Assembly: GCA_024274785.1 (NCBI GenBank)
Contig: JAJSAM010000042.1
Coordinates: 147,103 to 211,102 of the forward strand
DNA length: 64,000 nucleotides
Direction: 5' to 3'
Source of the DNA: Planctomycetota bacterium
GTDB lineage: Bacteria > Planctomycetota > JAJSAM01
Position 1 is the first letter of the stretch. Every line of letters starts with the position of its first letter. Below the pieces are notes generated by a model. That model did no database searches. It saw only the letters and a program-made list of their open reading frames with translations, and was not told where the DNA came from. Shown here one piece after another: positions 1 to 64,000 of this stretch. Position numbers and translations under genes: made by a program.

Positions 1-116
1 TGAACCGCACGATGCGAACCCAGATGCAGTCCTTCTTCACCTGGGAGCGATTTGTCGCCCGGTACAAGCTCGAGGTGAAAGGGCTGACGGACGAGGAAGA
101 GAGTACGGGGCAGTAG
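1..116 (+). CDS. 3' end of an unidentified protein-coding gene (partial)
   Basis: An open frame runs from the left edge (first full codon at base 3) to a TAG at 114-116 and encodes about 37 residues ending in LTDEEESTGQ. The stretch WERFVARYKLEVKG has protein-like composition, and no other gene occupies this strand here. Too little is present to name the family. It converges on the minus-strand yidD gene, about 90 bases away. The reading frame is seen directly; that it is a real gene is inference. Confidence 0.5.
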   Translation, partial: NRTMRTQMQSFFTWERFVARYKLEVKGLTDEEESTGQ

Positions 117-209
117 GGCTCGCCCGGGCATCAGTGCGACCGTCGCACCGTGAGCGCCGCGCGCCTCTGGGCAGGTGCGGAGGGGATGGTTGCCCGTTCC
201 GCCTGCGGA

Positions 210-455
210 CTATTCGTCCCGAGGCGGCACCGGATCATATCCGCCGCCGCCGAAGGGTCGGCAGCGCAGGATTCGCCGGATGCCCATGCCGAATCCGCGG
301 AAGGGGCCCCAGACCCGCAGCGCTTCGGCGAAGTACGTGGAGCAGGTCGGCGTGAAGCGACACGAAGCCGGCAGGAGCGGGCTCACCGCGGCCTGGTAGA
401 TGCGGATGACCAGGAGCACCGGGAAAGTGATGGCCCTGGCCAGGAAGCGCTTCAC
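210..455 (-). CDS. yidD: Membrane protein insertion efficiency factor YidD
   Basis: This 81-residue protein has the YidD pattern: an amphipathic N-terminus, then [20 protein letters not shown] with the two conserved cysteines, and a [10 protein letters not shown]-terminal tail. YidD is a small membrane-associated protein that assists YidC-dependent insertion. Its start overlaps the last four bases of rnpA, the usual rnpA-yidD coupling. The yidC gene that normally follows is not on this strand within the window; the DNA to the left encodes an unrelated plus-strand gene end. Confidence 0.93.
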
Positions 456-856
456 CGCATGCCCTTCAACCTGAGCAGATCCGCAGCCTCTCCGGCGAGT
501 CGAACCAGGCTCTGCTCGATGTCGGCATAGTCCGGGGCCGCTCCGCGCCCGACGGGAAGGACCACGAGGTCGTGGCCGGCCGGCAGGCGGGATCGGTTCA
601 GGCGAAACGCTTCACGGACGCGGCGCTTGAAGCGGTTGCGGAGAGGAGAGTTTCCGAATTTGCCACTCACGGTCAGACCGAGGCGGGGGAAATGGTCCGG
701 GCCCGGTTCCTCCCGGGGGCAGACGTAGACGATGAGGCGCCGGTCCCCCCGCGAACGGCCGCGGTCGAAGACGCGCCGGAACTGAGGGCGCGACAGGAGT
801 CGCATCGCGGGGGGGAACTGCGCGTTTCTCACCACAGCGTGGCCGCTTTCTTTCAA
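452..856 (-). CDS. rnpA: Ribonuclease P protein component
   Basis: RnpA is the protein subunit of RNase P, which matures the 5' ends of tRNAs. The family signature is present: [17 protein letters not shown] near the N-terminus, [20 protein letters not shown] in the middle (the RNR basic helix) and a C-terminal helix. The start is uncertain. A TTG at 856 overlaps the TGA of the upstream aldehyde dehydrogenase (TTGA), suggesting coupling and giving 134 residues. The ATG at 805 gives the usual family length of about 117 residues. Neither start has a clear Shine-Dalgarno sequence. The customary upstream gene rpmH is absent and replaced by the dehydrogenase. Confidence 0.93.
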
Positions 857-2382
857 CCGAACCGGATTCCCTGGGCGAGCGGCAGGTCACGACCGTAGTT
901 GATCGTGTTGGTCTGACGCCGCATGTAGGCCTTCCACGCGTCGGAGCCGGCTTCGCGGCCGCCGCCCGTGTCCTTCTCGCCACCGAAGGCTCCGCCGATC
1001 TCCGCGCCGCTCGTGCCGATGTTGATGTTGGCGATGCCGCAGTCGGAACCGTGGGCCGAGAGGAACTGCTCCGCCGACAGGAGGTTCGTCGTGAACATGG
1101 CGCTCGAGAGTCCCTGGTCCACGGCGTTCTGTACGGCGATGGCGTCAGCGACCCCGTCCACCTCGACGAGGTAGAGGATCGGTGCGAACGTCTCCTCCCG
1201 CATGATCGGGATGTCGCGATCCACCTTGACCAGAGTCGGCAGCACGTAGCAACCGGACTCGTAGCCTTTACCGCCGAGCACCTCACCGCCGTGAAGCACC
1301 TGGCCGCCCTGCTCGCGAATCGTCTCGACCGCCTTGACGTACGTCGCCACTTCGCCCGCATCGACCATCGGTCCCATCAGGATGCCGTCGGCGAGGGCGT
1401 CACCGATCGTCACCTGCGCGTAGGCCTTTCGCAGGCGCTCGGTCAGCTCACCGGAGATCCTTCGGTCCATGAGCACGCGTCTCGTGGAGGTGCAGCGCTG
1501 TCCGGCGGTGCCGACCGCGCCGAAGAGAATCGCGCGGGTGGCCAGGTCGAGGTCGGCGTCATCGGTCACGATGATGGCGTTGTTTCCGCCGAGTTCGAGG
1601 ATGGCCCGTCCGAGGCGGCCGGCGACGACCTCGCCGATGCGTCGCCCCATGCGGCAGGATCCGGTGGCGCTGATCAAGGGGACGCGGCGGTCACTGACAA
1701 GCCGCTCGCCGACGACCGAGCCGCGGCCGACCGTCAGGCACATCACGCCCGGGTGGCCGTGGTCTTCGAACACCTTCGCGGCGATCCTGCTGCAGGCCAC
1801 GGCGGTCAGTGGAGTCTTGGAGGACGGCTTCCAGATCATGGAGTCGCCGCAGACCGCAGCCAGCATGGCGTTCCAGCCCCAGACCGCGACCGGAAAGTTG
1901 AACGCGGTGACGATACCGAGGATCCCGAGCGGGTGCCACTGCTCGTACATGCGATGGTGCGGACGTTCGGAGTGCATCGTCAGCCCGTAGAGCTGGCGGG
2001 AGAGACCGACGGAGAAGTCGGCCATGTCGATGATCTCCTGCACCTCGCCGATGCCCTCGGGCAGGATCTTGCCCATCTCCAGGGTGATCAGGGCGCCGAG
2101 CTCGGGCGCGACTTCGCGGATGGCATCACCGAGGTCGCGGATCACGGCGCCTCGCCCGGGGGCCGGGATGTCACGCCACTTCAGGAACGCCTCGTTTGCG
2201 ACGTTGACCGTGGTCTCGTAATCTTCTTCCGTCGCCAGGGTCACCGAACCGATGACGCTGCCGTCAATCGGGGAGATCGAGGGAAGCAGATCGGCGTCTT
2301 TCCGATCGATCCACTCGCCCGCATAAACGCCGGAGTTCCGCTCGACCAGACCGAGCTTCCCGAGGATGTCTTCACGCTTCAT
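853..2382 (-). CDS. Aldehyde dehydrogenase of the ALDH7/antiquitin type (probable alpha-aminoadipic semialdehyde dehydrogenase)
   Basis: This is a full-length 509-residue NAD(P)-dependent aldehyde dehydrogenase. The catalytic glutamate lies in LELGGNNAI (about E263) and the nucleophilic cysteine in GTAGQRCTSTRR (about C297). The N-terminus, the FNFPVAVWGWNAMLA segment and the terminal KAYMRRQTNTINYG place it in the ALDH7 (antiquitin) group. Members usually oxidise alpha-aminoadipate or piperideine-6-carboxylate semialdehyde in lysine catabolism, and some act on betaine aldehyde or fatty aldehydes. A Shine-Dalgarno GGAGG sits about five bases before the ATG. It is the first gene of an unusual unit with rnpA and yidD. 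The ALDH7 placement is fairly sure; the exact substrate is inference, since no lysine-degradation partner lies nearby. Confidence 0.9.
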   Translation of the reverse strand: MKREDILGKLGLVERNSGVYAGEWIDRKDADLLPSISPIDGSVIGSVTLATEEDYETTVNVANEAFLKWRDIPAPGRGAVIRDLGDAIREVAPELGALITLEMGKILPEGIGEVQEIIDMADFSVGLSRQLYGLTMHSERPHHRMYEQWHPLGILGIVTAFNFPVAVWGWNAMLAAVCGDSMIWKPSSKTPLTAVACSRIAAKVFEDHGHPGVMCLTVGRGSVVGERLVSDRRVPLISATGSCRMGRRIGEVVAGRLGRAILELGGNNAIIVTDDADLDLATRAILFGAVGTAGQRCTSTRRVLMDRRISGELTERLRKAYAQVTIGDALADGILMGPMVDAGEVATYVKAVETIREQGGQVLHGGEVLGGKGYESGCYVLPTLVKVDRDIPIMREETFAPILYLVEVDGVADAIAVQNAVDQGLSSAMFTTNLLSAEQFLSAHGSDCGIANINIGTSGAEIGGAFGGEKDTGGGREAGSDAWKAYMRRQTNTINYGRDLPLAQGIRFG

Positions 2383-2460
2383 TGCTGCCTCCCATGCGGT
2401 GCGAAAGAGCCTGTCACCACGGTCATTGTAGAGAACTTGCCGATCCGCGGCTCAAGGGTC

Positions 2461-2489
2461 TTGACGTTTGTTCAATGTTAGGGTACGTT
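2461..2489 (+). promoter_or_regulatory. Candidate sigma-70-type promoter of lexA
   Basis: TTGACG (2461-2466) and TACGTT (2484-2489) are separated by 17 bases and lie about 50 bases before the GTG start of lexA, in the divergent gap with the aldehyde dehydrogenase. I do not see a classical E. coli or Bacillus SOS box over it, so the operator of this LexA remains unidentified. Confidence 0.5.
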
Positions 2490-2540
2490 GTTTGCGGTCC
2501 GTTCGCTGAAGGTGGCTGTTTCCTGTCAAAGGAGGTTCTC

Positions 2541-3137
2541 GTGCCCTTCTACACGCGCAAGCAACAGAGCGTTCTGGAATTCGTAGCTGAGTACCAGAGA
2601 GAAAGCGGAATCTCACCGACCCTGGAGGAGATCGGCCAGCACCTGGGCGTTACCCGGGTGACCGCCTTCCAACACGTCAAGAGTCTCACCCGCAAGGGTG
2701 CGATCCGGACGAGCCCGCTCCTGTCCCGTTCCATCGAGATTCTGGATCCCGATTATCGACCCGAGAGTGGCGTCCTCCCCATTCTGGGACGAATCGCCGC
2801 GGGCAGCCCCATCGAAGCGATCGAGATCCGCGAGGAGTTCGACCCGCGTGAATTCTTCCCTTCCGGGGAGGGTTACTATCTGTTGAAAGTGAAGGGCGAC
2901 TCCATGATCGGTGACCAGATCGCGGACGGTGACCTCGTGCTCGTGGAGCCTGGGCAGACCGCCGCCGACGGGGATACCGTGGTGGCCATTCTCCCCGGGG
3001 GCGACGCCACCTTGAAGCGTCTCTACCGCGAGGATGGGCGCTTCCGTCTGCAACCGAGCAACCCCACGATGAAGCCGATCTACACCGAGGACCTGGAGAT
3101 TCGCGGAGTGGTGCGGGGCGTTCTCCGGAGGTACTAG
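2541..3137 (+). CDS. lexA: LexA SOS transcriptional repressor
   Basis: LexA represses DNA-damage genes and cleaves itself when RecA filaments form. The GTG start at 2541 is chosen because AAGGAGG lies 5-6 bases before it; an in-frame ATG at 2382 would add an unconserved tail. The 198-residue protein has an N-terminal winged helix-turn-helix (residues 1-65, ISPTLEEIGQHLGVTRVTAF), a cleavage site at A87-G88 (RIAAGSP) and a C-terminal S24 peptidase domain with the nucleophile S121 in KGDSM and the general base K159 in ATLKRL. Length and motif spacing are standard. The gene is monocistronic. Confidence 0.96.
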   Translation: MPFYTRKQQSVLEFVAEYQRESGISPTLEEIGQHLGVTRVTAFQHVKSLTRKGAIRTSPLLSRSIEILDPDYRPESGVLPILGRIAAGSPIEAIEIREEFDPREFFPSGEGYYLLKVKGDSMIGDQIADGDLVLVEPGQTAADGDTVVAILPGGDATLKRLYREDGRFRLQPSNPTMKPIYTEDLEIRGVVRGVLRRY

Positions 3138-3569
3138 CCCGCTCAAGGGGCGTCGAGCCGGCTCAGGTGACGCGCGGTCGGGGCCTGGTGGATTGAGGGA
3201 TCGCGCCCGGTCCTTCGAGTTTGGATTTCAAGCCACTTCGGAGGGCGGTGCTCCGTTGCCGCCGCGCCGGCTTCGGTGCGTTCGCCTTCCGCGGTGCGGG
3301 GGACCTGAGTCACGGCGGGGCCCGGCCGCAATGGAGAGTCGACCTCTCGGCGACCGTGCTGGCGGTCCGGGGCGTTACGCAGAATCTGCGTGCGCTGCGA
3401 AGGTTTTGAACGTCAGTAGTACATGATGCCTCCCTTGCGGGCCGGAGCAGTGCTCTCCGGCAGGCCCGTGCGCAGGCTCGGCACGGAGGCCGGTTCGCCG
3501 AAGGGGGAGGGGAGGCAGATGGGTGGGTGCACCATCCGGCGAGCCTGGCTTCATCTCCCATTCCGGCGC
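3138..3569. other. Intergenic stretch without a recognisable gene
   Basis: About 430 bases separate lexA from the next gene. The DNA keeps high GC but I find no supported coding frame. The only structure seen is an inverted repeat of GCCGGAG and CTCCGGC (3441-3447 and 3455-3461) with no T-run after it. Short open frames on both strands lack family resemblance and ribosome binding sites. Confidence 0.5.
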
Positions 3570-3575
3570 TACCAT
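3570..3575 (+). promoter_or_regulatory. -10 element TACCAT placed for a leaderless transcript
   Basis: TACCAT ends exactly six bases before the ATG at 3582 and no Shine-Dalgarno sequence intervenes. Transcription starting at the usual distance would begin on the A of the start codon. The -35 region (TGGCTT at 18 bases) is weak. Confidence 0.45.
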
Positions 3576-3581
3576 GCACGC

Positions 3582-5792
3582 ATGCGCATCCCGTCTTTAC
3601 TGATCGGCCTGCTCCTGATCCCGGCGTGCACCTCGCTGCCGGTACCCGTCGCCGAGGATGCGGATGCCGTTCAGTCCGCACACTTTCGATCCGTTCTGGC
3701 CGCGCTCGACCGCGGTGACCCCGCCGGGACTGGACTTCTGACGGAGTTCCTCTTGTCCTGGCCGGCCTCTCTGGATGGCCGCCGTCTCGACCAGAATCTT
3801 CGCGTTGCCAACGGGGACGGATGGAAGGTCTATGAGGAGGCGGCGGCCGCCTGGCGAGAATCGCCAGATGATGCGGGGTTGACTTATCTCTACGCGCGCT
3901 CGATCCCGGACCGGGAACTGCAAGCCGCGCTTTTCCGGCGGGCGATCGAACTCGACTCCTCGCTCTTCAACGCATGGTACGGCCTTGGCGTGGCGAGTCT
4001 CGAGATGGGAGAGGTCGGCACGGCGCTGACGGCCGCCAGGGGTGCGCTGGCGGCTCGGCCCGAGGACGCGGCGGCGATGATTCTGCTGGCGCGGGTGCTC
4101 TTGCGGACCGGGATGAGGGAGGACGCGGAGAGGATCTACTGCCTCGTGCTCGGGACACCCGGCGTGCGGCTCGCCCCGCTCCTCTCCGCTGCAAGGCGCA
4201 TCTGGATGATCGGCCGGCCGGCGGAGGCGCTGGGACCCGTACTCGATGCACTCGCCGCCTCTCCGGGGGTGCCGGCCCTCGAGGGAATGGCCTGGTCGCT
4301 CCTCGGCGGGCGGGGGATCCCGGACGCGGAGGTGCGCCGTGCCCTTGTTCTTGCCAGTGCGGGGCGCACGGGAGTATCGCTGCTCCTGCGGGCCCGGTGC
4401 CGCGCGCTTCTCGGTGAGGCGGATGCTGCTCTCGTCATGCTCGATGCCGCCGCCGCCGCGGGGGTGGGTGGGTTCGTGGATCACGACGAATGGTTCGGCC
4501 TGGCTATCGAGGCTGGAGACTATCAGCGGGCGCTCGCGGTCCTTTCCGCCGGGCGGCCGGCTCTGCTCTCCGAGTCGCCGGTGAACTCTCGCACTCCGTT
4601 TGATGATCGACTGGATGCGGCACTGCTCGCGGCCGCCGGCGCCCCTGGATCGGTTGTGGCGATGGCCGAGCTTTCGCGCGCTCTTTCGCGCTGCGGCTTC
4701 GGCGACGCCGCGGCGACTTGCGCCGCGCGCGCGTTGACACTGCGGCCCGGGGATCCCGAACTTCAATCGCTGCTTCGGGACACCCTGGCCTGGCAGGCAT
4801 TCATGAGTGACATCGATCGCACGTTTCGCCGACTGCGCGAGGCGGAATGGCGCGATGGGGGTGGGGCATCGCTCGATGAAGTCCGTGCCGATCTCGCCCG
4901 CCAGTCCGTTCGCCACCTCGGCCGGGATATCGTCACCGGCATTGGTGAGCAATCGTATCCGTTTGTGGGCCGGGTCCTTCGGACGGACGCGGATGGCTCA
5001 TCACCGGAGTGGATGGCCCGGGGCACGCTGCTCGTGGTGGGACAGCGAGCCGCAGCGCCGGTGGCGGCCGTCATGGCGCGGCTTGTCGGGCGCCTCGAGG
5101 GACTCATCGACGGAGAGGTTGAATACGATCTCGCGGTCGCCCGCGGGAGCACGGTCTCCCTGGACGACGCGATGCTCGGGGCGATTGCCGGTTTCACGCT
5201 GCCGGGGTGGATCAACATCGATCTCGACATCATCGATCGCACCTCGGCCCGGATCAGGCGCGAAGCGGGCAGAGCCCGGGAGGCTGAACTCTGGCCGGCC
5301 GGGGACGATGCGACGCGGTCTTCGCTCTGGTTCCCGGGTGGCGTCCGTGAGCGGATCGCCGCGCGCATCGGTGACGCGGGGGAATCGGGCCTGCTCGCCA
5401 CTCTCACCCATGAGCGCGGGCACGCCGTCGATGCGGACAAGTACCTGCCGTTCCTCCCGAACCTGCCCCGCGCCTTCGTTGCGTTTGCGAGCCACGGGTT
5501 TTCGCCGAAGAGTGTAGAGGTGGGACTCGAACGCACCGCGGAGACCTGGGCGCTCCGGTTCTCACCGGACAAGCGCGTGGCGTTGCTCAACACCCTGTTG
5601 TTCCTGCCTTATGAGCTGAGCGCTCCGCCGCACTCGGTGGCGTACTACGAGATCGTGCGGGACCTGATCCGGGAGATCGATGGCGATCCGCGGGGCTACC
5701 CGTCCATCGATCGCCGCTTCAATATTCTGCAGCAGCTCGATCGCCTGAACGACGCGGAACTCGCCAGGGCTATCTCTCGCGCTCTTCGGTGA
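3582..5792 (+). CDS. Lipoprotein with TPR-like repeats and a C-terminal HExxH zinc-peptidase-like domain
   Basis: The ATG at 3582 is preferred because it opens a clear lipoprotein signal, MRIPSLLIGLLLIPAC, with the lipid-modified cysteine at residue 16; an upstream ATG at 3423 would bury it. Residues of about 80-420 are alanine/leucine-rich helical repeats resembling TPRs (for example LFNAWYGLGVASLEMGE). In the C-terminal third lies THERGHAVD, an HExxH motif at H610-H614, followed about 40 residues later by LERTAETW with glutamates at about 650 and 654 that could be the third zinc ligand, as in gluzincins. I do not recognise a named family. The 3' end overlaps the convergent pepP gene by 23 bases. 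Peptidase activity is inference from the motif. Confidence 0.75.
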   Translation: MRIPSLLIGLLLIPACTSLPVPVAEDADAVQSAHFRSVLAALDRGDPAGTGLLTEFLLSWPASLDGRRLDQNLRVANGDGWKVYEEAAAAWRESPDDAGLTYLYARSIPDRELQAALFRRAIELDSSLFNAWYGLGVASLEMGEVGTALTAARGALAARPEDAAAMILLARVLLRTGMREDAERIYCLVLGTPGVRLAPLLSAARRIWMIGRPAEALGPVLDALAASPGVPALEGMAWSLLGGRGIPDAEVRRALVLASAGRTGVSLLLRARCRALLGEADAALVMLDAAAAAGVGGFVDHDEWFGLAIEAGDYQRALAVLSAGRPALLSESPVNSRTPFDDRLDAALLAAAGAPGSVVAMAELSRALSRCGFGDAAATCAARALTLRPGDPELQSLLRDTLAWQAFMSDIDRTFRRLREAEWRDGGGASLDEVRADLARQSVRHLGRDIVTGIGEQSYPFVGRVLRTDADGSSPEWMARGTLLVVGQRAAAPVAAVMARLVGRLEGLIDGEVEYDLAVARGSTVSLDDAMLGAIAGFTLPGWINIDLDIIDRTSARIRREAGRAREAELWPAGDDATRSSLWFPGGVRERIAARIGDAGESGLLATLTHERGHAVDADKYLPFLPNLPRAFVAFASHGFSPKSVEVGLERTAETWALRFSPDKRVALLNTLLFLPYELSAPPHSVAYYEIVRDLIREIDGDPRGYPSIDRRFNILQQLDRLNDAELARAISRALR

Positions 5793-7242
5793 GCCGGCCG
5801 GTCGACATGATCTTCTCGATCTCCGTACGCTCCCTCGCGATCTTCGCCGAGAGAATCGTGCAGCCGTCCTCGGTGACGACCACGGTATCCTCGATGCGGA
5901 TTCCGACCCCACTCTCGGGGAGGTAGACGCCGGGCTCCACGGTGAAGACCATCCCGGGGCGCAGCGGCCCGGATGAGCGAGGGTCGTGGACGTCGAGACC
6001 GACGTGGTGGCTGACGCCGTGCATCCAGCCGCGCTTCAGACCGGCCTTGGTGATGACCGTCCGGGCCGCGGCGTTGACCTCGGAGAGCGTGGCGCCGGGG
6101 CGGATCACCGCGATCGCTGCCTTTTGCGCCGCGAGCACCACGTCATAGATCCGGGCCTGCTCCGCGGTGAAGACGCCGTTCGCCGGGAAGGTGCGGGTGA
6201 TGTCCGAAGCGTAGCCCCCTACTTCCGCTCCGACATCCATGAGGACGAGGTCGCCGTCCTGGATCCGGCGGGTGTTGCTACGATAGTGGAGAATGGTGCT
6301 GTTCGGGCCGGAGGCGACGATGGAATCGAAGGCCTGGCGTTGGGCGCCGCCGCGCCGGCAGTCGAACTCGAGGGCGGCTTGCAGTTCGTACTCGGCCATG
6401 CCCGGGCGGCAGGTCCGCATGGAGCGGCGGAGACCCGCAGCGGTGAGGTTACAGGCGCGACTGATGAGCGAGATCTCCGCCGGGCTCTTGACGGCGCGGA
6501 GACGGGCGATGATCGGGCGCGCCGACATGACGGCGAGATCCGCGCGCTGTTCCATGAGCGGGGCAAGGGCCTTCGGTGGGGGGGCGCCGGCATCGAGCAG
6601 GTAGAGAGGACTGCCGTGGGGGAGTTCGAGCAGGTCGGGCAGGAGTCGCTGGATGGGGCGCACCGTTTGGATCCCGGTGGTCCGGGCGGCACTCGGACCG
6701 GGATAGAGACCGGGTCCGTTCCAGCGTTCGCGTGGTCTGCTGTGCGATCGGAGATAGAGACGGGTTTCCAAGGTGGCCGGCCCTCGCTCCTCCCGCATCG
6801 CCAGACGCGCTTGCCGGGCGCTGCGAACGGCGGATGTGTCGAGTTCGGACAGCTCCGCCCGCAGTTCGGCGAACCCGGACTTGCGCAGAAGTGCGCGAAG
6901 CAGGGCGGAAGCAGCCTCGATCTCCGCGGCAACTTTGTACACGCGGTCCGCGCGTTTGGTCGAGTGCGGCCGGCGCACCGTGACGACGAGCGCTGAGCCG
7001 GCTTCGGTCAGACCCGACAGGTAGCGGAAACTGGGTTCTGGTGCGGTGCCTCGTACTCCGGGCGACCCGGGGCCGAACAGGACGAAGGTTCCGACATCGA
7101 CGTGCTCGGCGAGGGCGGCGCGCCGGGCGGCGCACTCGAGTCGGAGGTCACTGGGGTCGTCAGGGCCGGCGGCGGCCGGTGCGAGGGTGATCGCGAGGAG
7201 CAGAGGGAGAATGGCGAAGCGACGCAGCGGGCTTGAGTTCAC
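5770..7242 (-). CDS. pepP: Exported Xaa-Pro aminopeptidase (M24B, aminopeptidase P-like)
   Basis: This 490-residue protein begins with a signal peptide (LLLAITLAPAAAG), then a creatinase N-terminal domain including FVLFGPGSPGVRG, and ends in a pita-bread M24 domain. Metal ligands are visible in LMDVGAEVGGYASDITRTFP (two Asp), MHGVSHHVGLDVHD (His), TVEPGVYLP (Glu) and GIRIEDTVVV (Glu). The enzyme would remove N-terminal residues preceding proline. The signal peptide predicts action outside the cytoplasm, unlike classical cytoplasmic PepP. It is the last gene of the trmD-rplS-yraN-ptsN-pepP run, overlapping ptsN by four bases, and its 3' end overlaps the convergent lipoprotein gene. Confidence 0.92.
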   Translation of the reverse strand: MNSSPLRRFAILPLLLAITLAPAAAGPDDPSDLRLECAARRAALAEHVDVGTFVLFGPGSPGVRGTAPEPSFRYLSGLTEAGSALVVTVRRPHSTKRADRVYKVAAEIEAASALLRALLRKSGFAELRAELSELDTSAVRSARQARLAMREERGPATLETRLYLRSHSRPRERWNGPGLYPGPSAARTTGIQTVRPIQRLLPDLLELPHGSPLYLLDAGAPPPKALAPLMEQRADLAVMSARPIIARLRAVKSPAEISLISRACNLTAAGLRRSMRTCRPGMAEYELQAALEFDCRRGGAQRQAFDSIVASGPNSTILHYRSNTRRIQDGDLVLMDVGAEVGGYASDITRTFPANGVFTAEQARIYDVVLAAQKAAIAVIRPGATLSEVNAAARTVITKAGLKRGWMHGVSHHVGLDVHDPRSSGPLRPGMVFTVEPGVYLPESGVGIRIEDTVVVTEDGCTILSAKIARERTEIEKIMSTGRLTEERER

Positions 7243-7694
7243 CGGCCCGCGCTCGACAGGACGTCGATCAACTCCGTCGGAGTTTCGGCCGCCAGAACGG
7301 CGGTGCGAACCTCTTCGCTCTTCAGGCGGAGGGTCACAACGGCGAGGATTTCCAGGTAGCGCTGCTGCTCCTGGCTCGGCCCGGCGATCAGTACGACGAT
7401 GTTCACCGGTTTCTGGTCAAGCGCGCTGAAGTCGATCCCGGAGCGGGTGCGCCCGAGGGCGACGACGAAGTCCTTGACGGAGGGGATCTTCGCGTGGGGG
7501 ATGGCGATGCCGAGACCGATGCCGGTGGACATGATCCCTTCACGTTCGAAGATGGCTTCCTGGAGTTTCTCGGCGTCCCCGACGGAGGAACTGTCCGCGG
7601 AGAGGGCGACGAGTTCCATGATGGCCCCGTCCTTGCTGGTCGACTTGAGGTCGATCACGCGCTCCGGGGAGAGGTAGTCTCTGATGTTGATCAC
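7239..7694 (-). CDS. ptsN: PTS EIIA-like nitrogen regulatory protein (PtsN family)
   Basis: This is a single EIIA domain of the fructose/nitrogen class. The phosphorylatable histidine lies in GIAIPHAKIP (about H67), and the C-terminus carries the EILAVVTLRLKSEEVR helix. I chose the GTG at 7694 because it overlaps the stop of yraN as GTGA and matches family starts (INIRDYLSPERV); an ATG at 7730 would add 12 unconserved residues. No PTS permease is nearby, so a regulatory role is more likely than sugar uptake. It sits in a tight run between yraN and pepP with overlaps on both sides. Confidence 0.88.
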   Translation of the reverse strand: MINIRDYLSPERVIDLKSTSKDGAIMELVALSADSSSVGDAEKLQEAIFEREGIMSTGIGLGIAIPHAKIPSVKDFVVALGRTRSGIDFSALDQKPVNIVVLIAGPSQEQQRYLEILAVVTLRLKSEEVRTAVLAAETPTELIDVLSSAGR

Positions 7695-8062
7695 CGCGCT
7701 GCCCCCTCGTCGAATGCCGCCTTCATCCAACTGACGGAAACCGGCCGCCCGTCGTCTCCGAGCGTGACCGCGGCGATATCGTACCGCCGCGGATGGTCCG
7801 TCAAGCCCTTTCTCCGCAGAAACGCCAGGGCCCCGCGGATGATATGGCGCTGTTTGGCGCCGTCCACGGCTTCCAGCGGTCCGACGCGGGCGTCCCGGGA
7901 GCGAGATTTCACCTCCACGAAGACAATGGTCTTTCCGTCGAGGGCGACGAGGTCGATCTCCGCCCCGGCGGAGCGGAGATTGCGCTCGAGGAGAGTCATG
8001 CGCAACCGCTTGAGCTCTCTCTCGGCAGCGCGCTCGCCGGCCTCACCCCGTCGATCGGTCAA
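7691..8062 (-). CDS. yraN: YraN family protein (UPF0102, endonuclease-like fold)
   Basis: The 123-residue product has the hallmarks of the UPF0102/YraN family: GEAGERAAERELKRLRMTLL at the N-terminus, GAEIDLVALDGKTIVFVEVK with the restriction-endonuclease-like D...E-x-K core, and an RRYDIAAVTLG strand. The biochemical role is poorly defined; the fold resembles Holliday-junction resolvases. The start is a TTG at 8062, two bases after the rplS stop, and is supported by homology of the first residues to the family. It is coupled to ptsN by a GTGA overlap. Confidence 0.9.
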   Translation of the reverse strand: MTDRRGEAGERAAERELKRLRMTLLERNLRSAGAEIDLVALDGKTIVFVEVKSRSRDARVGPLEAVDGAKQRHIIRGALAFLRRKGLTDHPRRYDIAAVTLGDDGRPVSVSWMKAAFDEGAAR

Positions 8063-8064
8063 GC

Positions 8065-8517
8065 CTACTCCTCGGAAGAGGTTTCAGCCGCGGCAGCACG
8101 AGCGCGGGCGGCCTTCTTCTCCTTCTCGTAGGCCATCCGGGTCTTGTCCCAGATCTTCTCCTTGACGCGCGTGGCCTTGCCGGTGCGGTCGCGGAGGTAA
8201 TAGAGCTTCGCGCGGCGGACGCGGCCCATTCGCTTCACCTCGATGCCTCGAACCTTCGGTGAGTGAAGGGGAAAGGTCCGCTCCACACCCTCACCGGCGA
8301 CGATCCGGCGGACCGTGAAGGTCTCGCGGTTGCCGCTACCCTTGCGGCGGATCACCGTACCGTTGAAGATCTGGATCCTCTCCTTCTCTTCGGTCTTGCC
8401 GCGACCGACCTCGACCGTTTCGACGATGGAGACGCTGACGTCCACCGTATCCCCGATCCGGAAATCGGGAAGATCGTTCTTCATGTACCCCTGCTCCAGG
8501 TCGTCAAGTCGCCTCAT
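8065..8517 (-). CDS. rplS: 50S ribosomal protein L19
   Basis: L19 sits at the interface of the ribosomal subunits. The family core is evident: [50 protein letters not shown] and [20 protein letters not shown]. At 150 residues it is longer than the usual 115-120 because of an alanine/lysine/glutamate tail ([19 protein letters not shown]). The start overlaps the end of trmD by 14 bases, the usual trmD-rplS coupling. The rpsP and rimM genes that commonly precede trmD are absent. Confidence 0.97.
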
Positions 8518-9196
8518 CGGACCGCTCCTTCATGCGACGCTCGCGGGTGATCCGCCGCGCCATGTCCTGCCGCCACTTCCTGATATTCTCGTGGTGCCCG
8601 GAGAGCAGCACCTCCGGCACCTTGAGCCCGCGGTATTCCGCGGGCCGCGTGTATTGCGGATACTCCAGAAGCCCCTCTCCGGAGAAGGACTCCTCCATCA
8701 GCGACTCGGCCGACCCCAACACTCCCTGGAGCAACCGGGCCACCGCGTCGACGATGACCATCGCCGCGGTTTCACCACCGGAGAGGACGAAGTCGCCGAC
8801 GGAGAGTTCGTCCGGTTCGAGTAACTCCCGGACCCTCTCGTCGAAGCCTTCATAGTGTCCGCAGATCAGGATGACGTGATCCTTGCCCGCGAACTCCTCC
8901 GCCGTCGACTGCCGGAACCTGCGGCCCGTGGGCGTGAGCAGCACCACGTGGGCACCTTCTCCACGCTCGCGGAGCACGTGTTCCGTGCACCTCACGACCG
9001 GTTCGACCTTCATCACCATTCCCGGGCCGCCGCCGTACGGCTTGTCGTCGGCGGATCGGTGGCGATCCGTCGTAAACTCCCGAGGATCCCAGAGTCCGAC
9101 ATCCAGCAGGCCCTTTTCCCGGGCGATCCTCAGGATGGACTCGGAGAGGATCCCATCGAACATCCCGGGAAACAGGGTCAAGACGTCGATTTTCAC
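8504..9196 (-). CDS. trmD: tRNA (guanine-N1-)-methyltransferase TrmD
   Basis: TrmD methylates G37 of tRNAs reading CNN codons and so prevents frameshifting. The 230-residue protein starts [15 protein letters not shown] and contains [17 protein letters not shown], the trefoil-knot SAM site [12 protein letters not shown] and [17 protein letters not shown], and ends with the HENIRKWR motif. Start is GTG at 9196. It is the first gene of a five-gene minus-strand operon. No Shine-Dalgarno sequence is obvious before the GTG. Confidence 0.97.
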
Positions 9197-9323
9197 AGGG
9201 AGCGCCGGTTCCGGAAACGCGTTCCGCTCACGCCGATGCGAATCCGGCGCACAAAACCGGAGAGGGTAGCCGCAAGCGCGCCCGGGTCAAGGTTTTTCGC
9301 CGACTCGGCCCCGGCCGGCAAGG

Positions 9324-9329
9324 TATGCT
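9324..9329 (+). promoter_or_regulatory. -10 element TATGCT placed for a leaderless ribE transcript
   Basis: TATGCT lies at 9324-9329, six bases before the ATG at 9336, with no Shine-Dalgarno sequence between. No FMN riboswitch is recognisable in the 139-base divergent gap with trmD. The -35 region is GC-rich and unconvincing. Confidence 0.45.
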
Positions 9330-9335
9330 CCGGCC

Positions 9336-9974
9336 ATGTTCACAGGGATCGTACAGAAGGTGGGCACCGTCCTCGACGTTCGTCGCGGTGGCGTTACGGC
9401 CTCGCTGGCGATCGATGCGGGCGCGCTGGCGGGGGATGTCGTTCTCGGCGACTCGGTGGCGGTGAACGGGGTTTGCCTGACCGTGACTTCGATCGCTGCC
9501 CCGATCCTGACCTTCGACGTCGTGACGGAGACTCTCCGCAAGTCAACGCAGGGACGACTGGCGCGCGGGAACAAGGTCAACCTCGAGGGCGCCCTGAAAG
9601 TCGGCGAACGTCTCTCCGGCCACTTCGTGATGGGGCACGTGGACGGGGTGGGCGAGGTCGTGTCGAGGACGGTCGAGCCAGGGCAGGTCACGGTTACGGT
9701 GAGAACCCCGGAGAGCGTGGCCGGGCTCGTGATCGAGAAGGGCTCCGTGGCCATCGACGGTGTGAGCCTGACCACCTGGGACGTTGGGGCCGACCGCTTC
9801 TCCGTGGCTCTGGTGCCCCACACGCTCAGGGAAACCACGCTGGTGGATCTTCGCGGCGGCGACCTGGTGAACCTCGAGGCCGACATTATCGCGAGGTGGG
9901 TGGCGAAGTTGATTCCGGGGAAAGCCGCGGGAGGGCTGACCATGGAAAAGCTGCGCGACGCCGGATACGGGTAG
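9336..9974 (+). CDS. ribE: Riboflavin synthase, alpha subunit type
   Basis: Riboflavin synthase dismutates two 6,7-dimethyl-8-ribityllumazine molecules into riboflavin and a pyrimidine. The 212-residue protein starts MFTGIVQKVGTV, the canonical N-terminus, and contains two lumazine-binding barrel repeats; the first includes VNGVCLTVTS and HFVMGHVDGVG, the second SVAIDGVSLTTWDV. The other rib genes are not in this window. The start ATG has a -10-like hexamer six bases upstream and no ribosome binding site. The following gene begins 10 bases after its stop. Confidence 0.96.
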   Translation: MFTGIVQKVGTVLDVRRGGVTASLAIDAGALAGDVVLGDSVAVNGVCLTVTSIAAPILTFDVVTETLRKSTQGRLARGNKVNLEGALKVGERLSGHFVMGHVDGVGEVVSRTVEPGQVTVTVRTPESVAGLVIEKGSVAIDGVSLTTWDVGADRFSVALVPHTLRETTLVDLRGGDLVNLEADIIARWVAKLIPGKAAGGLTMEKLRDAGYG

Positions 9975-9977
9975 AAT
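9972..9977 (+). promoter_or_regulatory. -10 element TAGAAT placed for a leaderless transcript
   Basis: TAGAAT overlaps the ribE stop codon and ends six bases before the ATG at 9984. No Shine-Dalgarno sequence precedes that ATG, so the downstream gene may have its own leaderless mRNA rather than depending on ribE readthrough. The -35 region is weak. Confidence 0.4.
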
Positions 9978-9983
9978 CGGGTC

Positions 9984-11378
9984 ATGCGGCGTTCACTGAC
10001 CATCCTGCTGCTCCTGTTCCTGATCAACGCCGCGGATCCCGTCGTGGCGAAAGAGAGGGGTTTCACCACCGCGGTCGCCGCGATGCGCAAGGGCCTCCGC
10101 TCGAGTAATCTCAACGAGCGCCGGCTCGCGGTCTGGGAGATCGACGGTTTCGACACTCCGGAGGCGGCCCGGGTGCTCTGCCGCGCGGTGCTCAATCGCG
10201 ATGACCGGGCGGCGGTGATCGGTGCCGGCATCAAGCTGCTCGGCGCGCTCGATTCCGACGAGGCGGTTAAGACGGTGATCCGGGAATCGAAGTCCGGCAG
10301 GCCGATTCGTCGCGCCCGTGCGATCGAGGCCCTCGGCCGGATCGGCGGCCCCCGGGTGGAAGAGCGCCTCCTGACCGCCGCCTACGATGACGACCCGAAG
10401 GTCCGGACGAGCGCGGTGCTGGCCCTCGAAAACCTCGCCTCGGACCGCGCTGAGTTCGTCATTGGCGATGCGCTCCGGTCGAAGTACTGGACGGTTCGCT
10501 CCGCGGCCATTCGGGTGGCGCGCCGCCGTGGGAAGGAAGCTGCGGTGGGGGGCCTGATCGAGCGCCTGCGGCCGGGCGCCGAGGATGGGCGGCTGGCGGG
10601 CGATGCGACCCTGGCCCTTCGTGAGCTTACCGGGCAGGGCTACGGTGTTTCCTACGAATCGTGGCGCCGGTGGTTCGAGAAGGTCAAGGGCGGCAAACTC
10701 CCCAGTGCTCCGCCGGGAGTCACCGGAGCGCCGCCGAAGAGCCGCGTCCAATTCGCCGGGATCAGGTCCATGGCTCGCCGGGTCGTTTTCGTGCTGGCGG
10801 TCCATGAGTCCATGCGCGACGAGTTCGACCGGCCCGGGAAGTGGCGCATCCCCCGCGATGTGAAAGAGGCGGGCGGTCCCGAATTGAAGGAGTGGGAGGA
10901 GGCGAAAACCAAGCTGGAGTTCGCGCAGCTCTGGCTGGCCTTTGCGATCAACCACTTGTCCCCGGAGGTCCGGTTCGACGTGGTGACGTACGGCCAGGGT
11001 GCCGACGCGGCCTTCGACGAACTCGTGCCCGCGACGCCGGCGAACCGCCGGAAGGCGGTGCGTCGCATCCGGTCCCTCTCGCCCTCCGGGCGCGCCAACC
11101 TCTACTCCGGGCTCAAGCTCACCTTCCGGTTGGTCTCCAGGGATCCGCTCGACGAGAAGAGCCTGAACGAAGGGCCGGAGGCGGTCATCTTCATCTCCGA
11201 CGGCAACTGCGAGCTCGGGGAAATCGACCAGAGCTACGCGATCATCGACGAGGTGGCGCGACTGAACCTGTACCGGCAGATCTCCTTTTATGCGGTTTCG
11301 CCGGGAGAGGGAGACTCGCGGGTGCTTTCGGAACTCGGCGGCATCGGCCCGGGCGGCGGAGCGTTCAGCATTCCTTGA
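9984..11378 (+). CDS. Exported HEAT-repeat protein with a degenerate von Willebrand A domain
   Basis: This 464-residue protein has an N-terminal signal segment (SLTILLLLFLINAADPVVA), HEAT-like helical repeats over residues 40-210 (for example ARAIEALGRIGGPRVEERLL), a motif LRELTGQGYG with tryptophans at 227 and 230, and a vWA-like C-terminal half (about 260-460) with a DGN strand. The metal-site motif DxSxS is not intact: the equivalent strand reads VFVLAVHESM. The paralogue at 12698-14263 keeps DVSGS. A metal-independent scaffold role is therefore possible. I know no experimentally characterised homologue. The next gene follows after 12 bases on the same strand. Confidence 0.8.
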   Translation: MRRSLTILLLLFLINAADPVVAKERGFTTAVAAMRKGLRSSNLNERRLAVWEIDGFDTPEAARVLCRAVLNRDDRAAVIGAGIKLLGALDSDEAVKTVIRESKSGRPIRRARAIEALGRIGGPRVEERLLTAAYDDDPKVRTSAVLALENLASDRAEFVIGDALRSKYWTVRSAAIRVARRRGKEAAVGGLIERLRPGAEDGRLAGDATLALRELTGQGYGVSYESWRRWFEKVKGGKLPSAPPGVTGAPPKSRVQFAGIRSMARRVVFVLAVHESMRDEFDRPGKWRIPRDVKEAGGPELKEWEEAKTKLEFAQLWLAFAINHLSPEVRFDVVTYGQGADAAFDELVPATPANRRKAVRRIRSLSPSGRANLYSGLKLTFRLVSRDPLDEKSLNEGPEAVIFISDGNCELGEIDQSYAIIDEVARLNLYRQISFYAVSPGEGDSRVLSELGGIGPGGGAFSIP

Positions 11379-11390
11379 AGCGGTGGCAGC

Positions 11391-12569
11391 TTGAAAATCG
11401 CACACCTGATTCATGGTGAGATCCTGGCCCCGGCCGTGCACTCCCAGACGTTCCCGCTGTTGAGGGGGGTTCGCGATGCGGGGCACGAAGTCCACCTGGT
11501 CGTGTTGACTTCTCCCCGCCGACTGGTGGCGCCCGGCCGCTGGCGCTTGGCATTGCGGGAGGCCGGGAGTGCCGCGGGCGGGCGGCTCACGGTCCTGACC
11601 CATGCGCCGAGGCTGATGCCGTTTCACTGGTCGGTCCGGGCCGTCCGGCGGGCGCTCGCGAAGATCGGGCCGGATGTCGTGCACGCCCGGCAGAGTCGTG
11701 CGGCGGTTCTGGCCCTGCGGGCTGGAACGGCGAAGGTGGTTGCGGACCTTCGTGGCATTCGGCCCGAGGAGTACGTGCTCTCTCTCGGGAAGAGCGATGG
11801 GGCGCTGACGCCGGCGGAGGCGAGGGTGCGGTCGATGCATCGCGAGCAGCAGGCCGAGGCGCTCGCCGGGGCGTCCGCGGTGGTGTGCGTGTCGGAACCG
11901 TTCGCCCGGCACCTCTCCCGTGAAGATGGTGTGTTCGTCATTCCCAACGTCTGCGCGCCGATCGAGGCGCTCGATCCCGGCGCTCGGGATGAGGGGCGCC
12001 GGCGCCTGGGGATCGGGCCGGGGGAGCACGCTCTCGTCTACTCTGGTTCTCTCGCCGCCTGGCAGTGCGCCCGGGAAGCGCTTCGGCTGGCGCGCGGAGT
12101 CTCGGAGGAGATGCCCGGCTGCCGCTTCGTGCTGCTGACGCACGATGCGGCCGCCGGCCGGGAACTCCTCGCGGAGGAGGGCCTCCCCGATGCGCCGGTT
12201 CTCTCGCTGACCCCGGAGAAGACCAGGGCGCTCCTGCCGGCCTTCGACCTGGCGCTGTTGCTGCGCCGGGATCACCTGGTCAACCGGGTGTCCTCACCGG
12301 TCAAGTTCGCGGAGTATCTGCATGCGGGGCTGCCGGTGGCGTTGACCGCCGGGATTGGAGACGCCTCGACCACGGTGGAGAGACAGGGGCTCGGTGTGCT
12401 GCTGCCTTCGCCGGATGACGCGGGGAATGCGGTCCGGGTGGCGAAGGCGATTCCGGCACATGACGGTGAGTTGTGTCGGAGCTTTGCGCGAGCGAATCTG
12501 ACCTTCGCACAAACGGTGCCCCTCTACCTCGATGCGTTTTCGCACGCCGCCTGTCAGGCCAGCGGGTGA
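11391..12569 (+). CDS. Glycosyltransferase, GT4-like (GT-B fold)
   Basis: The 392-residue product has the two Rossmann halves of a GT-B enzyme. The N-terminal half carries MKIAHLIHGEILAPAVHSQ and DVVHARQSRAAVLAL; the C-terminal half has LVYSGSLAAWQ and the nucleotide-sugar region VSSPVKFAEYLHAGLPVA. It probably transfers a sugar to an envelope polysaccharide or lipid acceptor; donor and acceptor cannot be read from the sequence. The start is TTG at 11391, 12 bases after the preceding HEAT/vWA gene. It is isolated from other polysaccharide genes. Confidence 0.82.
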   Translation: MKIAHLIHGEILAPAVHSQTFPLLRGVRDAGHEVHLVVLTSPRRLVAPGRWRLALREAGSAAGGRLTVLTHAPRLMPFHWSVRAVRRALAKIGPDVVHARQSRAAVLALRAGTAKVVADLRGIRPEEYVLSLGKSDGALTPAEARVRSMHREQQAEALAGASAVVCVSEPFARHLSREDGVFVIPNVCAPIEALDPGARDEGRRRLGIGPGEHALVYSGSLAAWQCAREALRLARGVSEEMPGCRFVLLTHDAAAGRELLAEEGLPDAPVLSLTPEKTRALLPAFDLALLLRRDHLVNRVSSPVKFAEYLHAGLPVALTAGIGDASTTVERQGLGVLLPSPDDAGNAVRVAKAIPAHDGELCRSFARANLTFAQTVPLYLDAFSHAACQASG

Positions 12570-12697
12570 ATGCGTTCACCGCGGGCGCCGATGTGCCGCC
12601 GACGATCCGGCGCGCTGTTCATCCGCTTCGCGGCCGGCGGTGATCCGGGTATCGCGGGGGGAAGGTCGGGGCAGCGGAGACCTTGCCGGGTCCGCGG

Positions 12698-14263
12698 TCA
12701 GTCGTCGATCTTGACGAACTTCCCTCCGTGCTCGTTGGCCATCCTCTCGAGGAAGCGAGCTGCTTCTTCCTCGTCGTAGGCGCGCTCTCCGGAGATGCTG
12801 CGGCCGCGGCCGAGACCCGGTCCCATGCGGCCGCCGAAACGACCCACCTCTCCGCGGATCAGGGCGATCGTGTGGATGCGCACCTTGCGGAAACGGTTCA
12901 TCCAGCGGATCCGGGCGAGGATCTCCTCCTGTTCGGTGTGTCTGCCGAGAGAGGGGCTGCCGTCGCCGAGAAAGAAGATGGTGTCCATCCGCTTGTTCTT
13001 CTCGAAAGCCTCCTCGAAGGTGTCGGAGATGTTGGTCCCGCCGCCGACCGGCAGTTTCGTCACGAATTCCTTCGCATCCTTCAGGTTGCGGGGCGTGGCC
13101 TGGACCTCCTCATCCCGCCACCATCGGGCCCCGGAACCAAACCCGACGACATTGAACCAGGTCTTGCTGTTCAACTGGTCGAGGGTCTTGATGATCTCCT
13201 CCCGGGCGGTGTCGATGCGGGGCGGCTTGCCGGCGTCCATGCTTCCCGAGACATCGAGGATGAAGAGGACGCGGTCGGAAAAGACCTTCAGCCCGTAGTA
13301 GGTGGCGATGGAGCCGACCTCGTCCTTGCGAGCGCCCCTGGGCAACTCGCCCTTCTGCTTCTGCTTGTACCAGTGCTCCCAGGCGTCCGGGTCGATCCCG
13401 AAGCTCTCTCCGGTGATCTCCTCGAGGACCTTCCGGGCGGTGTCGATCACCCGCAGTCCTCCGGTTCGGAGCATCCTGATGAGCGTCGGTATGCCCTCCG
13501 GTGCGCTCTTCAGACGGATGACCTCGGCCACCGCCTCCTGGACGCGGGGATCGATATCCTCGGAAAGTGGCAGGACCTTTTCCACCGCCGCGGGGTGCCC
13601 GGAAAGTACGAGAGCGATGACCGCGCCCTGGCGGAGCACCCGGTTCTTGTCTTGCAGGAACGGCGTGACGGGATCGTAGGCCTGGGCCTTGCCGATCCGC
13701 GCCAGGGCGATCAGGCACTCGTAAGCACTGCGGATATCCCGGGAGCCGCGCTGCAGTTCTTTCAGGATCGGCTGATAGGCCCCGGAACACTCGATCAGGC
13801 CGAGGCTCTGGATGAGCGCGGCCCGCAGATCCGGCCGGGTGCGCTTCGTGAGCAGGTTCTTGAGAATCCAGGGACCGATCTTCGGATCGGACACGTGCTC
13901 GTAGGCCAGTGGCAGGCACATCACGTAGACGTCGTTTTTCTCTCGCACGGCGAGGTTGGTCATCGCCTTCACGGCCTTGAAATTCCCGCGCTTGCCGAGT
14001 CCGACCATCGCCGGGATGCGACAGATCTGCTCGCGGTCCTTGCTGAAGACCTCGTAGAGGATCTGCACGACCCCCTTGTGATCCAGGTCGGACAGCGCGA
14101 GCACGAGGTCTCGCCGCTTCTTGATATCCTTCCACTGGGCGCTCTTCTTCACCTTCTTGAACTCGGTGGCGAGCTTTCTGAACTGCACCCCCTGGTCGGC
14201 GTCCCCGGCGAACGCGGCGATGGGGAGGAGGAGCAAGAGAAGTCCGGCGAGCGTGCGCATCAT
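12698..14263 (-). CDS. Exported HEAT-repeat protein with an intact von Willebrand A domain
   Basis: A signal peptide (TLAGLLLLLLPIAAFAG) is followed by HEAT-like repeats (about 45-280), a linker motif ITGESFG with tryptophans at 295 and 298, and a vWA domain from about residue 325. The metal-ion-dependent adhesion site is intact: FILDVSGSM at 335-342, GGGTNISDTFEEA and FFLGDGSPSLG. The C-terminus is an EEEAARFLERMANEHGG helix. It would be an exported ligand-binding or assembly protein. The paralogue at 9984-11378 shares the architecture but has lost the metal site. The gene stands alone on the minus strand. The first of two adjacent ATGs is used because TATCCT lies six bases before it. Confidence 0.83.
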   Translation of the reverse strand: MMRTLAGLLLLLLPIAAFAGDADQGVQFRKLATEFKKVKKSAQWKDIKKRRDLVLALSDLDHKGVVQILYEVFSKDREQICRIPAMVGLGKRGNFKAVKAMTNLAVREKNDVYVMCLPLAYEHVSDPKIGPWILKNLLTKRTRPDLRAALIQSLGLIECSGAYQPILKELQRGSRDIRSAYECLIALARIGKAQAYDPVTPFLQDKNRVLRQGAVIALVLSGHPAAVEKVLPLSEDIDPRVQEAVAEVIRLKSAPEGIPTLIRMLRTGGLRVIDTARKVLEEITGESFGIDPDAWEHWYKQKQKGELPRGARKDEVGSIATYYGLKVFSDRVLFILDVSGSMDAGKPPRIDTAREEIIKTLDQLNSKTWFNVVGFGSGARWWRDEEVQATPRNLKDAKEFVTKLPVGGGTNISDTFEEAFEKNKRMDTIFFLGDGSPSLGRHTEQEEILARIRWMNRFRKVRIHTIALIRGEVGRFGGRMGPGLGRGRSISGERAYDEEEAARFLERMANEHGGKFVKIDD

Positions 14264-14269
14264 GACCCG

Positions 14270-14275
14270 AGGATA
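14270..14275 (-). promoter_or_regulatory. -10 element TATCCT placed for a leaderless transcript
   Basis: Read on the minus strand, TATCCT is followed by six bases and then the ATG at 14263. There is no Shine-Dalgarno sequence. The rest of the 236-base gap to the divergent lipoprotein gene shows no other clear element. Confidence 0.45.
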
Positions 14276-14499
14276 AGCAATTTCGGCGACCGTGCCGGGC
14301 TCAATTGCCTGGAATCTTCATGGGCGGCGGTGCCGATGAGCGCCATGCCGGCAACCGCCGGGCTGAAATCCGGGCGAGGCCGGCCCGGGTGGGGTGTCGC
14401 GGGGTGATCGGATGAACTCGGGATCAAGCGAGATCGGTGTCTATCCGATGATAAGGAGGTCGGGCTGATCGCGGTCATGTGAGATTCGAGGTGAGGTAG

Positions 14500-15147
14500 A
14501 TGAACGGGAAAAGGCTGCTCTTGCCGGCTTTGGTCATGTTGCTTGCCGCCTGCGCCTCCGCGCCGGCCAACCAGGCTCCGCTGGTCTGGTCGGAGGAGAA
14601 CGGGTCCGCCGGGGGAGATACGGGGCCGGCGGCGCCGCCCGAGGACGCTCCCGAGAAGACCGGGCCGGTGGAAAAGGTGACGGTTGAGCACGCGGTCATC
14701 GAGGAACTGATGAAGATCCTGAACCGCGAGCAGATCCTCACGGCCGACCTGATCGAGATCGATGCGTCACTCGTGCCGTTCCAGATCGCGATCGTGTCGG
14801 TGGCCGACCCGGCCTACGTGGAGAAGATGGACCTCAGCTCGAAAGCCCGCAAGACCACGGGGTTCCGGCTTCGCACGCGGATGCAGCAGCCCGCCCTGGA
14901 GCGGGACTTTCCGCACGTTCGTCTGGGGGACGGGATCAGCGTGATGGCGGCCCATGAGATCCGGGTGAAGCTCTACATGAAGGTGACCTACGAGCGCCCG
15001 ATGTTCCTCCGGATACGCGGTACCGGCGACGCGGTGTACCGTGACGTGAAGTCCGGAAGCCGTATCTCTCGCGACCAGATCACGATCTATGCCGAGGTGG
15101 TCCGCCGGGGAGACGGCTCCCACAAGGTGAACCAGCGCATCCTGTAG
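14500..15147 (+). CDS. Lipoprotein of unknown function
   Basis: This 215-residue protein has a clear lipobox, LVMLLAACAS, with the modified cysteine at residue 18, then a low-complexity Ala/Pro/Glu/Gly linker to about residue 60 and a folded C-terminal region. That region holds EELMKILNREQILTADLIE and beta-rich segments (FQIAIVSVADPAYVEKMDLS, RVKLYMKVTYERPMFLR). I do not recognise the family. GAGGTGAGG a few bases before the ATG is an acceptable ribosome binding site. It is probably a periplasm-facing outer-membrane lipoprotein. Confidence 0.7.
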   Translation: MNGKRLLLPALVMLLAACASAPANQAPLVWSEENGSAGGDTGPAAPPEDAPEKTGPVEKVTVEHAVIEELMKILNREQILTADLIEIDASLVPFQIAIVSVADPAYVEKMDLSSKARKTTGFRLRTRMQQPALERDFPHVRLGDGISVMAAHEIRVKLYMKVTYERPMFLRIRGTGDAVYRDVKSGSRISRDQITIYAEVVRRGDGSHKVNQRIL

Positions 15148-15318
15148 CGCACCGGCTCGTCCAGCCCGCTCCCTCTCATGGCCTGATGGGATTGTTCGGC
15201 CGGGTCGATCTCCGTATCGACCGCGCCTGACCGGGGGCGAGCGCCCTCCAGGCGGGCGCGGGGCGGCGCAGCACCGACCCCGCATGTCCCGCTGGCAGCC
15301 CGCCGCAGGACTGCTTCA

Positions 15319-15348
15319 CTGGCAGCATGGCGCATCCCGGGTTAGAAT
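15319..15348 (+). promoter_or_regulatory. Possible promoter upstream of the coiled-coil protein
   Basis: CTGGCA (15319-15324) and TAGAAT (15343-15348) are separated by 18 bases and lie 40 bases before the ATG at 15390, which also has a GGGAGG ribosome binding site. The -10 match is good and the -35 match moderate. The rest of the 242-base gap holds only GC-rich repeats. Confidence 0.35.
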
Positions 15349-15389
15349 CAGAAAAGGCCCCGCTGCACCCTCACTGATGGGAGGCAAAG

Positions 15390-16322
15390 ATGTGCCGCCT
15401 CGCGACATTTCTCCTCGCCTTCACCGGACTGGCTCTGGTGATGGCCGGGACCGCTCTTGCCGACATCGTCTACCTCGAGGGAGGTGGCCGGGTCGAGGGC
15501 GTGGTCACCGACCTCGGATCGCGGGTGAAGGTGGAGGGGCTTCATGGTTTTGTTCTTCTGAAGAAGTCGAAGATCAGGTTCCAGCAGAAGACCCCGTTCA
15601 TCACCGAGATCTACGCCGAAAAACGCTCCCGCATCGACGACCGCAAGGCGGACGACCACTATCGGCTGGCTATGTGGTGCCGGCGAAACGGGCTGGGGAA
15701 GCGCGCCACGGCGCACCTCGACCGGTCGCTCGAACTCGATCCGGATCACGCGAACACCCGCGCGACGCTTGGACATGTGAAGTACAAGGACGTCTGGCTC
15801 AGTCGAGGCGACGCCCTGAACGCCAGGATGGCCGAGCGCGGTTTCGTCAGGTACCAGGATCGCTGGTTCACCGAAGCCGGGCTCCTTGCCTATCTCGACG
15901 CCCGCCGGGAGGAATTGAAAATCGAGGCCATGGCCGAACGCCTCCGGGCCGAACGGGAGGCGCTCGCTCGAAAGGAACGCGAGGATGAGGAGCGGCTCAA
16001 ACTGCTCGTGGCGGAGCGCCGCATGGTCGAAGACGCCCTGGCGGCCGCGGAGCAGACCCGTCGCGAACGGGATGAGCTCCTCCGGCAGAACCGCGACCTG
16101 ATCGACCTGATGCGGGAGCGTTCCTACTCCTCCGGTTGGTACGGCGGGTGGGGGATCTATGGAAGCTGGTACGGCGGTGGATACCTGGGGCGCCGGATCT
16201 GGAGGCCCATGCATCGTGCCACGACTTTCTCCATGGGCGGAAGCTTCCGGAGCACGTTTCCCACGGGGGGTGGCCTTCGGATCCGTCGCGGCAACGTGCG
16301 CCTCGGTGGGGCCTTTCGCTGA
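15390..16322 (+). CDS. Exported protein with TPR-like and long coiled-coil segments
   Basis: The 310-residue product starts with a signal peptide ending in TALADIVYLEGG, followed by a small beta domain (VEGVVTDLGSRVKVEG), a TPR-like unit (RATAHLDRSLELDPDHANTR), an alanine/arginine/glutamate coiled coil at about 170-245, and a Gly/Tyr/Trp-rich tail (SSGWYGGWGIYGSWYGG). The overall plan resembles cell-surface proteins common in Planctomycetes genomes, but I cannot name a family. Its TGA overlaps the ATG of the next gene (TGATG), so the two are translationally coupled. Confidence 0.72.
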   Translation: MCRLATFLLAFTGLALVMAGTALADIVYLEGGGRVEGVVTDLGSRVKVEGLHGFVLLKKSKIRFQQKTPFITEIYAEKRSRIDDRKADDHYRLAMWCRRNGLGKRATAHLDRSLELDPDHANTRATLGHVKYKDVWLSRGDALNARMAERGFVRYQDRWFTEAGLLAYLDARREELKIEAMAERLRAEREALARKEREDEERLKLLVAERRMVEDALAAAEQTRRERDELLRQNRDLIDLMRERSYSSGWYGGWGIYGSWYGGGYLGRRIWRPMHRATTFSMGGSFRSTFPTGGGLRIRRGNVRLGGAFR

Positions 16323-17227
16323 TGGACATCCAATTCTGCGACCAGTGCGACGCCTCGATCGCCGAAATCGACGTGGATCGCGGTGTGGCCACCCGGCTGG
16401 ACGGGCGCCTGCTCTGCTCCCTCTGCCTGCCCCGGGCCAGACGACAGCTTGTTCTTTCGCTTCTGATCCAGCCGCTTGCACTCATCGCGGCGGTCGGCCT
16501 GGGGGCCGCGGCGGCGGTGTGGCTGCTTTCTCCGAAGATCGATGACCTGAATACCCGGATTGCCGGGCTCACCGCGAAATCCGAGGACCGCCCGGCAGTG
16601 GATCCCTCGGTGGTGGCGACCCTGGATCGACTCGGCATGCTGGGACAATCCCTGGTCAGGGCCAACGAGGTGCTGGCGAATGGAACGGCCGATCGTGACC
16701 GGGAGATGAGTGCGGTCGTCGCGGACTGCCAGGCGAAGATGGTCGAACTCGCGAGGGAAGTCAGGGAGATCCGGGAGTTCCTGGCCGCCGCCGCGCCGGT
16801 TGAGGAGACGTCCGCTGTGCCGAATCCGGTCGCGGGCCTGGAAGATCCCGAGCCTGCCGAGCCGGCGGTTGATCTCGAGACATGGCTCCCTTTCACGGTC
16901 GATCCCGATGCCGGGGTTCGCCTGAGCGCGCTCGTCGCGCTGGAGCCATCTCGCGATCCGCGGGTCCTCACGGCCGCCCGGGAGGCGCTTCGCGACAGCG
17001 ACGCCGTCGTGCGCGCCCAGGCCGCGCAGATGCTGGCGGACCGGGACGACCAGGAGTCCGTGCCGGCCCTGATCGATCTGCTTCAGGACCGGAATGCCCG
17101 CGTCCGGGTGGTGGCGCACCGCTCGTTGGAGAGCCTCACCGGGCTCGAGCTGAACTTCGATGGCGCCGACTCCGACGCAGCCCGCAAGGGCGCCGTGGAG
17201 GCGATTCGCAGGTTGCTTGCGGAGTAG
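16322..17227 (+). CDS. Zinc-ribbon, single-TM protein with C-terminal HEAT repeats
   Basis: The ATG at 16322 is chosen because it overlaps the previous stop as TGATG and opens with CDQCDAS; upstream in-frame starts only extend into the preceding gene. The 301-residue protein has two CxxC pairs (FCDQCDA and LCSLCLP) that likely bind zinc, a transmembrane helix (about 43-69), a coiled-coil stretch with LDRLGMLGQSLVRAN, a Pro/Glu linker and HEAT repeats at about 200-290 (VRAQAAQMLADRDDQESVPA). It ends with LESLTGLEL, related to the LTG motif of other proteins here. Function unknown. Coupling suggests it works with the coiled-coil protein. Confidence 0.72.
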   Translation: MDIQFCDQCDASIAEIDVDRGVATRLDGRLLCSLCLPRARRQLVLSLLIQPLALIAAVGLGAAAAVWLLSPKIDDLNTRIAGLTAKSEDRPAVDPSVVATLDRLGMLGQSLVRANEVLANGTADRDREMSAVVADCQAKMVELAREVREIREFLAAAAPVEETSAVPNPVAGLEDPEPAEPAVDLETWLPFTVDPDAGVRLSALVALEPSRDPRVLTAAREALRDSDAVVRAQAAQMLADRDDQESVPALIDLLQDRNARVRVVAHRSLESLTGLELNFDGADSDAARKGAVEAIRRLLAE

Positions 17228-17272
17228 CGGGGGCAAGCCCCCCTCCGGACGATCGCATCCCTTCCAATTGGC

Positions 17273-17302
17273 TTGTTTCACGGGGCGGCCGCTCGCTACA
17301 TT
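17273..17302 (+). promoter_or_regulatory. Weak candidate promoter in the 300-base gap before sucC
   Basis: TTGTTT (17273-17278) and TACATT (17297-17302) are 18 bases apart. The leader to sucC would be about 220 bases, and no known riboswitch is recognisable in it. A short GGGGG-CAAG-CCCCC hairpin (17229-17242) directly after the previous stop could end the upstream transcript, although no T-run follows. Confidence 0.3.
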
Positions 17303-17527
17303 AGGGGCCGCGCCGGAATAACCACGGGATTCGAGGGCAGCTGCATCCCCTCAAGCCGCGTTGTTCGTCTGTTGAAACCAGTATGGTTGCGCCCTCTTCG
17401 GGCCTTGCCGGGCGGGTGTATCAGCGCTCTCCGTCCTGCGAAGTTATTCTTGCGCGACCCCTTGGCGGAGTTGCGCACACCCCATTTCAGGGCTCCGAGA
17501 CCGGATGTTCCCTCCCGGGAGGAATGC

Positions 17528-18736
17528 ATGAAAATCCATGAGTATCAGGCGAAAGCCCTCCTTCAACGCTACGGCGTACTGGTGCCGAAGGGCGGCGCCG
17601 CGACGAGTGCGGAAGAAGCGCTCGAGCTCGCGAAGGGAATGACCCCTCCGATCGCTGTAAAGTGCCAGATTCACGCCGGTGGGCGTGGCAAGGGCACGCT
17701 CGACGTCGACTACGGCGATGGTCCTCTCCACGGCGTCCTGCTGGTGAAGTCGGTCGAGGATGCCGGTGAGGTGGCGGGCCTGATGCTCGGCCACACCCTG
17801 GTCACCAGGCAGACCGGCCCGCAAGGCAAGCAGGTCGGCCAGGTGCTCCTCGAGCAGGGGGTCGGGATCGAGCGCGAATTGTACCTCGGCATCGTGCTGG
17901 ACCGAGGCATCGGGCGTCCGGTCATGATGGGTTGCGCTGAGGGCGGCACCTCGATCGAGGAGATCGCCGTGGAACGACCCGAAGCCATCTTGAAGGAGAC
18001 TCTCGCTCCCAGGGGCGGTCTCGAAAGTTTTCAGGCTCGCCGCCTGGCGGTCGGCCTCGGCCTGACCGGCGGGCAGATTCGATCGGCGGAGAAGCTGATG
18101 GTCGCCCTCGCGAAGGCGTTCATCGAACTCGACTGCTCGATTGCCGAGATCAACCCGCTTGTGGTCACGACGGACGGCACGGTGATGGCGCTCGACGCCA
18201 AGATGAACTTCGACGACAACGCCCTCTTCCGGCACCCGGAGGTCGTGGAGTTGCGCGACCTCTCCGAGGAGCATCCCACCGAGGCGCGCGCCAACGAGTT
18301 CGACCTGTCGTACGTCGCCATGGACGGCACGATCGGCTGCATGGTCAACGGCGCCGGGCTGGCGATGGCCACCATGGACATCATCAAGTTCGTCAGTGGC
18401 GGGCGGGCCGAGCCGGCCAACTTCCTGGACGTGGGAGGCGCCGCGAACTCGGAGCGGGTCACCGAAGCGATGCGGATCATCCTTCAGGACCCCGAGGTGC
18501 AGACGATCCTCGTGAACATCTTCGGCGGCATCGTTCTTTGCGACGTCATCGCCGAGGGTGTCGTGTCCGCCACCAGGGAACTCGGGCTCACGGTTCCGCT
18601 GGTGGTCCGGCTCGAGGGCACCAACGTGGCGCGCGGCAGGGAGATCCTCGAGAGCTCCGGCCTGAACATCATCACCGCCGACTCCATGGAGGATGCGGCC
18701 CGGAAGGCGGTCAAGGCTGCCGGAGTGGAGGTGTAA
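17528..18736 (+). CDS. sucC: Succinyl-CoA synthetase, ADP-forming, beta subunit
   Basis: SucC forms the nucleotide- and succinate-binding half of the TCA-cycle succinyl-CoA ligase. The ATG at 17528 has GGAGGAA just upstream. The 402-residue protein starts [17 protein letters not shown] and has the ATP-grasp region ([13 protein letters not shown]), the Mg-site [33 protein letters not shown] and the [16 protein letters not shown] phosphate loop. sucD follows after two bases. Together they form the standard sucCD operon. Confidence 0.97.
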
Positions 18737-18738
18737 CG

Positions 18739-19611
<873 letters not shown>

Positions 19612-19664
19612 CATTTCAGGAGGAGCCGGCCTTCCGGCCGACCACGCCTGGAGGTGAAGGCCGC

Positions 19665-20690
19665 CTATTTCTGAAGCAACGCAAGAGCCCGCCGGGTCGC
19701 CTCGGCGGGCTCTATTCGTTTCATGCACGCTGCCGGCTCGCCGGTGAGGGCGCAGGTCCGTTTCAGACAGGGCGCGCAGGGGAGGCCCTCCCAGGCGGTC
19801 AGGGCATTGTTCGGGAATTCGTACGGGCCGGTGCGGCGTGGGTCCTGGGGGCCGGAAAGGGTGAGGACCGGGAGCTTCAGTGCCACCGCCAGGTGTACCG
19901 GGGCGGAATCGCAGGCGACCAGTGCGCCGCCGCGTTCCCGGATCACCGCGAGATGGGCCATCAGGCCACGCAGGTCGGTGGTCCCGGCTCGCGAGGGCAC
20001 CCCGGCCCCGTCGCCTACTCGGGCGCAGCGATCCGCGTGGTCCGGCCCGGACAGAACCACGACTCCCGCACCCTTTCCACGAAGGGATCGGGCCAGGGCG
20101 ATGTAGCCGTCGTCGGTCCACTCCCTGATGTCGGATGCAGCGCCCACCGAAATCGCCACGGCAGGGTCCGCGACCTCCGAGAGGTCCGCTCTGGCGGTGT
20201 GAGTCTCTCTCTCGGTGGGGGCGAGCCCGTACTCCGCGGTGGCATCGGTCTCTCCCAGTTTGCGGCACAGCGCAAGGGTTCGGTCCACCGCGTGCGGGCC
20301 CGCCGCGGGATCGGCGTGCTCCCTCGCGGCGAGGGCGCCGAGTCGCTCGCGGTAGTCCTGTCGGGCAAGCCCCACGCGGCGGGGGGCCCGGGTGTTCAAG
20401 AGCACCAACCCGGACTTCAGGTTCCCCTGGAGGTCGATCGCCAGGTCGAACCGCCTGCTCCGCACCGCCCACAGGAACCGGAGGATCCTCGCCGGTCCGT
20501 CCCGGCGAGGGTAGATCATCAGATCATCGACGAAGGGGTGTCCCTCGAGCAGGGGAGCGGGGCCGGACTGCACGATCCAGGTGATCTTCGCCGCCGGGAA
20601 GAGCCGCCGGAGAGATCCGGCCAGAGGCAGCCCATGCACGACATCGCCGATGGCGGAGAGTCTGACGATGGCGATTCGGCGGGGGTCCAT
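19665..20690 (-). CDS. GT9 family glycosyltransferase (ADP-heptose:LPS heptosyltransferase-like)
   Basis: The 341-residue enzyme has the GT9 N-terminus RIAIVRLSAIGDVVHGLPLA, a DLAIDLQGNLKSGLV strand, and the C-terminal donor-site signature LVACDSAPVHLAVAL...LSGPQDPRRTGPY. GT9 enzymes transfer heptose or other sugars to lipopolysaccharide core, so this supports an outer membrane with LPS-like glycolipid. A C-terminal CAPCLKRTCALTGEPAACMK cysteine cluster matches many heptosyltransferases. The gene converges on sucD, and its last codons form part of the terminator inverted repeat. The ATG at 20690 has TATCCT six bases upstream on its own strand. Confidence 0.88.
   Translation of the reverse strand: MDPRRIAIVRLSAIGDVVHGLPLAGSLRRLFPAAKITWIVQSGPAPLLEGHPFVDDLMIYPRRDGPARILRFLWAVRSRRFDLAIDLQGNLKSGLVLLNTRAPRRVGLARQDYRERLGALAAREHADPAAGPHAVDRTLALCRKLGETDATAEYGLAPTERETHTARADLSEVADPAVAISVGAASDIREWTDDGYIALARSLRGKGAGVVVLSGPDHADRCARVGDGAGVPSRAGTTDLRGLMAHLAVIRERGGALVACDSAPVHLAVALKLPVLTLSGPQDPRRTGPYEFPNNALTAWEGLPCAPCLKRTCALTGEPAACMKRIEPAEATRRALALLQK
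19684..19713. terminator. Terminator-like inverted repeat between sucD and the GT9 gene
   Basis: AGAGCCCGCC (19684-19693) and GGCGGGCTCT (19704-19713) form a perfect 10-bp stem with a 10-base loop. On the plus strand it is followed by ATTCGTTTC. It lies 72 bases after the sucD stop and is embedded in the last codons of the convergent GT9 gene. It may act on both strands. Confidence 0.6.
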
Positions 20691-20696
20691 TCCGGG

Positions 20697-20726
20697 AGGA
20701 TATCGCTGACGTGATAATGCAGTGAA
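20697..20726 (-). promoter_or_regulatory. Promoter of the GT9 gene, leaderless arrangement
   Basis: On the minus strand TTCACT and TATCCT are 18 bases apart, and TATCCT ends six bases before the ATG at 20690. No Shine-Dalgarno sequence is present, so the mRNA should begin at the start codon. Confidence 0.5.
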
Positions 20727-20860
20727 GCACTAACCCGCATTTCTCATGAGGGCACACGATCTGAGGGGCGGTCGCTGAGCATCGCGTCGTCAGGCCTTCT
20801 CCGAGATGGGAAGGCGTCGCGTCGCCTCCTTTTCGCCCTTCGCGGTCCCTTTCCGGTGGC

Positions 20861-20889
20861 TTTGCGCTGATGGCTCATCATGCTACTTT
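20861..20889 (+). promoter_or_regulatory. Promoter of the small membrane protein, leaderless arrangement
   Basis: TTTGCG (20861-20866) and TACTTT (20884-20889) are 17 bases apart. The -10 hexamer ends six bases before the ATG at 20896, with no ribosome binding site between. Confidence 0.48.
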
Positions 20890-20895
20890 CCGCTG

Positions 20896-21351
20896 ATGAA
20901 CGATTCGAGGCAATCCGGCCGATCCTCGCTTTCGACTCTGGTCACTCCCATCGTCCTCGTCATCGTGGGGTTGTGGACGATGGCCGGATCCGCAGTGCTT
21001 GGATTCTCCGCGGAGTGGGCGCCGACCATCCTGAGGGTCCTGGTCGGGATCCTGTTCGTCTTCATGGCGGCCCTGATGCACCAACTCCGGGCGACCCGGA
21101 CGGAGACGAGAGAGGTCTACCAGGCGCTCAATCAACTCCTTTACGGGAGGGATTTCCGGCGAGACCGGGAGGCGATCCGGATTCTGCTCACGTCGCTCGA
21201 CAGCAAGGACGAGGGAGTGAGTACGACGGCCTGGAAAAACCTGAAGGAGCTGACCGGCCAGGATTTCGCGCGGGACGCGAAGGTGTGGCGGTCATGGTGG
21301 AAGGCCAACGAGAAACGCTTCGCCCTGAAGGCGAAGCGTCCTGAAGAATAG
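20896..21351 (+). CDS. Small membrane protein with an LTG/tryptophan motif
   Basis: The 151-residue product has two predicted transmembrane helices (about 14-36 and 45-63), then a cytoplasmic helical tail. The tail ends in LKELTGQDF with tryptophans at 131, 134 and 135 (VWRSWW), the same motif seen after HEAT repeats in the proteins at 9984-11378 and 12698-14263. I do not recognise a named family. The ATG at 20896 is preferred over an upstream in-frame one at 20806 because of the promoter placement. The last codons form a perfect 10-bp inverted repeat (21315-21339). Confidence 0.65.
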   Translation: MNDSRQSGRSSLSTLVTPIVLVIVGLWTMAGSAVLGFSAEWAPTILRVLVGILFVFMAALMHQLRATRTETREVYQALNQLLYGRDFRRDREAIRILLTSLDSKDEGVSTTAWKNLKELTGQDFARDAKVWRSWWKANEKRFALKAKRPEE

Positions 21352-21525
21352 AAGGCCCGGGTGAGTCCGCGGGGAGCAAACAGCTCCCGGGTCGGGTACC
21401 GGCATCCTGTGGAAACCTGTCGGGGGTGCAGCCGTACCGGTGAGGAGAACGCCGCACAGCGCCTTGAACCATGCTCCTCCAGCCACACGCGTTTGGAGAA
21501 GCGCCTCACCTCCCGACCGGATCGC

Positions 21526-21555
21526 TTCGACACCCGGGCCGATGTGTCGTATAGA
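21526..21555 (+). promoter_or_regulatory. Candidate promoter of the APH-like kinase gene
   Basis: TTCGAC (21526-21531) and TATAGA (21550-21555) are separated by 18 bases, in a 286-base gap. The predicted leader is about 75 bases and contains CCGGAG shortly before the ATG at 21638. The match is moderate. Confidence 0.35.
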
Positions 21556-21637
21556 TTGACTTTCGTGCTGAATCCTGCCACAGCTCTGCAAGCGTGGCAA
21601 GGGTTTATTCGCTCGCCGCTATTCCGGAGACCGGCTC

Positions 21638-22630
21638 ATGAATGACATCCTGCACCTCGACACCGACCACGAAGTCACCCACATCCAGACGCACAGCTCC
21701 CATGTGTTCCTCGTCGGCGACCGGGTCATCAAGATCAAGAAGCCCGTTGATTTCTCGTTTCTCGACTACTCCACGCTGCAGCGCCGGAAGGATTTCTGCG
21801 AACGCGAGGTTTCGCTGAACCGGCGGTTTTCTCCGGAGATCTACCTGGAAGTGGTGCCGCTGTTCCGGAGGCCGGACGGCCTGCTCGAAATGGACGGTGA
21901 GGGGGAACCCGCGGAGTACGCGGTCGTCATGAAGAGGCTACCCGCAGGATCCATGCTGACCCGGCGGCTCGAGGAGGGGAATGTGCGCCCGGAGGAGATG
22001 GCGGCCCTCGCGGACGTTCTTTCCGACTTCTACCGCAACGCCAAAACGACCCCCGAGATCTCCGCCTTCGGCCGCATCGAACAGGTCCGGGAGAACACGG
22101 AGGAGAACTTCGAGACCACCCTCGACTTCGGAGAGGAACTCCTGCCCGCCGACGTCCGGGAACTCCTCCGGACCGCGAACCGGAAGTTCCTGGCGGAGCA
22201 GGGCGAGCTGTTTCAGGCGCGGATCGATGGGGGACATGTGCTCGATGGCCATGGCGACCTGAAGCCGGAGAACCTGTTCCTCACCGATGACGGTCCGGTG
22301 GTCACGGACTGCATCGAGTTCAACGAGAGATTCCGCTACGGCGATGTCCTCGTCGATATTGGATATCTGACCATGGGGCTCCGGGCGGCCGGGCGACCGG
22401 ATCTCCGGGCTGCGTTCCTCGATCGGTACGGCGAGGTGGGGGAGCCCGGTTATCCGGAGAACCTCCTGGCCTTCTACGAAGTCTACCGGGCCGTGGTGAA
22501 GGGCAAGATCGAAGGCTATCGCGCCCGCCAGCCCGAGGTACCCGCCGCGGAGCGGGAAGAGGCCCGGGTGATTTCAAACGCTCACTTCCTGCTGGCCAGA
22601 GACATCGTTTCGGAGGCGGGAATCAGCTAA
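21638..22630 (+). CDS. APH/choline-kinase-like phosphotransferase (COG2187 type)
   Basis: The 330-residue protein has a kinase-like N-lobe (VFLVGDRVIKIKKPVDFSFL) and the C-lobe catalytic loop HGDLKPENLFL followed by a DCIEFNERFRYGD magnesium segment, typical of the aminoglycoside-phosphotransferase superfamily. In many bacteria this domain is fused to a C-terminal P-loop kinase; here it stands alone. The substrate is unknown, and antibiotic resistance is not implied. It lies immediately upstream of the NtrC-type regulator, but the sigma-54 promoter between them suggests separate control. Confidence 0.8.
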   Translation: MNDILHLDTDHEVTHIQTHSSHVFLVGDRVIKIKKPVDFSFLDYSTLQRRKDFCEREVSLNRRFSPEIYLEVVPLFRRPDGLLEMDGEGEPAEYAVVMKRLPAGSMLTRRLEEGNVRPEEMAALADVLSDFYRNAKTTPEISAFGRIEQVRENTEENFETTLDFGEELLPADVRELLRTANRKFLAEQGELFQARIDGGHVLDGHGDLKPENLFLTDDGPVVTDCIEFNERFRYGDVLVDIGYLTMGLRAAGRPDLRAAFLDRYGEVGEPGYPENLLAFYEVYRAVVKGKIEGYRARQPEVPAAEREEARVISNAHFLLARDIVSEAGIS

Positions 22631-22686
22631 GGGCTCGCGCGTGACCGCGGCTTGCGCCCTGGTGAGAATGGCAGACGGAGCGGGGG

Positions 22687-22710
22687 GAATCTCCCGTTCG
22701 CGGGGGATTC
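22687..22710. promoter_or_regulatory. Imperfect dyad upstream of the sigma-54 promoter (possible enhancer site)
   Basis: GAATCTCCC (22687-22695) and GGGGGATTC (22702-22710) form a 9-bp inverted repeat with one mismatch and a six-base spacer. It lies about 48-70 bases upstream of the -24 element at 22758. The placement fits an activator-binding dyad; without a T-run it is a poor terminator for the kinase gene. Confidence 0.4.
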
Positions 22711-22757
22711 TTCCTGCATCGGGGGGTGGAAGAGCCAAAGATCCCGGGATTTCGGTG

Positions 22758-22773
22758 CGGCACGACCATTGCT
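22758..22773 (+). promoter_or_regulatory. Sigma-54 (-24/-12) promoter upstream of the first NtrC-type regulator
   Basis: The sequence CGGCACGACCATTGCT matches the sigma-54 consensus TGGCACG-N4-TTGCW except for the first base, with ten bases between GG and GC. Transcription would start near 22784, leaving only about nine bases before the ATG at 22793 and no Shine-Dalgarno sequence. This would make the regulator gene itself sigma-54-dependent. Confidence 0.6.
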
Positions 22774-22792
22774 CAGTCCCGGCCGGTGCCCC

Positions 22793-24184
22793 ATGGCCAA
22801 AGCAAGAATACTCATCGTCGACGACGAGCGCCTGATTCGGTGGACGCTGAAGGAGAAACTCACGGGAGCCGGCCACGCCGTGCGCACGGCTGCGACCGGG
22901 GAGGAAGCGCTCGACCTTCTCACGGAGGAGCCGGCCGAGGTCGTTCTCCTCGACAACCGGCTGCCGGGAATGGATGGGCTCGACGTCCTTCGTCTCATCC
23001 GGGACATGGACGCGACGGTGCAGGTGGTCATGGTCACCGCCTGTGACACCGCGGAGCAGGCCATCCGGGCGTTCAAGGAAGGTGCTCTCGACTACGTCAT
23101 CAAGCCCTTCGACCTGAAGGAGGTGATGTCCGTGGTCGAGCGCGGGATCGACACCGCGTACCTGCGCCGGGAAGTCAGCCACTTCAGGAGGAGGCAGCAA
23201 CAGCGCTTTTCGCTGACTCACATCGTCGGGAAGAGCGAGGTCATCCGGCGGGTGACCCGGACCTGCGGCCGTCTGGCGGCGTCCGATGGGTCCACGGTCT
23301 TCCTGCTCGGAGAGAGCGGGACCGGGAAAGACCTGGTCGCCCGCGCCATCCACCACGCGAGCGCCCGAGCGACGCGGCCGTTCAAGCAGATCAACTGCGC
23401 GGCACTGCCCGAGCACCTCCTCGAGTCCGAACTGCTCGGGTATGAGAAAGGGGCGTTTACGGATGCCAAGGCCCGGAAGAAGGGCCTGGTCGAGATGGCC
23501 GACGGCGGGACGCTGTTCCTCGATGAAATCGGAGACATGCGCCCCGGAATGCAGGCAAAGCTGCTCTCGGTCATCGAGGATAGACGGTTCCGGCGGGTCG
23601 GCGGCCTGGAGGACCGGGCGGTCGATATCCGGGTCATCGCGGCCACGAATCGGGATCTCGACGCGGCCGTTGGTGACGGCAGTTTTCGCGAGGACCTCTA
23701 TTATCGTCTCAACGTCCTGCCCATCGTGCTGCCCCCGCTGCGGCATCGCACCAGCGATATCCCCCTCCTGGTCGAGCACTTCATCCGTCACTTCAACGGT
23801 CTTTACAAGCGGAAACTCCGCGGGATCACTCCGGAAGCCGTGGCGCTGCTCATCGCCTACCCCTGGCCGGGGAACGTCCGGGAACTGAGAAACGTGGTGG
23901 AACGAGCCATCATTCTCGGGGACGACGAGGACATCTCCGCCGAGATGTTGCCGCCGGAAATTCGATCTCCGGTGCCGAAGCCCGTCGGCTACCGGTTTCG
24001 GTTGCCGATGGAAGGTCTGAACCTGGCCGAAGTCGAGGAGGGGTTTCTCCGGCAGGCGCTGGAACTCGCCGTGGGAAACCAGACCCGAGCCGCCGAGTTG
24101 TTGAATCTGAGCAGGGATGCGCTGCGGTACCGGATGAAGAAGTTCGGAATCGCCACCGCGCCCGGAAGTGCGGCCAGGCAGTGA
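22793..24184 (+). CDS. NtrC-family sigma-54-dependent response regulator
   Basis: The 463-residue protein starts MAKARILIVDDERLIRW. The receiver domain (1-120) has acidic residues D10/D11, the phosphorylation site D54 (VLLDNRLPG) and K104 region YVIKPFD. The AAA+ domain (about 143-380) has Walker A GESGTGKD, Walker B-type FLDEIGDM and a GAFTDA loop, a variant of the sigma-54-contacting GAFTGA. A C-terminal Fis-type helix-turn-helix (NQTRAAELLNLSRDALRYRM) binds DNA. It converges on the histidine kinase across a 588-base gap. It closely resembles the second regulator at 26641, so one or both may be its output. Confidence 0.93.
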   Translation: MAKARILIVDDERLIRWTLKEKLTGAGHAVRTAATGEEALDLLTEEPAEVVLLDNRLPGMDGLDVLRLIRDMDATVQVVMVTACDTAEQAIRAFKEGALDYVIKPFDLKEVMSVVERGIDTAYLRREVSHFRRRQQQRFSLTHIVGKSEVIRRVTRTCGRLAASDGSTVFLLGESGTGKDLVARAIHHASARATRPFKQINCAALPEHLLESELLGYEKGAFTDAKARKKGLVEMADGGTLFLDEIGDMRPGMQAKLLSVIEDRRFRRVGGLEDRAVDIRVIAATNRDLDAAVGDGSFREDLYYRLNVLPIVLPPLRHRTSDIPLLVEHFIRHFNGLYKRKLRGITPEAVALLIAYPWPGNVRELRNVVERAIILGDDEDISAEMLPPEIRSPVPKPVGYRFRLPMEGLNLAEVEEGFLRQALELAVGNQTRAAELLNLSRDALRYRMKKFGIATAPGSAARQ

Positions 24185-24772
24185 AGCCGGTGAAGCAGTG
24201 AGGCTGGGGGGGGATGCACGCGGGGTCGGCAGCCTGCACCGCAGTCCATGCGTGGAATCAAGCGGGGCCCGATCCAGTGACCGGGCCCCGCTGTCCAGTT
24301 CAGGGTCCATCGCCCGGACAGCGATCAACGGCGGGCGACCCGGGATCCGACTCCCTGGCGACCTCACCACAGTGAGATACCGCGAGAACGGGGCGCCACG
24401 CTGATCTGCCGATGACCGTCCGTACCGAACCGTTCGACATCCCTGTCGAAAGTACTGCAACGCAGCTTTTACGCCGCGGTAAGGATAACGCCGCACACTT
24501 GTGTTCTTTTCCTTTCAAATTGCCAATCCTGCTCGGCTCGTGACGGCGGCCGGCTCCGGACCCTGACGAACCTCGATGCCAAAGAACTGCGGCTTCATAT
24601 TGAGCGAATTCAATGCCAACTGGAGCCTGGTTCGAGCAATGACGTAAGCTTCGGTCCTGGCATATCTTGGGCGTAAGCCGCTTTCGTGGGGCGACGTGCG
24701 GTTCAGGGCATTTAGCACAGCTGCGGGGATTTTTCCGCGGTTTGTCCGGAAACGCCGTGCGGGACCGGCCGG
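24185..24772. other. 588-base gene-free stretch of lower GC between regulator and kinase
   Basis: The gap lies between two convergent genes. It holds a terminator-like stem (24261-24292) and a perfect dyad TTCGACA-TCCC-TGTCGAA (24433-24450). From about 24420 to 24720 the base composition is visibly less GC-rich than its surroundings. A 67-residue minus-strand frame (24515-24718) shows no recognisable family and no ribosome binding site, so I do not call it a gene. It could be a relic of inserted DNA. Confidence 0.5.
24261..24292 (+). terminator. Strong stem-loop after the first NtrC-type regulator
   Basis: AGCGGGGCCCG (24261-24271) and CGGGCCCCGCT (24282-24292) form a perfect 11-bp GC-rich stem with a ten-base loop, about 75 bases past the regulator stop. 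No T-tract follows, so it may act as a weak intrinsic terminator or an mRNA-stabilising end. Confidence 0.5.
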
Positions 24773-26461
24773 CTATTCCCGGGGCAGGTGGATTGTGACG
24801 GTCGTGCCCACGCCCGGTTCGGACTCGATGGTGAGAGCTCCTCCATGGCCGGTCACGATTTTCCGGGCGATGGTGAGTCCGAGTCCGGTCCCCTTGTTCT
24901 TCGTGGTGAAGAAGGGCTTGAAGATCTTGCGGCGGGTCGCCGATGTCATCCCGGCCCCGCGATCGATGATTCTGATCTCCACTCCGTCGTCCGCCCTCCC
25001 GGTGGCGACCGTGATGGTGCGATCGTCCTTCAGCGCATGGACCGCATTCAAGAGGAGGTTCAGGATGACCTGGATGAGCTGTTGCGCGTCCACCGAGACC
25101 GGACCGAGGTCCGCTGAGTGCTCGATTTCGATCGTCACATCCGAGAAATCGTCGGAGTTTCGGAGCAAGGTGACCGCGGAGTCGAGCACGAGACCCAGAT
25201 CGGTGGTTACGCGCGCCGGACGGAACGGCCTGGTGTAGGAGAGTAGTGAGAGGACCGTTTCATCGAGGCGGCGGATGTGCTTCAGGATCTCGTCATAGAT
25301 TTCGCTCTTCGGGTCGTCGGCCGGGGTGGATTCCGCAATGACCTGGATGGCTCCGGAGATTCCCGCCAGGGGGTTCTTGATCTCATGGGCGATCTGCGCG
25401 GCCATCTCGCCCATCTCCGCGAGAGCCTCGACCTGGATCAACTGCTCGACCATCCGCTTGCGCTCGGTAATGTCCCGGAGGATGGCGGAAGCGCCCACGT
25501 AGCGGCCGTGGGCGTCGTAGATGGAGGTGCGCGTCAGGCTGACGTGGACCTCATCTCCGTTCTTTCGCAGCCGGCGCGTCTCGTAGTTTCGAAGTGATCC
25601 CGCCTCGGACGTTTCGGTGCGGATCTTTTCGATCTCGCCCTGCCGGAGCAGTTCGTCGGGGACCAGGAACTTGAAGTGCCGGCCCACCGCCTCCTCGGCC
25701 GGGTAACCGAGCAATTCCTCCGCACCCCGGTTCCACGACTGAATGACCTCGTCCTCGCCCACCGTGAGGATGGCATCCGCCGAGTCCTTGAGAATCCGGG
25801 CCAGGTAGGCCGAGGATGCGTACGCCTGCTCCCAGAGCCGCGTCATCGTTGGCTTCATCCGATCGGTGAGGGGGAGCCCCTGGCGGAGCGCCTCCACCTT
25901 GCGCGCCAGGCCGGGGTAGCGTTCGGCGGGGAAGATCTCGAAGCGGCAGGTCTCGTCACCCTGGGCGCGGCACATGGTCTCGATGCAGACCAGCGACGCT
26001 CCGACCGCCTCCGAAGCATAGCCGGATGCGTAGCCGGTGAGGATCCAGCAGGAGGACCACTCCACCGGTCCGAGGAGCGCCAGGCTCTGCTCTGCTTCCA
26101 CGGAGTCTTCCCAGAACCCGGTCATCTTGTGGAAGTCCGGATCGCATTGGAGTTCGTCGACCCGGGCCCGGGCCATCCCCTCCAGGTTGTGTACGAGAGG
26201 GCCGGCCCGCAGCAACTCGCGGGGATCGGGGTCGCCCATGCGCTCTCTCATGACGCGGGCGGTGTGCGCACCGTCATGGAAGCCGAACCGGAACATGACC
26301 TCGTGGGCCATGACGGGCCCGAGAACCTCGTAGAGCTCCTGGCGTAACTTCCCGAGCGCATCCGCCGACAGGAACAGGATCCGCTCCTCGCGGTGGAGAA
26401 TCCGTGCCCCTTCGGAGGTGGGCCCGGGGTTTTCTTCGGGGGTCGGGCGGGGGGGTGTCAT
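24773..26461 (-). CDS. Histidine kinase with XylR_N/V4R aromatic-sensing domain, PAS, HisKA and HATPase
   Basis: The 562-residue kinase has four parts. Residues 20-190 are an XylR_N plus V4R sensor module, the type that binds phenols in the activators DmpR and MopR. Putative pocket residues H91 (LVHNLEGM) and W117 (GFWEDS) are present, and C138, E161, C164 and C172 match the MopR zinc ligands with identical spacing (23, 3 and 8 residues). Residues 218-335 are a PAS domain (DSADAILTVGEDEVIQSWN). HisKA follows with the phospho-acceptor H359 in AHEIKNPLAG. The HATPase has LNLLLNAVHA, DRGAGM and GTGLGL. No transmembrane segment is seen, so sensing is cytoplasmic. It lies between two NtrC-type regulators, convergent with one and divergent from the other. 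The ligand class is inference from conserved residues. Confidence 0.9.
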   Translation of the reverse strand: MTPPRPTPEENPGPTSEGARILHREERILFLSADALGKLRQELYEVLGPVMAHEVMFRFGFHDGAHTARVMRERMGDPDPRELLRAGPLVHNLEGMARARVDELQCDPDFHKMTGFWEDSVEAEQSLALLGPVEWSSCWILTGYASGYASEAVGASLVCIETMCRAQGDETCRFEIFPAERYPGLARKVEALRQGLPLTDRMKPTMTRLWEQAYASSAYLARILKDSADAILTVGEDEVIQSWNRGAEELLGYPAEEAVGRHFKFLVPDELLRQGEIEKIRTETSEAGSLRNYETRRLRKNGDEVHVSLTRTSIYDAHGRYVGASAILRDITERKRMVEQLIQVEALAEMGEMAAQIAHEIKNPLAGISGAIQVIAESTPADDPKSEIYDEILKHIRRLDETVLSLLSYTRPFRPARVTTDLGLVLDSAVTLLRNSDDFSDVTIEIEHSADLGPVSVDAQQLIQVILNLLLNAVHALKDDRTITVATGRADDGVEIRIIDRGAGMTSATRRKIFKPFFTTKNKGTGLGLTIARKIVTGHGGALTIESEPGVGTTVTIHLPRE

Positions 26462-26640
26462 GGGCCTTCATCTTCCCGGATTGCAAGAGCGGGGATGGCG
26501 GTCTGTCAGGCATTCCATCTTCGGGGCGAATATACCGTCCCCGGGACCCAACTGCGGGAAATCCCCCGAATTCCAGAAATAGGCTACATGGGGAATGGCG
26601 AGGAGGCTATCCTCGCGCAATTACGCCTGCCGAGGGAACT

Positions 26641-28029
<1,389 letters not shown>

Positions 28030-28052
28030 GTCTGCCACTCGCTGGCGGCGGA

Positions 28053-28081
28053 TTGACGCCGCTGGTCGGCCCCCCTACGAT
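28053..28081 (+). promoter_or_regulatory. Promoter of the first universal stress protein, leaderless arrangement
   Basis: TTGACG (28053-28058) and TACGAT (28076-28081) have an optimal 17-base spacer. The -10 hexamer ends six bases before the ATG at 28088, so transcription should begin at the start codon. Confidence 0.6.
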
Positions 28082-28087
28082 TGCGTC

Positions 28088-28594
28088 ATGGACCTGGAAA
28101 TCCACCTGAAGAAGATCCTCGTGCCCATGGACTTCTCCGAGTACGCGGAGCATGCTTTCCGCCACGCCACGGCGATCGCCAGGTGGACCGGCGCGGAGAT
28201 GCTGGTGCTCCACGTCGTCGAGAAGTTCATGGATCACTCCCTCCTCTACAGCGACGTATGGCCGTTCCAGAAGCCGGTGAAGCAGTACTACCAGGAACTG
28301 GAGGAGAGGACCGCGCGTCGACTCGAGGAACAGGTGAGCCTGGTGGTCGGACCGGACATCGGCTATCGGGTCATCGTCAGCACCGGCACGCCGTCGCCGG
28401 AGATCGTCGCCACCGCGGCCCGGGAGAGCGTGGATCTCATCGTCATCGCCACGCATGGCCGCGGAGGTCTGCGGGCCGCTCTGCTCGGGTCCACCACCGA
28501 CCGGGTCCTGCACAAAGCCACCTGCCCGGTGCTGGTCATGCGCAGTGGAGCGTCCGGTTTCGTCAGCCCGAAGTCGGAAGAACCCGGGAACTGA
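28088..28594 (+). CDS. Universal stress protein (UspA family)
   Basis: The 168-residue protein has the UspA fold: KKILVPMDFSEYAEHAFRHA at the N-terminus and the nucleotide-binding loop THGRGGLRAALLGSTTDRVL near the C-terminus. Compared with the ATP-binding consensus G-2x-G-9x-G-S/T, the first glycine is replaced by alanine (IATHG), while the rest fits. Members bind ATP and help cells survive starvation, oxygen limitation or toxic compounds. It directly follows the second NtrC-type regulator and has its own strong promoter. No Shine-Dalgarno sequence precedes the ATG. Confidence 0.9.
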   Translation: MDLEIHLKKILVPMDFSEYAEHAFRHATAIARWTGAEMLVLHVVEKFMDHSLLYSDVWPFQKPVKQYYQELEERTARRLEEQVSLVVGPDIGYRVIVSTGTPSPEIVATAARESVDLIVIATHGRGGLRAALLGSTTDRVLHKATCPVLVMRSGASGFVSPKSEEPGN

Positions 28595-28638
28595 CTGCAA
28601 ACGGTTGTTATCAGGGATATCGATCCGCCGACAAGAGT

Positions 28639-28654
28639 TGCTGACAGTTCGGCA
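28639..28654. promoter_or_regulatory. Inverted repeat upstream of a sigma-54 promoter (possible enhancer site)
   Basis: TGCTGA-CAGT-TCGGCA is an inverted repeat with one mismatch. It lies about 80-95 bases upstream of the -24 element at 28732, the distance typical of NtrC-family enhancer sites. Which of the two nearby regulators would bind cannot be told from sequence. Confidence 0.4.
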
Positions 28655-28731
28655 GAACTTCTCCGGGCTCCAGAGTGTCGGTATTGATGTAAGTGCTTGC
28701 AAATGAATGTGTTGTGGTTTTCGTGGTCGAC

Positions 28732-28747
28732 TGGTACGGTGCTTGCG
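28732..28747 (+). promoter_or_regulatory. Sigma-54 (-24/-12) promoter between the two universal stress protein genes
   Basis: TGGTACGGTGCTTGCG fits TGGYACG-N4-TTGC with exactly ten bases between the GG and GC pairs. Predicted transcription start is near 28758. The next coding gene starts 170 bases further on, and a terminator hairpin lies between. Confidence 0.65.
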
Positions 28748-28757
28748 CATTCCCGGG

Positions 28758-28855
28758 CAGCCCTGAAGCACCGGGCCTCGCCCAAGGCCCACGGCAGTAC
28801 TCTCAATCCTGCCTCTTTGAAGGGGGCCGGTTTCCCACCGGCCCCCTCTCCTTTC
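28758..28855 (+). ncRNA. Candidate sigma-54-dependent small RNA with three stem-loops
   Basis: The segment from the predicted sigma-54 start to just past the terminator hairpin is about 100 bases and has no plausible coding frame. It contains GGGCCT/AGGCCC (28773-28778 with 28785-28790), GGCAG/CTGCC (28793-28797 with 28809-28813) with an 11-base C/U-rich loop, and the terminator stem AGGGGGCCGGT/ACCGGCCCCCT (28821-28847) followed by CTCCTTTC. The layout resembles known RpoN-dependent small RNAs. An alternative is a terminator or attenuator in a long leader of the second stress-protein gene. The elements are seen; the RNA itself is inference. Confidence 0.45.
28821..28847 (+). terminator. Intrinsic terminator-like hairpin upstream of the second stress-protein gene
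   Basis: AGGGGGCCGGT (28821-28831), loop TTCCC and ACCGGCCCCCT (28837-28847) form a perfect 11-bp stem, followed by CTCCTTTC. It stands 84 bases before the next start codon and would stop transcripts from the sigma-54 promoter. Confidence 0.65.
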
Positions 28856-28895
28856 GGTTGTCCACCGCCGGAATGCCCCCGCCGCCAGTGTGGTC

Positions 28896-28924
28896 TTGCG
28901 GCGTCATTCACGCCGTCGTATCCT
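28896..28924 (+). promoter_or_regulatory. Promoter of the second universal stress protein, leaderless arrangement
   Basis: TTGCGG (28896-28901) and TATCCT (28919-28924) are 17 bases apart. The -10 hexamer ends six bases before the ATG at 28931. This gives the gene its own start downstream of the terminator hairpin. Confidence 0.55.
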
Positions 28925-28930
28925 CTGCCC

Positions 28931-29377
28931 ATGAGTTCGATCCGGTTGCAGCGTATTCTGGTGCCCACGGACTTCAGTGACACCTCGGAGAAAGCGTTCC
29001 TGTTCGCGGCCGACCTGGCCCGGGCGTTCGGTGCGGAGATCACCCTTCTGCACGTGGTGGACACCAGAGTGGTGGACAACATTTTTCACATCCACCAGAT
29101 GCCGCCGGAGGCTGCCCGGCGTGAGATGCGGAAGGCGGCCGGGGAGGCGGTCGCGCGGCTCCTCGATCTGCCCGAGGCCGAGGGCCTTTCGATCACCGCC
29201 GTCTACTCCGAGGGGATTCCCCCGGTGGAGGTGAAGAAGGCCGCCGAGGAGATCGACGCGGACCTGATCGCCATGGGGACTCACGGCACCACCGGTATCG
29301 CCCATCTGCTTTACGGCAGTACCGCCGACGCGGTCTTGCGGGGAGCTCCCTGTCCCGTATTGACCGTCAATCCCTGA
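28931..29377 (+). CDS. Second universal stress protein (UspA family)
   Basis: The ATG at 28931 is chosen because it opens the UspA domain (RLQRILVPTDFSDTSEKAFL); upstream in-frame starts run through the terminator region. The 148-residue product has the complete ATP-binding loop GTHGTTGIAHLLYGS, matching G-2x-G-9x-G-S. It is a diverged paralogue of the protein at 28088-28594. The mobA gene follows after three bases, so the two may be co-transcribed. Confidence 0.9.
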   Translation: MSSIRLQRILVPTDFSDTSEKAFLFAADLARAFGAEITLLHVVDTRVVDNIFHIHQMPPEAARREMRKAAGEAVARLLDLPEAEGLSITAVYSEGIPPVEVKKAAEEIDADLIAMGTHGTTGIAHLLYGSTADAVLRGAPCPVLTVNP

Positions 29378-29380
29378 CGC

Positions 29381-29989
29381 GTGTCCGGGCAGGATTCTGA
29401 TCCCCTGGTCGGCGCGATTCTCGTCGGTGGCGTCTCCCATCGGATGGGGCGGGACAAGGCCCTGGTCGAGATCGGCGGCATCTCTCTCGCGGAGTGGGTG
29501 CGCCGTTCGCTCGCCGAAGTGGCTTCTCCTGTTCTGGTGGTGGGGAAGAACGGGGAGCGTCATCCCCTGCCCGACTTGCCGTTCGTGGGCGAGGATTGCC
29601 CAGCGCGGTGCTCGCTCGCCGGTCTGGTTGCCGCGCTGTCGGCTGCGCCGGACGACCGGGTGATCGTGGTCGGCTGCGACCATCCCTTTCTCTCGCCCGA
29701 TCTGCTTCGAGCGCTGGCGAAGCGCGGAGACAGAGCGGTTCGCGTGGCGGGGCGGGGCGGTGGCCTCGAGCCACTTCTCGGCTGCTGGGATGCGCCCCGG
29801 GCCCTGCCCGTCCTGAGCCGGCGGCTGCAAGACGGTGCTCTTTCGCTCTACGGCGCACTTCGGGAGCTTTCCGCGGAGGTCCTGCCGGAGATCGAGGCCC
29901 GGGCGCTCGACCCTGACCTGCGTTCGTTCGTCAACGTAAACACGCCGGAGGATCTTGCGCGCGCCCGGTGTTCTCTCGAAAAGTATTGA
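29381..29989 (+). CDS. mobA: Molybdenum cofactor guanylyltransferase MobA-like
   Basis: The 202-residue protein belongs to the MobA nucleotidyltransferases. It has the GTP-binding start VGAILVGGVSHRMGRDKALVE (a variant of LAGGxSxRMGxDK), CSLAGLVAAL, and the metal-binding VVGCDHPFL in place of the usual CDxP. It ends with VNVNTPEDL, a family hallmark. MobA attaches GMP to molybdopterin. Start is GTG at 29381. No other Mo-cofactor genes are nearby. Confidence 0.85.
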   Translation: MSGQDSDPLVGAILVGGVSHRMGRDKALVEIGGISLAEWVRRSLAEVASPVLVVGKNGERHPLPDLPFVGEDCPARCSLAGLVAALSAAPDDRVIVVGCDHPFLSPDLLRALAKRGDRAVRVAGRGGGLEPLLGCWDAPRALPVLSRRLQDGALSLYGALRELSAEVLPEIEARALDPDLRSFVNVNTPEDLARARCSLEKY

Positions 29990-30015
29990 CCGGGATTCAA
30001 AACCGCCGCTACGAT
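29986..30015 (+). promoter_or_regulatory. Promoter of the polyprenyl diphosphate synthase gene
   Basis: TTGACC (29986-29991) and TACGAT (30010-30015) are separated by 18 bases. The predicted leader is about 35 bases and contains a good ribosome binding site AGGAAGGAA before the ATG at 30058. Confidence 0.5.
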
Positions 30016-30057
30016 CCGCCCCTTCCCCCGAAGGGCCGCAATCAGGAAGGAAGTGCC

Positions 30058-31062
30058 ATGGACGCCAGTGAGCAGGAAACGAGCAAGCACAGCGTGCTGA
30101 TGTCTATTCTGGCTCCCATCGAGGATGACTTGAGGGCGGTCTCCGTCGTCATCGACGAAGTCATGAAGGCGCCTTCGCTCAAGGTTCGGCCCATGCTGGA
30201 CCAGGTCAGCCGCTATCGCGGAAAGATGCTCCGGCCGGCCTTCTGTATCCTCGCCGGCCGCTGTTTCGAGGAGATCGGGCGGGACCACCACCACCTCGGG
30301 GCCATCGTCGAATTGATCCACACCGCCACCCTCGTGCACGACGACATCCTCGACGGCGCCGACAAGCGCCGGCAGGAGGAGACGGTCAACCGCACCTGGG
30401 GCAACCACGGTGCGGTACTGCTCGGCGACTTCCTCTTCGCCTCGGCATTCGGTCTGTCCGCCAACCTGGAGAACCCCCTGGCCTCGCGCTACCTCGCCTG
30501 GATCTCCGGTGTGGTCTGCCAGGGCGAAATCATGCAGATCCTCGAGACCGGCAATCTCGATCTCAGGGAAGAGGACTACAACGAGATCATCGAAAAGAAG
30601 ACCGCATACCTCTTTGCCGCATCGGCGCGCGTCGGGGCGGAGTACGTCGGCGCGCCGCGCGCGGCGGTGGATGCGCTCGCCGACTACGCCATGCGTCTGG
30701 GCACCGCGTTCCAGATCATCGACGACTGCCTGGACCTCGTGGGGGAGGAAGAGCGGGTCGGCAAGACCCTCGGCACCGACGCCCGCCAGGGAAAGGTCAC
30801 ACTTCCGGTGATCCACTTCCTGCGCACCGCGAAGGAAACAGAGACGGCGCGCCTGCGCGAACTCCTCTCCGGCGGCCAGGGGGACGTGCATCTCGACGAG
30901 ATCCGTTCACTTCTGATCGAGAATCGTTCCCTTAAGTTCGCGCGCGCCCGCGCCACCCGGTTGGCGGAGGAAGCCGTGGCCAAAGCGGCGACGCTGCCGG
31001 AGTCGGAGGCGCGGACCTCGTTCACGGCTTTGGCGGAGTATACACTGTCCCGGAACCGTTAG
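30058..31062 (+). CDS. Polyprenyl (octaprenyl/heptaprenyl-type) diphosphate synthase
   Basis: The 334-residue enzyme is a trans-prenyltransferase. The first aspartate-rich motif is in ATLVHDDILDGADKRR and the second in FQIIDDCLDLVG; RYRGKMLRPAFCILA is the N-terminal substrate-binding helix. It condenses isopentenyl diphosphate onto an allylic primer to make the long tail of a quinone, like IspB/HepT. Product length cannot be read reliably. The ATG at 30058 follows AGGAAGGAA. It appears monocistronic and converges on folD. Confidence 0.92.
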   Translation: MDASEQETSKHSVLMSILAPIEDDLRAVSVVIDEVMKAPSLKVRPMLDQVSRYRGKMLRPAFCILAGRCFEEIGRDHHHLGAIVELIHTATLVHDDILDGADKRRQEETVNRTWGNHGAVLLGDFLFASAFGLSANLENPLASRYLAWISGVVCQGEIMQILETGNLDLREEDYNEIIEKKTAYLFAASARVGAEYVGAPRAAVDALADYAMRLGTAFQIIDDCLDLVGEEERVGKTLGTDARQGKVTLPVIHFLRTAKETETARLRELLSGGQGDVHLDEIRSLLIENRSLKFARARATRLAEEAVAKAATLPESEARTSFTALAEYTLSRNR

Positions 31063-31417
31063 AGAGCCGTCTGCGGGGCGGATGTGGTGGATGCGAGGCA
31101 ATCTGGGTGACGACGGTTTTCCGGTCGCCATCCCCAACTCCCCTCCGTGTTCGGATGCGCCCCCGGTACGGATGCGAGGGCGGGGCGGAGAAGCAGCTCA
31201 TCGGCTCGAAAAGGCTGGCTTCGCGTGCCTCTCGTTCCGGTCACCAGCGGTGGAGGGGCGGGCGCCGCACAACCACGCTCAGGGCCCCGCTTTTCCCGGA
31301 AGTTCCGCCTTTCCCGGAGGAGCGCACGCGGGATCTGAAGAGCCCCACGCCTGGAGGCCACACCCGCCGGACGGCGGAGGCTTTTCAACCGTCAGGGCGC
31401 CCGACCGTTCCGGCGTG
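31063..31417. other. Intergenic stretch without a recognisable gene
   Basis: These 355 bases separate the convergent prenyl synthase and folD genes. I see no supported coding frame on either strand, no strong terminator stem and no repeat beyond two copies of GGATGCGAGG near 31090 and 31170. Confidence 0.45.
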
Positions 31418-32275
31418 CTACCCCTCGCCGCCGCTGCGCTGCGCCAACTCGAGGACATTGCCGAGCAGCGTCGCGATCGTCATCGGGCCGACGCCGCCGG
31501 GCACCGGGGTGATCGCCATGGCTTTCGCGGCGACGCTCTCATAGTGGAGGTCTCCGGTGAGCGTGCCGTCTTCCCGGCGATTGATGCCGACATCCACCGC
31601 GACCACGCCCTCCCTCACCATCTCACCGGTGATCATCTCCGGCCGTCCCATGGCCGAGACCAGCAGGTCCGCGCGCCGGGTGTGAAATGCCAGGTCCTTC
31701 GTGCGGGAGTGGCAGATGGTGACCGTGGCGTTTCTCGCGGTGAGCAGCGCGGCCATCGGCTTGCCGACGATGTTGGAGCGGCCGAGCACCACCGCTTCCA
31801 TACCGGTCACGTCGATCTCATGACGATCGAGCAGGCTGAGGATACCGCGGGGCGTACAGGGGACCGAGGCCGGCTGCCCGAGCGAGAGCAGGCCCACATT
31901 CACGGGATGAAAACCGTCGGCGTCCTTCGAAGGCAGGATGGCCGCCACGATCCGCTCTTCGTCGATGGCGTCGGGAAGAGGCAACTGCACCAGGATGCCA
32001 TGCACCCGATCGTCGTCGTTCAACGCGGCGACGACGGCGAGCAACTCCGCCTCCGTTGTCTCCTCCGGCAACTTTCTCAGGATATCGAGCATGCCGCACT
32101 TCTTCGCGGCCCGGGCCTTGCTGCGGGTGTAGATGACGCTGGCCGGATCTTCTCCAACGATGACGACCGCCAGACCGGGAACGATGCCGGCCGCGTTTTT
32201 CAGGACGGCAACGCCCTCCGCGACCGTCCGGCGGATATCCTTCGCGGCTTCCTTCCCGTCGAGGATGGTGGCCAT
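31418..32275 (-). CDS. folD: Bifunctional methylenetetrahydrofolate dehydrogenase/cyclohydrolase
   Basis: FolD interconverts methylene-, methenyl- and formyl-tetrahydrofolate in one-carbon metabolism. The 285-residue protein starts MATILDGKEAAKDIR. It has SVIYTRSKARAAKKCG with the active-site lysine region, VHGILVQLPLPD, the NADP-loop VVLGRSNIVGKPMAALL and the C-terminal ITPVPGGVGPMTIATLL. The ATG at 32275 lies one base after the carbamoyltransferase stop; an upstream in-frame ATG at 32359 would overlap that gene. It is the last gene of a three-gene operon. Confidence 0.96.
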   Translation of the reverse strand: MATILDGKEAAKDIRRTVAEGVAVLKNAAGIVPGLAVVIVGEDPASVIYTRSKARAAKKCGMLDILRKLPEETTEAELLAVVAALNDDDRVHGILVQLPLPDAIDEERIVAAILPSKDADGFHPVNVGLLSLGQPASVPCTPRGILSLLDRHEIDVTGMEAVVLGRSNIVGKPMAALLTARNATVTICHSRTKDLAFHTRRADLLVSAMGRPEMITGEMVREGVVAVDVGINRREDGTLTGDLHYESVAAKAMAITPVPGGVGPMTIATLLGNVLELAQRSGGEG

Positions 32276-32276
32276 G

Positions 32277-33971
32277 CTACCGCCCCCCGGGCTTGCTGAG
32301 CCGGACGCCCTCGATGAAGATGTCGTCGAGGCCGCTGGTGAAGAAGGTGCCCACCGCATCCCGCGGCGAGAGCGCCAGGGGCTTTCCGGGGACGTTCAAC
32401 GAAGTATTCAGCAGGACCGGGTGCCCGATCTTCGCTCCGACCGCCCGAAGCAGAGCGGCGACGCTGCCCGATGCGTCCGCGGAAACGGTCTGGACCCGTG
32501 CGGTCCCGTCGGTGTGGAGCACCGGGTAGAGGGCCTCGCGCATCTCTTCCTTCACCCGGCGGTGCGAGGCCATCTGTGGATCCGGGCGGGAGTCGACGAA
32601 GTACCTGTCGAGATCCTCCTCGGCGATCACGATGCCGAAGGGGTGGTAGCGGGAGCGGGGCTTGACCCTCGCCACGAGACGCTCCTTCGACGCCGAATTG
32701 GTGGGATCGAGGAAAATGGAGCGGTGTCCCAGCGCGCGGGGGCCGAACTCGAGGGCCCCTTCGAACCATCCGACCAGGTGACCCGCCGCGATGCGCTCCG
32801 CGGCATCCGCGATCAAGTCTTCAGGCCGTTCGCCTTCGATCCCGATCTCATCGAGGGTGGCGGAAACATCCGCGACGGACCAGGCCGGGCCGAGGCCGCT
32901 GTCCACCGGAGGCTCGGCCTTGATACCCTGCTCTTCCGAGAGCAGGTGCAGCGCGGCCCCGAGCGCCGTGCCTTCGTCGCCGGGGGCGAAACCGGTGTGG
33001 ACGCGCTGGAACGGGCCGTCGGCCCGGAGCCTCCCGCCGAGTACCCAGTTCTGGGCGACCCCCCCGGAGAGACAGAGGTTGTTGGAACCGGTCTTGTTGT
33101 GAAGATGCTCCGCCATGTGGAGCACCACCTCTTCCACCGCGACCTGCAGGCTCGTGGCGATGTCCGCGTGGCGCTCATCGACCTCCGCACCGACCTCGCG
33201 CCCCTTCCCGAGTTCCCTGGAGAATCGGTCCGACAGGAACGCCCGGCCCTCGAAGCTGTCTAAGTACTCCTGGTTCAGGAGATACGAGCCGTTCGGGGCG
33301 GGCTTCAGAATGCTCCGGAACACCGGCAGGAAGCGCGGGGCTCCGAAACTGGAGATGCTCATGATCCGGAATTCGTCATCCTCATCCCGGAAGCCGAGGA
33401 AGTCCGCCACCGCCGCGCAGAGCAGCCCGATCGAATTCGGCATCTTCTCCATGGAGAAAACCTCGATCTTTCCATCGCGACCCACGCCCTGACTGGAGGT
33501 ACTCACTTCACCGCGTCCGTCGATGGAAAGGAGCGCGGTATCGGAAAACGGCGAGAGGTGGAATGCCTCCGCGAGGTGGGTGCGGAAGTGAGGGACGACC
33601 GAGACGGTGGCTTTCGACAGGGCCTTCAAGCGCTCGACTTCGGAGAGGTATTGCACCGCCGCGTGCAACTCATCGTGGAAAATGTGATAGGTCTTGAAGC
33701 GAGCACTCTCGAGAAAGCCCTCTCCATACCACTCGATGAGCCGGTTCCGCAGGTTCAGCCAGGGGTTGTTGGCGATCGCGACGCGGTCGAGATCGTCGAG
33801 GGTCAGGCCCGCCGCCTCGAGGCAGAAGCCGACGGAGCGATGAGGGAAGCCGCCCTCGTGCTTCATCCGCGTGAAGCGCTCCTCGCTCACTGCGGCGACG
33901 ACTCTCCCGTCCACGACGATGGCCGCGCTGCTATCCCGATAGCCCTGTCCACCGATGCCGAGGATCTTCAT
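32277..33971 (-). CDS. Carbamoyltransferase of the NodU/CmcH family
   Basis: The 564-residue protein has the ASKHA-type N-terminal domain (MKILGIGGQGYRDSSAAIV, HFRTHLAEAFHLSPF, LLSIDGRGE, CLSGGVAQN) and the C-terminal NodU domain (GALEFGPRALGHRSIFLDPT, YHPFGIVIAEED, GHPVLLNTSLNVPGKPL). NodU/CmcH enzymes carbamoylate sugars or antibiotic hydroxyls using carbamoyl phosphate. The target here is unknown. It overlaps the upstream 160-residue orphan by four bases and runs into folD after one base, so the orphan could be functionally linked. Confidence 0.9.
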   Translation of the reverse strand: MKILGIGGQGYRDSSAAIVVDGRVVAAVSEERFTRMKHEGGFPHRSVGFCLEAAGLTLDDLDRVAIANNPWLNLRNRLIEWYGEGFLESARFKTYHIFHDELHAAVQYLSEVERLKALSKATVSVVPHFRTHLAEAFHLSPFSDTALLSIDGRGEVSTSSQGVGRDGKIEVFSMEKMPNSIGLLCAAVADFLGFRDEDDEFRIMSISSFGAPRFLPVFRSILKPAPNGSYLLNQEYLDSFEGRAFLSDRFSRELGKGREVGAEVDERHADIATSLQVAVEEVVLHMAEHLHNKTGSNNLCLSGGVAQNWVLGGRLRADGPFQRVHTGFAPGDEGTALGAALHLLSEEQGIKAEPPVDSGLGPAWSVADVSATLDEIGIEGERPEDLIADAAERIAAGHLVGWFEGALEFGPRALGHRSIFLDPTNSASKERLVARVKPRSRYHPFGIVIAEEDLDRYFVDSRPDPQMASHRRVKEEMREALYPVLHTDGTARVQTVSADASGSVAALLRAVGAKIGHPVLLNTSLNVPGKPLALSPRDAVGTFFTSGLDDIFIEGVRLSKPGGR

Positions 33972-34450
33972 GGAGTTCTCTTCTCCCGGACGGACCGGAC
34001 GAGAATATCGACCAGGGCCGGTCCCGCGGGTTGGCCGTCCGTCAGCACATGGGTCAATGCGTCGCTTCTGGTCTGGTCGAGGTCCCGCGGGTCGGCGGCG
34101 ACCAGGACGCCGGCGAGTTCCGCGATGGCGAGGGAAGCCGGGTCCGCATCACCGTTCAGGAGATAGGCGATGGGCGGGCCGGCTTTCGCCGCGACCGCCG
34201 CACACTCGAGGAGGCGCGTGCCACCACCGAGAATCAAGACGGCACCGGGCAAGAAGTCTGCCAGCAGGCCATCGAGCGAACTCGCCGGTGGCTCACCGGC
34301 CACGGGGATGGAGAGGCTCCTGATTTCGAAACCGACATCCAGGAATCGGAGGCGAATGTCGAGTCCCCGGTTGAATTCCCGGGCCGCTTCGACGAATTCT
34401 CCGGCCAGACCGTCGGCGCCTGGCGACTCGGAAAGGACGATGACCCTCAT
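33968..34450 (-). CDS. Unknown 160-residue protein coupled to the carbamoyltransferase
   Basis: The product is a small alpha/beta protein with a Rossmann-like look: MRVIVLSESPGADGLAGEF, a VLILGGGTRLLECAAVAAK strand-loop-helix, AYLLNGDADPASLAIAELAG, and IRSLSIPVAGEPPASSLDG. The glycine-rich loop suggests nucleotide or sugar binding. I do not recognise the family, although the loop is faintly reminiscent of GT-B enzymes. It is the first gene of the operon ahead of the carbamoyltransferase (ATGA overlap). A promoter is placed almost directly before its ATG. Confidence 0.62.
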   Translation of the reverse strand: MRVIVLSESPGADGLAGEFVEAAREFNRGLDIRLRFLDVGFEIRSLSIPVAGEPPASSLDGLLADFLPGAVLILGGGTRLLECAAVAAKAGPPIAYLLNGDADPASLAIAELAGVLVAADPRDLDQTRSDALTHVLTDGQPAGPALVDILVRSVREKRTP

Positions 34451-34459
34451 GTCCGGCAG

Positions 34460-34488
34460 GTTTTACGACCTCCGGGCGACTTTGTCCA
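34460..34488 (-). promoter_or_regulatory. Promoter of the orphan-carbamoyltransferase-folD operon
   Basis: On the minus strand TGGACA and TAAAAC are 17 bases apart. The -10 hexamer ends nine bases before the ATG at 34450, leaving a leader of about three bases. It faces the hpt promoter in an 87-base divergent gap. Confidence 0.45.
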
Positions 34489-34525
34489 TGTCTGCCCCAA
34501 AAGTGGGGCCGATCGCGGGACCGGC

Positions 34526-34531
34526 TACAAT
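34526..34531 (+). promoter_or_regulatory. -10 element TACAAT placed for a leaderless hpt transcript
   Basis: TACAAT (five of six bases of the consensus) ends six bases before the ATG at 34538. There is no ribosome binding site. The -35 region is GC-rich and weak. Confidence 0.5.
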
Positions 34532-34537
34532 CCGTGG

Positions 34538-35083
34538 ATGCTCGAGAAAGAGATCGAAAGAGTGCTGTTCAGCGCAGATGAGATCCGGGCCCGGGTGCGG
34601 GAACTCGCCGCCGAAATCCGATATCGGCTGGGCGATGGCGAACTCGTCGCGGTCGGGGTGCTCACCGGGGCCTTCGTCTTTCTCGCGGACCTGGTGCGCG
34701 AACTCGGGGGAGAAGTGCGGATCGTCCTGGTGCGGGCCTCCTCGTATCGCGATGGAACCAGGCCGGGCGAGATCAGCGTCGAAATCCCCGGAGAGACGGA
34801 CTTCGAGGGAGGTGACATTCTGCTGGTGGAGGATATCGTGGACACCGGCCAGTCCCTGAAGGCCCTGAAGCACACGCTCCTCGAGCGGCGACCCGGGTCG
34901 CTGACCACCGTGGCCCTGCTCGACAAGCCTGATCGGCGGCGGGTGGAGATCACCGCCGATGTCACCGGGTTCACGGTCCCCGACGAGTTTCTGGTCGGCT
35001 ACGGACTGGACTACGCCGGGCTCTACCGCAACCTCCCCGATGTCTGCGTTCTTGCCCGCTGCGTCTACGAGGACCACGCCTGA
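34538..35083 (+). CDS. hpt: Hypoxanthine phosphoribosyltransferase
   Basis: The 181-residue purine-salvage enzyme converts hypoxanthine or guanine with PRPP to IMP or GMP. It has the PRPP-binding motif ILLVEDIVDTGQSL, LVGVLTGAFVFLADLVR with the PPi loop, VRASSYRDGT, and the C-terminal KPDRRRVEITADVTGF and DEFLVGYGLDYAGLYRNLP. It heads the hpt-rhomboid-peptidase run, overlapping the rhomboid start as TGATG. Confidence 0.94.
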   Translation: MLEKEIERVLFSADEIRARVRELAAEIRYRLGDGELVAVGVLTGAFVFLADLVRELGGEVRIVLVRASSYRDGTRPGEISVEIPGETDFEGGDILLVEDIVDTGQSLKALKHTLLERRPGSLTTVALLDKPDRRRVEITADVTGFTVPDEFLVGYGLDYAGLYRNLPDVCVLARCVYEDHA

Positions 35084-35919
35084 TGGGGATCTACGATCGA
35101 GGTTGGTACCGGGAGCAGCAACGGATCAGCGCGCCTCGTTCCCGCTCGATGGTCGTGACTCTGATCATCATCAACGTCGTTGCCTTCCTGCTCGCCGCGG
35201 TGCTCAGGGAATCCGGGTGGGATCCGGTGTACGGGGGCCTCGGCCTGGTTCCCGACGATGTGGTGCGCCGCGTCATGATCTGGCAGGTCGTGACCTCGAT
35301 GTTCCTGCACGGTGGCCTGTATCACCTGCTGATCAACATGCTGATTCTGTTCCTGTTCGGTTCCGGGGTGGAACAACGCATCGGCCGCGGGCCGTTTCTC
35401 CGCCTCTATTTCGGGGCGGGGATCGCCGCCGCGGTCGCATACATCGTCTTTGGGCTGTTCGACGCTCCGTTCCGACCCGCGGTGGGGGCTTCCGGAGCCG
35501 TCATGGGATTGCTCGTGTACTTCACGATGCTGAATCCCCGGGCCCGGGTCATGTTCATGTTGATCATCCCCATGCAGATGATGTGGCTCACCATCATGAT
35601 CCTCTCGATCGACCTCTACTGGTTCGCCTTCGCGCCGCCGGGCGGAACCGGCGTCGCCCACACCGCCCACCTCGGCGGCGCCCTGTTCGGTTTCCTCTAC
35701 TACCGCTATGCGCACCAGGTCGATTTCTTCTTCCTGAAACTCGAGACCAGGGGGCCGGCGCGGGCGAGCACACGTTCCGTCAAGGAGAGAGAACGCCTTC
35801 GAAAGGACGTGGATCGGCTTCTCGATAAAGTGAACGAGGGGGGGCTGGATGCCCTTTCCGCGCGTGAGAAGAAGACGCTGAAAGAGGCCAGCGAGCGCCT
35901 GAAGGAACTCGACCCTTGA
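35083..35919 (+). CDS. Rhomboid family intramembrane serine protease
   Basis: The 278-residue protein has six hydrophobic helices and the rhomboid catalytic pair: S138 in VGASGAVMG and H196 in HTAHLGGALFG. Supporting residues are the HGGLYHLLINM segment and RLYFGAGIAAAV. After the membrane core is a charged cytoplasmic tail (about 220-278) with LLDKVNEGGLDALSAREKK, a helical motif found in many bacterial rhomboids. Substrates are unknown. It starts inside the hpt stop codon and its stop overlaps the next gene. Confidence 0.92.
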   Translation: MGIYDRGWYREQQRISAPRSRSMVVTLIIINVVAFLLAAVLRESGWDPVYGGLGLVPDDVVRRVMIWQVVTSMFLHGGLYHLLINMLILFLFGSGVEQRIGRGPFLRLYFGAGIAAAVAYIVFGLFDAPFRPAVGASGAVMGLLVYFTMLNPRARVMFMLIIPMQMMWLTIMILSIDLYWFAFAPPGGTGVAHTAHLGGALFGFLYYRYAHQVDFFFLKLETRGPARASTRSVKERERLRKDVDRLLDKVNEGGLDALSAREKKTLKEASERLKELDP

Positions 35920-36818
35920 GTCGGACCGGAGTCCGGGTGATGCGCGTGCTGGCCGTGCTCCTTCCGCTGACCGGTATCTTCGTCGCCCTGCACTTTCTCG
36001 CTCCCGCGTTGCGCTCCAGCTATCGCGAGGGGACGCTGCCGAACGGCTACAGAAGTGTGCGGATCGATGGACCCTACGAGATCTTCGCTCGCCAGGGCAG
36101 CACCGCCGCGCCGTTGATCGGCCGCGTTCTCGAGAGTTTCCGGAAGGCGCTCTTCCTCCAGTACCGCCATGAACTCCGCCTGGCCGATCGCCGCAACGCG
36201 CGCTTCCAGGTGATCGTCTTCAGCAGCCATGACGACCTCACGGCCTTCGCCAGGGGGCATCTCGGCAGCGATTTCGAGCGAAACGCCGGCTTCTACATCC
36301 CGGATTGGCAGGCCATGGGGATCATCGGCGATCGCCGGCGTGAAGAGATCCTGCGCCCCCTGCTGCACGAGGGAATGCACATGATCCTCGACGTCTTCGT
36401 CGAAGGCGGAGGCCACGACTGGTCCCGCTGGCTCGACGAAGGCCTCGCCACCTATTTCGAAGCGAGCACGGTGGCCCGGAGCGGCCGCGTACGCCTGGGT
36501 GGGTTCGACCCGGCGCACCTGTCTGTTCTGCTCGAAGATCACGCGATGGGGCGGGCCTTGCCGGTGGCGGACCTGCTCACGGCCGGGGGCGGCGAATTCG
36601 AAGGAGAAAAGAACCACTCCTACTACGCCACGTCGGCCCTGCTGGTCCACCTGCTGCTCGAGGGGCGGGCGGGGAAACTGCGCCGGAAGTTCTTCGACTA
36701 TTACGAGATCGAGCGTCGGCCCGGCCCGGTCGCTCCGGGTGCGTTTGCGGAATTCATCGGCGATCCAGCCGACCTCGACCGGATGCTCCGCGTACACCTG
36801 CTCCGCCTGACCGAGTAG
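35916..36818 (+). CDS. Membrane-anchored DUF1570/peptidase MA-like zinc metallopeptidase
   Basis: An N-terminal hydrophobic segment (MRVLAVLLPLTGIFVALHFL) anchors or exports the protein. The zinc motif HEGMH (H151, E152, H155) is followed by WLDEGLATYFE with E175 as the likely third ligand, the gluzincin arrangement of the DUF1570/peptidase MA group. The longest frame starts with a TTG at 35916 overlapping the rhomboid stop; GTG 35937 or ATG 35940 are alternatives. Tight linkage to a rhomboid protease suggests a shared envelope proteolysis role, which is inference. Confidence 0.78.
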   Translation: MSRTGVRVMRVLAVLLPLTGIFVALHFLAPALRSSYREGTLPNGYRSVRIDGPYEIFARQGSTAAPLIGRVLESFRKALFLQYRHELRLADRRNARFQVIVFSSHDDLTAFARGHLGSDFERNAGFYIPDWQAMGIIGDRRREEILRPLLHEGMHMILDVFVEGGGHDWSRWLDEGLATYFEASTVARSGRVRLGGFDPAHLSVLLEDHAMGRALPVADLLTAGGGEFEGEKNHSYYATSALLVHLLLEGRAGKLRRKFFDYYEIERRPGPVAPGAFAEFIGDPADLDRMLRVHLLRLTE

Positions 36819-36968
36819 AGACCGGGTCGGGTGAGCCTGGAATCGCCCGAGCCGCCCGCGCCCGCCTTCCCTGGCGCAAGAGAGCTGCATCAGCCCTGCC
36901 ATGATCTCGGGCTCAAGGCGGCATGAGTGCCATCTGAACGACGCTTCAGGAATCTGATCCGCAAGGGG

Positions 36969-37382
36969 CTACCGCTGCTTCGGATGGAGCTTGATCGTGA
37001 TCTCCCGCTCCTCGTTGCCGCGTAGAGTCACCTCGGCTTTCGTTTCGCTGTACCCGGTCTTGATCGCGCTGAACGTGAAGACATTCTGGACCCAGGTCTT
37101 CAGTTCCCTGGTCTCGCGTTGAGGGTAGGGGAACACGGTGCGTCGTCCGTAGACCTTGACCTCGACGTTGTACATCACCGGAACCACGACCGGGGCTTCG
37201 CCGAGATAGTCGCCGTTGATGCTCACCTCGGCACCGGAAGGATCGGTGCGGACCGTGACCTTAGTGGTGGCCGTCTGGGTGGGGCGGGTTCGCAGGTACT
37301 GCCAGCGGCTCGAGGTACAGCCGGCCGTCAGGAAAAGCAGAACGAGCGCCGGCACGACCCCGAGCCGCAGAAATGTGTTCAT
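36969..37382 (-). CDS. PEGA-domain lipoprotein
   Basis: The 137-residue product has a lipobox (LLFLTAGCTSS, modified cysteine at about residue 22) and a single PEGA-type beta domain: VTVRTDPSGAEVSINGDYLGEAPV. The C-terminal part (FSAIKTGYSETKAEVTLRGN) repeats the pattern. PEGA domains occur in surface-layer and secreted proteins and probably bind cell-wall or protein partners. It overlaps the maeB stop by one base, so it is probably co-transcribed with maeB, which is an odd pairing. Confidence 0.85.
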   Translation of the reverse strand: MNTFLRLGVVPALVLLFLTAGCTSSRWQYLRTRPTQTATTKVTVRTDPSGAEVSINGDYLGEAPVVVPVMYNVEVKVYGRRTVFPYPQRETRELKTWVQNVFTFSAIKTGYSETKAEVTLRGNEEREITIKLHPKQR

Positions 37383-39700
37383 CAGTCCGCCTTTTCGCTG
37401 CGCTCCACCACCTGCTGTCGAATGGCCTCTTCCTTCCTGAGCTCCGGTGCCCGGGAAGCGGCGATCGCTGTAATGGCGGAGATGTTTACGATCTGGTCCA
37501 CGGTCGACCAGTGGTTCAACACGGAGACCGGCTTTCGGACTCCCATGATGATCGGGCCGATGATCTCGGCCTTGGCCAACCTCTCCATGAGTTTGTACGC
37601 GATGTTGGCGGAGTTCAAGTTCGGGAACACGAGCACATTCGCGTTGCCCTTCAGAATGGAATTCGGGAAGGAGCGCTCGACCATCTCCGGGTTCAGGGCC
37701 GCGTCGGCCTGGATCTCCCCCTCGATGGAGAGAGTGGGGTCGAGTGCGCGAGCCATCTCGGTGGCCTTTCGGACCTTCTCGGTGAAGGGGTGGCGCGTGG
37801 AGCCGAAGGTGGAAAAGGAGAGCATCGCGATGCGGGGTTCGGTGTCGAAGTAAGTGCGCACCGTCTTTCCGGCCAGCAGGGCGATCTCGGCGAGGTCTTC
37901 CGCATTGGGGTCGATGTTGACCGTGGCATCGGCGAAGAACAGTGTCCGGTCCTGGAAGACGATCACGTACATGCCCGAGACCTTCTTGACACCTTCTTTG
38001 CGGCGCAGGATGCCGAGGGATGGGCCCAACGTCTCAGCGTACGTCCGGTTCAGTCCGCACACGATACCGTCCGCCTCGTCGAGGTAGACCCTCATGACGG
38101 AGTTGATCAGGGGAGACTTCGCCTGGGAGAGAGCTTCGTGGGGGAGCATGCCCTTGCGGGCCCTCAACTCGTAGAGCCTCTTCGCGATGCGCTCGGCGTC
38201 CTCGCGGGGATTGACGAACTCCGCGCCTTCCAACTCGAGGCCCAGGTCGGCCGCCTGCGCCCGGATCCGCTCGGGATTGCCGACCAGCAACGGACGGGCG
38301 ATCCGGTCGTCGAGGAGGACCTGGGCGGCGCGGATGATGTTTCGCTCCTCGCCCTCGGGGAAGATGATCTTCTTCTCGGCCTGGCGGGCCTTGCGCACGA
38401 CGCGGCGAACCACGTTGCGGGAAGGACCGTAGATGCGCTCGAGGTTTTCGCGATACTCGTCCCAGTCGGAAATCTGGATGCGGGCGACTCCGGTTTCGAC
38501 CGCCGTGCGGGCGACCGCCGGAGCCTCCCAGATCAGGACCCTCGGGTCGATCGGCTTCGGAATGATGTAGTCCGGGCCGAAGCGGATATCCTCGCCACCG
38601 TAGGCCTTCCGTACGTTATCAGGCACATCCTGCTTCGCCAGCTTCGCGAGAGCTCGCGAGGCCGCCAGCTTCATCTCCGTGTTGATGGCCCTGGCGCGGA
38701 CATCGAGAGCGCCGCGGAAGATGAAGGGGAAACCGAGGACGTTGTTCACCTGGTTCGGGTAGTCGGAACGGCCGGTGGCCATGATCACATCGGAACGTGC
38801 ATCCTTGGCGTCGTAGTAGGTGATCTCCGGGTCCGGGTTGGCCATGGCGAAAATGATGGGGGAGTCCGCCATCGACCGGACGTGGTCCTTGTTCAGGAGG
38901 TTGCCCACGGACAGCCCCATGAAGACATCGGCACCCTTCATGGCGTCTTCGAGAGTGCGCGCGTCCGTATCCGATGCCCAGCGTTCCTTCCACTGGTTCA
39001 TGTGCTGATCGCGGCCCTTGTAGATCACGCCGGCACGGTCCAGCATCACGATGTTCTCTCTGCGTACGCCGACGTTCAGGAAGTGCTCGGCACATCCCAT
39101 CGTGGCGGCCCCGGCGCCCATGAAGACCACCGAGACGTCGGCGATGTCCTTGCCGACGATCTCGAGTGCATTGAGCATGCCGGCGGCGGAGATGATCGCG
39201 GTTCCGTGCTGGTCATCATGGAAGACCGGAATATCGAGCTTCTCCTGCAGCCGGCGCTCGATCTCGAAACACTCGGGTGCCTTGATGTCCTCGAGGTTGA
39301 TGCCACCAAACGTCGGGGCGATCAGCTCCACACACCGGATGATCTCCTCCGGATCGAGAGTATCGACTTCGATGTCGAACACGTCGACATCCGCAAATCG
39401 CTTGAACAGGACGCCCTTGCCTTCCATCACCGGTTTGCCGGCCAGCGCCCCGATGGAGCCCAGTCCGAGGACCGCGGTGCCATTGCTGATCACCGCGACC
39501 AGGTTGCCCTTGGATGTGTAGTTGTAGGCGTCGTCCGGGTTCTTCTCGATCTCCAGGCAGGGGACGGCGACCCCCGGCGAGTAGGCGAGGGAGAGGTCGC
39601 GCTGGGTGAAGCAGGGCTTGGTGGGTACGACCTCGATCTTCCCCGGCTTGCCCTTGCTGTGGTAATCGAGAGCGTCCTGGTCGCGGATGGTCCTCGGCAT
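37382..39700 (-). CDS. maeB: NADP-dependent malic enzyme fused to a phosphotransacetylase-like domain
   Basis: The ATG at 39700 starts [20 protein letters not shown], matching family N-termini; the longer in-frame start at 39772 adds no conserved residues. The 772-residue protein has the malic-enzyme domain (about 1-430: [46 protein letters not shown]) and a phosphate acetyltransferase-like C-terminal domain (about 440-772: [28 protein letters not shown]). It decarboxylates malate to pyruvate with NADP reduction. The C-terminal domain is usually regulatory, binding acetyl-CoA. Confidence 0.95.
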
Positions 39701-40085
39701 GGCCTTGTTCTTCCGGGCTCTTCGCGGCCCGGCCTCCAGAATGAGTGTCCTCGGGATGCCGGGGTTTACCACGCAAGGGAGCGGATTCGGCGCGAATTCG
39801 TAAGGTGGGGCAAAGTTCCGTGGGCGTGATTCTCCGACGGATCCACCGACGATGTGGAACGCGCGGAGCCGTGGATTTCAATCGCGATGAGGGGGAGCCG
39901 AAATCGGATCCTCAGCTTGTGGAACTCGAACGAACGATCCGTGGGCTCAACTTTACTTGCGACTCACCTAATCAAGATCTCCTTGCAATAAGAAAAATGT
40001 TGTCCTCCGCTTCGACATCGGTGATATATCCGATACCCTATCCTTTGAAATCAGCACAAGTCGACTGTGGCAGGAGGCCATTCCC
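39701..40085. other. Divergent intergenic region with an AT-rich segment
   Basis: The 385 bases lie between divergent maeB and the H1-like gene. The right third (39945-40060) is notably AT-rich and carries the likely promoter of the H1-like gene. I find no coding frame or riboswitch, and no clear promoter for maeB. Confidence 0.45.
40000..40029 (+). promoter_or_regulatory. Candidate promoter of the H1-like gene
   Basis: TTGTCC (40000-40005) and ATATAT (40024-40029) are 18 bases apart within an AT-rich stretch. The leader would be about 50 bases and holds GGCAGGAGG shortly before the GTG at 40086. Confidence 0.38.
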
Positions 40086-40544
40086 GTGAGTGTCAAGAAC
40101 ATCATAGCCAAGTTTGAACAGGAGAGAGTTGAGATCCAGGCGAAGATTGATGCGCTCAGAGAGCGTGACGCGATCCTGGTATTGATGCTCAAGGAACTGT
40201 CCGCCGCCGGGACGACCGCCGCCCCGAAGAAACCGGCTGCGGCGAGCAAGCCCCGCAAACCGCGCGCCGGGAAGAAGAGCGGCGCCATGACGGTCCGCGA
40301 TGCGATCATGAGCGCGGTCAACGCCGCCCGGGATGCGATCCCCGCGAACGAGATCATCGCCGAGGCCGCCCGGCTGTCCGGCGGAGCGGTCGCCAGTATC
40401 CGCACGCAGATCAATGCGCTGACGCGTGGCGGTGAGCTGACCCAGGTTCCCTACAAAGGCCGCGGCTTCAAGTACAAGGCCGGCAGTGGGGACGCCGCGG
40501 TGAAGCCGAAGGCGAAAGCCAAGGGCAAGGCGAAGAAGCAGTAG
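40086..40544 (+). CDS. Histone H1-like DNA-binding protein with winged-helix core
   Basis: The 152-residue protein has a short coiled coil (KFEQERVEIQAKIDALRERD), a basic Ala/Pro/Lys linker (KPAAASKPRKPRAGKKSG), a winged-helix-like domain (VRDAIMSAVNAARDAIPANE to ELTQVPYKGRGFKYKAG) and a Lys/Ala tail (KPKAKAKGKAKKQ). The basic low-complexity arms resemble bacterial H1/Hc1-like chromatin proteins. The winged domain may read DNA specifically. GTG start. It is probably a nucleoid-associated protein, by inference. A terminator hairpin follows. Confidence 0.72.
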   Translation: MSVKNIIAKFEQERVEIQAKIDALRERDAILVLMLKELSAAGTTAAPKKPAAASKPRKPRAGKKSGAMTVRDAIMSAVNAARDAIPANEIIAEAARLSGGAVASIRTQINALTRGGELTQVPYKGRGFKYKAGSGDAAVKPKAKAKGKAKKQ

Positions 40545-40570
40545 CCAAGGGTACGCGAACAGTCCTGGCA

Positions 40571-40607
40571 GCCCCGGGCGATGGGATTTTCTTGCCCCAT
40601 CCCGGGG
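40571..40607 (+). terminator. Terminator-like hairpin after the H1-like gene
   Basis: GCCCCGGGCGATGGG (40571-40585) pairs with CCCATCCCGGGGC (40595-40607) except for a two-base bulge, with the loop ATTTTCTTG. It sits 27 bases past the stop codon and just before tRNA-Val. Confidence 0.6.
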
Positions 40608-40632
40608 CTGGCCTTACCTTCCGCCTCGCTAT

Positions 40633-40709
40633 GGGCCGTTAGCTCAGTTGGCTAGAGCGCCTGCTCGACACGCAGGAGGTCACTGGTTCAAGTCCAGTAC
40701 GGCCCACCA
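40633..40709 (+). tRNA. tRNA-Val (anticodon GAC)
   Basis: The cloverleaf is complete: acceptor GGGCCGT/ACGGCCC, D arm with GCTC...GAGC, anticodon stem CCTGC/GCAGG, T arm ACTGG-TTCAAGT-CCAGT, discriminator A (40706) and an encoded CCA (40707-40709). The anticodon loop is TCGACAC (40665-40671), giving GAC at 40667-40669. Position 33, almost always U in tRNAs, is C here. The rest of the sequence is well conserved, so the gene is probably functional. Confidence 0.93.
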
Positions 40710-40717
40710 CCTCTCTC

Positions 40718-40979
40718 GCTCGCAGAGCGAGCTTCGGCCGGGACGCGACTTCGTCGTGTCCCGGGTCGGAACCTGCCAGACCACTCCTTCGTCGGGTCTG
40801 GTGGACTCCTCCCGGTGGTCAATTCCTGGGGGTGGAACCCCCAGCCCCCACTGGCCGAAAGTCGCTCCGCTCCTTCGGATCAGATCACTGACGTGATCTG
40901 GGTGACAGGACGCCTCGATTCTCGCTTCGCTCGAATCTCGCCTGTGGCCGGGATGCGCGGGCGGGCGAAGGCGCTTCGC
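40718..40979. repeat. Cluster of seven stem-loops downstream of tRNA-Val
   Basis: A gene-free stretch holds closely packed inverted repeats. Examples are GCTCGC/GCGAGC (40718-40732), a 12-bp stem with a TTC loop (40738-40764), CCAGACC/GGTCTGG (40776-40801), CTGGGGGT/ACCCCCAG (40826-40844), CAGATCAC/GTGATCTG (40881-40900), GATTC/GAATC (40917-40937) and GCGAAG/CTTCGC (40965-40979). Several are perfect. They may be a decayed mobile or REP-like element, tandem terminators or a structured RNA. Confidence 0.6.
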
Positions 40980-41019
40980 TGTTCGCCTGTGGATGCGGAC
41001 GCGGAGGGGCGCTGCTGCG

Positions 41020-41622
41020 CTATGGGCTTTCCTCCTCCAGCAGCGTCACCGCGCCATTCTTCAGCGCATAGTAGGCTGGCACAATCTCGACCTGCCCGCT
41101 CGCGCAGACCTCGCACAGGATCGGAGGGTCGTGGCGGAGCCTCTCGGCCACGCCCTTCGCATTCTCCCGGATCGCATTGTCGATCAGCGGCCCGGCGAGG
41201 TGGGTGGCGCGCTCCACCGCCGGGCGGATCCTGCCGGCCAGTGCTTCGATGTGGCCGCCGCTCTGGCCCTCGACCGTCGCGGCGACCGCTCCGCAACCGG
41301 AGTGGCCGAGGACCATCACCAGGCGGACGCCGAGGTAGACGACCGCGTACTCGATGCTCGCAATCACGGAGTCCCCCTCGACATTACCGGCGACACGGAG
41401 GACGAAGAGGTCTCCCAGGCCCTGATCGAACAGCAGGGTGGGGGAGACGCGGGAGTCACCGCAGGTCAGGATGACGGCATACGGGTTCTGGCCGGCTTCG
41501 AGCTCGGCACGGCGCTCCCCGGTGGCTCGCGGACGGCTGGCCCGGTCGGCGGCGAATCGGGCATTTCCGCGCATCAGGCGCGTGAGCGCCTCCCCCGGGG
41601 CAAGATTCTCCGGTGAAGTCAT
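41020..41622 (-). CDS. can: Beta-class carbonic anhydrase
   Basis: The enzyme interconverts carbon dioxide and bicarbonate. The ATG at 41622, preceded by AGGGGA, starts MTSPENLAPGEALTRL and gives 200 residues; a longer frame only extends upstream over the promoter. Zinc and catalytic residues are all visible: C54, D56 and R58 in LTCGDSRVSP, and H107 and C110 in VLGHSGCGAV. The last helix ALKNGAVTLL matches the family. It is divergent from the orphan membrane-protein gene. Confidence 0.94.
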   Translation of the reverse strand: MTSPENLAPGEALTRLMRGNARFAADRASRPRATGERRAELEAGQNPYAVILTCGDSRVSPTLLFDQGLGDLFVLRVAGNVEGDSVIASIEYAVVYLGVRLVMVLGHSGCGAVAATVEGQSGGHIEALAGRIRPAVERATHLAGPLIDNAIRENAKGVAERLRHDPPILCEVCASGQVEIVPAYYALKNGAVTLLEEESP

Positions 41623-41677
41623 GAATGTCGTCCCCTGCTGAAGTGGGTTTGGAATCCCGTTCAACGGCTGAACACGC

Positions 41678-41706
41678 AATCTAACCCGAGGAGTGCCGGG
41701 AGTGAA
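41678..41706 (-). promoter_or_regulatory. Candidate promoter of the carbonic anhydrase gene
   Basis: On the minus strand TTCACT (41706-41701) and TAGATT (41683-41678) are 17 bases apart. The predicted leader is about 50 bases. The same -35 hexamer, TTCACT, occurs before the GT9 gene. Confidence 0.42.
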
Positions 41707-41786
41707 GTCCGCGGTTCGGTCGATCGTGTTCTTCGAGGGAGCGCGTCGTATCATGACAGCGGCTGCGTTTCTCCGGAGGTGGCAGG

Positions 41787-41921
41787 GTGACCGGACAGGA
41801 TTCTGGGACGGACCGCGGGGACTGGAGCACCTGGCTCGAAGGGAACGGGAGGTCCCCCGCATACGGTCGCAAGCGAGGCGTCTTCCGCAAGGAAGGAGGG
41901 ACCGCGCGGGATGACCACTGA
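41787..41921 (+). CDS. Possible 44-residue leader or small protein upstream of the orphan membrane protein
   Basis: A GTG at 41787 is preceded at seven bases by GGAGG (41775-41779), the best ribosome binding site in this gap. The frame encodes VTGQDSGTDRGDWSTWLEGN and continues with a basic segment (YGRKRGVFRKEG) to a TGA at 919-921 of this kilobase, overlapping the start of the next gene by 11 bases. The overlap would couple the two. The family is unknown. It could also be a chance frame. Confidence 0.35.
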   Translation: MTGQDSGTDRGDWSTWLEGNGRSPAYGRKRGVFRKEGGTARDDH

Positions 41922-44900
41922 GGCCGTCGCGGCCGACCTGAGAGCACTGGACTCGAGCGCCTTCCTGGTGCCCGAGCGGATCGTTCGCAGGGTTATCCGG
42001 CACGAGCGGAAGATCCGGGGAATCGGTTTGCTCGTACCGCATGGGCGCTGCTGCGTCGCCTCCGCTTTGACGGTGACTGAGATGGTGCGCCCCTTCGAAC
42101 TGCGCCTGCCGGACGGTAGCGCGTTTCCGGATCCCTGCCTGCTGATCGGTGAGCCTGAAAGCGAGGGCGCCGAGTTCCTGACGGATGGGCAGTTACGGCG
42201 GGAGGTGGGGCGCCGGTTGTTTCACGCCAGAGTGCACGCGCGATTCCGGGAACTGGCGGTGGGCGGCGTCATCACCGGGCCGCTGGTGTGCAGTTGGATC
42301 GACCGGATCGGCCAGACGCGATTCGACGAGATCCGATCGGTGCTCCGGCACGAGGAAGCAGTGATCCCTCCGGTTTCGCAGGCGGCGGTACTCGAGGAGT
42401 TCGCCGTCTGGTGGCTCGAACTGACCCACTTCGACCCGATGATGCTTCCGGTCTGGTTCCCGGCGCTCGCCGGGCGGCAGGACGTGGCCGAACTTCTCTC
42501 GGAACTGGTGGATGTTCCCCGGCTCCTCGAGGAGACCAGGCTCCCCGGTGCCGAGAGACAACCCGCGGACCTCGATGGACCGGCCCCGCCAAAGTTCGAT
42601 GTGCCGGTCGAGACGGGTGCCATCGGTGACCCCGAGATATCCCGATTGGCCGCTCTTCGCGTATCGCGGCGGGGGAACAACGTCCGGGCGGCGATCCTGT
42701 TCGCCCGGGCCGGTGACCGTGACGCTGCGGCCGGTGAGATCGCGAAAATGGTCGATCGCCTGGGACCGGCACTGGACCTGAGTCCGGAGGAACTCCGGGA
42801 CTGGGGCATTCTGGCGAGGGCGCTGCTGCCGCTCTCTCTTCGGGGAGTCCGGTCGCGCGGCGGGCGAACCCTCTTCGATCTGCAGAAGGTTTCGGTCGAA
42901 CACGAGCGATTGGTGTACGCGGTCGATCTCGTGGAATGGGCGCTGACCTTCGGGCGCCGGCCGGTCCGACGTGCATTGCCATGCGCGCGGGAGACTCTGG
43001 TCCACCGACACCTGCTGCGCGCCGCCCGACGCTATGAACGCATCCATCCCGGGGACCATCGCGGTGCGGAACTGTTCTCATCGGCCCTGAAGACCAGCGA
43101 AGCGAAGGTTCGGGCGCGGCTCGAACCCGGCCTGAAGAAAACCGTCGAGGATGTGGGCCTGGTACCGACCAACCCGCCGGAGGGGGTCGCCCGCGAGAAG
43201 TTGGTCGAGGAACTACTCGACCTCGCGGTGCGGCGAGGCCGCCTGCGCATGGGGGACGTCCGCGATGCCTTCTCCCGGAGTCAGTTGAAACTGCCGGACG
43301 TCCGTCGTCTCGCGGACCTGTGGTTTCACCAGCCGGTCCTGCAGGCCGACCGGCTGCTCAGCGTGCGCCTGGACGGCGTCTACACCCGCGGGGAGTTCTA
43401 CCTGCGGTGGCTGCAGATGCTGAGCTCCCTCGTCATGGGAACCGCGACGGGGCGGTTGCTGACGCTCTGGCTTCTCATTCCCCTGCTCGGGTCCTTTCTC
43501 GCACTCGAAGGAGCGAGCCACCTCCTGACCGCGATCATGTCTCTGTTCGGACACGCCCACTTCGACCTGGCCGGAACCGTTCCCATCATCGGTTTCGCCC
43601 TCGTCATTGTCGGTCTCATCCACTGCGATTCGATGCGGAGCCGGGTGTGGGCGGTGTTCACCTGGATCGGGCGAGGCATCAAGGCGCTGTTCACGGCCCT
43701 GCCGGTGTGGCTCGTCACGCTTCCGCCGGTGGTGCTGATCCTCGAGAGCCGGGCGTTCACGCTGGTCTTCCGGTACCTCTTGAAGCCCACGCTGTACACC
43801 GCGCTGATCTGGGCGATCCTGCAGATCTCATTGCCGGAGCCGGTGGGCGATCGCTGGTATTTCGGATGGCTCTTTCTCGCGGTGAACCTGCTGGCGAACT
43901 CGCCTTTCGGCCGCCGGGCGGAAGAGATCTCGCTCGATTGGATGGTTCGGAACTGGCACTTCCTGCGGGTGCGGATTCTGGCGGGCCTGCTCCGCATGGT
44001 GCTGTCGTTCTTTCGCCGGGTGATGGACCGCATGGACCATGTGCTCTATCGGGTCGACGAGTGGCTGCGATTCCGCACCGGTGAGACCTTCATCAAACTC
44101 TCGATCAAGGCGATCCTCGGAACGATCTGGTTCTTCGCGAGCTACGTGGTGCGACTCTACGTCAACCTCCTGATCGAGCCGCAGGTGAACCCCATCAAGC
44201 ACTTTCCGGTCGTTACGGTCTCCCACAAGATCACGCTACCTCTCTTTCCAACCCTGAAGGGTTTTCTCGTCCGCCCGCTCGAACCCGCGATCGGAAGGGT
44301 CGCCGCGGAGGCCATCGCCGGGACGACGGTCTTTCTGATGCCCGGAGTGTTCGGTTTCCTCGTCTGGGAACTGAAAGAGAACTGGAGGCTTTTCGCGAAG
44401 AATCGGGCCGCGCGATTGAAGCCCGCGGTCATCGGTTCCCACGGTGAAACGCTGCCACGGTTGCTCCGTCCCGGGTTCCATTCGGGGACGGTGCCGAAGC
44501 TGTTTGCGCGGCTTCGACATGCCACCCGCACCGCGCGTGAAACCGGCGACGTCTCCGGACGCAGGCGGGCGCTGACCGGACTTTCGGAGGTCGAGCACGA
44601 GGTGCGCTGCTTCATTGAGCGGGAGTTTTTCGGCGTGCTCCATTCGAGTGCAGCCTTCCGCGACGCAAAGCTGATCCTCACCAGGGTCGACCTCGCCGTG
44701 AACCGGGTCTCCGTTACGGTGGCCGGTTTCTGCTCCGAGCCCGCCGCCTTGACGATCGACTTCGAGGAACAGGCCGGCTGGATCCTGGTGGGACTTCGCG
44801 GGACGGTCTTCCTCGACGCCCTGTCGCCCGTTCAGCGGGTTGATCTCAACAACGCTCTGGCCGGTCTCTACTCGCAAAGCGGCGTTGAACTGATCCGGGA

Positions 44901-45153
44901 ACGGATCGAGGCGGAACTCGGAACCCCCCGGCCGCCGTACGACATCCGGGAAGATGTCCTCATACTGTGGCCCGGCGGAGATTACGATCGCGAAGAGACC
45001 CGTCCTCTCGGGGATCGGAAGCCGGCCTTCGACATCAGGTGGCAGGACTGGGTGGAATGCTGGGATGCGGCGGCCAGAGGAGTCGAACCACGGCCCGATC
45101 TCGTCGGCGGAGAGAGACTGCTTCCGTGTTTTCGTGAAGGACCGGGGTCATGA
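41911..45153 (+). CDS. Large orphan multi-pass membrane protein (1080 residues)
   Basis: I do not recognise a family. Residues 1-480 are soluble, helix-rich and Arg/Glu-rich (VIRHERKIRGIGLLVPHGRC near the start, LRRAARRYERIHPGD later). Residues of about 505-660 hold several hydrophobic helices (LLTLWLLIPLLGSFLALEGA, FALVIVGLIHC, VWLVTLPPVVLILES). Further membrane segments occur near 725 and 805 (TTVFLMPGVFGFLVWEL). The C-terminal 240 residues are soluble with alternating helices and strands (VSVTVAGFCSEPAALTIDFE). GAAGGAGGG precedes the ATG by about 12 bases. It sits between carbonic anhydrase and the polyphosphate genes. Function unknown. Confidence 0.82.
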   Translation: MTTEAVAADLRALDSSAFLVPERIVRRVIRHERKIRGIGLLVPHGRCCVASALTVTEMVRPFELRLPDGSAFPDPCLLIGEPESEGAEFLTDGQLRREVGRRLFHARVHARFRELAVGGVITGPLVCSWIDRIGQTRFDEIRSVLRHEEAVIPPVSQAAVLEEFAVWWLELTHFDPMMLPVWFPALAGRQDVAELLSELVDVPRLLEETRLPGAERQPADLDGPAPPKFDVPVETGAIGDPEISRLAALRVSRRGNNVRAAILFARAGDRDAAAGEIAKMVDRLGPALDLSPEELRDWGILARALLPLSLRGVRSRGGRTLFDLQKVSVEHERLVYAVDLVEWALTFGRRPVRRALPCARETLVHRHLLRAARRYERIHPGDHRGAELFSSALKTSEAKVRARLEPGLKKTVEDVGLVPTNPPEGVAREKLVEELLDLAVRRGRLRMGDVRDAFSRSQLKLPDVRRLADLWFHQPVLQADRLLSVRLDGVYTRGEFYLRWLQMLSSLVMGTATGRLLTLWLLIPLLGSFLALEGASHLLTAIMSLFGHAHFDLAGTVPIIGFALVIVGLIHCDSMRSRVWAVFTWIGRGIKALFTALPVWLVTLPPVVLILESRAFTLVFRYLLKPTLYTALIWAILQISLPEPVGDRWYFGWLFLAVNLLANSPFGRRAEEISLDWMVRNWHFLRVRILAGLLRMVLSFFRRVMDRMDHVLYRVDEWLRFRTGETFIKLSIKAILGTIWFFASYVVRLYVNLLIEPQVNPIKHFPVVTVSHKITLPLFPTLKGFLVRPLEPAIGRVAAEAIAGTTVFLMPGVFGFLVWELKENWRLFAKNRAARLKPAVIGSHGETLPRLLRPGFHSGTVPKLFARLRHATRTARETGDVSGRRRALTGLSEVEHEVRCFIEREFFGVLHSSAAFRDAKLILTRVDLAVNRVSVTVAGFCSEPAALTIDFEEQAGWILVGLRGTVFLDALSPVQRVDLNNALAGLYSQSGVELIRERIEAELGTPRPPYDIREDVLILWPGGDYDREETRPLGDRKPAFDIRWQDWVECWDAAARGVEPRPDLVGGERLLPCFREGPGS

Positions 45154-45260
45154 GCATGCCCATGCCCTGAAAGGCAGAACTCTCGCACCGGCCCGGCCGG
45201 GACAGGACGTGCTCCTTCGCTGGCGCCTTCGGGCCGATCGCCACCGCGCCGTGCGTCCGG

Positions 45261-47501
45261 CTACTTCCGCTTGACCGGGCCGCGGGGCGGACGCTTTCGC
45301 AGACGGGTGGCCTCGTGCAACCTTCGCGCGGCATGGTCCATCAGCGCCTGCTGGCAACTGTTCGCTTTCTGGCCCTTGGGAGGACGACGCTGCAGGTAGC
45401 TCCCGTCCGGTTGCATTTCCCAGGCGCCGCGCTCGTCCTTCAGTTGGGTATCGAGGATCCACTGGAGCTCCCGGCAAAGCTCGGGGCTTTCGACCGGGAC
45501 TACCGTTTCCACGCGGCTCTCGAGGTTTCGCTTCATCCCGTCGGCGGAACCGATGAAGAACTCCTCCTCTCCGCCGTTCTGGAAGTAGTAGACCCGGGCG
45601 TGCTCGAGGAACCGGCCGACGATGCTGATGACGGAGAGCGAGTCGGTGAGTCCGGGGATGCCCGGGCGGATGCAGCAGCTGTCGCGGACGATCAGTTCCA
45701 CGCGAACTCCCGCGGCGGCGGCCCGGTACAGCGCCCGAGTCACATCGGCGTCATCCAGTGCGTTCATCTTGAACCGGATCAGGCCGGGCGTCTGCGCCGT
45801 GTGCTTCGCGATTTCGCGTTCAATCTTCAGGATCAATTCCGGCTTCAGGTGTTTCGGCGCCGGGAGGATCTTCTTGTAGTTGCGCTTCGGTTTGTACCCG
45901 GTGGTGAGGTAGTTGAAGAGTTCCGTGAGGTCGTGGCCGATCTCCTCGTCCGCGGTGAGCAGTCCGAGGTCGGAATAGAGTCGCGCGGTGCCGGCGTGAT
46001 AGTTGCCGGTGCCGACGTGCGCATACCGCCTCAATCCGTCGTAGTCCTGGCGGACGACGAGGATGGCCTTGCAGTGGGTCTTCAGGCCGACGACCCCGTA
46101 CGTCACGTGGATGCCCACTTCCTCCATCCGGGTCGCCCAGCGGATATTGGCTGCCTCGTCGAAACGGGCTTTGAGTTCCACGACCACCGCCACCTGTTTC
46201 CCGTTTCGGGCCGCCTCGATCAGGTGGTGGAGCACCTTGGTGCCCTCGGAGGTGCGGTACAGCGTCATCTTGATGGCGAGGACTTTCGGGTCCTGGCTCG
46301 CCTCCCGGAGAAATCGCTCCACGGTGTTGCCGAAGGACTCATAGGGGTGGTGCAGCAGGATGTGCCGGTGGTCTCTGATGATGTGGAAGATGTTCCGGCT
46401 GGACTGGAGCACCTGGTGGTCGACGGGGTGATGGGGGGCGTCGTGGAGGTCCGGCTCGTTGATCGCGGCAATCTCCATCAGGTCGCGCGGGGCCATGAGA
46501 TCGGCGATCTCGAGGACGTCGGTCTGCTCGTCGAGTCCAAGTTCGGCGGCCAGCATGCCCCGATGCAGCGGATCCATGCCCTCGGCCACCTCCATGCGCA
46601 CGATGGGAGCGAACTTCCGCTCCCGGAGCCCGCCCTCGATCAGCGCCAGGAGGTCGTCCGCCCGCTCCTCCTCCATCGTCGTGTTGGCGTTTCGGACGAC
46701 CCGGAACAACTCGCAGCTCTCGATGACCATCCCCGGGAACAGGAGATCGAGGTTGCCGGCCATCACGCTTTCGAGAGGAACGAAGGTGTACTCATCCTCG
46801 AGTTTGATGAACCGGGGCGTCCAGGCGCCGATGGGGACCTTGGCGCGGGCGATCGAGGCCTGGTGCTCATTGGGGTAACGCAAGGTGACCAGGAGGTTCA
46901 GGGAGAGATTGGATACGAACGGAAATGGGTGCGCCGGGTCGGTGGCCTGCGGGGTGACCAGAGGGAAAATGTTCTCGATGTAGCGTTCGCGCAGTTCGGC
47001 CCGGACGGTGTCGTCGAGGTCCGCGTAGTCCCGGATCCGGATCTTGTGGCGGGCGAGGGCCGTGAGGACGTCGACGCGGACCGCGGATGCGTCTCGCATG
47101 AGTTCCCGGATCGACATCAGGCACAGGTCGATCTGCTCCTGGGGGGTCCGGCCGTCCACGGTGCGGTCGGTAACCCCTGCGCCCACCTGCAGTTTCAGGC
47201 CACCGATCCGCTTCATGATGAACTCGTCGAGGTTGGACCCGACGATGGACAGGAACTTCACGCGCTCGAGCAGTGGAGTGCGCGCATCCTTGGCCTCGGA
47301 GAGTACGCGATAGTTGAAGCCGAGCCACGAGAGCTCCCGATTGAGATAGTAGTCGGGCGAACTCAGATCGGGCGCCGTACCCTTCTTCGGGGCGGGAACC
47401 GGCCGCGGGTCACCCGGCGAACGAACCTCGTTGCCGTTGCTTCGATCTGTTTCGTCGGCAGGTTCCACCACCTTCTCCGTCGCGCCGTCTGCCCGGTCCA
47501 T
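45261..47501 (-). CDS. ppk1: Polyphosphate kinase 1
   Basis: PPK1 reversibly makes inorganic polyphosphate from ATP. The 746-residue protein has a charged N-terminal extension, then the N-domain start YYLNRELSWLGFNYRVL, the middle domain LSIVGSNLDEFIMKRIGGLK, and C-domains with the autophosphorylated histidine H476 in GLKTHCKAIL and a second conserved histidine in GRFLEHARVYYF. ALKARFDEAANIRWA and RVGTGNYH-like motifs (HVGTGNYHAGTARLY) are intact. It begins one base after the stop of the tandem-PPK2 gene, so the two form an operon for polyphosphate turnover. Confidence 0.96.
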   Translation of the reverse strand: MDRADGATEKVVEPADETDRSNGNEVRSPGDPRPVPAPKKGTAPDLSSPDYYLNRELSWLGFNYRVLSEAKDARTPLLERVKFLSIVGSNLDEFIMKRIGGLKLQVGAGVTDRTVDGRTPQEQIDLCLMSIRELMRDASAVRVDVLTALARHKIRIRDYADLDDTVRAELRERYIENIFPLVTPQATDPAHPFPFVSNLSLNLLVTLRYPNEHQASIARAKVPIGAWTPRFIKLEDEYTFVPLESVMAGNLDLLFPGMVIESCELFRVVRNANTTMEEERADDLLALIEGGLRERKFAPIVRMEVAEGMDPLHRGMLAAELGLDEQTDVLEIADLMAPRDLMEIAAINEPDLHDAPHHPVDHQVLQSSRNIFHIIRDHRHILLHHPYESFGNTVERFLREASQDPKVLAIKMTLYRTSEGTKVLHHLIEAARNGKQVAVVVELKARFDEAANIRWATRMEEVGIHVTYGVVGLKTHCKAILVVRQDYDGLRRYAHVGTGNYHAGTARLYSDLGLLTADEEIGHDLTELFNYLTTGYKPKRNYKKILPAPKHLKPELILKIEREIAKHTAQTPGLIRFKMNALDDADVTRALYRAAAAGVRVELIVRDSCCIRPGIPGLTDSLSVISIVGRFLEHARVYYFQNGGEEEFFIGSADGMKRNLESRVETVVPVESPELCRELQWILDTQLKDERGAWEMQPDGSYLQRRPPKGQKANSCQQALMDHAARRLHEATRLRKRPPRGPVKRK

Positions 47502-47502
47502 G

Positions 47503-49002
47503 TCAGCCGAGCCTCTCGGCGAGCGCCTTGCAGACCGTTCGGAGGACCTTGATACGCGCGAACTTCTTGTCGTTGCCCTCGACCAGGACCCAGGGAGCGG
47601 TCTGCGTGCTGGTCCGTTCGATCATGTCGTGCACCGCGATCTCGTAGCTGTCCCACTTCTCGCGATTGCGCCAGTCCTCATCGGTGAGCTTCCAGCGCTT
47701 GTAGGGAGTCTCCTGGCGGGCCTGGAACCGAATCTCCTGCTCCTCGGGAGTGATGTGCAACCAGTACTTCAGCAGAACCGCGCCATGTTCGACGAGTTGC
47801 TGCTCGAAGTCGTTGATTTCGGCGTAGGAGCGGCGCCACTCGAGATCCGTCGCGAAGTCCTCGATCCGCTCGACCAGAACGCGTCCATACCAGCTCCGAT
47901 CGAACACGGTGACGCGGCCGGCACGGGGCAGGTGCCTCCAGAATCTCCAGAGATAGTGGTGGGCCCGCTCTTCGTCGTTCGGGGCGGCGATGGAGATGAC
48001 CTGGTAGTCGCGGGCGTCGAGTGCGCTGGTGACCCGGCGAATGGCGCCGCCCTTGCCGCCGGCATCCCACCCCTCGAAGACCAGAATCGTGGTCAGCTTC
48101 TCATCGCGCGCACGCCGGTGCAACTGGTTCAGGCGGGCCTGGTATTTCTGGAGCTTCTCCTTGTAGCTCTTCTTGTCGAGAACCCGGGTCATGTCGAGCG
48201 GATCCAGCACGGTGATCCTCTGCTCCTGCTCGTCCTGCTCCGGCGCTGAAGGTGCGGCTGCCCCGCCTCCATTGTCGGGAGCGGATGACTCCTGCTGGTC
48301 CAGGCGACGTTCCAGAGCCTCGAGGAGCAGGTTGCCGACCTTCAGGCTGCGGTAACGGTGGTCCGCCCCCTCGACGATCGTCCATGGCGCGCGGCCGGTG
48401 CTCGTTCGCATGATGGTGTGTTCGGCCGTGGCGATGAACTTGTCGTACATCTTCCAGTGCTTCCAGTCGCGCTTGGTCACCCGCCAACTGGTCAGCGGAT
48501 CGGCTTCAAGCGTGTGGAATCGTTTCTTCTGGGCGTCCTTGCCGAGGTGCATCCAGAACTTGAGGATGAGCGCGCCGTCGTTGGCGAGCATGCGCTCCAG
48601 GTTCAGGATCCGGTCGAGGTCGTTATCGAACCCGGAGAGATCACTGCGGCCGTGAACGCGATCCAGGAGGGGATTTGAATACCATGCACTGAGGAATATG
48701 CCGACCCGGCCGCGCGGTGGAAGGTCTCGCCAGAAGCGCCAGAACTCAGGCCGCTCCGACTCCTCTTCCGACGGAGGGCCGAATGCGCGGGTCACGAGCA
48801 ACCGAGGATCGAGCCATTCGCTCAAGAGGTTGGCCGACTCCCCTTTTCCTGCGCCGTCGACCCCGGCGAACAGGAGTACGACCGGGAAGTCCGCATCGCG
48901 CAGCCGCGCCTGGGCGGTCAGGAGCCTCTCCCGAAGCACCGGCACCGCGGCCTTGTAATCCTCCTTGGAGACTTTTTGCCCCAACTCTGCGGTCTCAAAC
49001 AT
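47503..49002 (-). CDS. pap: Polyphosphate:AMP phosphotransferase (two fused PPK2 domains, class II)
   Basis: The 499-residue protein contains two PPK2 kinase domains in tandem. The N-terminal one (about 20-225) has Walker A GVDGAGKGES and lid residues; the C-terminal one (about 275-499) has GWDAGGKGGAIRR, DRSWYGRVLVERI and YEIAVHDMIERTSTQTAPW. Class II enzymes use polyphosphate to turn AMP into ADP. In this class the C-terminal domain is usually the catalytic one; the linker is an acidic Gln/Glu stretch. AAGGAGCAC precedes the ATG. It is co-transcribed with ppk1, linking polymer synthesis and use. Confidence 0.94.
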   Translation of the reverse strand: MFETAELGQKVSKEDYKAAVPVLRERLLTAQARLRDADFPVVLLFAGVDGAGKGESANLLSEWLDPRLLVTRAFGPPSEEESERPEFWRFWRDLPPRGRVGIFLSAWYSNPLLDRVHGRSDLSGFDNDLDRILNLERMLANDGALILKFWMHLGKDAQKKRFHTLEADPLTSWRVTKRDWKHWKMYDKFIATAEHTIMRTSTGRAPWTIVEGADHRYRSLKVGNLLLEALERRLDQQESSAPDNGGGAAAPSAPEQDEQEQRITVLDPLDMTRVLDKKSYKEKLQKYQARLNQLHRRARDEKLTTILVFEGWDAGGKGGAIRRVTSALDARDYQVISIAAPNDEERAHHYLWRFWRHLPRAGRVTVFDRSWYGRVLVERIEDFATDLEWRRSYAEINDFEQQLVEHGAVLLKYWLHITPEEQEIRFQARQETPYKRWKLTDEDWRNREKWDSYEIAVHDMIERTSTQTAPWVLVEGNDKKFARIKVLRTVCKALAERLG

Positions 49003-49102
49003 AAATGTGCTCCTTCGCAGTCATTAGGCCAGACCGACAACGGATCTGCGACACATTCTTGGAGCTTGCCCGCACTGCCGTTCAAGGCGAAACTCGGGCC
49101 CC

Positions 49103-49621
49103 ATGAAAGGAAGAGAGTTGCTGGTCCTTCGGCACGGGAAGTCATCCTGGGACAGTGGTGCGGGTTCCGACCTCGAGCGGCCTCTCGCGAAACGCGGGAA
49201 ACGTGATGCACCGCGCGTGGGAGCGTGGCTCGCCGCAAAGGGCCTGATTCCCGACCTGATCATCAGTTCTCCGGCCAAGCGGGCGTGCCAGACCGCACGG
49301 CGGGTGGCGAAGGCCGTGGCCGCGGATCCGGATGCGGTGGTCCGGGATGAACGGATCTATTACGGCGGGATGCGGGATGTCCTCGGGATTCTCGCCGAGT
49401 GCCACCCGGACATCGCGCGGGTCATGATCGTCGGCCACAACCCGATCCTCGAGTCGCTGGTGAGTTTTCTCGGCGGCTCCGGTGCCGGCGCGTTTGCGGC
49501 TCGGAAGTTCTTCCCCACGTGCGCACTGGCGTGGTTCCGGATGCCGGAAAGCTGGGCTGTGCTCGGTGCGGATTCCGGCCACCTGGTGGAGTTGATCCGC
49601 CCCGGGACGCTCGAGATGTGA
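49103..49621 (+). CDS. sixA: SixA-type phosphohistidine phosphatase
   Basis: The 172-residue protein has the histidine-phosphatase signature LLVLRHGKSSW with catalytic H11, PLAKRGKRDAPRVGAWL, LIISSPAKRACQTA and the second histidine in VMIVGHNPILESL. SixA proteins remove phosphate from phosphohistidine on signalling or PTS proteins; the EIIA-Ntr protein at 7239-7694 is a possible but unproven target. It is divergent from the polyphosphate operon across 100 bases. Confidence 0.9.
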   Translation: MKGRELLVLRHGKSSWDSGAGSDLERPLAKRGKRDAPRVGAWLAAKGLIPDLIISSPAKRACQTARRVAKAVAADPDAVVRDERIYYGGMRDVLGILAECHPDIARVMIVGHNPILESLVSFLGGSGAGAFAARKFFPTCALAWFRMPESWAVLGADSGHLVELIRPGTLEM

Positions 49622-49650
49622 CGGTCCCCTCGCGGGATCCCCCTCAACCG

Positions 49651-52242
49651 TCACTCCTCCGGCTGGTTCAATTCCCCCGCGGCCTCCAGCTTGTCAATGC
49701 GATCCGCCATCTTGCGCAGGCGGTCTTCGAGCTTCTCCATGGTCTCCTTCAGCGCCGTCGTTTCACGCTTGCCGTTGGCGTCGCCGCTGATGCCCATGAT
49801 CATCCTCCGGATGCGCGCATGGACCTGCTCGGGCAGGCGCTTGATTGCCGCCTCGAGGGCCGGAACGGCCTGCGCCGCCTTCAGCCCGCCGAGCGCTCCG
49901 GCCGCCGCCATCCGGACCCGCTCGCGGGGATCGCGGAGCTGGTCACAGAGCAGCTCGACAGCACGATCCTTCAAGCGTTTTTCCTGGTGGGCCGCACAGC
50001 TCGCGAGGGCCACGACGGCGGTGGGGGCGCTGTCGCTTCTCTCCCGGCCGTACCCGACCCGGGAAAGCAGGATCCCGTATGCCTCTTCGCTCCGCGTCTG
50101 CCCCAGTCCACGCAGTCCTCCGGACCGCACGATGCCTCGGTAGTCATTCCGCTCCGCCGCGGCAGTGAGGGTGTCGAGATGCGCCACGCCTCGCTGGCGT
50201 CCCAGGGAGGCCAGGGCGAACGACTGCGGGAAGTACTCTTCGGTGCGGCCGATCAGCGCGATCAGAGCCTTTGCGATGCGGGGGTCCCGGTATTCACCGC
50301 ATCGCTCCGCCAGTGTCGACAGGACGCGCGGATCCGTCTCCCCGGACATCATCGCGATCAGTACACCGATCGCCGCGGGCGCCTTCGACCGCGCGACCGC
50401 GTCGACCATGGCCCGGCGAGCGCCCCAGAACTTCTCCGCCCGGAATGCTTCGAGAACGGCGGTGAGGTTGCTCGGCTTCGCGGTCATCGCCAGTTCCTCC
50501 GCGGCGAAGATGCGGCCGATGACGTCGGGTGCGGCGGTGACGGCTCGCCGCAGCATTTCGTCGCCGGGATTGAAGTCGAGGCGGAACAGCGATGCCCCGT
50601 CCGGATCGACCCTGATCTGCCGGGGCGCCTCGGCCATGGCGATGAGGAAGGTGTGCTTTGCGTTTTCGACCTCGAAGGTCTTGCGCACCCAGGCGCCGCC
50701 GGGCTCCTCGAAGGCGATGGTCAACGGGAAGGAGAACACCGGCAACGCCTTCTTGTCATCCTTCTTCCTGCTGCTCACCTGGGTCTGTTCGAGCGTGATC
50801 GTGCCCTGCCCCTGCTCCTTGTCATGAGCGAAGGCCAGCTTCAACTTCGGGTAGCCGCGGCCGTAGAACCACTGGTTGAAGAACCGGACCAGTGAACGCC
50901 CGGAGCGCCGCTCCATCAGGCGGCGGAAGTCCTCGGTCTCGACGACTTCCCGAGAGAAGGTTTCGAGATACTCGGTCACCGCCGGCCAGAAGACCTCGTC
51001 GCCGAGTTGCTTCCGGAGCATGTGCAGCCGGCAGGCGCCGCCGGGATAGAGGTGCCGGTCGTACATGTCCCAGGAGGAGTTGAAGACACGCGTGACGATG
51101 GGGCGGGCGTAGTTCTTGTCCGCTTCGTCCATGTAGGCGCGGGAGTTCAGGAAGTAGTCGTAGCGCCCTTCGTCCGGCCCGTGCCTGTCCTCGTACCAGC
51201 AGGTTTCGATGTAAGTGGCCCACGACTCCTTGAGCCAGGCGTGCGCAAAGTCGCGGATGACCACCGCATCGCCGAAGTAGCTGTGCGCCATCTCGTGGAC
51301 GTTCACGATGTCGACGACGTGCCCGAACTCGCGGTGAAGAGTCTCGTCGGTGATGAAGATGTCATCCCAGCTCACCAGGGAGATGTTCTCCATGGCTCCG
51401 CCGAACTGCGGCAGCGCGAACTGGTAGTACTTGGGGAAAGGAAACGGTACGCCGAGCCGGGTCTCGAGCCACGCCATGATCTCGCCGGTGCGCCCGAAAC
51501 TGCGCTCGAGATCCTCCGGAGTCGCGCGGCCTTTCGCGCCGAAGTAAGCGATCGGACGGCCTTCGTGTGGTTTGTCCTCAAACGCCACGAATTCGCCGGC
51601 GGCCATGCAGATGAGATAGCTCGGGCACGGATAGTCGAGTTCCCAATGGGCGGTCTTCGTGCCGTTTGCGTGAGCATCCTCACCCGTGAGCAGGCCGTTT
51701 GCGAGAATGGTGAAGCTCTCCGGCGCGGTGAGGTGGAAGGCGAGAGTCGTGCGTACCGCCGGCAGGTCCACGCAGGGCAACCAGTACCGTGCTCGTTCCG
51801 TTTCGTGGTCTGTTGCCACCCAGTACGCCTGATCGGGATACTCGTCGTCCGGCGATGAGAAGAGCAGGCCGCTGACCGGATGTTCGATGGTGTAGCTGAT
51901 GTTCAGATCGCGCCGCTCCGCCATCTCGAACGCCTCAGGCCAGAAGACCTCGAGGCGGCGACCGTCGTAACGGTGGAAGAGCTGCCAGCCATCCTGATCG
52001 GTGACCGAGAGATCCTCGAAATCACAGGCGTTCAGCACGATGCTCCGGGCGCCCTTGCGGTTGGCCACGATCGTGGTGACCACCGTCCCGACGGCGCGAC
52101 AGGCCGGCACATCGAACTCGACCGTGATGTCGAGGTGCGTGGGCTCCAACTCGAGATCGGGCGGGTAGTGCGCCGCCGCGCCGGGGATGGTGAAGTCCGC
52201 CGAGTGTGAACCGCGTCCGAGGTAGCGCTCGATAATGTCCAC
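49651..52242 (-). CDS. M1 family zinc aminopeptidase with C-terminal HEAT repeats
   Basis: The GTG at 52242 is preferred: AGGAGA lies upstream, and the preceding gene ends three bases earlier. The 863-residue protein has the M1 N-terminal beta domain, the exopeptidase motif GGAMEN (281-286), the zinc motif HEMAH (H316, E317, H320) and the third ligand E339 in LKESWATYIE. The C-terminal 280 residues are HEAT-like repeats (LIAMMSGETDPRVLSTLAER) and a terminal coiled coil. No signal peptide is seen, although the two preceding operon genes encode exported proteins. Confidence 0.92.
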   Translation of the reverse strand: MDIIERYLGRGSHSADFTIPGAAAHYPPDLELEPTHLDITVEFDVPACRAVGTVVTTIVANRKGARSIVLNACDFEDLSVTDQDGWQLFHRYDGRRLEVFWPEAFEMAERRDLNISYTIEHPVSGLLFSSPDDEYPDQAYWVATDHETERARYWLPCVDLPAVRTTLAFHLTAPESFTILANGLLTGEDAHANGTKTAHWELDYPCPSYLICMAAGEFVAFEDKPHEGRPIAYFGAKGRATPEDLERSFGRTGEIMAWLETRLGVPFPFPKYYQFALPQFGGAMENISLVSWDDIFITDETLHREFGHVVDIVNVHEMAHSYFGDAVVIRDFAHAWLKESWATYIETCWYEDRHGPDEGRYDYFLNSRAYMDEADKNYARPIVTRVFNSSWDMYDRHLYPGGACRLHMLRKQLGDEVFWPAVTEYLETFSREVVETEDFRRLMERRSGRSLVRFFNQWFYGRGYPKLKLAFAHDKEQGQGTITLEQTQVSSRKKDDKKALPVFSFPLTIAFEEPGGAWVRKTFEVENAKHTFLIAMAEAPRQIRVDPDGASLFRLDFNPGDEMLRRAVTAAPDVIGRIFAAEELAMTAKPSNLTAVLEAFRAEKFWGARRAMVDAVARSKAPAAIGVLIAMMSGETDPRVLSTLAERCGEYRDPRIAKALIALIGRTEEYFPQSFALASLGRQRGVAHLDTLTAAAERNDYRGIVRSGGLRGLGQTRSEEAYGILLSRVGYGRERSDSAPTAVVALASCAAHQEKRLKDRAVELLCDQLRDPRERVRMAAAGALGGLKAAQAVPALEAAIKRLPEQVHARIRRMIMGISGDANGKRETTALKETMEKLEDRLRKMADRIDKLEAAGELNQPEE

Positions 52243-52244
52243 TT

Positions 52245-54026
52245 CTATTCTCCTGTGTACTTCCGGGTGATGGTTCCACCCTTCTGGGAACGGTACACCA
52301 GCTTCAACGCGACACCCTGGCGGCCATCGCGGGAGACGATCCACTCGGCCCGAACGCTCCCGTGGGATCCTACGCCGTCTTCCACACGAAGACGGCCCGG
52401 GCGGTGCTCCTGCGGGCGAAGTCGCGGGGTGAGTCGTGCGCCCTCGAGCAGGCTCCCCCCACAGGTTACACCGCCCTCGACCTCGAGCTCGAAGAAGTCG
52501 GGGAGGCCGGCCTTGACTCTCTTGCCCATACCGGTGATCGACGGGATCAGTCTCAGGTTGCGGACTTCGGCGCGAACGCGCAGCAATCCCTCGCCGAGAT
52601 CGGTCACTTCGGGTTCGTCGATGACGAGTTCCGGCATCTCGCGTGCATGCAACAGGGTGAAGGCCATGTTCCGGTGGCAGAGTTCCTCCAGCATGAACAC
52701 CGGGGGAACCCGGCGCGAGGCGCGGGTCAGGCCGCCGATCTCGATGTCGCCGTATTGCGGGTGGTGGTAGGGAGTCCATTTCCGGAAGTGCCGGCCGAAT
52801 TCCACGTCGTCGCTGAACTTCATCCGGGCGCCGCGCCGTCGCCGGCGCGCATCCTCGCCATGGTCGCCCCCGGCCTCATCCGGCACGATTCCATCGTATT
52901 GCGTCCATCGGAACAACTCGTTCGTGAAGCAGATGATCCCGAGGCGCTCGTAGAGGAACGTGACGAAGCCGCCGCGCACCGGATAGAGGTCCGCGTAGAG
53001 CACCTTGTAGTCGTACCCGGGGAGGATCCGCTCTCCGTCCCTGCCGAGGCGATCGAAAACGGCGAGGTCCGACCGCGGGTAGTTGTCTTCGTCGGCGTGC
53101 CCGGGTCCGCGGATGATCATGCCCCCGGTATTGTGGTAGCTCTGACCGGCCGCGATGTTCGGATGCGCGAATGCGAAGTCGGCGATGGCCCTGGTTTCCG
53201 GGTAGCAAAGCGGGTAGGGCCCGGCACCCCACTGGATCCAGCTCGGCCGCCAATCGCCGGGGAAGTTCCGGTTCATGTCGTACCCGCCGGGACCGTCCTC
53301 GTTGATCCTGCCGTCGCCGTCGTTGTCGATGCCCTCGGGGCCGAGCAGAAGGTACTCGCCCTTTTCGCCCGGCCGGACCGGGATGAGCCGCCGGGGATCG
53401 TCCGGGTCCAGGCGATGCGTGCCCCCGGTGGCCACCTTCTTGCGCATGTCGGTGATCGACCCGTCGCCATCGAGATCATCCGGTCCGTCTTCATCCGCCT
53501 GTCCGTCCCGATCGTCATCGACGGGCCGGAGCCCGGTCCGTGGCGAATGGGGCGTGGACGGTTCATGGAACCAGGCGTCCCGGCCATCGGGGTTGACGGT
53601 CGGGATGAAGTAGAACGCGACGCGGTCGAGGAGGCCCCTGATCAGGGGAAGGCGTTCCCGGTTTTCGAGCAGGTACCACATCGTGTAGAGGATGACCTCA
53701 GTGCCCTGGATCTCGTTGCCGTGGATGTTCGCGTCGATGTACATGGCCGGCTTTTCAGTGTGGGGCGGCCCGTCGGGATCATTGAGCGCCACCAGCCAGA
53801 GGTCTCGCCCCTGCACGCTCTTGCCGAGCGACTTCATTTCGAGCCATCCGGGATGCGCCGCGGAGAGCTTCTCGATCGCCTCGACCATTTCCGCGTAGTC
53901 ATAGAAGCGATCGAAAGCCAGGGAAACGCGCGGCGCGGGGGTGACCGGATTGCCATCTTCGGAGATGGCGGGAGACGACGCGAACAGCGGCAGGAGCATG
54001 ACCGGAAGCAGGAGCAGGCGCTTCAT
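52245..54026 (-). CDS. Exported M14 family zinc carboxypeptidase with calcium-type insert
   Basis: The 593-residue protein has a signal peptide (LLLLPVMLLPLFASSPAIS). The M14 zinc ligands H102 and E105 lie in NIHGNEIQGTE, and the third, H298, in GQSYHNTGG. FMLEELCHR is a candidate for the catalytic glutamate. Between the ligands is an insert with EF-hand-like repeats (VDDDRDGQADEDG, DDLDGDGSITD, IDNDGDGRINEDG) that may bind calcium. A beta-rich C-terminal domain follows (about 460-593). It is coupled to the upstream paralogue by an ATGA overlap and to the M1 peptidase downstream. Confidence 0.9.
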   Translation of the reverse strand: MKRLLLLPVMLLPLFASSPAISEDGNPVTPAPRVSLAFDRFYDYAEMVEAIEKLSAAHPGWLEMKSLGKSVQGRDLWLVALNDPDGPPHTEKPAMYIDANIHGNEIQGTEVILYTMWYLLENRERLPLIRGLLDRVAFYFIPTVNPDGRDAWFHEPSTPHSPRTGLRPVDDDRDGQADEDGPDDLDGDGSITDMRKKVATGGTHRLDPDDPRRLIPVRPGEKGEYLLLGPEGIDNDGDGRINEDGPGGYDMNRNFPGDWRPSWIQWGAGPYPLCYPETRAIADFAFAHPNIAAGQSYHNTGGMIIRGPGHADEDNYPRSDLAVFDRLGRDGERILPGYDYKVLYADLYPVRGGFVTFLYERLGIICFTNELFRWTQYDGIVPDEAGGDHGEDARRRRRGARMKFSDDVEFGRHFRKWTPYHHPQYGDIEIGGLTRASRRVPPVFMLEELCHRNMAFTLLHAREMPELVIDEPEVTDLGEGLLRVRAEVRNLRLIPSITGMGKRVKAGLPDFFELEVEGGVTCGGSLLEGARLTPRLRPQEHRPGRLRVEDGVGSHGSVRAEWIVSRDGRQGVALKLVYRSQKGGTITRKYTGE

Positions 54027-55645
54027 AGCCGCACCTCAAGGATGACGGATCCGCACCGGGCGGAATGGAGTCGAACGACGACCACTTCGTCCGGCTTGCC
54101 GGTGATGAGCCAGCGGAACTCCGCGGTGGTCCCGCCGTCCAGACGGTCGATCATTTCCCGCGCCTGTCCCTGCAGAATGCGCTCCGTGGGCAGGTCCAGC
54201 TCGAGGCGGAGCGGGGCGGGGGCGCGCGTCAGCCGGCCCATGGCCGTAAGCGCCGGAAGAACACCTTCGTTGGTCACCGCGACTTTCAGTTCATACACAC
54301 CGTTGCCCGTGGCCCGGGCGGAATTGACCGAGAGCGCCGGGCGGGGGAGCCGCGTGAGCAGTTCCTTCACGAACTTCACCTGCTGCGACACGATCGGTGC
54401 AATCAGCCGGGGCGGGGGATTGATCCGGAAGAGCGGATCGAACCCGCCGATCTCGACGCTTCCGAGCGTCTCGTGTTCGAACGGCGCCCATTCGACGAAA
54501 CCCCGTCCTTCGCGGTCCGCCAGTGCGAGCAGCCGGCCGTCGTCGGTGGTCGGGGCTTTGCCGTCCGGGAGTTCGAACGGAGTCCCCTCGTCCGAGAGAT
54601 ACCAGAGTGAACTGCTGAACGCCGGGAGGCCGGCCTGGTAATACGCCCACTGTGCAAACGACCCCGTACTCTGCTCACCGGCCTGGCCCGTCGCCTTGCA
54701 GGCCTCCTTGAAAGCCTCGGCGAGCACCTTCCACCAGCCGAGGTCTTCCGGCGGCGGACCGGTGGGAGGCACTCGCGGAGGGGACTTGTTTGCGTCGGGA
54801 ACGGTGGACAGGTTCGACTCGTGACCGTAGACCAGCAGCGTGGCGATCTCGGGAGTTCCGAGTACATGTCCGATGAGGGCCAGGGACTCCGGCTCGGAGG
54901 GGCAACTCTTTCCGCTGTCCGATCGGGTCGGGTCCCAGCCATGCGGAAAGTTCCGGTCGAGGTCGACTCCTCCCGGCCCGTCCTCGTTGATCCATCCGTC
55001 ACCGTCGTTGTCGATGCCCTCCGTGAGCACCCGCCAGACCGCCGCTTTTCCGGCTGCCGGATCGGCGTCGACCAGCAGTCGCTCGTCCTCCTCGGATGCG
55101 CGCTTGCTTCCGGCTCGGGTGCGGACCCGCATGAGCGAAATGATGCCGTCGCCGTTCAGGTCATCGGGCGGGTCTTCCCCGCTCGCACCGTCGCGGTCGT
55201 CGTCGACGGGTCGAGTGTTCACACGAAGTTCCCGACGCCCGCCCGCGAGCAGCATGGAGAGCCCGTCCGGATTGGCGAGCGGGATGATCTCCACGGTGTA
55301 GCGGGCCAGCAGGGAGGCCAGAGCGGGGTCGTCCGCGGCGGTGGAAAGGAGCGCTTCGCCAAGGCGCAAGGCCACCGCGACGCCGATCCGGTGATCCGGT
55401 GCCAGACCGGCCACGACCAGGAGCCGGGGTCTCTCTTCCGGAGGAACGGTTCCCGGGAGCGCCAACCGGATCGATCGGATGGGAACTCCCTCGCGGCTCT
55501 TCGCGAGTTCGGTGAGCACGATCGGTTCGCTCCCGGCGGCGAGGGCGGTCAGGTCCTTCGCGACCTCCTCGACATCGGGGTAGTCGCCGCCGTACGCGGC
55601 CAGGCTGGCCGCGACGATGGCCGTGAAGACGAGAAATGAGCGCAT
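54023..55645 (-). CDS. Exported M14-like paralogue lacking the HxxE zinc motif (probable pseudoenzyme)
   Basis: The ATG at 55645 follows GGAGGCAGCC, a good ribosome binding site, and starts a signal peptide (MRSFLVFTAIVAASLAAYGG). The 540-residue protein shares the layout of the gene downstream: the calcium-type insert (VDDDRDGASGEDPPDDLNGDG, trimmed here to key elements), GIDNDGDGWINEDGPGG and a beta-rich C-terminus. However, the HGNE zinc motif position reads AGLAPDHRIG, so the first His/Glu pair is lost, while the third-ligand region keeps VYGHES. It may be an inactive partner of the downstream carboxypeptidase, with which it overlaps by four bases. Confidence 0.82.
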   Translation of the reverse strand: MRSFLVFTAIVAASLAAYGGDYPDVEEVAKDLTALAAGSEPIVLTELAKSREGVPIRSIRLALPGTVPPEERPRLLVVAGLAPDHRIGVAVALRLGEALLSTAADDPALASLLARYTVEIIPLANPDGLSMLLAGGRRELRVNTRPVDDDRDGASGEDPPDDLNGDGIISLMRVRTRAGSKRASEEDERLLVDADPAAGKAAVWRVLTEGIDNDGDGWINEDGPGGVDLDRNFPHGWDPTRSDSGKSCPSEPESLALIGHVLGTPEIATLLVYGHESNLSTVPDANKSPPRVPPTGPPPEDLGWWKVLAEAFKEACKATGQAGEQSTGSFAQWAYYQAGLPAFSSSLWYLSDEGTPFELPDGKAPTTDDGRLLALADREGRGFVEWAPFEHETLGSVEIGGFDPLFRINPPPRLIAPIVSQQVKFVKELLTRLPRPALSVNSARATGNGVYELKVAVTNEGVLPALTAMGRLTRAPAPLRLELDLPTERILQGQAREMIDRLDGGTTAEFRWLITGKPDEVVVVRLHSARCGSVILEVRL

Positions 55646-55667
55646 GGCTGCCTCCGGGGAAAGCGCC

Positions 55668-55673
55668 ACTATA
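55668..55673 (-). promoter_or_regulatory. -10 element TATAGT upstream of the M14/M1 operon
   Basis: On the minus strand TATAGT (five of six consensus bases) lies 22 bases before the ATG at 55645, leaving a leader of about 16 bases that carries GGAGG. The -35 region is not clear. It would drive the three-gene peptidase operon. Confidence 0.45.
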
Positions 55674-55707
55674 CCTCCCGGAAGTGCGGCGGGAAGCCTC
55701 GCCTTGC

Positions 55708-56361
55708 TCAGGCCCGGCCGTGGCGGATGACGTCGCCCTCGACGAGGAAGACCACGTCTTCGGCGATATTCGTAGCCAGGTCCGCGATGCGTTCGAGATT
55801 GCGCGCACTGGAGATCAGCGAGCTGGCTCGCTCGACGCGTTCCGGCTCCGCCTTCATGATGTCGATCAGGACGCCGTAGGTCTCGCGGTGCAGGTCGTCC
55901 ACGTCGTCGTCGGCATCGATGACCTTCCGGGCGAGGGTCACATCACGTTCCACCAGGCAATCGAGGGCGTCGCGGAGCATGTGGCGGACTTTCTCGGCGA
56001 TCTCCGGTACCGGTACGTGGACGGAGAGTTCGGGGCGAACGGAGAGAAAACGGGCTCGCTCGGCGATGTTGACCGCGAGATCACCCATCCGCTCGAGGTC
56101 GTTGTTGACTTTCAGCACCGTGATGATGAAGCGAAGGTCCTGCGCGAAGGGCTGGTGCAGGGCCAGCACCTTCAGGCACTCCTCCTCGAGTTCGACTTCC
56201 TCGGCGTCGATGCGCTTGTCTCCGGCGATGACCTCCCCGGCGAGGGTGGCGTCGCGGCATAGCAGCGCGTTCATGGAACGGTGGACGGCGCCTTCCACGA
56301 GCGCTCCCATGGAAAGGATACGGCGTTTGATTCTGTCCATGTCCCGGCTCAGGTGTTTCAT
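55708..56361 (-). CDS. phoU: Phosphate-specific transport system accessory protein PhoU
   Basis: The 217-residue all-helical protein has two PhoU repeats, each with an acidic metal-binding motif (for example VIAGDKRIDAEEVELEEE and VIDADDDVDDLHRE). It starts MKHLSRDMDRIKRRILSMG, a typical N-terminus. PhoU links the Pst transporter to the PhoR/PhoB signalling pair and curbs phosphate uptake. It is the last gene of the porin-pstS-pstC-pstA-pstB-phoU run. phoB and phoR are not in the window. Confidence 0.95.
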   Translation of the reverse strand: MKHLSRDMDRIKRRILSMGALVEGAVHRSMNALLCRDATLAGEVIAGDKRIDAEEVELEEECLKVLALHQPFAQDLRFIITVLKVNNDLERMGDLAVNIAERARFLSVRPELSVHVPVPEIAEKVRHMLRDALDCLVERDVTLARKVIDADDDVDDLHRETYGVLIDIMKAEPERVERASSLISSARNLERIADLATNIAEDVVFLVEGDVIRHGRA

Positions 56362-56407
56362 GTCGCCCTCCGCCTGAATGAAATCGCTGTCGATCCCTGC
56401 TCACCGC

Positions 56408-57319
56408 CTACCCGAAGCGACCGGTGATGTAGTCAGCGGTCTCGCGCAGATGCGGATTCAGGAAGATGTCTTCCGTGGCGCCGTACTCGATCAGCCTCCC
56501 GAGATACATGAAGGCAGTGTAGTCGCTGGTGCGCGAGGCCTGCTGCATGTTGTGAGTCACCATGAGCACCGTGTAGGCGCCCCGCAATTCGTGAATGAGG
56601 TCCTCGATGCGTCCGGTGGCCATCGGGTCGAGTGCGGAGCAGGGCTCGTCCATCAGGAGAACCTCGGGCTCCGCCGCGATGGCCCGGGCGATGCAGAGCC
56701 GCTGCTGCTGCCCCCCGGAGAGACCGAGCGCGCTGTCCTTCAGGCGATCCTTCACCTCTTCCCAGAGGGCGGATCCTCTCAGGCTGCGCTCGCAGACCTC
56801 CTCGAGAACACTGCGATCCCGGATGCCGTCGATGCGCAGGGGGTAGACGACATTCTCGAAGATGCTCATGGGAAACGGATTCGATTTCTGGAAGACCATG
56901 CCCATCCGCTTGCGGAGTTCGATGACGTCGACTTCCGGTCCGTAGACGGATTCACCGGAGAGGAGCATCTGCCCGTCGATGCGCACGGAGTCGATCAGGT
57001 CGTTCATGCGGTTGACGGAACGCAGCAAGGTGGACTTTCCACAACCGGAAGGGCCGATGAGGGCCGTCACCCTGCCGCGCGGGATGTTCATCGCGATGTC
57101 GAACAGCGCCTGCTTCTCCCCGTACCAGAGCTTGAAGTCACGCACCTCGAGGACGGCATCTTCTGTGCCGATGGCATCGTGCGTGTCGGTCTCGAAAGGC
57201 TCTCCGGCGGCGATGGATGCGAGCCGTGATATCGACCCCTGATCGGCACATCGAGCGACTGGCGCTTGCATGGTGATCTCCCTTGGCACAGCCTTGACCG
57301 TCATGGCCGGCGTTCCCAT
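56408..57319 (-). CDS. pstB: Phosphate ABC transporter ATP-binding protein PstB
   Basis: PstB drives high-affinity phosphate import. The ABC core has Walker [10 protein letters not shown], signature LSGGQQQR, Walker [14 protein letters not shown] and the switch histidine in [10 protein letters not shown]. The PstB-specific [17 protein letters not shown] is present. The frame starts with an ATG overlapping the pstA stop (TGATG) and carries about 45 extra residues before the domain; internal starts such as the one at MTVKAV are possible. 303 residues. Confidence 0.95.
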
Positions 57320-59265
57320 CAGAACCCTCCCGAGGCGACGAACTTCTTCCGGAGTCGGCCTCGAATCCAGATGGAGAACACATTCAGTATGACCACGATG
57401 GAGATGAGGAGCAGGGTCGTCGTGAATACCATCGGCTTCGCCGCTTCGCTGTTCTGGCTCTGAAAGCCGAGATCGAAGATGTGGAAGCCGAGGTGCATGA
57501 AACTCCGCTCGGAGTGAACGAACAGCGTGGGCAACGGGCCGACGGAGCCGCTCCAGTCAACGGCGCTGACCGGCAGTTCCGGGGCGAGCTTGACGGCACC
57601 GACGAGCATGAGGGGCGCCACCTCGCCAGCCCCTCGGGCCATCGCCAGGATGATCCCGGTCATGATCCCCGGCATGGCGCGAGGGAGCACGATCCGCCAG
57701 ATCGTCTGGAACTTGCTGGCGCCACAGGCATAGCTGCCTTCGCGCATGGAACCCGGGACCGCCGCCAGAGCCTCCTCGGTCGCCACGATCACCACCGGCA
57801 GCGTGAGCAATGCCAGGGTGAACGAAGCCCAGAGGAGGCCGCCCTTGCCGAAGGTCGGGTTGGGTAGTTCGGCCCGGTAGAACCCGTTGAACCAGGGGCT
57901 GAACCAGACGACCGTCACGAAAAGGAGGGCCACGCCGCTCCAGAGCGCGGGGACGACCCACAGCAGGAAGTTCTGCTCCGAGCGCCGGGCCGGGGGCAGG
58001 CGCGTTCGATGCCAGGTGGCGAAGACGGCGGCGCCGAGCAACGCCAAGAGCAGTCCGAGGTAGACGAACCAGCTCCCGGCGGACGCGGGAGAGGTCGGCC
58101 CACCATCGATCCAGGCGCCGAGGATGTAGCAGAAGAATCCGAGACCGAACACACCGAACACGATGCTCGGGACCCCGGCCAGGTTGTTGATGGCGATCCG
58201 CACGGCGCTGACGGCCCATCCCGCCCTGGCGTATTCACGAAGGTAGAGCGCGGCGAGAATTCCGAAGGGAACCACCAGCATGCACATGATCAGCGTCATC
58301 ACCAGGGTCCCGACGATGGCCGGAAAGACACCGCCCTCACTGTTGGCTTCGCGTGGCTCGTCGAAGATGAACTCGAACGCGCGCGACAGGTAGATGGTGA
58401 GCTTCCCGCCGGTGCCCTGCCGGTTGGCGGGAAAGGCGCGCACGATCTCGTCGAGCGCCATCACTTTCCCGGAGCCGTCGGCGGTGAGCACCCTGATGGC
58501 ATAGCGCCGATTCTCGGTGTCCAACTGCTCGATGCGGGCGGCGATGCCTTCGAATTCCTCGTCCGCCGCGTCATCGATCTTCTGCTGGTTCTCTCGCGCC
58601 TGGAGGACCGGCAGGGAGCCCTCGGGATGGTCGAGCAGCGCGGCTCTGACCCGAAGGCGGGCCTCTTCCCGTCGGGCATTCAGGCGTCCCATCTCATCGC
58701 GTTCGAGTGAGCGGCGCTCGACAAGACGATCCCGGCAGGGACCGTGAAGTTGCAGAAAACGCCGCCAGACCGCCGCGGGCGTATCCGCGACGACCTCGCC
58801 GTCGATGAGCAGTTCCTGTGGGATGCCATAGAACCGCCCCCAGGAATTGCGCTCGAACAGGACGGCCCATTCGGGCTCTTCGGTCCTGGTGACCGCGGCG
58901 TCGTCAAACCAGGTGAAGTGCGTGCCGGAAACGTCGAAGTTGCCGGTTCGGAGCATGGTGCGCGTGGTGATCCGGGCGGTGCTGCCGGGATCCTCTTCGA
59001 CCCGGTTGACCTCACCCAGAAGGACCCGGCCGTCGTCGAGAGTCACCTCGACGAGGGGCCCCGGCCAGAAGGTCGACACTCCCTCGGTCACGACCAGGAG
59101 CAGCAGGCCGGCCACCATGAGGACGCTGAGCACCAGCGCCCCGCCGGTCAGCCAGACCATGGGTTCGCCGTGGGCGAAGAGGGAGGAACGGCGGCGCCTT
59201 GAAGAGATGCGTTTCTCCCGGTCGGAGGCGGTTCGTTCGGGGGCCCCGCGCGGATGGTTGTTCAC
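57319..59265 (-). CDS. pstA: Phosphate ABC transporter permease PstA with extended N-terminal region
   Basis: The GTG at 59265 overlaps the pstC stop as GTGA and is chosen over an open frame that continues further upstream antisense-like through pstC. The 648-residue protein begins with a basic segment and a transmembrane helix ([20 protein letters not shown]), then a periplasmic insertion of about 240 residues ([20 protein letters not shown] to [18 protein letters not shown]). The permease core follows with [14 protein letters not shown] and the ABC-contact loop [17 protein letters not shown]. Ordinary PstA is about 300 residues, so the insertion is notable and resembles the long PstA of some marine bacteria. 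Confidence 0.93.
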
Positions 59266-61859
59266 AACTGAACCGCCTTCCTGCGGAAGCGCGCTCGCAC
59301 CACCTCGGCCACGCTGTTGACGACGAAGGTCATGGCGAAAAGAGTCAACGCCGCGAGGAAGAGCGTCCGGTAGTGGGTGCTGTCGCGAACGGCTTCCGGC
59401 AACTCCACCGCGAGGTTCGCGGAGAGGGTGCGAAAGCCGCTGAAGATGCTCCAGTCCATGATGGGGGTGTTGCCGGCGGCCATCAGCACGATCATGGTTT
59501 CCCCGACCGCGCGGCCGAGTCCGATCATCACCGCGGAGAAGAGCCCGCTCATTGCGGTGGGCACGACGATCCGAATGGCGGTCTGCCAGGGGGTGGCGCC
59601 GGCGCCGAGCGAAGCGGAACGAAGATGGTCCGGCACCGCGGAGAGGGCGTCTTCGGCGATGGTGAAGATGATCGGGATGATGGCGAAGCCCATCACGAAG
59701 CCGACGACGAGGGCGTTCCGCTGGCTGTAGGTACCGAAGACAGCGCCGCGAGTATCGAGGCCGGCCCGCGTCAGAATGAACGCGAGGAGAGCGGTGAGGA
59801 TGAGAGTCAGCAGCAGGGTTACCAGGAACCGGCAGAGATCGAACACCGCAAGCGGAACGCGATCCAGGTGACTGGTCATCGGGATCAGTTTGAAGTCGAG
59901 CCCCCGGGTGGTCAGGATGAGCATCGCCACCCCGACCATGGGGAAGAGCAGAAAAGCGAACCCTCCAAAGGCGCTGCCGCGCTGCCCGTCGAGCCACATC
60001 CTGATGTCCCCGGCGAAGAGAGCGCTCTCGATCACCGGGCCGAGCATCGCGGCGGCCCGGAGGCCGATCGGGAAGCAGAGGAACATGAAGAAGATCCGGA
60101 AACGTCCCATCCGGATTGCGAACGGGCGCGGGAGCAATTGCCACACGTAGGCCCCCAGCATCAACGAGATGGGGATGGTGAAGAACGCGGTCAGGCAATG
60201 CGGGACGATATCTTCCACGAAGGGGGCGATGACCAGGGCGGCGAGAAATCCGAGTACGACACTCGGCAGGCTGGCCATGATCTCGATCGTGGGCTTCACC
60301 ATCGATTTTGCCCGGGGATCCAGGAACTCGCTGGCGAAGATCGCGGCGAGCAGGGCGATGGGCAGGCCGAAGAGCATCGAATAGAGCGTGGCCTTGACCG
60401 TCCCGAAGATGAGCGGCACCAGGCCGAGCTTCGGCTCGAACGCGTCGGTTCCACCGGTGGACTGCCAGACGTTTTCCGGCTCGGGGTACCCCTCGTACCA
60501 GACCTTCCCGAACAGTGAGACGATACTCACGTCCGGGTGTTCCGCCAGCACCGCGAAAGTGGCGATCTCCCGGCGACTCACCGCCACGATACCGTCCTCC
60601 TTCGGCGTGATGACGATCGTCTGCACGGGTTGGGCGAGCGCAGTCGGCCGCGCCGCGACCAGCTTTCCGCTGGTCACGTGAAACAGGCGGACCGACCCAT
60701 CCGCGTAGCCGACGGAGACCAGCCGTGCCCGGGAGGATGGCCCGAAGGCCGTAACCGGCGAAACGCTGCCGTCTTCCGTCAGAAGCTCGTGGGCGTTGGT
60801 GAGGACCGTTCCGTCGAGAGTCCCGGACCGTTCGGGTCTGACCGGGAACCAGGCGCGCACGCGTCCCCGGGAGTCGCCGACCAGGAAGGTGGATTTGCCG
60901 GTGATGAAGGAAAGAGCGGTGATCTCGGCATCGTCGTCCCGGAGGAGATCGACGGTCTCGACGATCTGCAACTCGCCTTCAACTCGTCCCAGGCGAGCGA
61001 GGAAGCCGTCGCGCCATACCAGGTAGACGAACCGGCCGCCGTCTGAGAGCAGCACGCGGTCCGGAAGAGGCCGATCGCCGGGAGGATTCAGTGCGATCTC
61101 ATCCCCCGACCAGGTCACCCTCGTCCGGCCGGTCAGGAGATTGCGTTTCTCCGTGGCCTCGCGGATCAGGATGCGGGAGTCCTCGGTCAGGAGCGCATAG
61201 ACCGGCCCGGTGGGTTTGATGGTGAGGTCCATCCGCACGATCGGAGAGGGCGGCTCGACCCGTGCGGTGCGATCTTCCTCGAGGGTCAGGGCGAAGGTCT
61301 GGATCCGGTATTGCCCTTCGGGGGTCTTCTGAACCATTCCGCTTTCGAACCGGCGGGGTTCGCCCGGCTTCATGTCGTGGAACTCGGCCGGCACGTGCGC
61401 CTTGTCAAGGAAGCGCGAGCTGAATTCCATGCGGCCGGGAACCATGCTTCCGTCCGGGAATCCGAAGGCGACCTCTGGGGACGAGCGGGCCATGGCCGCG
61501 GACGACGGCGGCGTATCCGCGAAGGGCGTGAGCGTTTCGATGGTCTCGCCCGTATCGAGCCGGTAGACGCGGATCTGGCCGTTTCGCAGGAGCAGAAAGC
61601 CCATGATCCGGTACTCATCGACACCCATCCGCAGAGGGGCCTCGGCATTCGACCTCGGTATCGTCGCACCCTCGCCGATCTCACCGCCGGTGAAGAGGGG
61701 TACGACCACCCAGATGAGGAAAACCATGATCATCAGCACGGCGAGAATGGTGCCGATGCCGCCGACGGTGATCAGGACCCGGGCGACCCGATCGATGATC
61801 CGCACCGAAAGGCGGGTGGTGCGTCGTCGCTCGACCCCGGTGAAGCTCTTGTCCGGCAT
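59262..61859 (-). CDS. pstC: Phosphate ABC transporter permease PstC with large periplasmic propeller-like domain
   Basis: The 865-residue protein has one N-terminal transmembrane helix (ITVGGIGTILAVLMIMVFLI), then about 420 residues of beta-rich, WD40-like repeats (for example LVSVGYADGSVRLFHVTSGK and FLVGDSRGRVRAWFPV), then the permease core: ATLYSMLFGLPIALLAAIFA, MASLPSVVLGFLAALVI and the EAA-type loop LGAGATPWQTAIRIVVPTAM. Ordinary PstC is about 320 residues. The extra domain may sense or present phosphate-binding protein. It lies between pstS and pstA with a four-base overlap to pstA. Confidence 0.93.
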   Translation of the reverse strand: MPDKSFTGVERRRTTRLSVRIIDRVARVLITVGGIGTILAVLMIMVFLIWVVVPLFTGGEIGEGATIPRSNAEAPLRMGVDEYRIMGFLLLRNGQIRVYRLDTGETIETLTPFADTPPSSAAMARSSPEVAFGFPDGSMVPGRMEFSSRFLDKAHVPAEFHDMKPGEPRRFESGMVQKTPEGQYRIQTFALTLEEDRTARVEPPSPIVRMDLTIKPTGPVYALLTEDSRILIREATEKRNLLTGRTRVTWSGDEIALNPPGDRPLPDRVLLSDGGRFVYLVWRDGFLARLGRVEGELQIVETVDLLRDDDAEITALSFITGKSTFLVGDSRGRVRAWFPVRPERSGTLDGTVLTNAHELLTEDGSVSPVTAFGPSSRARLVSVGYADGSVRLFHVTSGKLVAARPTALAQPVQTIVITPKEDGIVAVSRREIATFAVLAEHPDVSIVSLFGKVWYEGYPEPENVWQSTGGTDAFEPKLGLVPLIFGTVKATLYSMLFGLPIALLAAIFASEFLDPRAKSMVKPTIEIMASLPSVVLGFLAALVIAPFVEDIVPHCLTAFFTIPISLMLGAYVWQLLPRPFAIRMGRFRIFFMFLCFPIGLRAAAMLGPVIESALFAGDIRMWLDGQRGSAFGGFAFLLFPMVGVAMLILTTRGLDFKLIPMTSHLDRVPLAVFDLCRFLVTLLLTLILTALLAFILTRAGLDTRGAVFGTYSQRNALVVGFVMGFAIIPIIFTIAEDALSAVPDHLRSASLGAGATPWQTAIRIVVPTAMSGLFSAVMIGLGRAVGETMIVLMAAGNTPIMDWSIFSGFRTLSANLAVELPEAVRDSTHYRTLFLAALTLFAMTFVVNSVAEVVRARFRRKAVQL

Positions 61860-61931
61860 GGTGGATCAGCCCCGGGAAGAGGAAACAGGTGGCGGAACCG
61901 CAGGGCGCCGCCAACCGCGGAGTTGTTCTTC

Positions 61932-62909
61932 CTACTTGATGCCTGCGGTTGCGAGGGCCTCCCTGGCGATCGCGGCCGGAAGGGGGAGGTAGCCGTCCTT
62001 GACGACGACTTCCTGGCCTTCGCGGGAGAAGACGAACTTCAGGAACTCCCTGCGGAGCGGGTCGAGCTTGCTGCCCGGCCGGTAGTTCAGCGTGAGGAGC
62101 AGGAACCGCGCCAGCGGGTAGTCCCCGGAGTACGCGAAATCCGCTTGCGCGGGAACAAACCGGTTCGAGTTGCCGGGGCCGAGCGGGATCGCCCGGACGT
62201 CCGCGGTCTTGTAGCCGATGCCGCTGTAACCGATGGCGTAGCGATCACTGGCAACGCCCTGCACCACGGCCGAACTCCCGGGCTGCTCCTTCACGGAGTC
62301 CTTGTAGTCACCCTTGCCGAGGACGTGCTTCTTGACGTAGCCGTAGGTGCCGGAGGCGGAGTTGCGGCCATACGTGCTGATGGGCTTGTTCGCCCACTCG
62401 CCGGTCAGCCCCACGTCCCCCCAGGTGCGGATGTCCTTGCTGTGGCCGAGCTTCCGGTTCTTCCCGAAGATGGCGTCCAGTTGGGCCAGGCTCAAGCCCT
62501 TGATGGGGTTGTCCCGGTGCACGTAGAAGGCGAGCATGTCGATCGAGGTCGGCAACTGGGTGGCCTTGTAGCCGTAGTGCGCCTCGAACTTGTCCTGCTC
62601 CTTGTCCTTGATCTTTCGACTCATCGGGCCGAAGGTGGCCTGACCACTGATCAGGGCGGGTGGGGCTGTGCCCGAACCCTTGCCCTCGATCTCGACCCGC
62701 ACGCCCGGGTAGTTCCGGCGGAAACCCTCGGCCCAGAGAGCCATCAGGTTGTTCATGGTGTCCGAGCCGACGCTCTTCACCATTCCGGATACGCCGGAGA
62801 TTCTGGTGTAAGACCGGAGCTCCGGATCGACCCCGGATGCGGTATCGCCGAACGTTCCCGTCGCCAGCACCAGCACGGCCAGCGCTGCCATGAACTTCGC
62901 CTTGCTCAT
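61932..62909 (-). CDS. pstS: Phosphate-binding protein PstS
   Basis: PstS delivers phosphate to PstCA. The ATG at 62909 is preceded by GGGAGA at a good distance; a second ATG at 62924 overlaps that site. The protein (325 residues) has a signal peptide (KFMAALAVLVLATGTFGD) and phosphate-binding loops MVKSVGSDTMNNLM, KGSGTAPPALISGQ and GRNSASGTYGYVKKHVLG. The family serine/glycine pattern is intact. It lies between the porin and pstC. Confidence 0.94.
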   Translation of the reverse strand: MSKAKFMAALAVLVLATGTFGDTASGVDPELRSYTRISGVSGMVKSVGSDTMNNLMALWAEGFRRNYPGVRVEIEGKGSGTAPPALISGQATFGPMSRKIKDKEQDKFEAHYGYKATQLPTSIDMLAFYVHRDNPIKGLSLAQLDAIFGKNRKLGHSKDIRTWGDVGLTGEWANKPISTYGRNSASGTYGYVKKHVLGKGDYKDSVKEQPGSSAVVQGVASDRYAIGYSGIGYKTADVRAIPLGPGNSNRFVPAQADFAYSGDYPLARFLLLTLNYRPGSKLDPLRREFLKFVFSREGQEVVVKDGYLPLPAAIAREALATAGIK

Positions 62910-62926
62910 CTTCGAGTCTCCCATGA

Positions 62927-64000
62927 TTAGAAGTCGACCTGGAAACGGACCATGAAACCGGTCATTCGGCCCTTTTCGCTCACGGCCACGGAGGTGGAAG
63001 CGACCGGCTTTGTGGTTTTGATGTCGGATCTGAAGTAGTTCAACATGACTCTCACGTTCGGATTGAGGTACCAGTTGAGCCCGAGCGTGAAGGTGTCGAG
63101 TTCGCCACCGTGGACGGATCGGTCGTCGGCGTCGGTCATGCCATAGCGGAGGGCGACTTCGATCGCGCCCGCGCCCCCGTTTCCGTCCCGGAAGTTCGCC
63201 GTGGGCCTGACACGGTCGAACACACCGTAGGAGGCCTTGTAGGGCCGCTGCTCCCCGGTGATGAACCAACTGCCGTAGATGTAGAACGCATTGAAAGACG
63301 GGTCCGAAGACCCGCTGGAACTGTAGTCCTGCCGGACATACTCACTCTGGATCGAGAACGGCCCGAAGACGACCGCCATCTCACCCTGGTAGATGGTGCG
63401 GCTCTCGGCATCGACCGTGATGCTGATCGGCTTGATCGGGGAGCTGTGATTCGGTGGGCGGTTGGACACGATGAACTCGCCGGACTTGCCGCCGTCCTCG
63501 TAGGCGGCGGAGACACCAAGGTGGAGGAGGTTCGTCCGGTTGTCGGAATGGTCGTACCAGGGAGTACCCGAGACGCGGGCGAAGAACCCGTTGTTGATCG
63601 GGCCGTTGCCGTAGCCGTCCGTTGCCGGACTGTAATAACCGGCGCCCCAGTACATGCGCTTGTCCAGCACGGTGTTGAAGAGGAAGAATCCGGATTGCCG
63701 GTCGGGCAGGAGGGCGGTGGTTCCGGCACGCTCCATGAACGTGAAGTACTTGGAACTGGTCAGGGTCTCGAGACCCATCATCACCTTATGATGTCCGACG
63801 CGGACGTTGCCGACGATGGGCAGCTTCCTGAGCCCGATCCACACATCCTTGAAGTCGGCGTCACCGCCGGCGAAGTCATACTGGGCTTTGAACTCGACCC
63901 GTTCGTAGATCGTGCCGGAGATGTAGAGCCGGGCCCGCCGGAACTCGTGCTGCCGGAGAGTGCGGTCTTCGAACTTGCTCGGGAAGATGTCTCGGAGATC
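62927..64000 (-). CDS. OprP/OprO-type phosphate-selective porin (partial, runs off the right edge)
   Basis: The frame is open to the window edge, so the N-terminus is missing; at least 357 residues are present. Alternating hydrophobic and aromatic strands fit an outer-membrane beta-barrel: RARLYISGTIYERVEFKAQY, VRVGHHKVMMGLETLTSSKY, FNAFYIYGSWFITGEQRPY, and the terminal strand MVRFQVDF ending in phenylalanine. Position at the head of the pst operon supports phosphate passage through the outer membrane. The stop lies 18 bases before the pstS start. Confidence 0.9.
   Translation of the reverse strand, partial: DLRDIFPSKFEDRTLRQHEFRRARLYISGTIYERVEFKAQYDFAGGDADFKDVWIGLRKLPIVGNVRVGHHKVMMGLETLTSSKYFTFMERAGTTALLPDRQSGFFLFNTVLDKRMYWGAGYYSPATDGYGNGPINNGFFARVSGTPWYDHSDNRTNLLHLGVSAAYEDGGKSGEFIVSNRPPNHSSPIKPISITVDAESRTIYQGEMAVVFGPFSIQSEYVRQDYSSSGSSDPSFNAFYIYGSWFITGEQRPYKASYGVFDRVRPTANFRDGNGGAGAIEVALRYGMTDADDRSVHGGELDTFTLGLNWYLNPNVRVMLNYFRSDIKTTKPVASTSVAVSEKGRMTGFMVRFQVDF

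Follow-up and report, generated by a model that had tools for sequence, protein, structure and literature searches.

A candidate sigma-54-dependent small RNA gene between two universal stress protein genes of a planctomycete

Between two universal stress protein genes of a Planctomycetota genome we identified a compact unit of sigma-54 promoter, conserved transcript body and terminator that is probably a free-standing small RNA gene (28758-28856, forward strand; positions refer to the window, the whole 64-kb stretch of DNA analysed), transcribed by sigma-54 RNA polymerase under the neighbouring NtrC-type regulator and silencing messages by base pairing. In the mechanism that we propose, the kinase encoded at 24773-26461, with its XylR_N/V4R sensor part, would be the partner of the regulator encoded at 26617-28029, and sigma-54 RNA polymerase would transcribe the RNA when that regulator is active, starting near 28758 as judged by promoter spacing and ending at an 11-bp terminator. 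Unpaired C-rich segments of the transcript would then pair with target messages at their G-rich ribosome-binding regions, and this action would be independent of Hfq. The interpretation offered by a first-pass annotation of the same DNA was partly supported overall; it had also put forward that RpoN and the regulator control the RNA, that the RNA pairs with ribosome-binding sites and that aromatic or nitrogen stress is involved, and these steps we infer.

The window comes from a genome of 83 contigs that is 90% complete (G000). The gene order at the locus is an NtrC-type regulator gene (22652-24184, forward strand), a sensor histidine kinase gene (24773-26461, reverse strand), a second NtrC-type regulator gene (26617-28029, forward strand, from a putative start codon), usp1 (28088-28594, forward strand; PF00582, E 3.1e-34), the RNA unit, usp2 (28931-29377, forward strand; PF00582, E 2.4e-35), a MobA-like gene and a polyprenyl synthase gene, the last named by eye without a family search. 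Pfam searches confirmed that both of the nearby genes previously read as NtrC-family activators are of this type, and the second, the presumed activator, is a response regulator with receiver, sigma-54 AAA+ and Fis-type HTH domains. In translation both regulators have GAFTDA in place of GAFTGA, the canonical motif for contact with sigma-54. The kinase comprises XylR_N, V4R, PAS, HisKA and HATPase_c domains. XylR_N and V4R, which sense ligands, are thus joined to PAS-HisKA here; they are more familiar as the N-terminal part of XylR-type activators.

When usp1 was searched against 84,980 species, each represented by a single genome, two loci were recovered, both in Planctomycetota MAGs that represent two other genera of the window's family: Prado167 (G001, locus L031) and GMC4.metabat2.66 (G002, locus L032; hereafter GMC4). 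Identities of 72, 72 and 75% for usp1 and 57, 60 and 61% for usp2 place the three genera at roughly equal distances from one another. In GMC4 the C-terminal end of a like regulator gene precedes usp1, followed by a 271-bp gap, usp2, a polyprenyl synthase gene and a folD-like gene (all named by eye). The MobA-like gene that separates usp2 from the polyprenyl synthase gene in the window (29381-29989) is missing at that place in both relatives. The GMC4 gap carries the unit at the syntenic place, with a sigma-54 site, GCCCTGAA, the hairpin GAGGGGCT-CTGCCCA-AGCCTCTC, the linker CTCATTCCTACCTC, also C/U-rich, and, as terminator, GGGGGCCGGCC-GCGC-GGCCGGCCCCC. Prado167 has the same genes around a 75-bp gap that lies within one contig and contains neither a sigma-54 site nor the RNA, and in G003, another genome of the order, a convergent usp-like gene comes after the best match to the regulator (61% identity), and inspection by eye showed no such unit. 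The unit is missing in one of three genera and is thus either dispensable or recent.

The -24/-12 promoter of exact spacing that had been proposed ahead of the RNA was borne out, in that the pattern TGGYACGNNNNTTGC has a single mismatch-free occurrence in the 64-kb window, on the forward strand at 28732-28746 (TGGTACGGTGCTTGC). Across the genome there are six exact matches, compared with three for a reversed control pattern, so that by itself the site is no more than mildly unusual and it is its position and conservation that make the case. The equivalent GMC4 site, TGGCATACCAGTTGC (L032 933-947), lies at the same place and agrees with 9 of the 11 specified consensus positions. TGG-N9-TGC occurs once per gap in the window and GMC4 alike, in each case as the sigma-54 site, and does not occur in the Prado167 gap. 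GG-N10-GC sites are present in both copies, and the distance from the -12 element to the conserved 5′ segment is 14 bases in the window and 13 in GMC4; the promoter block taken by itself is weakly conserved, at z 2.1 when aligned freely, which also misplaces the -12 element. Another exact sigma-54 site of the genome (contig C81, 11742-11756; L030) lies about 80 bp after a match to the NtrC-type regulator (C81, 10300-11661) and precedes a reading frame that by eye is lysine-/alanine-rich and repetitive.

The 99-nt segment 28758-28856 has a predicted folding energy of -43.5 kcal/mol (z -3.69; none of 200 shuffles folds as well), of which the terminator, being part of the segment, must supply much. 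Close to its predicted start the RNA has a conserved 5′ segment, GCCCUGAA (28760-28767), which is identical in GMC4, mostly unpaired in both predicted folds and a candidate seed. Hairpin 1 follows (28773-28790), with a 6-bp stem GGGCCU/AGGCCC and the loop CGCCCA in the window and with 8 bp and the loop CUGCCCA in GMC4; it presents GCCCA, and GCCC is conserved both here and in the 5′ segment. The second stem, GGCAG/CUGCC with an 11-nt loop (28793-28813), overlaps a C/U-rich linker, CUCAAUCCUGCCUC (28802-28815), whose GMC4 counterpart is CUCAUUCCUACCUC and whose conserved sequence, CUCAnUCCUnCCUC, is a candidate anti-Shine-Dalgarno segment, predicted to be open in the GMC4 fold and partly sequestered in that of the window. 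Both of the further stems described in the first-pass annotation thus exist in the window, but the second is absent from the GMC4 fold, although the C/U-rich sequence itself is conserved. The terminator stem-loop (28821-28847) was upheld as a structure, its perfect 11-bp stem (28821-28831 with 28837-28847) lying about 75 bases beyond the sigma-54 site and recurring in GMC4 with another loop; perfect stems of at least 11 bp with loops of 3-8 occur twice in the window, compared with once in total over ten Markov controls. Its tail, CTCCTTTC, is however a poor U-tract, and a simple terminator scan of the window did not include 28821-28847 among its results.

Block-by-block alignment of the window with GMC4, with 500 shuffles for each block, placed the conservation within the predicted transcript: 42 of 58 aligned positions are identical in the RNA body before the terminator (z 5.6) and 23 of 30 in the terminator block (z 3.7), with the flanks at chance both upstream of the promoter (z 0.6) and after the terminator (z 0.6). 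These values bear on the suggestion that the segment simply belongs to usp1, as its 3′ end with the terminator, the sigma-54 match being due to chance, a reading consistent with our having noticed no other terminator between usp1 and usp2 and with a promoter pattern that is genome-wide just twice as frequent as its control. The region right after usp1 is not conserved, however, whereas the sequence from the 5′ segment onward is; GMC4 has a sigma-54 site at the same place, and Prado167 has neither site nor RNA. We regard an origin as a usp1 trailer as very improbable. Covariation was assessed in a two-sequence alignment made by hand and guided by structure, in which the consensus of hairpin 1 has six pairs, one of them altered on both sides in a compensatory way (C-G to G-C) and another on one side only (G-C to G-U); of the ten pairs in the terminator consensus, one is altered on both sides (U-A to C-G). 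With the terminator left out, a single column shuffle in 500 reached a fold as good as that of the consensus. The two sequences lend the predicted hairpin modest covariation support, and automatic alignment puts the two hairpins one base apart in register. The conservation of promoter and stems that the first-pass annotation had looked to in close relatives is therefore found for the promoter, hairpin 1 and terminator in GMC4 but not for the second stem, nor in Prado167, which is without the RNA.

The segment had also been described as free of coding frames. The predicted RNA has no start codon within its first 60 nt, the earliest being TTG at 28817, but one reading frame is open across the segment, from TTG 28697 through usp2, which would allow a small protein to be encoded there. 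The two copies differ by indels of 1 and 2 bases, and GMC4 has no start codon before L032:1050; the indels and the first 60 nt argue against protein coding, a reading that we rejected as scarcely credible.

The same open frame, and the position of the unit directly ahead of usp2 on the same strand, would also suit a sigma-54-driven leader of usp2, in which the hairpin acts as an attenuator that lets transcription through under some condition. The weak U-tract of the terminator fits such a leader, and so does the weakness of the promoter that usp2 has of its own: the element TTGCGG-17-TATCCT (28896-28924, forward strand), found by eye, agrees with 7 of 12 consensus positions and was not among the results of a promoter scan of the window. 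An independent promoter for the next gene, claimed previously, can therefore be retained only as a weak element, but like elements stand at the same place in both relatives (by eye, TTGCCC-17-TATCCT in GMC4 and TTGTCA-17-TAGTCT in Prado167, each 8 of 12, with CGTATCCT identical in GMC4). The positional conservation of this weak promoter behind the terminator in all three genomes argues against a simple usp2 leader. In addition, no competing anti-terminator appears in the two predicted folds (folded up to the terminator tail), and the sequence beyond the terminator, taken in its entirety, is at chance (z 0.6). We consider a usp2 leader rather unlikely and prefer a free-standing RNA gene. The -10 elements of usp1 (TACGAT) and usp2 (TATCCT) each end 6 bases ahead of the start codon (28053-28090 and 28896-28933, respectively), so both messages may be leaderless.

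The longest word common to the regions upstream of the unit in the window and GMC4 is CTGACAGTTC (28641-28650, forward strand), which we regard as a candidate activator site. It lies about 112 bp ahead of the predicted start in the window and 124 bp in GMC4, a difference of 12 bp that corresponds to roughly one helical turn; the GMC4 copy (L032:829-838) overlaps the usp1 stop codon. As a control for chance, a shared word of at least 10 bases occurred in 3 of 400 Markov pairs. The word was not found in the stretches of Prado167 (L004) or G003 (L023) that were examined, and a search of the window for a second copy, which might have indicated autoregulation at the start of the kinase or regulator gene, found none.

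A sequence model of the unit from promoter to terminator start (R1), built from the two sequences, was run on 392 Planctomycetota genomes, sampled from a larger phylum, with stricter filters applied in the scoring. The known copies scored 94 and 83 bits and nothing elsewhere exceeded 18.3 bits; 27 of the 392 genomes gave something at E≤0.05, where about 20 would be expected by chance. A less filtered search of the nine genomes of the order gave nothing else above 17.7 bits and at most 14.7 bits in Prado167. With nothing convincing elsewhere, the unit is known from two of the three family genera compared. A DNA-level search of 58 other genomes found no match to the intergenic stretch, a blunt result since it missed even the GMC4 copy. 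We rejected a repeated element, because within its own genome the intergenic stretch matches nothing but itself. The earlier statement that the RNA is not a known Rfam family was confirmed, as none of 4227 families reaches its gathering threshold on either copy: the best sub-threshold scores are 17.9 bits for the window stretch and 19.6 bits for the L032 stretch, with cut-offs of 72 and 46, respectively. The only Rfam match in the full window is a tRNA. The planctomycete papers retrieved on small RNA, Hfq or noncoding RNA mention no such RNA in title or abstract opening. We conclude that the unit is a predicted small-RNA gene of narrow distribution.

The protein components of the proposed mechanism were sought in the same genomes. 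In the window genome, 11 places match the NtrC-type regulator at E≤1e-100. The sigma-54 DNA-binding domain (PF04552) was not found in this 90% complete assembly but is present in all eight other genomes of the order, and the core-binding domain (PF04963), sought in the window genome only, was likewise not found there; rpoN is probably missing through an assembly gap. Hfq (PF17209) was found in none of the nine order genomes (G000-G008), in a search whose control recovered it in 5 of 14 known genomes.

Searches for target messages gave no candidates. Predicted duplex energies with seven gene starts of the window and three of GMC4 were not clearly better than those of shuffled RNA, the lowest fraction being 0.07 (GMC4 usp2). 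Complements of the linker were not enriched (22 places with at most one mismatch, two of them the RNA genes themselves, compared with 35 for the control), and neither were those of the 5′ segment (118 places, again including the two RNA genes, compared with 118). Among 52 of these 140 places, comprising all 22 and 30 of the 118, no target common to both genomes emerged, and the only related pairs were the RNA locus itself and a weak one, L129/L088, which joins places of two different patterns. With the target searches empty, the pairing step would rest on analogy.

Decoys of the CsrB/RsmZ type carry the CsrA motif, GGA, in repeated copies. By eye, GGA does not occur before the terminator in either copy, so there are no CsrA-type sites, a point against the RNA being a decoy that titrates an RNA-binding protein through its unpaired GCCC and CCUNCC motifs in the manner of CrcZ. 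The retention of GCCC in both the 5′ segment and the hairpin loop would fit a decoy, as would the precedent of CrcZ, whose activation likewise depends on sigma-54 together with an NtrC-type regulator (PMC8657755). Just two or three short motifs are present per 100 nt, however, and the order yielded no Hfq, and we hold a decoy to be quite improbable; silencing by base pairing is the reading that we carry into the comparisons below.

The arrangement is predicted to resemble that of proteobacterial two-component systems in which an NtrC-type regulator is coupled to a sigma-54 small RNA, as for CrcZ, Qrr, NrsZ and GlmY. The crcZ gene adjoins cbrB, and CrcZ is longer than the RNA described here. 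In Pseudomonas, the sigma-54 promoters of CrcZ, CrcY and CrcX are activated by the NtrC-type two-component system CbrAB, and CrcZ and CrcY antagonise Hfq-Crc (PMC8657755). The likeness lies in small RNAs, sigma-54 promoters and NtrC-type activation, here predicted from sequence; the present RNA differs from CrcZ in its length of about 100 nt, in having no Hfq found, in belonging to another phylum and in matching no Rfam family. Qrr RNAs are near 100 nt in size and Hfq-dependent, LuxO is an NtrC-type regulator that works with sigma-54, and qrr1 neighbours luxO. In Vibrio the Qrr RNAs are activated by the response regulator LuxO and are present in several copies per genome (PMC7602753). The RNA described here has one copy and again no Rfam match, and it is further set apart from Hfq-dependent RNAs of the Qrr and GlmY type by the lack of a detected Hfq in its order. 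Sigma-54 takes part in the transcription of Qrr and NrsZ. GlmY (QseEF/GlrKR) and NrsZ (NtrBC) are likewise small RNAs activated by two-component systems (PMC7602753), from which the present RNA is set apart by having no match in the Rfam searches. For the pairing step, the nearest parallel is with the alpha-r14 RNAs and NfeR1 of Sinorhizobium, in which unpaired C/U-rich anti-Shine-Dalgarno motifs (CCUCCUCCC) silence a message through pairing in its start region (PMC10746234). In those RNAs the motifs stand in three hairpin loops, whereas UCCUnCCUC occurs here once per RNA, and NfeR1 has LsrB as its activator and NtrC as its repressor.

To our knowledge, almost no regulatory RNAs have been described in Planctomycetota. 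The table of a 2022 survey gives eight distinct small-RNA families for the Planctomycetes-Verrucomicrobia-Chlamydiae group (PMC9029176). That the unit founds a new, lineage-restricted Planctomycetota RNA family, in which a XylR_N/V4R kinase and its regulator switch on a sigma-54 RNA for Hfq-free anti-Shine-Dalgarno silencing, is a tentative possibility. If true, Planctomycetota would have a counterpart of Qrr and CrcZ that works without Hfq, and the pairing of an NtrC-type regulator with an adjacent sigma-54 small RNA, known from Proteobacteria, would extend to this phylum. With its promoter, conserved body, covarying hairpin, terminator and neighbouring presumed activator, the candidate makes it possible to test concretely whether pairing-type regulation operates where Hfq is lacking.
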